Source: Bacteroidota bacterium
Lineage (GTDB): Bacteria > Bacteroidota > Ignavibacteria > Kapaibacteriales > UBA961
Assembly (NCBI GenBank): GCA_020852855.1
Contig: JADZAA010000070.1
Location: 1 to 35,499 of the forward strand
Direction of reading: 5' to 3'
DNA length: 35,499 nt
This document shows positions 1 to 35,499 of the stretch, one piece after another. The notes under the pieces were generated by a model that was not told the origin of the DNA, searched no databases, and was given only the letters and a program-made list of their open reading frames with translations. The position numbers and the translations under genes were made by a program. The number at the start of each line of letters is the position of its first letter. The first letter of the stretch is position 1.

Positions 1-2
1 CT

Positions 3-116
3 CATAATAGATTTGTGAGAAGTTTAGAAGAAAGGAAGAAGGCATTTTGGACTATGTTTTCGCACTATCAGAAACCAAACAATGAATTGCAGAAGATTTG
101 TGTAATAAATTATTGA
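3..116 (+). CDS. Possible C-terminal fragment of an unknown gene (partial at window edge)
   Basis: One plus-strand frame is open from the window edge to a TGA at 114-116, giving 37 residues. They are basic and polar, contain the stretch RSLEERKKAFWTMF, and end in CVINY. The composition is protein-like, but 37 codons can stay open by chance and no domain can be recognised. It converges on the delta-60 fragment, whose stop lies 3 nt further on. It could equally be non-coding. Confidence 0.22.
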   Translation, partial: HNRFVRSLEERKKAFWTMFSHYQKPNNELQKICVINY

Positions 117-119
117 ACT

Positions 120-389
120 CTATGTAAATGTAGTATCTATACTACCGTCGGGATTTATACGAGCCACAAATAATCTCTCATTTTCATTATATTTAGTAAA
201 ACTACCACCAATTATAATTTTCCCATCAGTTTGTATTGCAGTTGCATTAATGCTGCCATTTGCTCCATCTCCTCCCTTTCCATCATCATAAGGATTAAAA
301 GTTGTATCTATTTTTCCTGATTGAGCATAAAGTGCTACGGTAAAAAGACATAAGAAACATAAAACAACTGTAAAAAAGAACTTTTTCAT
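120..389 (-). pseudogene. Truncated delta-60 repeat secreted protein (signal peptide plus one repeat)
   Basis: The 89-residue product begins with a clear signal peptide (MKKFFF, a hydrophobic core, then cleavage after YAQ near residue 23). One delta-60 repeat follows: IDTTFNPYDDG, then the QTDGKIIIGGSF core and an NPDGSIDTTF end that would normally open a second repeat. It stops there with TAG. Delta-60 proteins usually carry many tandem repeats and, in this group, a T9SS sorting domain, and none of that follows. Translating past the TAG gives no delta-60 sequence. An AAGGAA-like ribosome site lies about 8 nt before the ATG, so initiation looks intact. I read it as the 5' remnant of a larger gene; a very small intact secreted protein is the alternative. 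Confidence 0.6.
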
Positions 390-633
390 AACATTTCCTT
401 TTTGGTTAATTATTTAGATTTTATTGTTGTTGGAAAATTCCGTTTTTACTTTGTAGTATTATTTTGTTCTTTCAAGAAGTTCTTAATAAAGAAACTTTAC
501 CTTATAGAGAAACTTTTTCTTATTACTTTAGCACCGTAAAGTGCATAAAAAATAGAGCCGATTGTAACTTTATTTCTCTGATTCGTTTTTTCTATGTAGT
601 TTATACAAATTGTATCTTGTTCTCATACATCCA

Positions 634-3600
634 ATGAACATCATTCGATTGCCTTTTGTCATTGCATTTGCATTTGTCTCCTTCTTTTTCTGTTCAATGG
701 CTGGCGAACCCTTTATGCCTTACGGATTTCGTATCGGTGGCAATGGTATGCAGCGTGTAACTGATATTGCCATTGACCCGACAAACGGCGATATTATAGC
801 GGTCGGCATTACCACATCTACCGATTTACCTTTCCGAAACGGTGCATATCAATCATCTGAATTAGGAAAAGAAAATGGTTTTGTAATGCGTTTTAACTCT
901 GATTGTTCTGCTCTGAAATTCACTGTCGTTATCGGAGGCAACGAATTCGACGAAATTACAAGTACGGCAATCGCACCTACAGGCGAAATACTCATCACCG
1001 GCAATACAACATCAGGAGCCGAAATTGGAGGTTTTCCGATAACTACCAATGCTTTTGATTCCGTAGCCGAAAAGGGCGAAACAGATGCTTTCTTTGCGGT
1101 ACTCGCCGACGACGGAAAAAAATTACTATATTCTTCTTTTATTGGCGGCGAGAAATCCGACCGTGCCAACGACATAATTGTTCTAAATAATAAAACCATT
1201 GTAATTGTTGGCGAAACAGAATCATCAAAATTCCCCGGTACAGGAACAGTTAATTCGGGTAAAAACTCACAAGCATTCGTGTCTGTTATTATTAATACTA
1301 AGATAGAGCCAAATAGTTCCCGAGAAATAATTTCATACTTGCTTGGCGGGGCAAATCGCGACTATTGCACGTCGGCAGTAAGATTAAGCGAAAGTAAATT
1401 TGCAGTAACAGGTTCTACAATGTCTTCCGATTTTCCGGTAACATCAGATTTATCTCCTGCATTAAAATTTAAAGGTAAATCCGATGCATTTGCGGCAGTT
1501 TTTGAAGCAAATCAACAATTAACACCTACTAAAATTTGGTGTTTGGGCGGAAGCGAAAATGAAGAAGGACGTGCCATTGCTTTTGACGGCAATAATTTAT
1601 TGGCAATAGCAGGAGCAACAAGTTCTGCCGATTTTCCTTTAGAAGGAAAGGCTGTATTATCAAGATTATCCGGAAAAAGTGATGCTTTCGCCACGATTTG
1701 CTCTCCAACGGGTGCGATAATTTATTCTACGTATTTGGGCGGCTCCGATGCAGACTCGGCAACTTATGCCGTATTCGCAAAATACGGTGAGCTTGTAATT
1801 TCAGGGGCTTCTTGGTCTAAAGATTTTCTTTGGTCTGGGCTTACAACCGAATGGTTATCAAACGATTATGCAGGTCAAGCCGATGGATTTGTCTCTGTAA
1901 TTGCACCGATTCGACAGCGACTTCTTTATTCTTCAATGTTTGGCGGCTCTAAAAACGATGTTCCGACAGCTCTGTTAATTAACGAACAAAACAACATAAC
2001 GGTAGCCGGCCGAACAAATTCGCCCGGTATGTCGTTCAATCCGAAATTTGTAAATCCTGTGTTTCCGGCAGGTGCAGACGACGGTTTTATTGTTTTGCAC
2101 TCATTGCCGCCAAATCTATTTTCGTTGCGGCAAACAGTTCAATTTACGGATACTTACGTGGGTGAAGCGCGGACAGACTCTGTAGAAGTAACAGCCACGG
2201 GGCTTGGCTCGGCCGAGTTTAACCCCCGAATTATGAACGACTCGGAAAATAACTTTCAGGTGCAATCTGCCGAATCCCGCAAATTACTTTCCCGCGGAAC
2301 AGATACGATTGCCGTAATATTTTCGCCCAAGTCTGCCGGATTGAAAACTGCATTATTGGCATTTATTTCTGCTCGAGGCGATACTATGCGCCTGAAAATT
2401 GCCCTGAACGGTACGGGCAAAAGCGACATCGTATCTGCTAATCTGCCGATTATGTTCGGAAACACGGATATAGAATCCGTATCGCCGCCACACGATGTAA
2501 TCGTAAAAAATTCGGGGCCAAACAAATGTATTATTAAGTCGGCCAATTTTTTAGGAAGCGATGCTGCCGCTTTTAAGGTTCTCGGCACGTTTCCGATCTC
2601 AATAGTAGCCGGTAGAACGGCTGTAATTCCCGTAATATTCTCACCCAAATCGCGCAGGCAATATCTATGCGATATGCGCATAGAAACCGATAAAGGCAAT
2701 ATTGTAGGCAAAGTCGGCGGCACCGGAATCGGTGCGGCACTTATATTCCATGACCAGCAGTTAATATTTGCTCGAACAGAAGTCGGCAACAGCCGTTCAG
2801 ACTCGATTAATATAGGCAATGAGGGAGAACGTTCGGCTAGCTTTACGCTTCACATTGAAAGCGATGCTGAAGGTAATTTCAGCATAATTTATCCCGACAG
2901 CAGCTCGCTTGTTCCTAATGCCCGAACAACAGTCAAATTAAAGTTCAATCCTAAAAGCGAAGGTACAAAAAAAGCAATTTTGGCGGCATCTGGCGAAAAG
3001 TTTGAAACAGCTCGTATTACATTATTTGGCAATACCGTTCCGCCAAGTGAATTGTCGTTACAGCTGGCTATTGATACGATTACGGCGCATATAGGCGAAT
3101 CTCTGACCATTCCTGTTCGCGTTTTATCGGCGGCAGGTTTTCCGCAAAACGCTCCGCCACGATACGAGGCTTCATTGCGCTACAACGGTTCAATTCTCGG
3201 TTTTGGCGACTCATCATATTCTACTTATGCAATTCCGCCATGGCGAGTAATTAAACTTACCGGCTTTTATTCGCGCTACGATGCCGACGCAAACACGCCG
3301 CTGTTTCAAGTCTATCTGACGGCGGCACTCGGTGATTCAAGTGCTACCGCCGTAATACTCGACTCGTTGCGCTGGTTCGATGACAAAAACGAAGAATTAC
3401 GCTCAAATTTCATTGTGCGGAACGGGCAAGTCAAGATACAAGACGCAACAGAATTTCCCGGCGACGATATTCTTTCGTTGAAACCGCACCCTATTCCGGC
3501 AACGAATACATTATATTTGGACATAACCTCGCCCTTTGCCAACCCGATTTTGACTTTATATTCCGTTACGGGTGAGGCTGTTATGCGCAAGCGGCTCGAC

Positions 3601-3726
3601 GTTACTCCCAACCAATCGCAGACCACATCTTTTTCGATTGCGCAATTAGGACGAGGCTGTTATATCGCCGTACTTTCTGCCGGCAAATTTACCGTTGCCG
3701 AATGTTGCTACATCTTAGCTCCATAA
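634..3726 (+). CDS. T9SS-secreted SBBP beta-propeller protein with ASH-like domains
   Basis: The 1030-residue protein is predicted to be secreted and anchored or released by the type IX system. I chose ATG 634 over TTG 610 because it puts the signal peptide (MNIIRLPF, hydrophobic to about residue 22) at the very start. Residues of about 35-490 are SBBP propeller repeats, with recurring YSSFIGG, YSTYLGG and YSSMFGG strands followed by ITGNTTS, VAGRTNS-type and DFP motifs. About 500-800 hold three immunoglobulin-like ASH/choice-of-anchor-D repeats, each with an (I/F)FSPKS or FNPKS strand. About 807-940 resembles a cohesin-like or other beta-sandwich domain. The last 80 residues (from LKPHPIPATNTLYL) are a T9SS type A sorting domain. 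No catalytic motif is visible, so the role is probably binding or adhesion. It is transcribed divergently from the delta-60 fragment. Confidence 0.85.
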   Translation: MNIIRLPFVIAFAFVSFFFCSMAGEPFMPYGFRIGGNGMQRVTDIAIDPTNGDIIAVGITTSTDLPFRNGAYQSSELGKENGFVMRFNSDCSALKFTVVIGGNEFDEITSTAIAPTGEILITGNTTSGAEIGGFPITTNAFDSVAEKGETDAFFAVLADDGKKLLYSSFIGGEKSDRANDIIVLNNKTIVIVGETESSKFPGTGTVNSGKNSQAFVSVIINTKIEPNSSREIISYLLGGANRDYCTSAVRLSESKFAVTGSTMSSDFPVTSDLSPALKFKGKSDAFAAVFEANQQLTPTKIWCLGGSENEEGRAIAFDGNNLLAIAGATSSADFPLEGKAVLSRLSGKSDAFATICSPTGAIIYSTYLGGSDADSATYAVFAKYGELVISGASWSKDFLWSGLTTEWLSNDYAGQADGFVSVIAPIRQRLLYSSMFGGSKNDVPTALLINEQNNITVAGRTNSPGMSFNPKFVNPVFPAGADDGFIVLHSLPPNLFSLRQTVQFTDTYVGEARTDSVEVTATGLGSAEFNPRIMNDSENNFQVQSAESRKLLSRGTDTIAVIFSPKSAGLKTALLAFISARGDTMRLKIALNGTGKSDIVSANLPIMFGNTDIESVSPPHDVIVKNSGPNKCIIKSANFLGSDAAAFKVLGTFPISIVAGRTAVIPVIFSPKSRRQYLCDMRIETDKGNIVGKVGGTGIGAALIFHDQQLIFARTEVGNSRSDSINIGNEGERSASFTLHIESDAEGNFSIIYPDSSSLVPNARTTVKLKFNPKSEGTKKAILAASGEKFETARITLFGNTVPPSELSLQLAIDTITAHIGESLTIPVRVLSAAGFPQNAPPRYEASLRYNGSILGFGDSSYSTYAIPPWRVIKLTGFYSRYDADANTPLFQVYLTAALGDSSATAVILDSLRWFDDKNEELRSNFIVRNGQVKIQDATEFPGDDILSLKPHPIPATNTLYLDITSPFANPILTLYSVTGEAVMRKRLDVTPNQSQTTSFSIAQLGRGCYIAVLSAGKFTVAECCYILAP

Positions 3727-3883
3727 ATTGGGGAACTCCGCATAATAAATCAAACGATTTCCACGCAAGTTAAAGCCGCATTTTCTAACGATTGTATCAT
3801 CGGCTTCGACGAATTTTAGTATTTTTACGTTTCAGAAGTTCGCAATCAAATAAACCTTAACTTTAACCGTAAATCATAAGTAT

Positions 3884-4666
3884 ATGGAATATCAAACATT
3901 ACTCGTAGAAAAGAAAGCTGGTTATACGATAATAACCCTGAATCGCCCCGACAAATTAAATGCCCTTAACGCATTGTTGCTGTTAGAGCTTGCCGAAGCG
4001 GCCGGCAGTGTTCGCAACGATGATTCCACGCACGCGCTTATAGTTACGGGCAGCGGCACAAAAGCATTTGCCGCCGGAGCCGATATAGCCGAATTACATG
4101 AACAAAATGCTGAAACCGGTGCTGAATTTGCACGACGAGGGCAACAAATTTTCAGTAATATAGAACATATCGGAAAGCCCGTGATAGCGGCTGTTAACGG
4201 ATTTGCACTTGGCGGCGGTTGCGAGCTTGCGCTTGCCTGTCACGTCAGGTTTTGCTCGATGAATGCAAAATTCGGTCAGCCCGAAGTGAATCTCGGTATT
4301 ATTCCCGGTTATGGCGGAACGCAACGCCTTACGCGATTAGTCGGTGCGGCAAAAGCCGCCGAATTAATATTGTCGGGCAATATTATAGATGCGCAAACCG
4401 CTGCATCTATAGGCTTGGTTAATTCAATTCATACTTCCGAAGAATTACTGCCGTTTGCCGAAAAATTTGCTCAAACCGTAGCAGGAAAAGCACCTATAGC
4501 CATTCGCGCCGCTTTGTCCGCAATTCTTGCGGCCGGACAAACCGCTGCCGATGCCGGCATGGAAACCGAAGCACGACATTTCGGTGTTGTATGCGGAACA
4601 GAAGATTTCGCCGAAGGCACGGCGGCTTTTTTAGAGAAACGCGCCGCTGTTTTTACAGGAAAATGA
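3884..4666 (+). CDS. Enoyl-CoA hydratase / crotonase family protein
   Basis: The 260-residue protein has the length and all core motifs of a crotonase. The oxyanion-hole strand AAGADIAEL lies near residues 64-71. The GFALGGGCELALACH block carries the first acid/base Glu (E114). The block FGQPEVNLGIIPGYGGTQRL carries the second (E134). With both glutamates present it should hydrate 2-enoyl-CoA thioesters, as in fatty-acid beta-oxidation or 3-hydroxybutyryl-CoA dehydration (Crt). The exact substrate cannot be told from sequence alone. It is cytoplasmic. No other acyl-CoA gene is nearby. Its stop overlaps the start of the M23 gene as ATGA (4663-4666), so the two are probably cotranslated, although no functional link is obvious. 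Confidence 0.93.
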   Translation: MEYQTLLVEKKAGYTIITLNRPDKLNALNALLLLELAEAAGSVRNDDSTHALIVTGSGTKAFAAGADIAELHEQNAETGAEFARRGQQIFSNIEHIGKPVIAAVNGFALGGGCELALACHVRFCSMNAKFGQPEVNLGIIPGYGGTQRLTRLVGAAKAAELILSGNIIDAQTAASIGLVNSIHTSEELLPFAEKFAQTVAGKAPIAIRAALSAILAAGQTAADAGMETEARHFGVVCGTEDFAEGTAAFLEKRAAVFTGK

Positions 4667-5853
4667 TTGCAATTCTATTGCGTTCGGCGGCTTACACAGT
4701 CATTTTTTTGCTGTTGCCGCTATTATACCGCAGCACGGCTACGGCGCAAAAAAAAACAAATAAAAGTTCCGGTGCAAAACAAATCGAACTGCGCAATGTA
4801 GAACGGCAAATAGAGCAAACAAAAAAAAGTCTGCAAGCCCTGGAATATAGGGAAACACGTCAAACGAGAACTTTGGGAACGTATAAGAAGCAAAAGCAGG
4901 AAATAGAAAAGCGTTTAAGTTTGCTCAACGAACAGAAAACTACGTTAGAATCCAAGGTAGCCGGCCTGCAACGAAACGACTCCGTGCTAAAAACTACAAT
5001 GAAAAGCACGCGCAGAAGTTTTGGCGATTATCTGCGTTTTTTTCACGCTTCATCACTTTCGGCAAATGCACCAAGCGGCGATATTGCAACTATATACGCC
5101 GACTGCATAGCAAGGGAAATGAAACGGCGGCTCCGCGATTTCGACAAGAAACGCGCCTCGCTTGCACGGAAACGCAACGAAGCCGTCCAAGCAACGGCAG
5201 AAACATCTACATTGCTTCGCCTGAGCGCAGACGCGGACAAAACGCTGGAAACTTCCATACAAAAAACGCAAGAATCTCTCGAAGATATTCGCGCAAACAA
5301 AGGGTTGGTACGTCGCGAATTATCCGCAAAAAAACGTTCCGCCGAACAGATCCGTTCGATGATAGCGCAGCTTATCGAAGATGAGCGCAAACGCGAAGAA
5401 GCATTAAAATCATCCGTACAAAAAAATAAAATCAGCCGCACGACGACAAACAAAGATAAAAATGCAAAAGCAATTGCTTTTCGCTGGCCTACGACTTCAA
5501 GAACAATTCTTCGCAAGTTCGGACAATACACCAATAAACAGACTAATACCGTAATGGACAATCCGGGCGTAGATATAGCCGCACCCGTCGGTTCCGCAGT
5601 TAAAGCTTCGGCCGCCGGCAAGGTTTCGTTGGTACATTGGTTGCCTGGTTTTAATTCGTTAGTAATTGTCGACCATGGAAACGGATACAGAACAGTATAT
5701 GCCAACTTAGGCAACACCCTTGTTTCAAAGGGACAAACCGTGTCTGTCGGCACATTGATAGGTAAGGCAGGCGAATCGGTCGACGGTAAATTTCTGCATT
5801 TTGAAGTATGGCGCGGCACCGATCGCGTTAATCCGGCCGCAATGCTGAAATAA
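4663..5853 (+). CDS. EnvC-like murein hydrolase activator (degenerate M23/LytM protein)
   Basis: The 396-residue protein has an N-terminal signal or anchor (MIAILLRSAAYTVIFLLLPLL), a long charged coiled coil (about residues 35-245) and a C-terminal LytM/M23 domain (about 295-396). The start at 4663 overlaps the crotonase stop as ATGA. An in-frame start 72 nt upstream would lie inside the crotonase gene and bury the signal peptide. In the LytM fold most zinc and catalytic positions are changed. The HxGxD block reads NPGVDI (His replaced by Asn), YGHL reads YANL, and HLHFE reads FLHFE. Only the Asp and one His remain. By analogy with EnvC and NlpD, this coiled-coil plus dead LytM architecture activates amidases (AmiA/B type) during septum splitting rather than cutting peptidoglycan itself. 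No amidase gene is adjacent. Confidence 0.85.
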   Translation: MIAILLRSAAYTVIFLLLPLLYRSTATAQKKTNKSSGAKQIELRNVERQIEQTKKSLQALEYRETRQTRTLGTYKKQKQEIEKRLSLLNEQKTTLESKVAGLQRNDSVLKTTMKSTRRSFGDYLRFFHASSLSANAPSGDIATIYADCIAREMKRRLRDFDKKRASLARKRNEAVQATAETSTLLRLSADADKTLETSIQKTQESLEDIRANKGLVRRELSAKKRSAEQIRSMIAQLIEDERKREEALKSSVQKNKISRTTTNKDKNAKAIAFRWPTTSRTILRKFGQYTNKQTNTVMDNPGVDIAAPVGSAVKASAAGKVSLVHWLPGFNSLVIVDHGNGYRTVYANLGNTLVSKGQTVSVGTLIGKAGESVDGKFLHFEVWRGTDRVNPAAMLK

Positions 5854-5957
5854 TTTAGCAAAGTATTGCGGGCGTGCTACTTAAAGCAAAGTGCAATTTC
5901 CTTCGGGATAAAATTTCATTTTCAAAAAATCTACAAACTTTATATACATCTCTCGCA

Positions 5958-8306
5958 ATGCTTTCTCAGTTCCTCATTCATCTTTTGTTTGCCGGTTCTA
6001 TTATTATGACCGGTTCGTACTTTCTGGCGTTGCGCGGCCGAACCGATTTATTGGGGGCTGCACGGAACATATATCGCGGCGTTGCAATAGGCCTGGTCGT
6101 TGCAATGGCGTTATTAATGGCAAACGTCATAGGCCATAATTTCGACTACACCTATGTATGGCGATATTCTTCGCGCGATCTCGGCGCGTGGTTTCTTTTT
6201 GCATCGGGCTATGCAGGGCAGGAAGGCAGTATTTTGCTTTGGACTACTTGGGTTGGAGTGATAGGTATCGCACTTATGCCATACCTGCAACGGCGCAATC
6301 TCGAAGCCGAAGTTATGTGCGTTTATTCTTTGGCTTTGATATTCATGACGCTGTTGCTTGTGGTTAAAAATCCATTCGAATACTATTGGGACAGTTTTGC
6401 CGCCAACGGTTTGATTGCCGGAATGGTTCCGCCTGACGGACGCGGACTTAATCCGTTGCTGCAAAATATATGGATTACGATTCACCCTCCAATTCTTTTT
6501 ACCGGATTTGCAGCAATGACCGTGCCATTCGCCTTTGCAATAGCGGCTCTTATACGCCGCGACTATCAGAGTTGGATTGCTGTCGCATTGCCTTGGACGC
6601 TGTACGCCACCGCGATTCTGGGTTTCGGCATTATGCTAGGTGGATTCTGGGCTTATGAAACGCTTGGCTGGGGCGGCTTTTGGGCGTGGGATCCAGTTGA
6701 AAATTCGTCGCTTATTCCATGGCTTACCGCTGTTGCCCTCGTTCACACAATGCTGGTTCAGAAACGCACGGGCGGCTTGGTAAAAACCAATGTGATTTTG
6801 GCAATGCTGTCGTTTATACTCGTGCTGTATTCTACGTTTTTAACTCGAAGCGGTGTTTTGGGCGACACTTCGGTTCATTCTTTCGTAGACCCCGGAATGT
6901 TTGCTTTTGTTTTGCTTATTGCGTTTATGGCTGCGTTTGCTGTACTCGGAATAGGTATGCTTATTTATCGTAGAAAAGATATAGCCGCAGCGGCCGGGAA
7001 CTTCTCGCCCGCATCACGAGAATTTGCCATGGCCATCGGCTCGGCATTAGTGCTGGCAAGCGCGATTTTAGTATTTATTGGCACAAGTTGGCCGCTTATA
7101 GCCGAAATAGCAGGACTGCCAAAAGTTGCAATAGAATCGTCGTTTTACAACGATACACATTTGCCGCTTGTTATCGCGGTAATGCTGGTTAACGGTTTTT
7201 CGTTGCTGCTTCGCTGGAAGGCAAAAACTTTTGACGGAGTATGGAAATCTCTGATATTCCCCGGTTCACTTGCAGTTGTTGCAACGGCCGCAACAGCGTA
7301 TATCGGTATGCGCGACATCGTATTTTTACTGCTTGGATTCAGTTCTTGGTTCGCGCTGTTTGCCAATGTAGAAATTGCACTCGGAATTATTCGCTCAAAA
7401 TTCACTTCAACGGGAGCTTATGTTTCTCATGCAGGCGTAGCACTCCTTATGCTGGGAATTATGGCTACATCGCGCTACTCGATTATCGAACACGCAACGC
7501 TTACAAAAGGACATACAGCCGATATTTTGGGATATAAAATCACGTATCTAGGACGCGAACAAGTAGAAAAAGAGTATAAAGACCGCGAAAAATATCGCTT
7601 CTCCGTAAAAGTACAACGCAATAATACCGAAACTGTCGTGTATCCTATAATGTATTTCAGCGATTTTAATCAAAGACAATCGCCATTCTTGGAACCGGGT
7701 ATTCATTGGGCGGCAACAAACGACGTGTATATTTCTCCAAAGACAGTGGAAGTATTGGATGGAACGCCGATGAGAACTGTGAAAAAGGGAGAAACTGCTG
7801 TTTTTCCTACCGATACGACTATGCGTCTTGAATTTATCTCTTTCGATATGTCGTCAATGCGGTCAGCCACAGGCAGCAACGGTACAATACGCCCGGCGGC
7901 CGTTGTGCGCATACTTCGCGGAAATAATGCCGATACAATGACGTTATATTCCACGCTCGATATGAAAACAATGGAAAGTATTCCGGACCCGATTACGGTT
8001 CCGGGAACATCGCAACAGATTTCTTTTCTTAAAATTCTGCCTAATCGCGAGAATTTAAGCGAATCTCAAGCAAATTTCGGATTTACGGATACTTCCAAGC
8101 CTATACCCGCACCGCTCGAGATATTCACGGTAGAGGTAATGATTAAGCCTTATATCAGTTTGGTTTGGGCAGGGGTTGTCGCTATGGTCGGCGGATTTTT
8201 TATTTCTATAGTTCGATACGCAATGCAATCGAAACGCGCCGCAATGCGCAGGCAAGAAACAGAAGCACTTATGATTAAAAACACGGCAACGGCTACGGCA
8301 GAATAA
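5958..8306 (+). CDS. ccmF: Cytochrome c maturation heme lyase CcmF
   Basis: This polytopic membrane protein of about 782 residues belongs to the heme-handling CcmF/CcsA superfamily. The tryptophan-rich motif WGGFWAWDPVENSSL (residues 238 onward) marks the family and is preceded by the conserved GGFWAYETLGWGG run. Many hydrophobic helices fill residues 1-560. A periplasmic soluble region follows at about 575-735, and a last helix near the C-terminus (YISLVWAGVVAMVGGFF) is typical of CcmF. I chose ATG 5958 because the 28 upstream codons are polar and the first helix starts directly after MLSQFLIHLLFAG. CcmF ligates heme to apocytochrome c outside the cytoplasmic membrane, usually with CcmH. No ccmA-E, ccmG or ccmH gene lies in the window. 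Confidence 0.92.
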   Translation: MLSQFLIHLLFAGSIIMTGSYFLALRGRTDLLGAARNIYRGVAIGLVVAMALLMANVIGHNFDYTYVWRYSSRDLGAWFLFASGYAGQEGSILLWTTWVGVIGIALMPYLQRRNLEAEVMCVYSLALIFMTLLLVVKNPFEYYWDSFAANGLIAGMVPPDGRGLNPLLQNIWITIHPPILFTGFAAMTVPFAFAIAALIRRDYQSWIAVALPWTLYATAILGFGIMLGGFWAYETLGWGGFWAWDPVENSSLIPWLTAVALVHTMLVQKRTGGLVKTNVILAMLSFILVLYSTFLTRSGVLGDTSVHSFVDPGMFAFVLLIAFMAAFAVLGIGMLIYRRKDIAAAAGNFSPASREFAMAIGSALVLASAILVFIGTSWPLIAEIAGLPKVAIESSFYNDTHLPLVIAVMLVNGFSLLLRWKAKTFDGVWKSLIFPGSLAVVATAATAYIGMRDIVFLLLGFSSWFALFANVEIALGIIRSKFTSTGAYVSHAGVALLMLGIMATSRYSIIEHATLTKGHTADILGYKITYLGREQVEKEYKDREKYRFSVKVQRNNTETVVYPIMYFSDFNQRQSPFLEPGIHWAATNDVYISPKTVEVLDGTPMRTVKKGETAVFPTDTTMRLEFISFDMSSMRSATGSNGTIRPAAVVRILRGNNADTMTLYSTLDMKTMESIPDPITVPGTSQQISFLKILPNRENLSESQANFGFTDTSKPIPAPLEIFTVEVMIKPYISLVWAGVVAMVGGFFISIVRYAMQSKRAAMRRQETEALMIKNTATATAE

Positions 8307-8359
8307 CGTTAAAGTGCGAAGAATAATGCCATAAATCCCGATATTTTATACGTTTAATT

Positions 8360-11233
8360 ATGAATGCACCGCACAGCATCATTGCGAAAAGCCCGCTCCG
8401 GAAATTGGTATATGTACTTGTAGCCGGACTATTTATCGTTGCAAATACTCCTGTTTTCGCACAATTATCTCATACACCCGTCGTTCAGCAGGGTACGGTA
8501 ATGGCGCGTATCCGCCAAGGCTATTCGCCCGATGCTTTATTGCAAACATTACCGCAAGCAAAAATTCGGGCAATGCTCACGCCGGATCTATCATTAACGT
8601 TCAATCCGAAAGTTGCGGCGAGGCACATTGCCGCCACAATGCAACATCTTGATGCAATCAGACTTGCCGAAGAGCCTATTTTGCGTACATTTTCAATATA
8701 TTACGAAAGCAAGGAATCACCTATAGCCGTGTGCAAGCGGCTAATGGATAATCCGGCGGTCGAAATAGCCGAGCCCAAATACATAGAGCATACATTTGGT
8801 CTGCCGAATGACCCTGAATTGAGCAAACAAGCTTATCTGAACGTTATTCGCGCCCTCGAAGCGTGGAATATATTTCCGGGTGATACAAATATAGTCATAG
8901 GGATATGCGATAACGGAGTATATAAAATACATGAAGATTTGACGGGAAATATAGCGCGGAACTGGTCGGAAATTCCCGGCAACGGCAAAGATGACGACGG
9001 GAACGGCTATGCTGACGATTATGACGGCGTAAATCTCGCCTCTTTTACCGACGACGGCACAAAACCGGGCGATACGTATGTGCTTGACTCGCATGGCACG
9101 GACGTAGCCGGCTTGGCCGGTGCAACCGTCAATAACTCTGTCGGTATAGCGGGTTCGGGCGGACGTTGCAGAATTTTCCCCATAAAAGCCGGAATGCGCT
9201 CAAAATCGGGCATATATTTCGGCTATGAAGGCATTATTTACGCGGCTACTCGCGGTTTTGCCGTAATTAATTGTAGCTGGGGAACAACCAACGCCTATTC
9301 TAAACTTAACGAATCCTTCATTAATTTTGCCGTAACAAGAGGAACGGCTGTAGTGGCGGCCGCAGGTAACGAACAAATTACGGCACCTATGTATCCGGCC
9401 GCATATCGGGGTGTTTTGGGCGTTGGCGCAACCGATGTCGGCGATAATATTGCGTCATACTCGGCAATTGGCTTTCATGTTCGCATTATGTCGCCCGGAC
9501 ACAATGCTTACACGACCAACAACTCGAACAGTTACGACGTTTTTTCCGGTACTTCGGCGGCTTCGCCTATCGCCGCAGCACACGTAGCATTGATTCGGGC
9601 GAAATATCCGGCACTCAACGCTTTGCAGGCAGTGGAATTTGCGCGGATTTGCGGAGACGACATAAGTTCAAGCAATGAATATTGGGCAAAAATGATTCCG
9701 CTACGGCTGAATATGCTCAAAGCAATGCAACACTATCCTTTATCAAAACCCGCAATTTCTCTGATAGAGCAGATTTACGAGGTTAACGGAACAACGCCGG
9801 CACGATTTTTTGCAGGCGATACAGTAAAAATGACGGCACGTGTAAAGAACTATTTAGGCGATGCGCAAAACGCCAGATTTGAGCTTTCGCAACCCGATAT
9901 TTCACAGCCGCTTATTCTTCTCGACTCGGTTGTTGACAATGTTTCAATAGGCAGTGGCGCAACCGCAGATATAGGTCAATTTCGTTTTATTATAAACGAA
10001 CGCGGCACTTCGCCCGTAATATTGCGAATGGACATTGAAGCAAATGATGATTACCAGGATTTCTTCCTCTTTCCGATTACGGCTACGAGCGATATAGAAA
10101 CATTTCAAAACAATACAATTGCACTCGACGCAGCCGACAACGGTTCAATAGGTTTTGCAGGCGAAGGAAGTTCTTTACGCGGCGGAGGTTTACTGCTGAA
10201 GCCATATCAAAACGTTTTGCCGGCAACGGCGTATTCAGGCTATTCTACTGCACTTATTGCCACTGCAAACAATCAAAAAACTATGGTTGCTTTTCCGGCA
10301 TGGTCGGATTTCGGCGCACGAAAACTACTTGTAGCACCCGACAGAAACATTTCCGTTCTTATAGATTCCGCCGGGGATTTTCCCGAAAAACGAATCGGGC
10401 TGTTACTTCAAGTGAAATACTTGCCCGACAGCAATTCTCTGCCGGCAATAAAAATCGCGCTGAAAGCAACAAACACTAACGATTCGGCTATTGATAATCT
10501 CGCGCTTGGCTATTATTTCGACTTCGATATCGGACGGTACGGTTTGGATAATCAAACGCGGCTTTATCCCGAAGGGCTTGAAGGAGTGAAAGGTACGGCC
10601 GTAGCAATGACGGCTTTCCGCACCGGCGATTACCCTTTCGTCGGAATTGCAGCACAATCCTATGAAACAGATGCTGTTCCGCAGGCGGCAGGACTGAATA
10701 GAAACGATATTTTCGAGTCTGACTATAGAAGCGATTTGTACAATACTATAAATAACGGAACCTTACTGCAATTCAACGGAACGAACGATATTGCGGCAGC
10801 TGTGGGCATGAAATTCGCCGGTGTCACTGCTCCGGGTGAATCAAGGGAATGTAATGTGTGCATAGCGGCTTCAATGAATGAATCGGATATGCGCAATGCT
10901 TTGCGGCGTTGTTTAGGCGCGGAAGTAGTCGGAATAGGAAACGATTGTATTCTCGAAAAATGCGGCGGTGCCGCTGAATTGTCGGTTGCTCCCCTGCCGG
11001 TAGAAGAAACTGCACGGTTCGAAGGTAAGTTTTCCGTTGCAAAACCGTCAAAAATTATGGCAAAATTATTCGATGGTTTAGGCCGCCTTATTCGCGTTTT
11101 CGATGTATTTTCCGACGATTCCGGGCATGTAACGGGAACGCTTGATGCAATAAACATACCGAACGGAATTTACAGGCTGGCGATTGCCTCGGGAACGGAA
11201 ACAATGTCCGCAGCAATAATTATCTCTCGATAA
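8360..11233 (+). CDS. T9SS-secreted subtilisin-like (S8) serine protease
   Basis: The 957-residue protein has a signal sequence (hydrophobic about residues 15-34, cleavage near VFAQ) and a probable propeptide to about 150. The S8 catalytic domain spans about 170-460. The triad is D184 (GICDNGV), H245 (DSHGTDVAG) and S399 (FSGTSAASP), with the oxyanion Asn337 in VVAAAGNE, so it should be active. The segment NGKDDDGNGYADDYDG (about 208-223) is the acidic insert common in Bacteroidota subtilases. Residues of about 460-870 are beta-rich and unrecognised. The final 80 residues, including DGLGRLIRVFDVF and NGIYRLAIASG, form a T9SS type A sorting domain. A secreted scavenging or maturation protease is the likely role. 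It stands alone, with 53 nt before it and 349 nt after it without a gene. Confidence 0.92.
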   Translation: MNAPHSIIAKSPLRKLVYVLVAGLFIVANTPVFAQLSHTPVVQQGTVMARIRQGYSPDALLQTLPQAKIRAMLTPDLSLTFNPKVAARHIAATMQHLDAIRLAEEPILRTFSIYYESKESPIAVCKRLMDNPAVEIAEPKYIEHTFGLPNDPELSKQAYLNVIRALEAWNIFPGDTNIVIGICDNGVYKIHEDLTGNIARNWSEIPGNGKDDDGNGYADDYDGVNLASFTDDGTKPGDTYVLDSHGTDVAGLAGATVNNSVGIAGSGGRCRIFPIKAGMRSKSGIYFGYEGIIYAATRGFAVINCSWGTTNAYSKLNESFINFAVTRGTAVVAAAGNEQITAPMYPAAYRGVLGVGATDVGDNIASYSAIGFHVRIMSPGHNAYTTNNSNSYDVFSGTSAASPIAAAHVALIRAKYPALNALQAVEFARICGDDISSSNEYWAKMIPLRLNMLKAMQHYPLSKPAISLIEQIYEVNGTTPARFFAGDTVKMTARVKNYLGDAQNARFELSQPDISQPLILLDSVVDNVSIGSGATADIGQFRFIINERGTSPVILRMDIEANDDYQDFFLFPITATSDIETFQNNTIALDAADNGSIGFAGEGSSLRGGGLLLKPYQNVLPATAYSGYSTALIATANNQKTMVAFPAWSDFGARKLLVAPDRNISVLIDSAGDFPEKRIGLLLQVKYLPDSNSLPAIKIALKATNTNDSAIDNLALGYYFDFDIGRYGLDNQTRLYPEGLEGVKGTAVAMTAFRTGDYPFVGIAAQSYETDAVPQAAGLNRNDIFESDYRSDLYNTINNGTLLQFNGTNDIAAAVGMKFAGVTAPGESRECNVCIAASMNESDMRNALRRCLGAEVVGIGNDCILEKCGGAAELSVAPLPVEETARFEGKFSVAKPSKIMAKLFDGLGRLIRVFDVFSDDSGHVTGTLDAINIPNGIYRLAIASGTETMSAAIIISR

Positions 11234-11582
11234 ATCATTTTCAAAAGCAAAGTTTTTTCTTTTATCCGGCAATAGTACGGCTGTGAATAAAATATAAAGC
11301 TATATTTTTCAACAGCACTCAATATTTTCGGTAACTTACAGAATATCGGAAGTTTACGTTAATCATACCGATTAATTCGCAATAATTCCCGTTCTTCGCC
11401 CAATCTTTGCAATATCGCTACCTTGCAACAATTGCCGCATTGCTCCGAAACTATTGCATAAGCGACGGAAAATACGACAGACTTGCCGTTTAATCTTGGC
11501 AAAATATCGTATTTTCGTCAAGTTTTTTTCGGAAATCATCTCTGTTTGTTGTTTTTTTATACAGTTTTACGGTAATACTTTT
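11234..11582. other. Gene-free stretch upstream of the M16 operon
   Basis: These 349 bp lie between the subtilase stop and the first M16 start. I see no protein-coding signal on either strand, no tRNA and no strong hairpin. The frame upstream of 11583 is open for 43 codons but is polar and irregular and would displace the signal peptide, so I treat it as untranslated leader. The region probably holds the M16 operon promoter, but no clean TTTG/TAnnTTTG pair is visible. Confidence 0.6.
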
Positions 11583-12914
11583 ATGAGACGACTAATTATC
11601 GGTGCCGCCTGCATACTCGCCGTGCTGACCGCAACGAGCTCGCCGCAATCTCTCGCACAAATGAATCCTATCGTATTTGAAGAATACGACCTTCCGAACG
11701 GCCTGCATGTAATTCTCAGCGTGGATAAATCGGCCCCGGTGGCTGTAACCGTAGTGCATTATCGTGTGGGTAGCCGCGACGAAGACCCGCGCCGCACGGG
11801 ATTTGCGCATTTTTTCGAGCATTTGATGTTCGAAGGTACTAAGGATATTTCACGCGGTGCTTTGTCAAAATATATTGAAAGTATCGGCGGGCGACTGAAT
11901 GCCTATACGTCGGTAGATGAAACCGTATATCACAATGAAGTTCCGGCGAACGAAATACGACTGCCGCTTTGGATAGAAGCGCAACGTATGCGAGGTTTAC
12001 TTGTTGATGCCATTGGCGTTGAAACACAACGCGGCGTAGTGAAGGAAGAACGCCGTGCCCGCTACGACAATAGTCCTTACGGTTCTTGGAACGAATTGAC
12101 CACAAAATTTCTTTTTGCCGGAAGCAATTACGAATGGACTCCTATAGGTTCGTCGCAACATATTGATTCTGCATCAATTGACGAGTTCCGTCATTTTTAT
12201 GATACTTATTATCAGCCGAGCAATGCCACGCTTACGGTTGTGGGCGATTTTTCCGTTCCCGAAGTAAAAAAATATATTCAGGATTATTTCGGCTGGATGG
12301 GCAAAGGTGCGGCAATACAGCGCAAAGAGTTCAATTTGCAACCGATGCAAGGTGTGGAACGCGAAACAATAGAAGATGCAAAAGCGCAACTTCCGGCCGT
12401 TTATATGTCTATGCGAGGCCCTAAAATCGGCAATCCCGACGCTTATGCCATGAATATGCTTATGGATTTGCTTGGTGCGGGCGAAAGCTCGCGTCTGTAT
12501 CGTCGCTTGGTTGACAAGGATCAGGTCGCAGTGCAAACAGCAAGTTTTCTATGGGATATGGAATATGCCGGGCGCATTGCGTTTATCGGTATAGCCGCCC
12601 CGGGTAAATCAACCGGCGACGTAGAAAGACTAATAATTGAAGAAATCGAAAGAATAAAAAAAGACGGCATTACAGATGAAGAATTCCAAAAAGCCAAGAA
12701 TATACAAGAGGCACGTTTTCTCTACGGAAAAAAAGATGTGCTGGAAAAAGCGCAGGCATTAAGCAAATACCACACGTACTTTGGCAAAGCGAACTTGATA
12801 AACAACGAATTAGAGCAATTTATGAAAGTAAGCAAGAATGATTTGCTTCGCGTGGCACGTCAGTATCTGACAACCGATAAATACGTCGTATTGTCTTATA
12901 TTCCAAAAAGTTAA
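11583..12914 (+). CDS. Zinc metallopeptidase, M16 family (catalytic subunit)
   Basis: The 443-residue protein starts with a signal peptide (MRRLIIGAACILAVL, cleavage near SLAQ at about 26), so it acts in the periplasm or outer envelope. The inverted zinc motif HxxEH is intact at 76-80 (HFFEH), and the third ligand Glu is about E156 in GVVKEERR, the spacing seen in mitochondrial processing peptidase and pitrilysin-type enzymes. Length and two-lobed layout fit M16B. It is followed after 37 nt by a second M16 gene lacking the zinc motif, the usual arrangement for a heterodimer in which one chain cuts and the other supplies substrate-binding residues. Such enzymes degrade short peptides or process exported proteins; the substrate here is unknown. 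I chose ATG 11583 for the signal peptide. Confidence 0.92.
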   Translation: MRRLIIGAACILAVLTATSSPQSLAQMNPIVFEEYDLPNGLHVILSVDKSAPVAVTVVHYRVGSRDEDPRRTGFAHFFEHLMFEGTKDISRGALSKYIESIGGRLNAYTSVDETVYHNEVPANEIRLPLWIEAQRMRGLLVDAIGVETQRGVVKEERRARYDNSPYGSWNELTTKFLFAGSNYEWTPIGSSQHIDSASIDEFRHFYDTYYQPSNATLTVVGDFSVPEVKKYIQDYFGWMGKGAAIQRKEFNLQPMQGVERETIEDAKAQLPAVYMSMRGPKIGNPDAYAMNMLMDLLGAGESSRLYRRLVDKDQVAVQTASFLWDMEYAGRIAFIGIAAPGKSTGDVERLIIEEIERIKKDGITDEEFQKAKNIQEARFLYGKKDVLEKAQALSKYHTYFGKANLINNELEQFMKVSKNDLLRVARQYLTTDKYVVLSYIPKS

Positions 12915-12951
12915 TCATATTTTTACCACTATTTGCACGCAAAGTAAACCT

Positions 12952-15021
12952 ATGAACAAGTTCCTAATAACTACTTCGTTAGCCGTGATATTTGCGGCTT
13001 TGCATATACAGGCACAGCCGGCTGATTTCTCGAAAAAGCCCGATGCGCTTCCGGCCTCAACGATGGCATTTCCAAAATATTCCGAAACAACGCTTTCTAA
13101 CGGTATAAAACTTTACGTTATCGAAGATCATGAACAGCCGATAGTCAATTTCCGTATGACGCTGTGGGGCGGCGACTACTCCGACGATTTGAAAAGCGGC
13201 CTCGCCTCTTTGACGACCGATATGCTGACCAAAGGCGCGGGCAAACGTTCTGCGAACCAAATAGCCGATGCACTTGACGGCGTAGGCGCGTCGCTCTCGG
13301 CTTCAAGCGGCGGCGACCGCTTCAGCGTTTCGGGCGATGCACTAAAAAAACATTTGCCGATTTTAATGGAAATATTTGCCGACGTGGTAATGCGCCCTGC
13401 TTTTCCGCAAGAAGAATTCGACAAACTTGTAGCGCAAAACTTAGCCTCTGTGAAAAGTCAACGCGGCAATGCCGGACAACTGGCCGCAGCAATGGCACGC
13501 AAAGTTACCTACGGAATGCATCATCCCTACGGACGCAAAGCGACGGAAGAAAGTCTGAACTCCATTACGCTTGACGACGTAAAAAAAGTACACGCTTCGT
13601 TTTTCATTCCCAACAATGTAACAATGGCCGTAACGGGCAACATCAGTGCCGACGAAGCAAAGAAAATGCTTGAAAAAGCATTCGCAACTTGGAAAAAGGG
13701 AGTTCTTCCCACGATGAATATTCCTCCGGTAAAGCCTGAACCTATTGCCATATATTTTGTGCATCGCCCGTCATCGGTACAATCCTCCGTGCATACAAGC
13801 TCCTTGGCTATGCCCAATAACGACCCGCAGTACGAGGCTCTACAGCTTTGCAGCAATGTTATGGGAAACAGTTTCGGCGGGCGGCTCAATAAAACCTTGC
13901 GCGAAACTTATTCTTATACTTATTCTCCTTACGCTTATCTTACCAATGCACCGCTTGCTAATCGCTTTTCATGTGCTGCCGATGTTCGCAATGCCGTAAC
14001 CGACTCTACAATTATAGTTATACGTCGCGAACTTGCAAAAATCGCCGGCGAGCCGATACCGAATGAAGAGCTGAACGATATGAAACGCTACGTAGTCGGC
14101 AATTACCTGCTTAATTTTGAAAGCTCCGAAACCGTAGCCAATATTATCTTGAATGCGGTTAATTCCGGCAAACCTATTTCATGGGTTAAGGAATATCCCA
14201 CGCGCTACATGGCAATAAATTCGCAGCAAGTCCTTGACGTAGCCGCCAAATATGTGAAGCCCGAACAAACTTCCGTCGTAGTTGTGGGTAATCCAGATGT
14301 AATTCCGGCATTAAAAAAACTCGGAACCGTTTATGAATTCGACCTTGACTTAAAACCTGTGAAAGCGGCCGAAAAAACTTCTATGAACATAGGCGAACTC
14401 CTTTCAAAGCACATAGAAGCACTTGGCGGAAAAGAAAAAATAGGAGCTGTTAAAACGATGACATATAAAGGTAAAGCTTCGATAGAAATGGGAGCAAATC
14501 AAATGACCGGAACCGTGATTCGTAAGAATAAAGAAGGCGGTAAAGCGACATTTACCTTAGATTTAGGAATGATGAAGCAGCAGGTTTGGATCAGCGGCCA
14601 AAAAGTATGGGCATCAATGATGGGACAACCCGCCAAAGAATTGACCGGAGAAGAAGCCGAAGATTATATGGACGAAGCATATATTTTTCCTTCAGCTCAT
14701 CTGACCGATAATCCGCATATAAAACAGATGAATCTTTTGGGGTTGAAAGACGGAATGTATATTCTCGAAACCGTCTATGATTCAGGCATTAAAAAACATC
14801 TGTATTTCGATGCCGGAACGTTTTTGCTGACCAAAGAAGACGCTCCCCGTAAAACTCCTCGCGGTGAAGTAATTACCACACAGAAATATTCTAATTACAA
14901 AGAAGTGTCGGGCGTAATGTTGCCCGGTATAATCGAGTCCGAATTAGGCGGCCCCGTTCTGAAAGCCGAAGTTGGTTACGAAATCAATAAACCAATCGAA
15001 GACAAAGAGTTTACGCCATAA
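12952..15021 (+). CDS. M16 peptidase non-catalytic partner with C-terminal LolA-like domain
   Basis: The 689-residue protein has a signal peptide ending near HIQAQ (about residue 22). The M16 N-terminal domain is recognisable, but the zinc motif is gone: the place aligned with HFFEH reads SLTTD (86-90), losing both His and the Glu. The C-terminal M16 lobe keeps the substrate-binding Arg/Tyr region (NKTLRETYSYTYSPYAYL). This pattern defines the inactive subunit of M16 heterodimers, and the active partner is the gene just upstream. About residues 475-689 form an extra beta-rich domain, beginning IGELLSKHIEALGGKEKIGAVKTMTYKGK. It resembles the LolA/LolB-like lipoprotein-carrier folds often fused to Bacteroidota M16 proteins, so a hydrophobic ligand or peptide may bind there; that part is inference. 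A strong terminator follows at 15039. Confidence 0.88.
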   Translation: MNKFLITTSLAVIFAALHIQAQPADFSKKPDALPASTMAFPKYSETTLSNGIKLYVIEDHEQPIVNFRMTLWGGDYSDDLKSGLASLTTDMLTKGAGKRSANQIADALDGVGASLSASSGGDRFSVSGDALKKHLPILMEIFADVVMRPAFPQEEFDKLVAQNLASVKSQRGNAGQLAAAMARKVTYGMHHPYGRKATEESLNSITLDDVKKVHASFFIPNNVTMAVTGNISADEAKKMLEKAFATWKKGVLPTMNIPPVKPEPIAIYFVHRPSSVQSSVHTSSLAMPNNDPQYEALQLCSNVMGNSFGGRLNKTLRETYSYTYSPYAYLTNAPLANRFSCAADVRNAVTDSTIIVIRRELAKIAGEPIPNEELNDMKRYVVGNYLLNFESSETVANIILNAVNSGKPISWVKEYPTRYMAINSQQVLDVAAKYVKPEQTSVVVVGNPDVIPALKKLGTVYEFDLDLKPVKAAEKTSMNIGELLSKHIEALGGKEKIGAVKTMTYKGKASIEMGANQMTGTVIRKNKEGGKATFTLDLGMMKQQVWISGQKVWASMMGQPAKELTGEEAEDYMDEAYIFPSAHLTDNPHIKQMNLLGLKDGMYILETVYDSGIKKHLYFDAGTFLLTKEDAPRKTPRGEVITTQKYSNYKEVSGVMLPGIIESELGGPVLKAEVGYEINKPIEDKEFTP

Positions 15022-15038
15022 TTCAGAATTATCAATTC

Positions 15039-15082
15039 AAAGACCTGGCTTACGCTGCTTCGCGCGAGTCAGGTCTTTTTTT
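15039..15082 (+). terminator. Rho-independent terminator of the M16 operon
   Basis: A perfect 9-bp stem (15039-15047 AAAGACCTG with 15070-15078 CAGGTCTTT) encloses a 22-nt loop and runs into a T tract ending at 15082. It starts 18 nt after the stop of the second M16 gene, so it should separate that operon from the solute-binding protein gene. Confidence 0.85.
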
Positions 15083-15110
15083 CAAACCGATACAAAATCG
15101 CGCATAAAAT

Positions 15111-16340
15111 ATGAGAAAGCTCACATTGAAAACAATATATGCCGCTTTGTTTGTTTTTGCAGCCATGTTATCGGCTTGCGGCGGCAAAAGCGGTCAAGAC
15201 ACAGCCGATACCATTACTTTCTGGCATTTTTGGAGCGAACCCGCACAAGAAAAAGCATTAAAAGAAATAATAGCCGAATTTGAAAAAAAAGAGAATTGCA
15301 CGGTTAATGCCACAGCTCTTAGCTGGGGCGACGGCAAGACTAAACTTTTGGCGGCTTTCAATGCGGGAAAAGCTCCCGACATACTGGAACTCGGCTCTGA
15401 TTGGGTGGCGCAATTCTCATCTGCCGGAGTGTTGCGCGAATGGAACGGCACAAACGACCGTAATAGATTTGCCGATTTTTCCATTGCTCCCGCAATGTTT
15501 TCCGGCAAACAATATGCACTTCCCTGGGTAGTGGATACGAGAGTTTTATTCTATAACAAAGACCTTTTGAAAAAAGCCGGACTGCCCGATACACCGCCCG
15601 CCACAATGAGCGAAATGCTGAATGCTGCCGAGAAAATACAACAATTCGAAGGTGTGGACGGCTTCGGTGCAAACGGCTCTGACCCGCATCGCCTTTACAA
15701 AAAATTCCTTCCTCTCGTTTGGAGTAACGGCGGCTATATATTCGACTCGACAGGTGCTCCGGCCATTAATTCCGCTGCAAATATCGAGGCACTAAATATG
15801 TATATTGCGCTTTCTCGCGCCGGGCGCATTGAAACACAACGCGAACTCGACGCAGCATTTACGCAGGGAAAAATCGGTTTTTGGTTCTCCGGAAGTTGGC
15901 TGACGAAAAAAATCGAAAACGGTAACCCGACACTTGATTACGGCGTAGCACTTATACCCGACATGAAACACACGGGTATGTCTTTTGCCGGCGGCGAATA
16001 TCTTGCCGTAAATGCAAAGTCCGATAAGGCTAAACTTGCAGAAAAATTTATTCGTTATCTGACCGACGGTGCAACTGCACTGAATTTCTGCAAGAAGGTT
16101 GCCGATGCAGGCTTTCCGGCCGATAAATCAAAATTTAGCGATATTTATTTCTCCACGGCTAAAAATCGTTCAGTTTTCGCAAAACAGTTGGAACGCTCAA
16201 AGATGACACCCGTTCACCCTCGTTGGCTCGATATTGAAGCTGCCATCGAAAATGCCGTAGTTGCCGCGCTTTACGGACAGAAATCAGCCGCACAGGCGTT
16301 AAATGATGCACAAACCGATATCGCCGCCATGGTAAAATAA
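15111..16340 (+). CDS. Extracellular solute-binding lipoprotein (ABC sugar-type, family 1)
   Basis: The 409-residue protein carries a lipoprotein signal with lipobox LSAC (lipidated Cys23) followed by GGKSG. It then shows the family 1 solute-binding pattern: ITFWHFWSEPAQEKALKEII near the mature N-terminus, GKAPDILELGSDWVAQF, and the hinge-region block ALPWVVDTRVLFYNKDLLKKAGLP. These are the marks of MalE/UgpB-type binding proteins for sugars, oligosaccharides or glycerol-phosphate-like ligands. In a Gram-negative cell it would sit on the periplasmic side of a membrane. No ABC permease or ATPase of an uptake type is near it, which is unusual because these genes normally lead an importer operon. 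The OstA-like gene follows after 12 nt, so the two are probably cotranscribed. Confidence 0.88.
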   Translation: MRKLTLKTIYAALFVFAAMLSACGGKSGQDTADTITFWHFWSEPAQEKALKEIIAEFEKKENCTVNATALSWGDGKTKLLAAFNAGKAPDILELGSDWVAQFSSAGVLREWNGTNDRNRFADFSIAPAMFSGKQYALPWVVDTRVLFYNKDLLKKAGLPDTPPATMSEMLNAAEKIQQFEGVDGFGANGSDPHRLYKKFLPLVWSNGGYIFDSTGAPAINSAANIEALNMYIALSRAGRIETQRELDAAFTQGKIGFWFSGSWLTKKIENGNPTLDYGVALIPDMKHTGMSFAGGEYLAVNAKSDKAKLAEKFIRYLTDGATALNFCKKVADAGFPADKSKFSDIYFSTAKNRSVFAKQLERSKMTPVHPRWLDIEAAIENAVVAALYGQKSAAQALNDAQTDIAAMVK

Positions 16341-16352
16341 CGGAGTAATATT

Positions 16353-17681
16353 GTGCAATCGGCAAGTTCATTCATATTTTTTATATGTTCCGCGCTTTTT
16401 ATTTTAAGCTCAAGCATCTGCGCATTACGGGCACAAACTACCGGAAATGAAACAATTTATTTGAAATATGCCGATTCGCTTATCGGCCGAACAGAATCGG
16501 CCGGAATGATTCGCGAACTTAACGGACGGGTGAATCTTACTCAAGGCGATGTTATTTTATATTGCGATCGTGCAATTCAGTATCTTGACCTTAATAAAGT
16601 AGAACTTATCGGTTCCGTAAGAATTATTCAAGGAACTGTAACCCTTACTGCACCGCGAGCCGATTACGATGGAAATCAAAGACTTGCTTGGGGACACAAA
16701 GGCGTTAAAATAGTAGACCGACAAATAACTCTCGATGCTGATTCAGGTTATTATTCCACCTCAACGGCAATTGCAAATTTCAACGGAACTGTAAAAATTC
16801 TCGATGATTCGGTAAAAATTCTTGCCGACAGCGTCGAATACAGTCGCCGAAGCCAAAACAGCTCGGCTTTTGGCCGCGTTGCCGTAAGCGGACGATATTC
16901 AAATGTAGTTTTAACCGGCGATTCAGCTTGGAATTTTCCCGCAACAAGATAGTCCCGAATTGCAGGCAACTCAATACTTCGGCAAATCGACTCAACTTTT
17001 ACTGCCGATTCATCCAATTTCACTTCGGATACTGTAACAACAATAAAATCATCTCATTACGACACTTTGACAATTTCTGCAAAGGTTATGGAAGCATTCC
17101 GTAATGACGGCGAACTTTACGTCGCTTACGGAACAGCCGAAATAGTTCGTGCATCGCTTGCAGCACGTACCGATACGATAATTTATCAAAAACGAGATGA
17201 TATTTTAAGGCTTCGTGGCGCATCGCCCGCACTATGGTATGACTCCACACAGCTTCGCGCCGACTCTATTTCGGTATTTATTCCCCAAAAAAAATTAAGA
17301 CGGATTGAGGCTTCAGGCAATGCTTTTAGTGCCGTGCGTGATGATACTGCAAACACAGAACGCACACAGCAACTTTCCGGTGCATTTATCAGGATTGATG
17401 TTGAAAATGACACATTAAGGCAAATATTTGTTCGCGGTGATGCCAAAAGTTTATATTTTATGCAAACCGATGGCGAGCCGGACGGTGCGGCGCGAAATTC
17501 TGCCGACAGTATTCGCATTGAAACGCTTGACGGCAAACCGGAAATTATTCGTTGGTTAGGCGGAGTAAATGGCGAATTTTTCCCTGAAATATTCATTTTA
17601 AAAAAAACCTCGGATTATTATCTGCCAAATTTTTTATGGCTGACTGACCGCCCAAAAAGGAAAATTCCGCTAATAAGATAA
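16353..17681 (+). pseudogene. OstA/LptA-like LPS-transport protein interrupted by an in-frame amber codon
   Basis: One reading frame runs for 443 codons from GTG 16353 (after a GGAG site 8 nt away and a signal peptide ending near LRAQ) to the TAA at 17681. It is cut at codon 200 by TAG (16950-16952). Both halves belong to one OstA-like family protein. The first has repeated beta-strand units such as ADSLIGRTESAGMIRELNG and GDVILYCDRAIQYL. The sequence straight after the TAG continues in frame as SRIAGNSILRQIDST, then DTLTISAKVMEAFRNDGELY, and ends with EFFPEIFILKK. No frameshift is needed. The position is usually aromatic in my memory of the family, so a TAT or TAC to TAG change is the simplest reading. 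Intact members bridge LPS across the periplasm. The alternatives are readthrough or a base-calling error. Confidence 0.75.
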
Positions 17682-17797
17682 AAAACTTGAAGTTTTAAAA
17701 TAATTTACGGTACGCCCAAACAATACGGCAAAATTTTTGCTTACCACAATTAGAATAAAGTCTGTAAATCTCTCGAAAACAATAAATTCAAACGCTT

Positions 17798-19753
17798 ATG
17801 AAATCGCATCTGCTTACGGTAATTTGTTTTTTTATAGCGGTTGCTATGTGCAGTGCCGATAATGGCAACATAAGTTCGCCGACAGAATTTCGCCCGCAGA
17901 AATTTGATGTGTTGCGATACGAGGCTACGCTCGATTTCACAAAAGCACCCTCAGCCGAAATGCGAGGAGAATGTACGACTTCTTTACGTTGGTTAGACAG
18001 CACTAATTTGATATATCGTTTTCACTTGCGAGGCTTGACCATCGACTCGGCGTTTATGGACGGTATTCGCGTAAGTCCGCAATTTGCAGCAGATTCGCTT
18101 AATGCAATATCACATTACGAAGTTATCCGAACACTTCCGATTAAGGCAGGCGATACTTCACGCCTCTTGATTTATTATCACGGAGTTATGACGGCTGAAC
18201 CGGGCGGAGCTTATGCATGGGGCGGTGTTCTTTCACGGCAAGGAACTCTGTACGCTATGGGCGTTGGTTTTACCGCGCCTTATGTTTCTACCACGCAACA
18301 TTGGCTGCCATGTTACGACCATCCATCTGATAAAGCGACTTTTCATGCCTCATTTCTTGTACCCAAAGACTATTTTGCTGCCTCAAACGGGATTCTCACG
18401 CGCTTAGTAGAAGGCGATACTGCAATTTACGAATGGGAACACGATATTCCTTGTGCTACATATTTATTGACTTTTGCAGTGGATAAATACGTTCCGCTTA
18501 ATTTTTCTGCATCAGTTCCTGCCGTTGTTTATTCAAAGCCTGCAGATACAAATTCTACACGAATATCATTTTCAAGATTGCCGGAAATGATTGCATGTTT
18601 TGAAAATCGTTTTATTCCCTATCCTTTTGAAAAGGTAGGCTATGTGAATACTCCCACCGGTGCAATGGAGCATCAAACAATGATTTCTTTCAATACTTCA
18701 TTGTCACAGTCTAAAAATACGGTTAATTCTGTGGCTGCACATGAGTTGGCTCATCAATGGTTTGGCGACTTGGTTTCACCGTTAGATTTTCGGCATGTAT
18801 GGCTTACAGAGAGTTTTGCCACCTTCTGCGAAGCACTTTGGGCAGATTGTGCAGGCGTTTCGGGCGGCTATTTAAAAGATATGAGCGATAAATTGTCTCG
18901 TTATCTAAATTCAGTTGCCAAATCCGAAGGTGTAATTCCGATTTTCGATTTTCCCCGTAAATCGCCTTCTTCCAATTATCCGGAAACTATCTACTTGAAG
19001 GGTGCTGTCGTGCTTGGTATGCTGCGCTATGAATTGGGCGACAGCCTGTTTTTCGGCGGCTTGCGTGAATATCTTACACGTCATAAATATTCGATTGCCG
19101 CCACTTCCGACATGAAATTAGTATTAGAGCAAATATCGGGAAAAGACCTCAGTCAATTTTTCAAACAATGGATAGAAATGCCCGGTTGGCCTATTTTAAC
19201 TATTGATACTGCAAGCACATCAATCGGAAATAATCTTAAAAACCTGAAAATTCATATAAAACAAACGCAGCCTGCTTCTTACGGAATTTATGAAAATGTT
19301 CCGATAGAATTCGGATTTAAACAGCAAAAAGATGGCAATTATATTTATAGAATGGTCACTCTTTCCGGTACGGAGCAAACTTTTACTTTGGATTCTTTAC
19401 CTAATTTTACGGCTGTTACCATAAACGAAGGTCCTACTGTACGGGCTTTATTGCAGGTAACTCGCATCACCGATGTGGAAGAACAAAATTCACCGTCCAA
19501 ACAGGCGCAGTTACACGTATTGCCAAATCCATTTTCAGGCTCTATAACGGTTATCTTCTCTACATATTCACCGAATACAGCAATTAGCGTAATATCGCCG
19601 GAAGGCAAAACTGTATTCAGCGAACATTACGAAACAGATTTAGGAGAAAACTCTATTGCCGTACCTCTCCCCAATCTTGCAAACGGCACATATTTCGTTC
19701 GTGTAGAAACTGGGAATGAAAGATATTCCTCGCCGATAATTTTGCAAAGATAG
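17798..19753 (+). CDS. T9SS-secreted M1 family zinc aminopeptidase
   Basis: The 651-residue protein has a signal peptide (MKSHLLTVICFFIAVAMCSA). The gluzincin motif is complete: HELAHQWFGD gives zinc ligands H315 and H319 with catalytic E316, and WLTESFATF gives the third ligand E338, 19 residues after H319. The exopeptidase motif normally GxMEN reads GAMEH (288-292), a variant seen in bacterial M1 enzymes. The N-terminal saddle domain (about 35-235) and the thermolysin-like domain (about 236-470) are present. The long helical C-terminal M1 domain is missing and is replaced by a short beta region. Residues of about 575-651 (LPNPFSGSITVIF, then NGTYFVRVETG) form a T9SS type A sorting domain. 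It should trim amino-terminal residues from peptides outside the cell, working downstream of the secreted subtilase. It stops in TAG and is followed by a bidirectional terminator. Confidence 0.92.
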   Translation: MKSHLLTVICFFIAVAMCSADNGNISSPTEFRPQKFDVLRYEATLDFTKAPSAEMRGECTTSLRWLDSTNLIYRFHLRGLTIDSAFMDGIRVSPQFAADSLNAISHYEVIRTLPIKAGDTSRLLIYYHGVMTAEPGGAYAWGGVLSRQGTLYAMGVGFTAPYVSTTQHWLPCYDHPSDKATFHASFLVPKDYFAASNGILTRLVEGDTAIYEWEHDIPCATYLLTFAVDKYVPLNFSASVPAVVYSKPADTNSTRISFSRLPEMIACFENRFIPYPFEKVGYVNTPTGAMEHQTMISFNTSLSQSKNTVNSVAAHELAHQWFGDLVSPLDFRHVWLTESFATFCEALWADCAGVSGGYLKDMSDKLSRYLNSVAKSEGVIPIFDFPRKSPSSNYPETIYLKGAVVLGMLRYELGDSLFFGGLREYLTRHKYSIAATSDMKLVLEQISGKDLSQFFKQWIEMPGWPILTIDTASTSIGNNLKNLKIHIKQTQPASYGIYENVPIEFGFKQQKDGNYIYRMVTLSGTEQTFTLDSLPNFTAVTINEGPTVRALLQVTRITDVEEQNSPSKQAQLHVLPNPFSGSITVIFSTYSPNTAISVISPEGKTVFSEHYETDLGENSIAVPLPNLANGTYFVRVETGNERYSSPIILQR

Positions 19754-19821
19754 TAAAATTCCCAAATTTATTTCTAAGACAAGAGATACAACTACAAGAC
19801 AAATCAAATACTGTATTTTGA

Positions 19822-19864
19822 AAAAAAAGAGGCTGAACTCTTATTTTGAGACAGCCTTTTTTTT
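19822..19864. terminator. Bidirectional terminator between M1 peptidase and rhodanese genes
   Basis: A stem of AGGCTG (19830-19835) with CAGCCT (19852-19857), with an additional inner CTC/GAG pairing, is flanked by an A run (19821-19828) on the left and a T run (to 19864) on the right. It can therefore terminate both converging genes. Confidence 0.82.
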
Positions 19865-19874
19865 ACATATATTT

Positions 19875-20192
19875 TTATGAAGATAATTTACCTTGAAGCG
19901 ACATCCAGCCGCCGCCATTATAGACTTCGTTGTAACCATTTGAACGCAGAAACGAAGCCGCTGTCGCACTTCTCATTCCGCTTGCGCAGCAGGTGATAAC
20001 GGGCGTGCTTTTGCTGATTTTGGATAATTCTTTCGATAAATTCGGCAAAGGTATATTGCGAGAACCTTTAACGTGTCCGCTTTGAAATTCACCCGGCGAG
20101 CGCACATCTATAATTTGCGCACCATTAGCCACAAGTTCCGAAAAATTAGGCGATTTACCCATACCGATAAGGCTTTTTATGACATCAAACAT
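19875..20192 (-). CDS. Single-domain rhodanese-like sulfurtransferase
   Basis: The 105-residue protein is one rhodanese domain: IIDVRSPGEFQSGHVKGSRNIPL (27-49) is the conserved first half, and CCASGMRSATAASFLRSNG (68 onward) holds the active-site loop CxxGxRS. C69 is the persulfide-carrying cysteine and C68 sits next to it. The C-terminal strand NEVYNGGGWMSLQG is typical. It should move sulfane sulfur between thiols in the cytoplasm. Its start overlaps the end of the OsmC gene by 8 nt, so it is translationally coupled as the last gene of the DUF2892-OsmC-rhodanese operon. In E. coli YgaP a rhodanese domain is fused to a DUF2892-type membrane hairpin; here the same two modules are separate genes in one operon. 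Confidence 0.92.
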   Translation of the reverse strand: MFDVIKSLIGMGKSPNFSELVANGAQIIDVRSPGEFQSGHVKGSRNIPLPNLSKELSKISKSTPVITCCASGMRSATAASFLRSNGYNEVYNGGGWMSLQGKLSS

Positions 20193-20661
20193 TGGTTTGC
20201 TCCGTTATTTGCTGTTCAACCATAGGTTTGTTCGTAAACACAAGTTCATCATTATAGAAAACATCCCAAGTTACGGGCATAATTTTCTTGAACATGCTGC
20301 TTACACCGCAAAGCTTTTCTTGTGAGGTTGTTACGGCATCGAGTGCCGCTTGCTTTAATTCCGGCTTGCCCGTAAAATTATAAATCAGATGCGCTGCTAC
20401 ATATTCGATAGGATGGCGTTTACTGATTTCACCTTCTACCCGTAAGGAAAATATATCTGGCAAAGAGCCTGCTTTACGCAACAAAGCCGCCACATCCATG
20501 CCTGTACAGCCCGATAATGCAGTCAGCATAAAAGGCTTAGGAATCGAACCTCGGTCTTCTCCCCCTACTCTTTCGGGTGCGTCCATTATGTATGTATGCC
20601 CGTTTACCGAAGCGTTAAACTGCATTTTTCCCATCCATTGGGTTTCAACCGAATGTGTCAT
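20185..20661 (-). CDS. OsmC/Ohr family peroxide-reducing protein
   Basis: The 158-residue protein has the two redox cysteines of the family: C52 in LSGCTGMDV and C118 in EKLCGVSSMF, about 66 residues apart as usual. The MQFNASVNGHTYIMDAPE strand region and the KPFMLTALSGC helix fit the YhfA/OsmC-like subgroup rather than Ohr. Members use thiols to reduce organic hydroperoxides, and some act on persulfides or other electrophiles. The ATG at 20661 is chosen because it overlaps the DUF2892 stop as ATGA (20658-20661) and follows a purine-rich AAGAAAGAAAG stretch; the upstream in-frame alternative would lie inside the DUF2892 gene. Together with the rhodanese it suggests handling of reactive sulfur or peroxides, probably under control of the Crp/Fnr gene upstream. 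Confidence 0.9.
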   Translation of the reverse strand: MTHSVETQWMGKMQFNASVNGHTYIMDAPERVGGEDRGSIPKPFMLTALSGCTGMDVAALLRKAGSLPDIFSLRVEGEISKRHPIEYVAAHLIYNFTGKPELKQAALDAVTTSQEKLCGVSSMFKKIMPVTWDVFYNDELVFTNKPMVEQQITEQTNV

Positions 20662-20870
20662 AGATTTTCTTTCTTTCTTAAAGTGTTTAATCCAAAAGGC
20701 AAATAAAGAGGACAAAAACTCATAAACGACGTTGTAATAAATATTGCTGCAAATACAAGCAATATTACGGTTAATATTCCATTTATTACGCCGCCTAAAT
20801 AAAGAGCTATGATAAGCACTGCAAGCAACATACGAATAATTCTGTCTGTGCTGCCCATGTTCTTTTTCAT
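20658..20870 (-). CDS. DUF2892 small inner-membrane protein
   Basis: The 70-residue protein reads MKKNMGSTDRIIRMLLAV followed by two hydrophobic helices (about 14-30 and 33-51) and then the SFCPLYLPFGLNT tail. This is the DUF2892 pattern (N-terminal N-x-G-x-x-D-R-x-I-R, C-terminal CPLY-x-x-x-G). It forms a membrane hairpin whose biochemical role is unknown; in YgaP this module is fused to rhodanese. The conserved Cys in CPLY could take part in sulfur transfer, which is inference. It is the first gene of the operon, with GGAG 10 nt before the ATG, and it overlaps the OsmC gene by ATGA. It lies 86 nt downstream of the Crp/Fnr stop. Confidence 0.9.
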   Translation of the reverse strand: MKKNMGSTDRIIRMLLAVLIIALYLGGVINGILTVILLVFAAIFITTSFMSFCPLYLPFGLNTLRKKENL

Positions 20871-20915
20871 GGCAATTCTCCGTTTATTTTGCCGTTTTAA
20901 ATGTTATTTACAGCG

Positions 20916-20923
20916 CAAAATTA
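20916..20923 (-). promoter_or_regulatory. Candidate -7 box (TAATTTTG) of the DUF2892-OsmC-rhodanese operon
   Basis: Read on the minus strand this is TAATTTTG, matching the Bacteroidota -7 consensus TAnnTTTG. It lies 45 nt before the DUF2892 start. The -33 TTTG is not at the standard distance (the nearest is 27 nt away), which would suit an activator-dependent promoter. A short TTACGTAA palindrome overlaps it at 20921-20928. Confidence 0.35.
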
Positions 20924-20956
20924 CGTAAAGTGAGATATGAAAGTTTGCAACAAAAG

Positions 20957-21586
20957 TTACAAATCGCTTAAAATCTTGATTTGATTACGATATAATAAGA
21001 TTTTTCCGTTGTTTTCGAGTTTTTTCAGCAATCTGGAAATTACTACGCGCGAGGTTGCAAGGTCATTTGCAATTTGCTCATGCGATATATTCAACAAAGC
21101 ATTCCCCGTAGCCTTGGATTTATCTTTCAGATATGAGATAAGACGTTCGTCAAGATTTTGAAAAGCGATTTGGTCTATCGCTCTGAGCATTTCCAGGAAT
21201 CTGTCGCGAATTGTCTGTAGTGCAAAACTTTTCCAAGTCGGATATTTTACAATCCAATCATCCGTAACCGAAGTCGGCAGCATAAGCAGTTCAGAATCGT
21301 CTTCGGCAACAGCCTTAATTTCACTTGGAAATTGCCTCATACAGCAAGTAAAAGTCATGGCGCAACTGTCGCCCGGCGTAAGATAATAGAGCAATAATTC
21401 TTTTCCGTCGTCATCGGGGCGCGTTACTTTTACGGCACCGGAAATTACAATAGGAATATAGCGAACCAATGAGCCTGCGTCAAAAATAGTTTCGCCTGCA
21501 CGAACCTTTATTATTTTGCCGGCAGATTCAATTTCTTCAAGCAGTCCGCGCTCGAAATCATATTTAAGCGATTCGGAATTAAGCAT
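20957..21586 (-). CDS. Crp/Fnr family transcriptional regulator
   Basis: The 209-residue protein has an N-terminal cyclic-nucleotide-binding-like jelly roll (about 25-115, with RAGETIFDAGSLVRYIPIVISG and LTPGDSCAMTF). A long dimer helix follows (about 115-145), then a C-terminal winged helix whose recognition part is ISHEQIANDLATSRVVISRLL (about 167-187). The cAMP-binding phosphate cassette is not conserved. Three cysteines, C75, C81 and C82, sit in the GDSCAMTFTCCM block, as in many Bacteroidota Crp/Fnr proteins. A redox or sulfur signal is possible there but is inference, and the four-Cys iron-sulfur set of Fnr is absent. It lies immediately upstream of the DUF2892-OsmC-rhodanese operon and only 18 nt after the glycosyltransferase gene. 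Confidence 0.9.
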   Translation of the reverse strand: MLNSESLKYDFERGLLEEIESAGKIIKVRAGETIFDAGSLVRYIPIVISGAVKVTRPDDDGKELLLYYLTPGDSCAMTFTCCMRQFPSEIKAVAEDDSELLMLPTSVTDDWIVKYPTWKSFALQTIRDRFLEMLRAIDQIAFQNLDERLISYLKDKSKATGNALLNISHEQIANDLATSRVVISRLLKKLENNGKILLYRNQIKILSDL

Positions 21587-21604
21587 ATAGACACCATAAG
21601 TTTA

Positions 21605-22828
21605 TCATATTTGTCCATTCAGCGTTACGCGACAGCCGGCAATTTTTGCACGACGCGAATTAATTGCAAAATTATAAGCCGCATCAACTTGTGCCAATGC
21701 AGCCTTAATAGTATGATGTGTACGCACCCAGACCTTGGCGGCTTCTCCACGTAATTTGCGCAGTTCCGGCTGTGCCGTAAACGAGGCAATCGCCTCGGCA
21801 AGCGCATCGGTATTGCGGGGCGGTATTAAAATTCCGCGCAATCCGTGCCCCGCAGGATCCTTTCCGATTTGCTCTGTCGTTCCGCCGGCATCTGTTCCTA
21901 TAATTGCCGCGCCGCACGACATTGCCTCAATCACGGCAAGAGAATACATCTCGCCGTAGCTTGCCAAAACAAAAATATCGGCTGCGGCCAAAAGCGACAT
22001 ATATTCACTTTGATTAGGCAATAAAGTACATGTATTTTCAAGATTATTTTCCCGCAAAAATAATTGCAACCACGATTGCAACGCAACAGCATCTTTTTCA
22101 TAAACCGGTACGCCGTCGAAAGATACATCGGACTGTGTAGGACTGCCAACAATTCCGAAACGAATGTCAGGCACATTATGCAAATTCAATATCCGCATTG
22201 CTCGAACAAATTCCTCAATGCCTTTTTGTTTGTCTATACGGCTAAGCGACAGCACGAAAATTTCATCATCGGCAATAGCAAGCCGTCTGCGCCCTTCTGC
22301 TCGTAATTTACGCAATTCTTCGTCCGATGGCAGATTTCTGCCGTATTTCAATGAAAATACAGATTCGGGACTTGCACCGAAATGCCGGATAATATCACAA
22401 TTAATTTGCTCGGACGATGAGCCGAAAGCGTCAATTCGTCTATACATAACACGATGCAACAAATCGTGCTTGGGTGCGACGTTCATATACGCGCTGTATA
22501 CCAGCGCACTGCGAGTTCCGAAACAGACCTCGGCACCGAGCCATACATCTTTTCCTGTATGAATATGCACGACTGCGGCTTTTTCATCATGCAATGTATT
22601 GCGAACCCGCATTATATTTACAAGTGAAAAATATTTTCCGACACTTAAAGGAAATAGTTTAACATTGCTATTTTCCAACACATTCCACGCCGGACTTCGA
22701 GGTATTGCACCCACTAACACCTGATAACCGGCCCGATATTGTTCGCCAATCATAGCCGCAACGTAATGCTCCATACCGCCATTTGCAGCAGACGTAAAGA
22801 TATGCACAACGGGTTCGATTACGGCCAT
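21605..22828 (-). CDS. GT4 family glycosyltransferase
   Basis: The 407-residue protein has the two-Rossmann layout of GT-B enzymes. The N-terminal acceptor domain starts VVHIFTSAANGGMEHYVAAM with the glycine-rich loop. The C-terminal donor domain contains LSRIDKQKGIEEFVRAM (about 204-220) and the family's E-x7-E motif in GEMYSLAVIEAMSCG, followed by the GTDAGGTTEQI loop. It should transfer a sugar from a nucleotide-sugar donor with retention of configuration, probably in surface polysaccharide or glycolipid assembly; donor and acceptor cannot be named. It is cytoplasmic or membrane-peripheral. It follows the sigma factor's terminator and precedes the Crp/Fnr gene by 18 nt. It is not in a polysaccharide cluster, which is uncommon for GT4 genes. 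Confidence 0.88.
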   Translation of the reverse strand: MAVIEPVVHIFTSAANGGMEHYVAAMIGEQYRAGYQVLVGAIPRSPAWNVLENSNVKLFPLSVGKYFSLVNIMRVRNTLHDEKAAVVHIHTGKDVWLGAEVCFGTRSALVYSAYMNVAPKHDLLHRVMYRRIDAFGSSSEQINCDIIRHFGASPESVFSLKYGRNLPSDEELRKLRAEGRRRLAIADDEIFVLSLSRIDKQKGIEEFVRAMRILNLHNVPDIRFGIVGSPTQSDVSFDGVPVYEKDAVALQSWLQLFLRENNLENTCTLLPNQSEYMSLLAAADIFVLASYGEMYSLAVIEAMSCGAAIIGTDAGGTTEQIGKDPAGHGLRGILIPPRNTDALAEAIASFTAQPELRKLRGEAAKVWVRTHHTIKAALAQVDAAYNFAINSRRAKIAGCRVTLNGQI

Positions 22829-22847
22829 ACAGCCAATCCGATAAATT

Positions 22848-22884
22848 AAAAAAAATGCCTGAACGACCGAGCGTTACAGGCATT
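22848..22884 (-). terminator. Rho-independent terminator of the sigma factor gene
   Basis: Read on the minus strand, AATGCCTG (22884-22877) pairs with CAGGCATT (22861-22854). An inner CGTT/AACG extension separated by one unpaired base continues the stem, and eight T follow (22855-22848). It lies 21 nt after the sigma factor stop, so the glycosyltransferase gene needs its own promoter. Confidence 0.88.
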
Positions 22885-22905
22885 ATGGCTAAAATTCTAT
22901 ATAAT

Positions 22906-23766
22906 TCATCCGAGATACGACCGCAGTGCTTTTGAGCGTGAAGCGTGGCGCAAACGGCGTATTGCTTTTTCTTTGATTTGCCGAACTCGCTCGCGTGTCA
23001 GGCTGAATTTTTCGCCTATTTCTTCCAATGTCAAGCAGATACCGTCAAGCCCGAAATATAATTTTATTACTTCGGATTCTCGTTGCGACAGTGTGCTTAG
23101 GACTTGCTGTACCTCCACTCGCAGCGATTCGAGCATAAGTTCGGAATCCGGCGGCGGTTGCTGTTCATTCGGCAGAATATCAAGGAGTCGATTATCTTCG
23201 CCTTGCGAGAACGGCGAATCAACCGAAACGTGCCGTCCCGATATTTTCATTGTTTCGGCTACTTCTGCAACGCTTAATTCCAATTGGTCGGCAAGTTCTG
23301 CGGCTGTGGGCTCGCGCTCGAATTCCTGCTCCAACTCGCTGAATTTCTTGCTGATTTTATTCAATGCGCCCACACGGTTCAGCGGCAAACGAACAATGCG
23401 CGACTGCTCGGCAAGAGCCTGCAAAATTGATTGGCGAATCCACCACACCGCGTATGAAATAAATTTGAATCCCCGCGTTTCGTCGAAGCGTTTAGCGGCT
23501 TTAATCAAACCGAGGTTTCCCTCATTGATAAGGTCGCCCAGCGAAAGCCCCTGATTTTGATATTGTTTTGCAACGCTTACCACAAAACGAAGATTTGCCT
23601 TTACCAATCGTTCCAACGCTCTGTCGCCTTCCATCCCGCCGCGCTTAATACTTTGTGCCAGATGCACCTCGTCGTCGCCGTGCAAGAGCTCCACGCGCCC
23701 AATTTCTTGCAGGTACTTATCCAGCGATTGGCTCTCGCGATTTGTATATTGTTTCGTAATTCTCAT
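22906..23766 (-). CDS. rpoD: Primary sigma-70 factor (RpoD/SigA, short Bacteroidota type)
   Basis: The 286-residue protein begins [23 protein letters not shown], the hallmark start of the housekeeping sigma of this phylum, with no region 1.1. Region 2 includes [20 protein letters not shown] and the -10-recognition helix [19 protein letters not shown]. Region 3 spans about residues 125-200. Region 4 ends with the helix-turn-helix [21 protein letters not shown]. It directs core RNA polymerase to main promoters, and the TAnnTTTG boxes seen in this window are what such a sigma recognises in Bacteroidota. I chose ATG 23766 because it matches family N-termini; a TTG 15 nt upstream is in frame but adds atypical residues. 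It is transcribed alone, with its own terminator. Confidence 0.95.
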
Positions 23767-23931
23767 GCATTTCCTAATCAATATGGAACAAATGTGAAAC
23801 GACTAAGCACCGCTCTAAGCGTTAGAACGGCACTATGACGCAAGAATTGCACAAGTTATTTTCTATAAGCCGGATATTTTTAATTTACGGCATTTTTCTG
23901 TACGGCCGAACGATAAACCGGCAAAATTTAC

Positions 23932-23950
23932 ACGCTCTGTTTACGAGCGT
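23932..23950 (-). terminator. Weak terminator-like hairpin at the end of the ABC exporter gene
   Basis: A 6-bp stem ACGCTC/GAGCGT with a 7-nt loop spans the TAA stop of the exporter. On the minus strand it is followed by a T-rich but broken tail (GTAAATTTT). The stem is short and the tail imperfect, so partial termination is the most that can be claimed. Confidence 0.35.
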
Positions 23951-25689
23951 TGCAATTCTTCTTCAAGGCGTTGAATTTCCCAGAGTTCAGAATAAATTCC
24001 ATCAGGTATTTTTAATAATTCTTCATGCGAACCGTATTCTGCTATACGCCCTTCGTCCAATACAACTACCGCATCGCAATTTTGCGTTGCCGATAGGCGG
24101 TGCGACACTATAAGCGCGGCACAATTCTTCACAGCCTCGTGCAAATACTTTAAAATTTCATGCTCTGTAGCCGTATCTACCGCCGAGAGTGCATCGTCAA
24201 GTATCAGTATGGCAGGATTACGAAGCAATGCGCGCGCTATTGCCGTTCTTTGCTTTTGTCCGCCCGACAAGGTTACTCCACGCTCGCCTACTACCGTTTT
24301 GTATCCGTCGGGAAACGTAACAATATCGTCGTGCAGACGTGCCGCCTTTGCCGCTGCGATTATGTCGGCTTCGGTTGCGGCAGGATTTCCGGCGCGAATA
24401 TTATCCTCTATGGATTCGGAGAATAAAAAAGGCTCTTGAGTTACAATACCAATACCGCGGCGCAATGTATCCAACGGAATCTCTGCGGATTGTTTTCCGT
24501 CAATCAAAATATTGCCCGATGTCGGGTCGAACATTCTCGGAATAAGATTTACCAACGTGGTTTTGCCGCTGCCCGTAGCACCTACAATACCCAAAGAACA
24601 GCCCACGGGAATTTTCAGAAAAATATCGCTAAGTGCGTTATGTCGCGCTCCTTGATAACGGAAAGAAACATTGCGAAATTCAATGTCTCCATGAATCTTG
24701 GTATCTTTTACGACAGATTTATCGTCGCGAATATTTGGAATCGTATCGAAAATAGCGGCTATACGCCCCATTGATGCAGACGCGCGTTGCACTAAATTTG
24801 TTACCCAACCTATTGCGGCCACCGGCCACATAAGCTGATTTAGATATATGAAAAATTGAGTAATTACACCGACGGTTGCATTGCCTTGTATTGCTTGCAG
24901 CCCGCCGAATCCCAGCACAAGCATATTCGACAGCCCTATCAGAAACATCATAGAGGGCATCATAAAGGATTGATAACGCGCCAATTTCAAACTGCGTACT
25001 GCGTATTCCTTGCTTGCCGAAGCAAACTGCTCGGCCTCGCGGTCGGTACTGTTATATGCTTTCGAAACGCGGATGCCCGAAAAAGACTCTTGCGCTATTG
25101 CAGTAACCTCACCGAATTGCTCCTGAACATTGCGAAATGCTATATGTACGCGCTTCCCTATTCGGTAAGTAGCATAAGCCATTATCGGCAACGGCGCAAG
25201 TGAAACCAACGTAATTATCGGACTTAGAAAAATCATATTGACAACGGCAAATATAAATGTGGTAGCACTGTTGGCCGAATACATTATTGCCGGACCCAGG
25301 AACTCACGCGCCGCACTAATATCGTTTGTGGTGTGCGCCATAAGCGAGCCGGTCGAGTATTTATGAAAGAAACTCGTATCTTGACGCTCGACGGCCATAA
25401 GCAAATCATTGCGCAAATCATACTCTATAAGACGCGAAGCCACTATAACTGTTTGGCGCGTAAGGAACATAAAAAAACCACTGCCCGCCGTAAGCAATAG
25501 AATATAAACAATATTCCCGACAACGTGATCCATACCGAAATTCGGATTGTTGAATCCGTCAATCGTAGAACCGACAAATCGCGGCACAGTCGTAGAGCAT
25601 ATATTCGAAATTGTAACGAACAACAACCCTGAAATCAAACGGATTTTATGCTGTTTCAGGTAGGGAAATAATCGCGTAAGAGAGCGCAT
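23941..25689 (-). CDS. MsbA-like ABC exporter half-transporter (MdlB/YheI type)
   Basis: The 582-residue half-transporter has six membrane helices in residues 1-310 and a nucleotide-binding domain from about 335. It shows Walker A GATGSGKTT (370-378), Q-loop Q418 in VTQEPFLF, signature LSGGQ (474-478), Walker B ILILDD (D498) and switch His530 in IVSHRLS. The usual catalytic Glu after Walker B is Asp499 (LDDALSAVD), as in the degenerate-site subunits of heterodimeric exporters such as TM287, LmrC and BmrC. It probably exports lipids or drugs across the inner membrane. No second half-transporter is nearby. The gene is divergent from the peroxiredoxin. Confidence 0.92.
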   Translation of the reverse strand: MRSLTRLFPYLKQHKIRLISGLLFVTISNICSTTVPRFVGSTIDGFNNPNFGMDHVVGNIVYILLLTAGSGFFMFLTRQTVIVASRLIEYDLRNDLLMAVERQDTSFFHKYSTGSLMAHTTNDISAAREFLGPAIMYSANSATTFIFAVVNMIFLSPIITLVSLAPLPIMAYATYRIGKRVHIAFRNVQEQFGEVTAIAQESFSGIRVSKAYNSTDREAEQFASASKEYAVRSLKLARYQSFMMPSMMFLIGLSNMLVLGFGGLQAIQGNATVGVITQFFIYLNQLMWPVAAIGWVTNLVQRASASMGRIAAIFDTIPNIRDDKSVVKDTKIHGDIEFRNVSFRYQGARHNALSDIFLKIPVGCSLGIVGATGSGKTTLVNLIPRMFDPTSGNILIDGKQSAEIPLDTLRRGIGIVTQEPFLFSESIEDNIRAGNPAATEADIIAAAKAARLHDDIVTFPDGYKTVVGERGVTLSGGQKQRTAIARALLRNPAILILDDALSAVDTATEHEILKYLHEAVKNCAALIVSHRLSATQNCDAVVVLDEGRIAEYGSHEELLKIPDGIYSELWEIQRLEEELQRS

Positions 25690-25728
25690 AAAGCGGCTTT
25701 AATGCAAAATAATACGTGGTATAACGAG

Positions 25729-25736
25729 CAAATATA
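25729..25736 (-). promoter_or_regulatory. Candidate -7 box (TATATTTG) of the ABC exporter gene
   Basis: The minus strand reads TATATTTG, fitting TAnnTTTG, 39 nt before the exporter ATG. No TTTG sits 19-21 nt further upstream, so support rests on the -7 box and its distance only. Confidence 0.35.
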
Positions 25737-25770
25737 CGTGATTTAACGCGAGCAATTACCGATTAATTCA

Positions 25771-25778
25771 TAATTTTG
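25771..25778 (+). promoter_or_regulatory. Candidate -7 box (TAATTTTG) of the peroxiredoxin gene
   Basis: TAATTTTG matches the Bacteroidota -7 consensus and ends 43 nt before the peroxiredoxin ATG. The -33 TTTG is not found at the consensus distance. It is placed back to back with the exporter's candidate box. Confidence 0.35.
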
Positions 25779-25821
25779 TTACCGTAACTTCGCTCTTTTT
25801 AATTTTTATAGAGGTCTAATT

Positions 25822-26295
25822 ATGGCTTCCGTTTCCGTAGGGCAAAAAGCCCCCGATTTCTCGTTGTACGATCAAAGCAACAAATTGCGCTCTTTGAGTG
25901 AATTTGCCGGAAAAAATGTGATTTTAGCATTTTATCCGGGCGCATTTACCGGCGTTTGCGACACTGAAATGTGCAAATTCCGCGACTCGCTCGACATACT
26001 GAACAATGCGAACGCGCAAACTCTCGGCATCAGCGTAGATATGCCGTTTACCGCAAAAGTATTCGCCCAAAAGTATAATTTAGAATTTCCGTTGCTTTCG
26101 GATTACAATCGCAACGTTATACGTCAATACGACTTATTGCTTTCTAATTTTGCCGGTCTGCCCGGTTTGGACTCAACAAAACGCGCCGTATATCTGATTG
26201 ACGGCGACGGTGTTCTCCGTTATATGGAAATAACCGCTACACCGCACGACGAGCCCGATTACACAAAATTATTCGATGCTCTCAAAGCATTGTAG
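25822..26295 (+). CDS. Peroxiredoxin (AhpC/TSA-Bcp type)
   Basis: The 157-residue protein has the peroxiredoxin active site FYPGAFTGVCDTEMCKFRD, with P39, T43 and peroxidatic C46. C51 is five residues on, the spacing of the resolving cysteine in Bcp/PrxQ enzymes, so a two-cysteine intramolecular mechanism is likely. The fold starts VGQKAPDFSLYDQSNK as expected. It reduces hydrogen peroxide and organic hydroperoxides in the cytoplasm, with thioredoxin as likely reductant. No signal peptide is seen. A membrane-anchored TlpA-like thioredoxin follows after 85 nt and may be cotranscribed. The ATG has a GAGG-like site about 9 nt upstream. Confidence 0.93.
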   Translation: MASVSVGQKAPDFSLYDQSNKLRSLSEFAGKNVILAFYPGAFTGVCDTEMCKFRDSLDILNNANAQTLGISVDMPFTAKVFAQKYNLEFPLLSDYNRNVIRQYDLLLSNFAGLPGLDSTKRAVYLIDGDGVLRYMEITATPHDEPDYTKLFDALKAL

Positions 26296-26380
26296 TTTTT
26301 ACCGCAGACAATTTACGGCACGTCGGCTCGTCATTCGGCGTGTTCTTGTCATCCTCAATCATTATTTTTCCGCAAAGTCT

Positions 26381-26968
26381 ATGAAACGAATTCTAACCGC
26401 CGCATTACTCGGCATCACCGCTCTTGGCGCAGGTTATCTTTTTGCCGGCAAAGGCGAAAAATCCATCGCGGCACGAACCGCCATTCAACCGCTCGCTCCT
26501 GCCGGAGGCACTGAGGTTGGCATGATTGCTCCAAACTTCACAATGAACGACCAAAACGGAAAACCGCTGTCATTGCAGCAATATCGCGGCAAAGTGGTTG
26601 TACTCGATTTTTGGGCTACGTGGTGCGGTCCTTGCCGTCGTGTTTTGCCTCATTTCAAAGGGCTTTGGGATAAATATAAATCCAAGGATGTTGTTTTCAT
26701 AGGCATTTCGCTCGACAAGGATTTAAACAAATGGAAACAGTTCATCAAAGATGAGAATATGAGCTGGCTGCACGTTGCCGACGGTAAGTTCTGGGAAAAT
26801 GCAGTTGCTCAACAATACGGTGTAGAGTCTATACCGAGCGTTTGGGTATTGGATAAATCCGGCGTTATTCAGGGTAAAAACCTATATGGCGCAAGCGTAG
26901 AAAGTACAATAGAAAAATCAGTTGCGGCCGCAAAAGCCGCAAAGCCTGCCAAACCGTCGAAATCCTGA
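26381..26968 (+). CDS. TlpA/ResA-like periplasmic thioredoxin
   Basis: The 195-residue protein has an N-terminal signal anchor (MKRILTAALLGITALGAGYLF) and a thioredoxin domain. The redox site is WCGPC (C82, C85) after VVVLDFWAT, and the cis-proline loop is SIPSVWVLD. The GMIAPNFTMNDQNGKPLSL opening is typical of TlpA/ResA proteins, which keep thiols reduced outside the cytoplasmic membrane, notably those of apocytochromes c; CcmF in this window makes that role plausible but unproven. The C-terminus ends in an Ala-Lys-Pro-rich tail. I chose ATG 26381, since the open frame upstream runs back into the peroxiredoxin gene and lacks a signal sequence. Confidence 0.92.
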   Translation: MKRILTAALLGITALGAGYLFAGKGEKSIAARTAIQPLAPAGGTEVGMIAPNFTMNDQNGKPLSLQQYRGKVVVLDFWATWCGPCRRVLPHFKGLWDKYKSKDVVFIGISLDKDLNKWKQFIKDENMSWLHVADGKFWENAVAQQYGVESIPSVWVLDKSGVIQGKNLYGASVESTIEKSVAAAKAAKPAKPSKS

Positions 26969-26991
26969 ATAATACGTGTCGTAATCTAATA

Positions 26992-27026
26992 AAAAAGGCG
27001 TTCCTCAATCAGAGAAACGCCTTTTT
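26992..27026. terminator. Bidirectional terminator between TlpA-like gene and rpmG
   Basis: AAAAAGGCGTT (26992-27002) pairs perfectly with AACGCCTTTTT (27016-27026) around a 13-nt loop. The A and T flanks allow it to act on both strands, terminating the thioredoxin gene from the left and rpmG from the right. Confidence 0.88.
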
Positions 27027-27042
27027 ACGTCAGAAAAGCGAA

Positions 27043-27222
27043 TTAACGAATTTCCTTATGAACGGTATGACGTTGTAAAAACGGATTGTACTTTTTCAAC
27101 TCAATGCGTTCGGGATGATTCTGCTTGTTTTTCATAGTTGTGTAGCGCGAAGCCGGTTTACCCTCTTTTTTAGCTTCGGTACATTCCAGCGTAATGATTA
27201 CGCGCGCGCCTTTTTTCGCCAT
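27043..27222 (-). CDS. rpmG: 50S ribosomal protein L33 (zinc-free form)
   Basis: The 59-residue protein begins [19 protein letters not shown] and ends [14 protein letters not shown], matching L33 along its whole length ([22 protein letters not shown] in the middle). Zinc-binding L33 has two CxxC pairs; here only C14 remains, its partner is Ala17, and the YCP position is YNP, so this is the zinc-independent form. It is part of the large ribosomal subunit near the E site. The gene stands alone: rpmB is not adjacent. A consensus promoter lies 40 nt upstream and a bidirectional terminator 17 nt downstream. It is short enough to be missed by a simple ORF cut-off. Confidence 0.96.
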
Positions 27223-27262
27223 AATATCGTGCTTTCAGTCGTTATTTCAGGAAAATTCATCG

Positions 27263-27293
27263 CAAAAATACGATTTTGACACGTATTAACAAA
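27263..27293 (-). promoter_or_regulatory. Consensus Bacteroidota promoter of rpmG
   Basis: On the minus strand TTTG (27293-27290) is followed by exactly 19 nt and then TATTTTTG (27270-27263). This is a perfect match to the Bacteroidota TTTG-N19-21-TAnnTTTG promoter. Transcription should start a few bases on, leaving a leader of about 35 nt before the rpmG ATG. Confidence 0.78.
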
Positions 27294-27484
27294 TTTAAGT
27301 ACTCATAATTCTCAAAAATCTCCTGTTTTGCGGAAATTTTACGTATTTGCGCCTTAATTTCGGATTAAATTAAAAAATTATACTGAAGTCTGTTAGAGCA
27401 GATTAAGAATAACGCACCGCAATCTTCTTCGCGCTCCATGCCAAAAAATGAAGATTGATTTATCAAATCATAAACCGTATCAAA

Positions 27485-28516
27485 ATGATAATCCGTGAAA
27501 ATGTATTGCTTGCTCCGCTTACCACATTCGGCATAGAAGCGCGTGCCGCATGGCATATAAGCCTCGAATCGCCCGACGACGTTCGAGTGTGGGCAACAGA
27601 AACTTCGTGCGAGTCGCACTTTGCCGATTTGCCTGCAATGCCGCTCGGCGACGGAAGTAATGTATTGTTTGCACGCGATTTCGACGGCATTATTCTTGGC
27701 GTTGATTTGCGCGGACGGGAAATTGTATCGGAAAATGAAACTTCCTCTATTTTACGTATTTGCGCAGGTGAAAACTGGCATAATACCGTTGAATTTTGTA
27801 TAAATAACGGTTTGTTCGGCATTGAAAATCTTGCTTTGATTCCCGGTAAAGTCGGTGCGGCTCCTATTCAAAATATCGGTGCTTACGGCGTAGAAATTGA
27901 AAAATTCATATCTTCGGTAGAGTATTTCGATACTATTGACAAACGTTTTATTACGTTGCGTCGCGAAGACTGTTTATTCGGATATCGCAACAGTATATTT
28001 AAAAACGTGCTGAAATCTCGGCATATTATTACAGCCGTAACGCTTGCTTTATCGAAAATTCCGAGGCCGGCGGCTGATTATGCCGATTTGCAACGCGAGC
28101 TTGAATCGCGCGAAATATCAAATCCATCTCCTCACGATATATTTGAGGCGGTTATCGCGGTTCGCAAGCGCAAACTCCCCGACCCGAATGTTATCGGCAA
28201 TGCCGGGAGTTTTTTCAAAAATCCGATTATTTCGACCGAGAAAGCACGTAAGTTTATAGAAAAGAACCCGGAATCGCCGCGATACCCGCAGTCGGACGGC
28301 TCGGTAAAAATTTCTGCGGCTTGGTTGATTGACCATGCAGACTGGAAAGGCTTCAGACGCGGCGCGGCGGGAGTTTCGCCCGTGCAGGCTCTTGTCCTTG
28401 TAAACTATGGCGGTGCAACCGGAAAGGAAATTGTGGAACTCGCCCGTGATATTCGTTTATCGGTTGCCGAGCATTTCGGCATTGATATAGAGCCGGAAGT
28501 TAATATCTTAGACTGA
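27485..28516 (+). CDS. murB: UDP-N-acetylenolpyruvoylglucosamine reductase (type I MurB)
   Basis: The 343-residue cytoplasmic flavoenzyme reduces UDP-GlcNAc-enolpyruvate to UDP-MurNAc with NADPH, the second committed step of peptidoglycan synthesis. The FAD-binding parts are LTTFGIEARA near the start, PLGDGSNVLFA (53-63) and GIENLALIPGKVGAAPIQNIGAYG (112-135). Catalytic residues equivalent to E. coli R159, S229 and E325 are R168 (GYRNS), S242 (NAGSFFKNP) and E338 (PEVNILD). The length close to 342 and the long substrate-binding domain mark type I. I chose ATG 27485; the upstream TTG adds a short atypical extension. It is monocistronic here, away from the dcw cluster, and ends at a strong terminator. 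Confidence 0.95.
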   Translation: MIIRENVLLAPLTTFGIEARAAWHISLESPDDVRVWATETSCESHFADLPAMPLGDGSNVLFARDFDGIILGVDLRGREIVSENETSSILRICAGENWHNTVEFCINNGLFGIENLALIPGKVGAAPIQNIGAYGVEIEKFISSVEYFDTIDKRFITLRREDCLFGYRNSIFKNVLKSRHIITAVTLALSKIPRPAADYADLQRELESREISNPSPHDIFEAVIAVRKRKLPDPNVIGNAGSFFKNPIISTEKARKFIEKNPESPRYPQSDGSVKISAAWLIDHADWKGFRRGAAGVSPVQALVLVNYGGATGKEIVELARDIRLSVAEHFGIDIEPEVNILD

Positions 28517-28567
28517 TTAAAGCGTTGAGTATCAAGTAAAATTTTAGATTTTTTTGTTAGAAAGCCG

Positions 28568-28602
28568 AAAAGCCGCTTCCGATTTGTCGGGAACGGCTTT
28601 TT
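28568..28602 (+). terminator. Rho-independent terminator after murB (convergent with sdhB)
   Basis: AAAAGCCG (28568-28575) pairs with CGGCTTTT (28594-28601), and the stem continues inward through TTCCGA/TCGGGAA with one bulge to a TTTG loop. A T tract follows. The reverse strand has a shorter T run, so it may also help end sdhCAB transcripts. Confidence 0.85.
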
Positions 28603-28630
28603 GCAAATACCGGCAATAATTACGGCAAAA

Positions 28631-29377
28631 TCATTCGCCGAAAAGCGATGCGCGCAAATAATCGCGATTAAGACGGGCAATATGGCGCACGCTAATCTCT
28701 TTCGGGCAGGCGGCTTCGCAATCGTAAGTATTGCTGCAACTTCCGAAACCTTCCGCGTCGGCTTGTTCCACCATTTTTATTACTCGCTCATAGCGTTCGG
28801 GCTGTCCCTGCGGCAAATGCCCGAAATGCGATGCCTTTGCAGCAACGAACAGCATAGCCGACGAGTTCTTGCAAACAGCCACGCATGCCCCGCAACCTAT
28901 GCAAGCAGCCGCGTCCATTGCAATATCCGCATCTTTTTTGGGAATGGGAATAGCGTTTGCATCGGGAGCGTTTCCGGTATTGGCCGATATAAATCCGCCT
29001 TTTTGAACTATACGGTCGAATGCACTCCGATCCACCGCCAAATCCTTAACTACGGGAAATGAGGAGGCGCGCCAAGGTTCGATGGTAATACGCTGGCCGT
29101 CGTGGAATTTACGCATGTGAAGCTGGCAAGTAGTCGTGGCACGTTCAGGGCCGTGCGGCATTCCGTTTATCATCAGCGAGCACATTCCGCAAATACCTTC
29201 GCGGCAATCATGGTCGAATGCAACAGAGTCCTCGCCTTTTTCAAGCAGACGCTCGTTCAATACATCGAGCATTTCAAGAAACGACATATCGGGGCTGATG
29301 TCGTCGACCTCGTAGGAAACCATTTTTCCTTCTGCATTTGCGGATTTTTGCCGCCAAATATCAAGCGTAAGTTTCAT
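28631..29377 (-). CDS. sdhB: Succinate dehydrogenase / fumarate reductase iron-sulfur subunit
   Basis: The 248-residue protein carries all three clusters of complex II. The [2Fe-2S] ligands are C58, C63 and C66 (CREGICGMC) with C84. The cysteines C159, C162, C165 and C169 ([11 protein letters not shown]) and C214, C220 and C224 supply the [4Fe-4S] and [3Fe-4S] clusters. It passes electrons from the flavin of SdhA to quinone bound at SdhC on the inner face of the cytoplasmic membrane. Its ATG overlaps the SdhA stop as ATGA. In this phylum the enzyme normally works with menaquinone. Direction (succinate oxidation or fumarate reduction) cannot be decided from sequence. Confidence 0.96.
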
Positions 29378-31287
29378 TTGTAACTCCGTACTGAAAGAGA
29401 AACATTGTCGAACTGCAACGGCTCTTTATTCAACACGGGGCGTTTGCCTTCGCCTGCATACTCCCATACCGCTGCATAAGTAAAATCAGCGTCGTTGCGC
29501 TTTGCTTCGCCGTCGGCTGTTTGATATTCTTCGCGGAAATGACCGCCGCACGATTCGTTGCGGTGCAATGCGTCAGTGCATAGAACTTCGGCAAATTCCA
29601 GAAAATCGGCTACGCGCCCTGCAAGTTCTAGAGATTGATTAAATTCCGAACCGCTGCCCGGAATAAAAAGGTTTTTCCAAAATTCCTCGCGTATCGCGGG
29701 TATTTTGTCAAGAGCCTCCTGCAAGCCTTTTTCATTACGTGCCATGCCGCATTTATGCCACATCAACAGCCCGAGTTCGCGGTGGAACGAGGTTGGCGTA
29801 CGCTTGCCGCGTATATTCATCAATTTGTTTATTCGCTCCGATGCTTCCTGCTCGGCTTGTTTAAATTCGGGTGCGTCTGCGGATACTTTCCCTTGCCCGG
29901 AAGTAGCCAGATAATGCCCCAGAGTGTACGGAATAACGAAATATCCGTCCGCCAAACCTTGCATCAGCGCACTTGCTCCAAGGCGATTTGCTCCGTGGTC
30001 GGAAAAATTCGCTTCACCGAGAACATGCAAGCCGGGAACATTGCTCATAAGATTGTAATCAACCCACAGGCCGCCCATTGTATAATGCGGCGCAGGGTAA
30101 ATCCGCATAGGAACACGGTACGGGTTTTCGCCTGTAATTCGCTCGTACATCTCGAATAAATTGCCGTAACGTTCTTCGATTACTTTTTGTCCCAAGCGTT
30201 TAATTGCATCGGCAAAATCAAGATAAACGCCGCGCCCGCCGGGGCCTACTCCATGCCCGCTGTCGCACGCTTCTTTCGCACTGCGCGAGGCTATGTCGCG
30301 AGGCGATAAATTACCGAAACTCGGATATTTGCGTTCAAGATAATAATCGCGCTCATTTTCGGGTATCTGGTCGGGCGAGCGTTGGTCGCCGGCCTTTTTG
30401 GGTGCCCAAATTCTGCCGTCATTGCGAAGCGATTCGGACATCAACGTCAGTTTCGACTGATGGTCACCGCTTACGGGAATGCAAGTCGGGTGGATTTGCG
30501 TGTAACAAGGATTCGCAAAACCTGCGCCGTGCTTATACGCACGATAAGCCGCTGTTACATTGCAGGCTTTTGCATTTGTGGAAAGATAGAATACATTGCT
30601 GTATCCGCCCGTGCAAAGCAATACGGCATCGCCGGCGAAAGATTCGACTTTACCCGTTATCAAATCACGGGTTACAATTCCGCGTGCGTGGCCGTTCACA
30701 AGCACAAGGTCTAACATTTCCTTGCGATTAAACAGCGTTACGCCGCCATTGCTTGTCATTTTGCTGAGTTGAGCATAAGTGCCTAACAAGAGCTGCTGTC
30801 CCGTTTGACCGCGTGCATAAAAAGTGCGCGAAACCTGTGCGCCGCCAAAAGAGCGATTTGACAGATAGCCGCCGTATTCACGTGCAAACGGAACTCCTTG
30901 CGCCACGCATTGGTCAATAATATTGGCACTGACCTCCGCCAAGCGATGCACATTTGCTTCGCGCGAACGAAAATCTCCGCCTTTGACCGTATCGTAGAAA
31001 AGGCGATAAACACTGTCGCCGTCATTTTGATAATTTTTTGCGGCGTTTATACCGCCCTGCGCTGCAATACTGTGAGCGCGACGGGGACTGTCGTGATAAG
31101 TAAATGCCAGCACTTTATAGCCGAGTTCGGCAAGTGTAGCGGCCGCAGATGCACCTGCCAATCCGGTTCCGACAACGATAATTGTATATTTCCGTTTATT
31201 GGCCGGATTAACCAACTTCATATCGAATTTATGCTTAGTCCACTTTTCGGCAAGCGGGCCGGAAGGAATTTTCGAGTCTAAATTCAT
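29374..31287 (-). CDS. sdhA: Succinate dehydrogenase / fumarate reductase flavoprotein subunit
   Basis: The 637-residue flavoprotein opens its Rossmann fold with [21 protein letters not shown] (36 onward). The covalent FAD histidine is H72 in [16 protein letters not shown]. The catalytic region [26 protein letters not shown] and the substrate-binding block [30 protein letters not shown] are both intact. Size and the [16 protein letters not shown] start fit the Bacteroidota/Chlorobi branch of SdhA. It oxidises succinate to fumarate, or the reverse, in the cytoplasm. It is coupled by ATGA overlaps to sdhC upstream and sdhB downstream, so the three subunits should be made in equal amounts. Confidence 0.96.
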
Positions 31288-32042
31288 TGCTTCATCTCCT
31301 TGATAATGCCCCCTTCGTTTGATAATGCCGTGTGCTCAATGTCTGCTTTATGCTTCAATATGCCCGTTATCACCGAAACGGGAATAGACAAATATGCCGC
31401 AACTATTATTACTGCAAAACTTGGCCCCAGCCGGCGCAAAAATTTTGAATACTTGGGATTGTTAAGGCCGAAAGTCTGCATGGCACTCGTCAGGGCATGC
31501 GACAAGTGGAAGCCCAAAAGCGTCATGCACAAAACGTACAGCAAAGTATAAGCAGGATTTTCAAATCCATAAACGACCATTTCGTAAACATTATGCGTTA
31601 CGCGGCCGTCGTGTAAAGTATACTCTCTGTTAAAGAATTCGGGTTGTATTTTTCCGAATGTGTAATGCGCCAAATGGAAAGCAACAAAAGCAAAAACAGT
31701 AAGTCCGGACAACATCATGGTTCGGGAAAATACTGTAGCTTTTATCGGCTTTTTCATTGCATAGCCAATCGGACGGGCGGCACGATTTCGCTTTCCGAGC
31801 ATTATTGCACTCCAAATATGCGCAATAAAAAACAGCAGAATACCGCCGCGAAGCAACCAAAGCACGGGACCTAAATCGCGTAAACTTTGCCCGTAGGCAT
31901 TTATTTTTTCCGGCCCGCCGAACATCAGCAAATTGCCGGTTAAATGAGCAAGCAAGAATCCTATTATCCCAAGCCCGCTGACCGCCATGATGATTTTAAT
32001 CATTACCGACGAGCGGAATAGTCGCGCCAAAAACGTTACCAT
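31284..32042 (-). CDS. sdhC: Succinate dehydrogenase cytochrome b558 membrane subunit
   Basis: The 252-residue membrane protein has five hydrophobic segments (about 15-37, 58-82, 107-127, 163-190 and 208-230), the layout of the single-chain b558 anchor that replaces SdhC and SdhD. Conserved histidines within helices (H33 in LLAHLTGN, others in AFHLAHY and FHLSHAL) fit ligation of two hemes. The loop [17 protein letters not shown] is typical of the family. It anchors SdhAB and reduces quinone. It is the first gene of the operon, with a GGAGAG site about 9 nt before the ATG, and ends in an ATGA overlap with sdhA. Confidence 0.95.
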
Positions 32043-32299
32043 TTATTATTCTCTCCGTTAGTAGCAATATGACATTTTATTGTATATGCCCGCACAAAAA
32101 TACAAATTTTCGGTAAAATCGGCGTTAACTGACTCGTCGGCCTAATCGTCGCAAAGCAACCTGCAGCCCAACCAACTCATTAGTCTGCCGAGATTTAACA
32201 AGTATTAGTTCAAAATGCCGGTTTAGGATTTTTTTTATAGTCGGAATTTGAAGATATTGATTGTCTTCGCAAAATCAGCACACCTTGCCTTGTGTCATT
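32043..32299. other. Gene-free sdhC upstream region
   Basis: No coding sequence is visible on either strand here. The only regulatory hint is the TATTTTTG box near sdhC, listed separately. The rest, including a T-rich stretch around 32228-32237, shows no hairpin or repeat that I can support. Confidence 0.55.
32095..32102 (-). promoter_or_regulatory. Candidate -7 box (TATTTTTG) of sdhCAB
   Basis: The minus strand reads TATTTTTG, the same box as in the rpmG promoter, 52 nt before the sdhC start. No TTTG lies at the -33 distance, so the call is tentative. Confidence 0.35.
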
Positions 32300-32345
32300 G
32301 CGGTAAAAACTTCTTCACCGCGAGGGCGCAAAGAATACAAAGTAT
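32300..32345. repeat. Possible degenerate copy of a dispersed intergenic repeat
   Basis: The segment with ACCGCGAGGGCGCAAAGAAT resembles the very common class of intergenic repeats built around ACCGC-AAGG-CGCAAAGA in environmental Bacteroidota and other genomes. Read on the minus strand it gives the low-complexity peptide type often mis-annotated as small proteins. Only one copy is in the window, so the repeat nature is recalled, not shown. Confidence 0.35.
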
Positions 32346-32386
32346 GAGCTTCGGGGTATAATTTGAATGTCCGAAACAACTTTATA

Positions 32387-32743
32387 AATATGTTGTACCT
32401 AACAGCATAATTATTTTTTGTGATAATTATTTTTTGTAATAATTATTTTTTGTGCCGATATTTTGTACCTACGGCACAAGGTGTTTCTTGGAATTGTTTT
32501 TCCTACCAATATACCGTCCAGCCGGGACGGATTTTCTCGTATTTTTCGTTTCTACCGATATGTTGTGCCTGTGGCACAATTGTTTTTTTCAAAATCCCCA
32601 AAGGAACTAAACGTGAATAGAAAAAACGCCGCAATTCATTTATCAAAATAATCCCATAGGGATTAAATGTGAATAGAAAAAATGTCGTACATTTCTGCAC
32701 GACACATAATAAAAACATTTTCCCCTACCGATATTTTACGCCT
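32387..32743. repeat. Mosaic of short palindromic and direct repeats
   Basis: Four related units share the core CCGATAT-TTGT(A/G)CCT-(G)GCACAA. They start near 32387 (degenerate), 32455, 32555 and 32728 (truncated). The second and third are exactly 100 nt apart, and the third contains a perfect 7-bp hairpin (32563-32569 with 32573-32579). Between and after them are a CCGTCC/GGACGG hairpin (32514-32530), a TGTCGT/ACGACA hairpin (32683-32704) and two copies of a module of about 37 nt (32594-32631 and 32651-32687) sharing TGAATAGAAAAAA. No ORF of convincing quality crosses the region. It looks like an accumulation site for small mobile or palindromic repeats. Confidence 0.72.
32407..32453. repeat. 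Three tandem copies of a 15-nt AT-rich unit
   Basis: The unit ATAATTATTTTTTGT occurs three times without a mismatch, at 32407-32421, 32423-32437 and 32439-32453, giving a 16-nt period with one variable spacer base. It abuts two of the palindromic units and could be their expanded tail. Confidence 0.9.
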
Positions 32744-32748
32744 GATTG

Positions 32749-34983
32749 CTACCGGTTTATCGCTACTTTGCCTACATTGCGACGACCATTTAAATCGTGA
32801 ATTTCCACGAAATATATACCCGATGTAAAACCATCGGTTGAAATTATTGCTTTGCCGGCAACGACTTTATCATTTATTGTTTTTATTCTGCCGAAAACGT
32901 CGCGAACGGTTATTGTTGCGCCTTCCGGACAATGCACCGTAAAAAAGTCGGACGCTGGGTTGGGAGAAATTAACATATTCGAAATAGCAATACTTTCTTC
33001 GGTTACAGCAGTAGATTTTTCCGTTGAAATTACCACGCGGCGAACACGCCGCACACCAATCAAATAAGCAGTTGAATCGTTTACTCTGAATATTTCGCGA
33101 TAATTCTCACCGCTTACATTTATATTTTTTTCATATAAAGTTACAGATGCGGGTGTCGAAAGTTTACTCCATGTTTTACCGCCGTTTAATGTCAATGCGG
33201 CTGTACCATCAAAACCGGCTATAAGTCCGACTGAATCTGTAAGAAACGTTAATGCTGTAAGAGAAGTCAATCCGGACTCTATGCTAAGCCAAGTATTTCC
33301 ACCATCTTCGCTAAGCAGTATTTTACCAAGTAAACTATAAACAAAAACAGTATTTTTATTTTTCCAGACTATTCTGTCGGGTGTTTCCGTGCTGTCGAAT
33401 GTATAAACGAAGTTCCATGTTTCACCGTAATCATTAGCGCGGACAAAAGTCGTGCGTCCGCCGATAGACAGCAAAGTAGCACCAACCGCTGCCGTTGCAA
33501 ACTGCGGAACTCCGAACGAACGCCATCCGACAGTATCCTTTACGGGTAAAGTTTTTATTAAATCTTTAAAGTACTTGGGTTGCCACGTGGCACCACTGTC
33601 GACGCTGCGAAAAAAGATGGGAATTGTTTCTTTTTCTGTTGAACGAAAATGGGACATATAACCGTGTGACGGCTCAGGAAAGTTAAACAGATTCCCTACT
33701 TGTTCCACATCATTCCACGTCGCACCGGCATCGGTGGTTTTTGCAAAGCACCGAGAACTGAGGCCTGTCGTACCTACAACATAGCCGGTAGTACGGCTGA
33801 CAAAATGAATATTGCTGAAATATGAAAGTTCATATCCATCTAACGGATATTGTAACATCCATGTAGCACCGGCATCGGTTGAGCGATAAATGCGTTTTCT
33901 GAATCCGCCTGCAACATAGATAGTATCCGAACTGCCATTATACGCCAAACCACCAAATGCCAAAAACCCGGTAGTCATAGATGATGATGAACCTTGACAA
34001 CGGACTTTCCAGGATTTTCCATAATCATTGGTAGTAGCCAATCCGCCGCTAATATAACCTCCGACTGCCAGCCCGCTACCGTCGGGCAGTATAGAAATAC
34101 TATAGATTATGTCGATAAGCTGGTAGCCGCCCGGCGTTCTCTCGAAAACAACTGTATCGGCAGTATTTTCCCAGCTTTTTCCAAAATCATTACTATGTAA
34201 TATTTTATTAGTACTTACAGTAATAAACTCATTGTCTTTTCCTGCGGTAAAATCACGAAATAAGTCATATTTATTTTTAACGACAGTGTCCCATACAGAA
34301 GTTTCGAAATTATAGCAAAAAGCAAGATCAGTTTGTCCTAAAGTAGTGTCAGCCGAAGTAACAATGCAGATAGATTCGCCGAGGAATTTACAGCGGTGAT
34401 ATTTTGAATTTTCGGTAAAGCGATATTTGCTCCAAGAATTTCCGCCGTCTGTTGTTAAAGCAATATCTCCCCACAGTCCGACCACAATACCACGAAGTCC
34501 TGAAAAAGCTATATCTATAAGTTCAACCGAATCAAGACCGTGCGAAAGTTTCGACCACTTACGAGTTACAAGATCGCCTCTCCACACATTACCGGCACTT
34601 CCCGCTACTATAACCGTATTGCCACCGGCATAAGTAATACCGGGCAAGGGTTCGCCAAGGTTTGCGGCAATGCTCCAAGTTGCACCTGCATCGGTAGTTT
34701 GCCATACACGACCGCTGTCATCAGCCATTACGCCGTTTCGGGAATCAGAAAAATCCATGCGTGTAAAATTTGCGAATGAACCGACTTCAATATTGCGCCA
34801 ATGTTCGCCCGCATCGGTGGAACGTATCATTCGCCCACACTCACCGGCAGCAAGCATAACACCTTCCGGCAGGGCTCGGCATGTCCGAAACGCCGAATAT
34901 TGGTCAGTCATACGAACCGAAAAAGTTTGCGAATACACCGTCGCAACAGAAAAACATATCAGTAAAAAAATAATTGTTTTCAT
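32749..34983 (-). CDS. T9SS-secreted Asp-box (BNR/YCF48-like) beta-propeller protein
   Basis: The 744-residue protein starts with a signal peptide (MKTIIFLLICFSVATVYSQ). I chose ATG 34983 because the open frame upstream adds hydrophobic but unrelated residues. The body has about eleven Asp-box motifs of the form (S/T)xDxGxxW, for example STDAGEHW, TTDAGATW, TTDGGNSW, SNDFGKSW, SVDSGATW, SEDGGNTW and NGGKTW, spaced at roughly propeller-blade intervals. These build sialidase-like or YCF48-like propellers, but no sialidase catalytic arginine triad is recognisable, so binding is more likely than catalysis. The last 80 residues (LISPNPASDFFTVH, then SGIYFVEIHDLNGR) are a T9SS type A sorting domain. 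It is likely a surface or secreted protein of unknown ligand. Confidence 0.88.
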   Translation of the reverse strand: MKTIIFLLICFSVATVYSQTFSVRMTDQYSAFRTCRALPEGVMLAAGECGRMIRSTDAGEHWRNIEVGSFANFTRMDFSDSRNGVMADDSGRVWQTTDAGATWSIAANLGEPLPGITYAGGNTVIVAGSAGNVWRGDLVTRKWSKLSHGLDSVELIDIAFSGLRGIVVGLWGDIALTTDGGNSWSKYRFTENSKYHRCKFLGESICIVTSADTTLGQTDLAFCYNFETSVWDTVVKNKYDLFRDFTAGKDNEFITVSTNKILHSNDFGKSWENTADTVVFERTPGGYQLIDIIYSISILPDGSGLAVGGYISGGLATTNDYGKSWKVRCQGSSSSMTTGFLAFGGLAYNGSSDTIYVAGGFRKRIYRSTDAGATWMLQYPLDGYELSYFSNIHFVSRTTGYVVGTTGLSSRCFAKTTDAGATWNDVEQVGNLFNFPEPSHGYMSHFRSTEKETIPIFFRSVDSGATWQPKYFKDLIKTLPVKDTVGWRSFGVPQFATAAVGATLLSIGGRTTFVRANDYGETWNFVYTFDSTETPDRIVWKNKNTVFVYSLLGKILLSEDGGNTWLSIESGLTSLTALTFLTDSVGLIAGFDGTAALTLNGGKTWSKLSTPASVTLYEKNINVSGENYREIFRVNDSTAYLIGVRRVRRVVISTEKSTAVTEESIAISNMLISPNPASDFFTVHCPEGATITVRDVFGRIKTINDKVVAGKAIISTDGFTSGIYFVEIHDLNGRRNVGKVAINR

Positions 34984-35020
34984 GATTAACTCTATAAAAA
35001 ATAAGGTGATAAAAAATAAT

Positions 35021-35051
35021 GGCTCTATGAATATATAATTTTCGCAGAGCC
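35021..35051 (-). terminator. Candidate terminator hairpin after the Cys-rich gene
   Basis: On the minus strand GGCTCT (35051-35046) pairs with AGAGCC (35026-35021) across a 19-nt loop, then ATTATTTTTT follows. The loop is long and the T run begins after three other bases, so strength is doubtful. It lies 6 nt past the stop of the Cys-rich gene. Confidence 0.42.
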
Positions 35052-35057
35052 TTTCGA

Positions 35058-35499
35058 TTATGGCCAATAACAACTATCGGGCAGGCAACCATCTGGGCAA
35101 GTACCCTGAAAAGACCTGCCTTGCTCCGTTAATATCGCTTCACCATCTTTACAGCAAAGAGTATAGGAAATAACACAGAAAGCATGTGTATTATCACAGT
35201 TGATTTCTCCATTTTTACAGCCGATATAATATGTTCGATAATTGGGTTCAACCCAAGGACAAACCGGGCAAGGCGGAAATACACCGCCTTTATTTTGTTT
35301 TATTATTTCTTCGGTTATGAATTTATCAATTTCCCTGTAATCCCAATTATTAAAACCGGCGCAACCCGACGGTATGTAAACTGCACCGCATAAAAATATC
35401 TCGGTAAAAGGTGCAACTAATCCTACTGTTCGATAACAGTAGTTTACAATTGTGGTACAAGTTACATTATTAACCGTATAAATGATTGTATCGTGACGC
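35058..35499 (-). CDS. Unrecognised cysteine-rich protein, C-terminal part (partial)
   Basis: A minus-strand frame open from the window edge gives 146 residues before a TAA at 35058. I do not recognise the family. It has fourteen cysteines, at positions 14, 21, 37, 46, 77, 80, 94, 101, 108, 115, 116, 134, 138 and 143 of the visible part. They fall in motifs such as PPCPVCPW, YYIGCKNGEINCDN and CPDGCLPDSCYW. A short helical segment near 54-70 (DYREIDKFITEEIIKQNKG) separates two Cys-bearing regions. Such cysteine density suggests disulfide bonding outside the cytoplasm, so an N-terminal signal peptide is expected beyond the window. No T9SS domain is present at this C-terminus. It precedes the Asp-box propeller gene in the same orientation (74 nt apart) and may be functionally paired with it. 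Confidence 0.7.
   Translation of the reverse strand, partial: RHDTIIYTVNNVTCTTIVNYCYRTVGLVAPFTEIFLCGAVYIPSGCAGFNNWDYREIDKFITEEIIKQNKGGVFPPCPVCPWVEPNYRTYYIGCKNGEINCDNTHAFCVISYTLCCKDGEAILTEQGRSFQGTCPDGCLPDSCYWP

Follow-up and report, generated by a model that had tools for sequence, protein, structure and literature searches.

The LptA protein of Escherichia coli is about 185 residues long. Gram-negative bacteria cannot do without the transport of LPS to the cell surface, and in E. coli lptA is an essential gene (PMC5575297). In-frame stop codons in bacterial genes have been reported as widespread and short-lived (PMC7918605). The gene described here resembles those cases in carrying a single nonsense codon in an otherwise conserved sequence, but differs from them in that the stop occurs in one genome only, with no orthologous stop amongst 40 relatives. 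It scores over the curated cut-offs of the OstA_2/LptA-like family and departs from that family in carrying an amber codon. This change from tyrosine to amber at codon 200 is most probably either an artefact (a wrong base, or a fault of assembly or consensus) or a nonsense allele of very recent origin.

The gene lies in a window of 35,499 nucleotides, the whole stretch of DNA analysed, as a single OstA_2/LptA-like frame of 443 codons on the forward (+) strand (16353-17681). It opens with GTG at 16353 and closes with TAA at 17679-17681, and its sole interruption is the TAG at 16950-16952. The leader (16341-16352, +) contains a GGAG 7 bases upstream of the GTG. Based on Pfam and the structure model, the part before the stop (16353-16949, +, codons 1-199) consists of a signal-peptide-like helix and the first half of a beta-ladder, while the part after it (16953-17681, +), which ends in the TAA, is still conserved, with 53-55% identity to the nearest relatives. 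The coding scores of the two parts are equal (0.149 and 0.163 bits per codon), neither an insertion nor a strong repeat was found at the TAG site, and the relatives align through codon 200 in one frame. These observations bear out the original prediction of one unbroken frame with a lone TAG and no frameshift, a good GGAG start site, steady codon use across the stop and family-like sequence resuming in frame beyond it. The split at the TAG is more than chance, because both of its sides belong to the same family. An M1 peptidase gene (17798-19753) carrying a C-terminal Por_Secre_tail, a type IX secretion sorting domain, adjoins the LptA-like gene. In the relatives, the genes that adjoin the locus were not found near the homologue.

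The assignment to an OstA/LptA-like family was supported both by Pfam cut-offs and by fold. The whole OstA_2 (PF13100) match falls on residues 34-178 of the N-terminal part (6.1e-19; 68.6 bits, cut-off 21.2), and the LptD_N/LptA domain (PF03968) was recognized on both the N-terminal (1.8e-7) and the C-terminal part (8.8e-6), scoring 31.8 and 26.4 bits against a cut-off of 20.4. The LptA equivalog TIGR03002 scored 40 bits, below its cut-off of 71.7; the gene product is therefore an OstA_2-family LptA-like protein and not a strict LptA, and at about 440 residues it is longer than the E. coli protein. The family profile also matches LptD and LptA in the PDB. When the read-through protein was modelled with tyrosine placed at residue 200, one long beta-ladder of the LptA/LptD type, with strands from 36 to 411, was confidently predicted (mean pLDDT 87.5). 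The best meaningful structural matches of the model were LptD, LptA and LptC chains, its predicted fold being like the jellyrolls of LptA, LptC and the LptD N-terminus, and solved single LptA jellyrolls matched it with TM values reaching 0.8 over the length of the jellyroll itself. Residue 200 lies where strand 185-195 gives way to strand 200-224, a place of high model confidence, and the stop is accordingly predicted to cut between two strands. Judging from its sequence, the product is a candidate periplasmic LPS-bridge protein which may move LPS from LptC to LptD. In one relative (L019 of genome G009) a loop in the middle of the protein, a short way past the position aligned with codon 200, holds a long Lys/Thr/Ser-rich insert; the model has its low-confidence loop, 221-230, in this region.

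Homologues were found in all of the 40 relatives searched, and none of these has a stop inside the homologue match. Among the named relatives, the nearest are metagenome-assembled genomes (MAGs) of Kapabacteria/Ignavibacteria, and nearly all of the 40 family members bear titles that mark them as MAGs. The genome bearing the window (G000; 2.8 Mb, 138 contigs, 99.2% complete) is probably a MAG as well, considering its fragmentation, its missing tRNAs and the fact that its named relatives are MAGs. No same-species or same-genus genome was present among the relatives searched, and a protein scan of genome contigs gave no match. The original prediction proposed reading the residue at codon 200 from a family alignment; when the window protein was aligned with 36 distinct relatives, this residue was tyrosine in 25, including all of the closest ones, the others having Leu (5), Met (3), Phe (1), Thr (1) or Ser (1). 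The codon at this position is TAT or TAC in all six relatives checked, the closest included, and because both codons are one base from TAG, a single substitution explains the stop.

The gene does not evolve faster past the stop than ahead of it. With the topology fixed and 26 intact relatives for comparison, the terminal branch of the window sequence measured 0.512 for the N-terminal half and 0.472 for the C-terminal half; the normalised C/N ratio was 0.71, and the intact relatives (n = 26) range from 0.37 to 2.97. Among the other 26 proteins 28 columns are invariant, 14 per half, and the window protein departs from them only once, at residue 181, before the stop, so that the C-terminal half keeps 14 of 14. 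The branch test fits each of three readings: the stop arose too recently to leave a trace, it does not exist in the organism, or the C-terminal half remains in use.

Genes for LpxC, two LptF/LptG proteins and one LptC are present and open in the genome, which suggests that the cell produces and transports LPS; as the pathway seems to be in use, loss of its one LptA-like protein should be costly. The gene thus appears to matter for viability and, given that LPS transport is essential, a fixed null is unlikely, which shifts the weight to an error, a rare strain variant or readthrough. Established decay into a true pseudogene is highly improbable: a mid-gene stop codon would be expected of it, but the frame holds neither a second stop nor a frameshift, the rate is not raised in the C-terminal half, whose invariant residues are retained, and no second copy was found to replace the gene. 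A paralogue under decay, one of the options originally put forward, is not supported on the same evidence, no second OstA/LptA-like gene having been found in the 2.8 Mb of the genome and the C-terminal half showing no relaxation. A paralogue taking over was rejected, too, on this copy number. A real TAG with a functional LptA-like module made up of the 199 N-terminal residues, either by themselves or with a C-terminal fragment whose translation restarts near ATG 17088, is distinctly unlikely. In its favour, the E. coli LptA comprises just one small jellyroll, solved jellyrolls of this kind match the model, the whole OstA_2 match lies before the stop and the cut falls between strands. However, the C-terminal half is conserved although it would then be untranslated or lack a signal peptide, the model forms one continuous ladder, it is the long form that occurs in the intact relatives, and there is no good restart site. 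As regards this site, the earlier statement that ATG 17088 has no ribosome site is roughly right, since an AAAGG lies only 2 bases from the ATG, but the absence of an SD motif is weak evidence in this genome, because an SD-like motif precedes the first possible start codon (a naive choice of start) in just 44 of 273 long ORFs from about 0.66 Mb.

A further reading, itself quite unlikely, is that the TAG is real and fixed and that low-level natural UAG readthrough, with a near-cognate tRNA (e.g., that for Tyr) inserting a residue, supplies the full-length protein. Comparative data have led to the proposal that bacterial in-frame stops are read through (PMC7918605), and the undecayed C-terminal half of a single-copy gene, with the rest of the LPS pathway present, would agree with it; the absence of decay, however, is equally expected under an error or a recent mutation. 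Against it, the structure downstream of the TAG that might stimulate readthrough is weak (z -1.5), the release factor RF1 gene prfA is intact, no tRNA with a CUA anticodon was found among the 38 tRNA genes read by ARAGORN, and the TAG is shared by none of the 40 relatives, contrary to conserved programmed readthrough. That a fixed amber codon throttles the sole LptA-like bridge protein of a Kapabacteria species, low-level readthrough thereby placing a normally essential LPS step under translational control, is very doubtful. Recoding or suppression of TAG, whether genome-wide or partial, is hardly conceivable. TAG terminates 31 of 173 long ORFs in a first sample and 53 of 273, about a fifth, in a larger one (stretches L055-L074 and L116-L135 of the genome, about 0.66 Mb); the M1 peptidase gene ends in TAG, as had been noted, and so do the ORFs at 25822-26295 and 32749-35073. 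With RF1 present, genome-wide recoding is untenable, in agreement with the original prediction. Only this one codon would speak for recoding. The sample yielded no further TAG in mid-gene, and the other TAG-split candidates (same-frame ORF pairs) read on inspection as a gene end followed by a separate gene. The suggestion of amber suppression by a dedicated tRNA found no support among the 38 tRNAs; the case is like supF, a tRNA-Tyr (CUA), in that the lost residue is tyrosine, but the single tRNA-Tyr found here has the anticodon GTA. The 38 lack certain expected tRNAs, namely tRNA-Ile(GAT), tRNA-Ala(TGC) and tRNA-Ser(GCT), and an assembly gap could therefore hide a suppressor tRNA. Their absence would be expected if the rRNA operons and some contigs are not in the assembly.

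The TAG is most likely not a decoding device, and we infer that the base is either wrong or recent; of the options offered earlier, a base error, or else a very recent mutation, fits best. The single OstA_2 LPS-bridge gene of this uncultured Kapabacteria genome would have taken one tyrosine-to-amber substitution at codon 200, arising either from a base or consensus error in an assembly that is probably metagenomic or from a nonsense allele of very recent origin. In metagenome assemblies, variants are known to be masked by the consensus sequence (PMC9426551). If the TAG is real, ribosomes would stop there and leave a 199-residue half-ladder, with the latter half of its lipid groove missing. If it is also fixed, a single-copy LPS bridge gene found in all relatives searched would need either readthrough or a half protein, and would be well suited to testing how nonsense codons are tolerated. 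For now, the locus mainly warns that a single base of a draft genome may mimic a split essential gene.

The background of broken genes in the assembly was surveyed with ORFs from about 0.69 Mb of two relatives (G002 and G003) against about 0.70 Mb of the window's own genome, covering 93 gene places and 36,705 codons. A mid-gene stop was found in one of the 93, codon 200 of the LptA-like gene, the 92 others being without; in two other gene places stops occurred only near the start codon, no more than 126 bases into the match. With 92 other genes clean, the assembly is not visibly error-rich, and one stray base is unsurprising: as a rough estimate, one wrong base per 100 kb would give about 28 in 2.8 Mb, about one of them making a stop. 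The survey also revealed, at L121:10017-11577, two neighbouring genes, apparently in tandem, that are both homologues of a single G002 protein of 264 residues.
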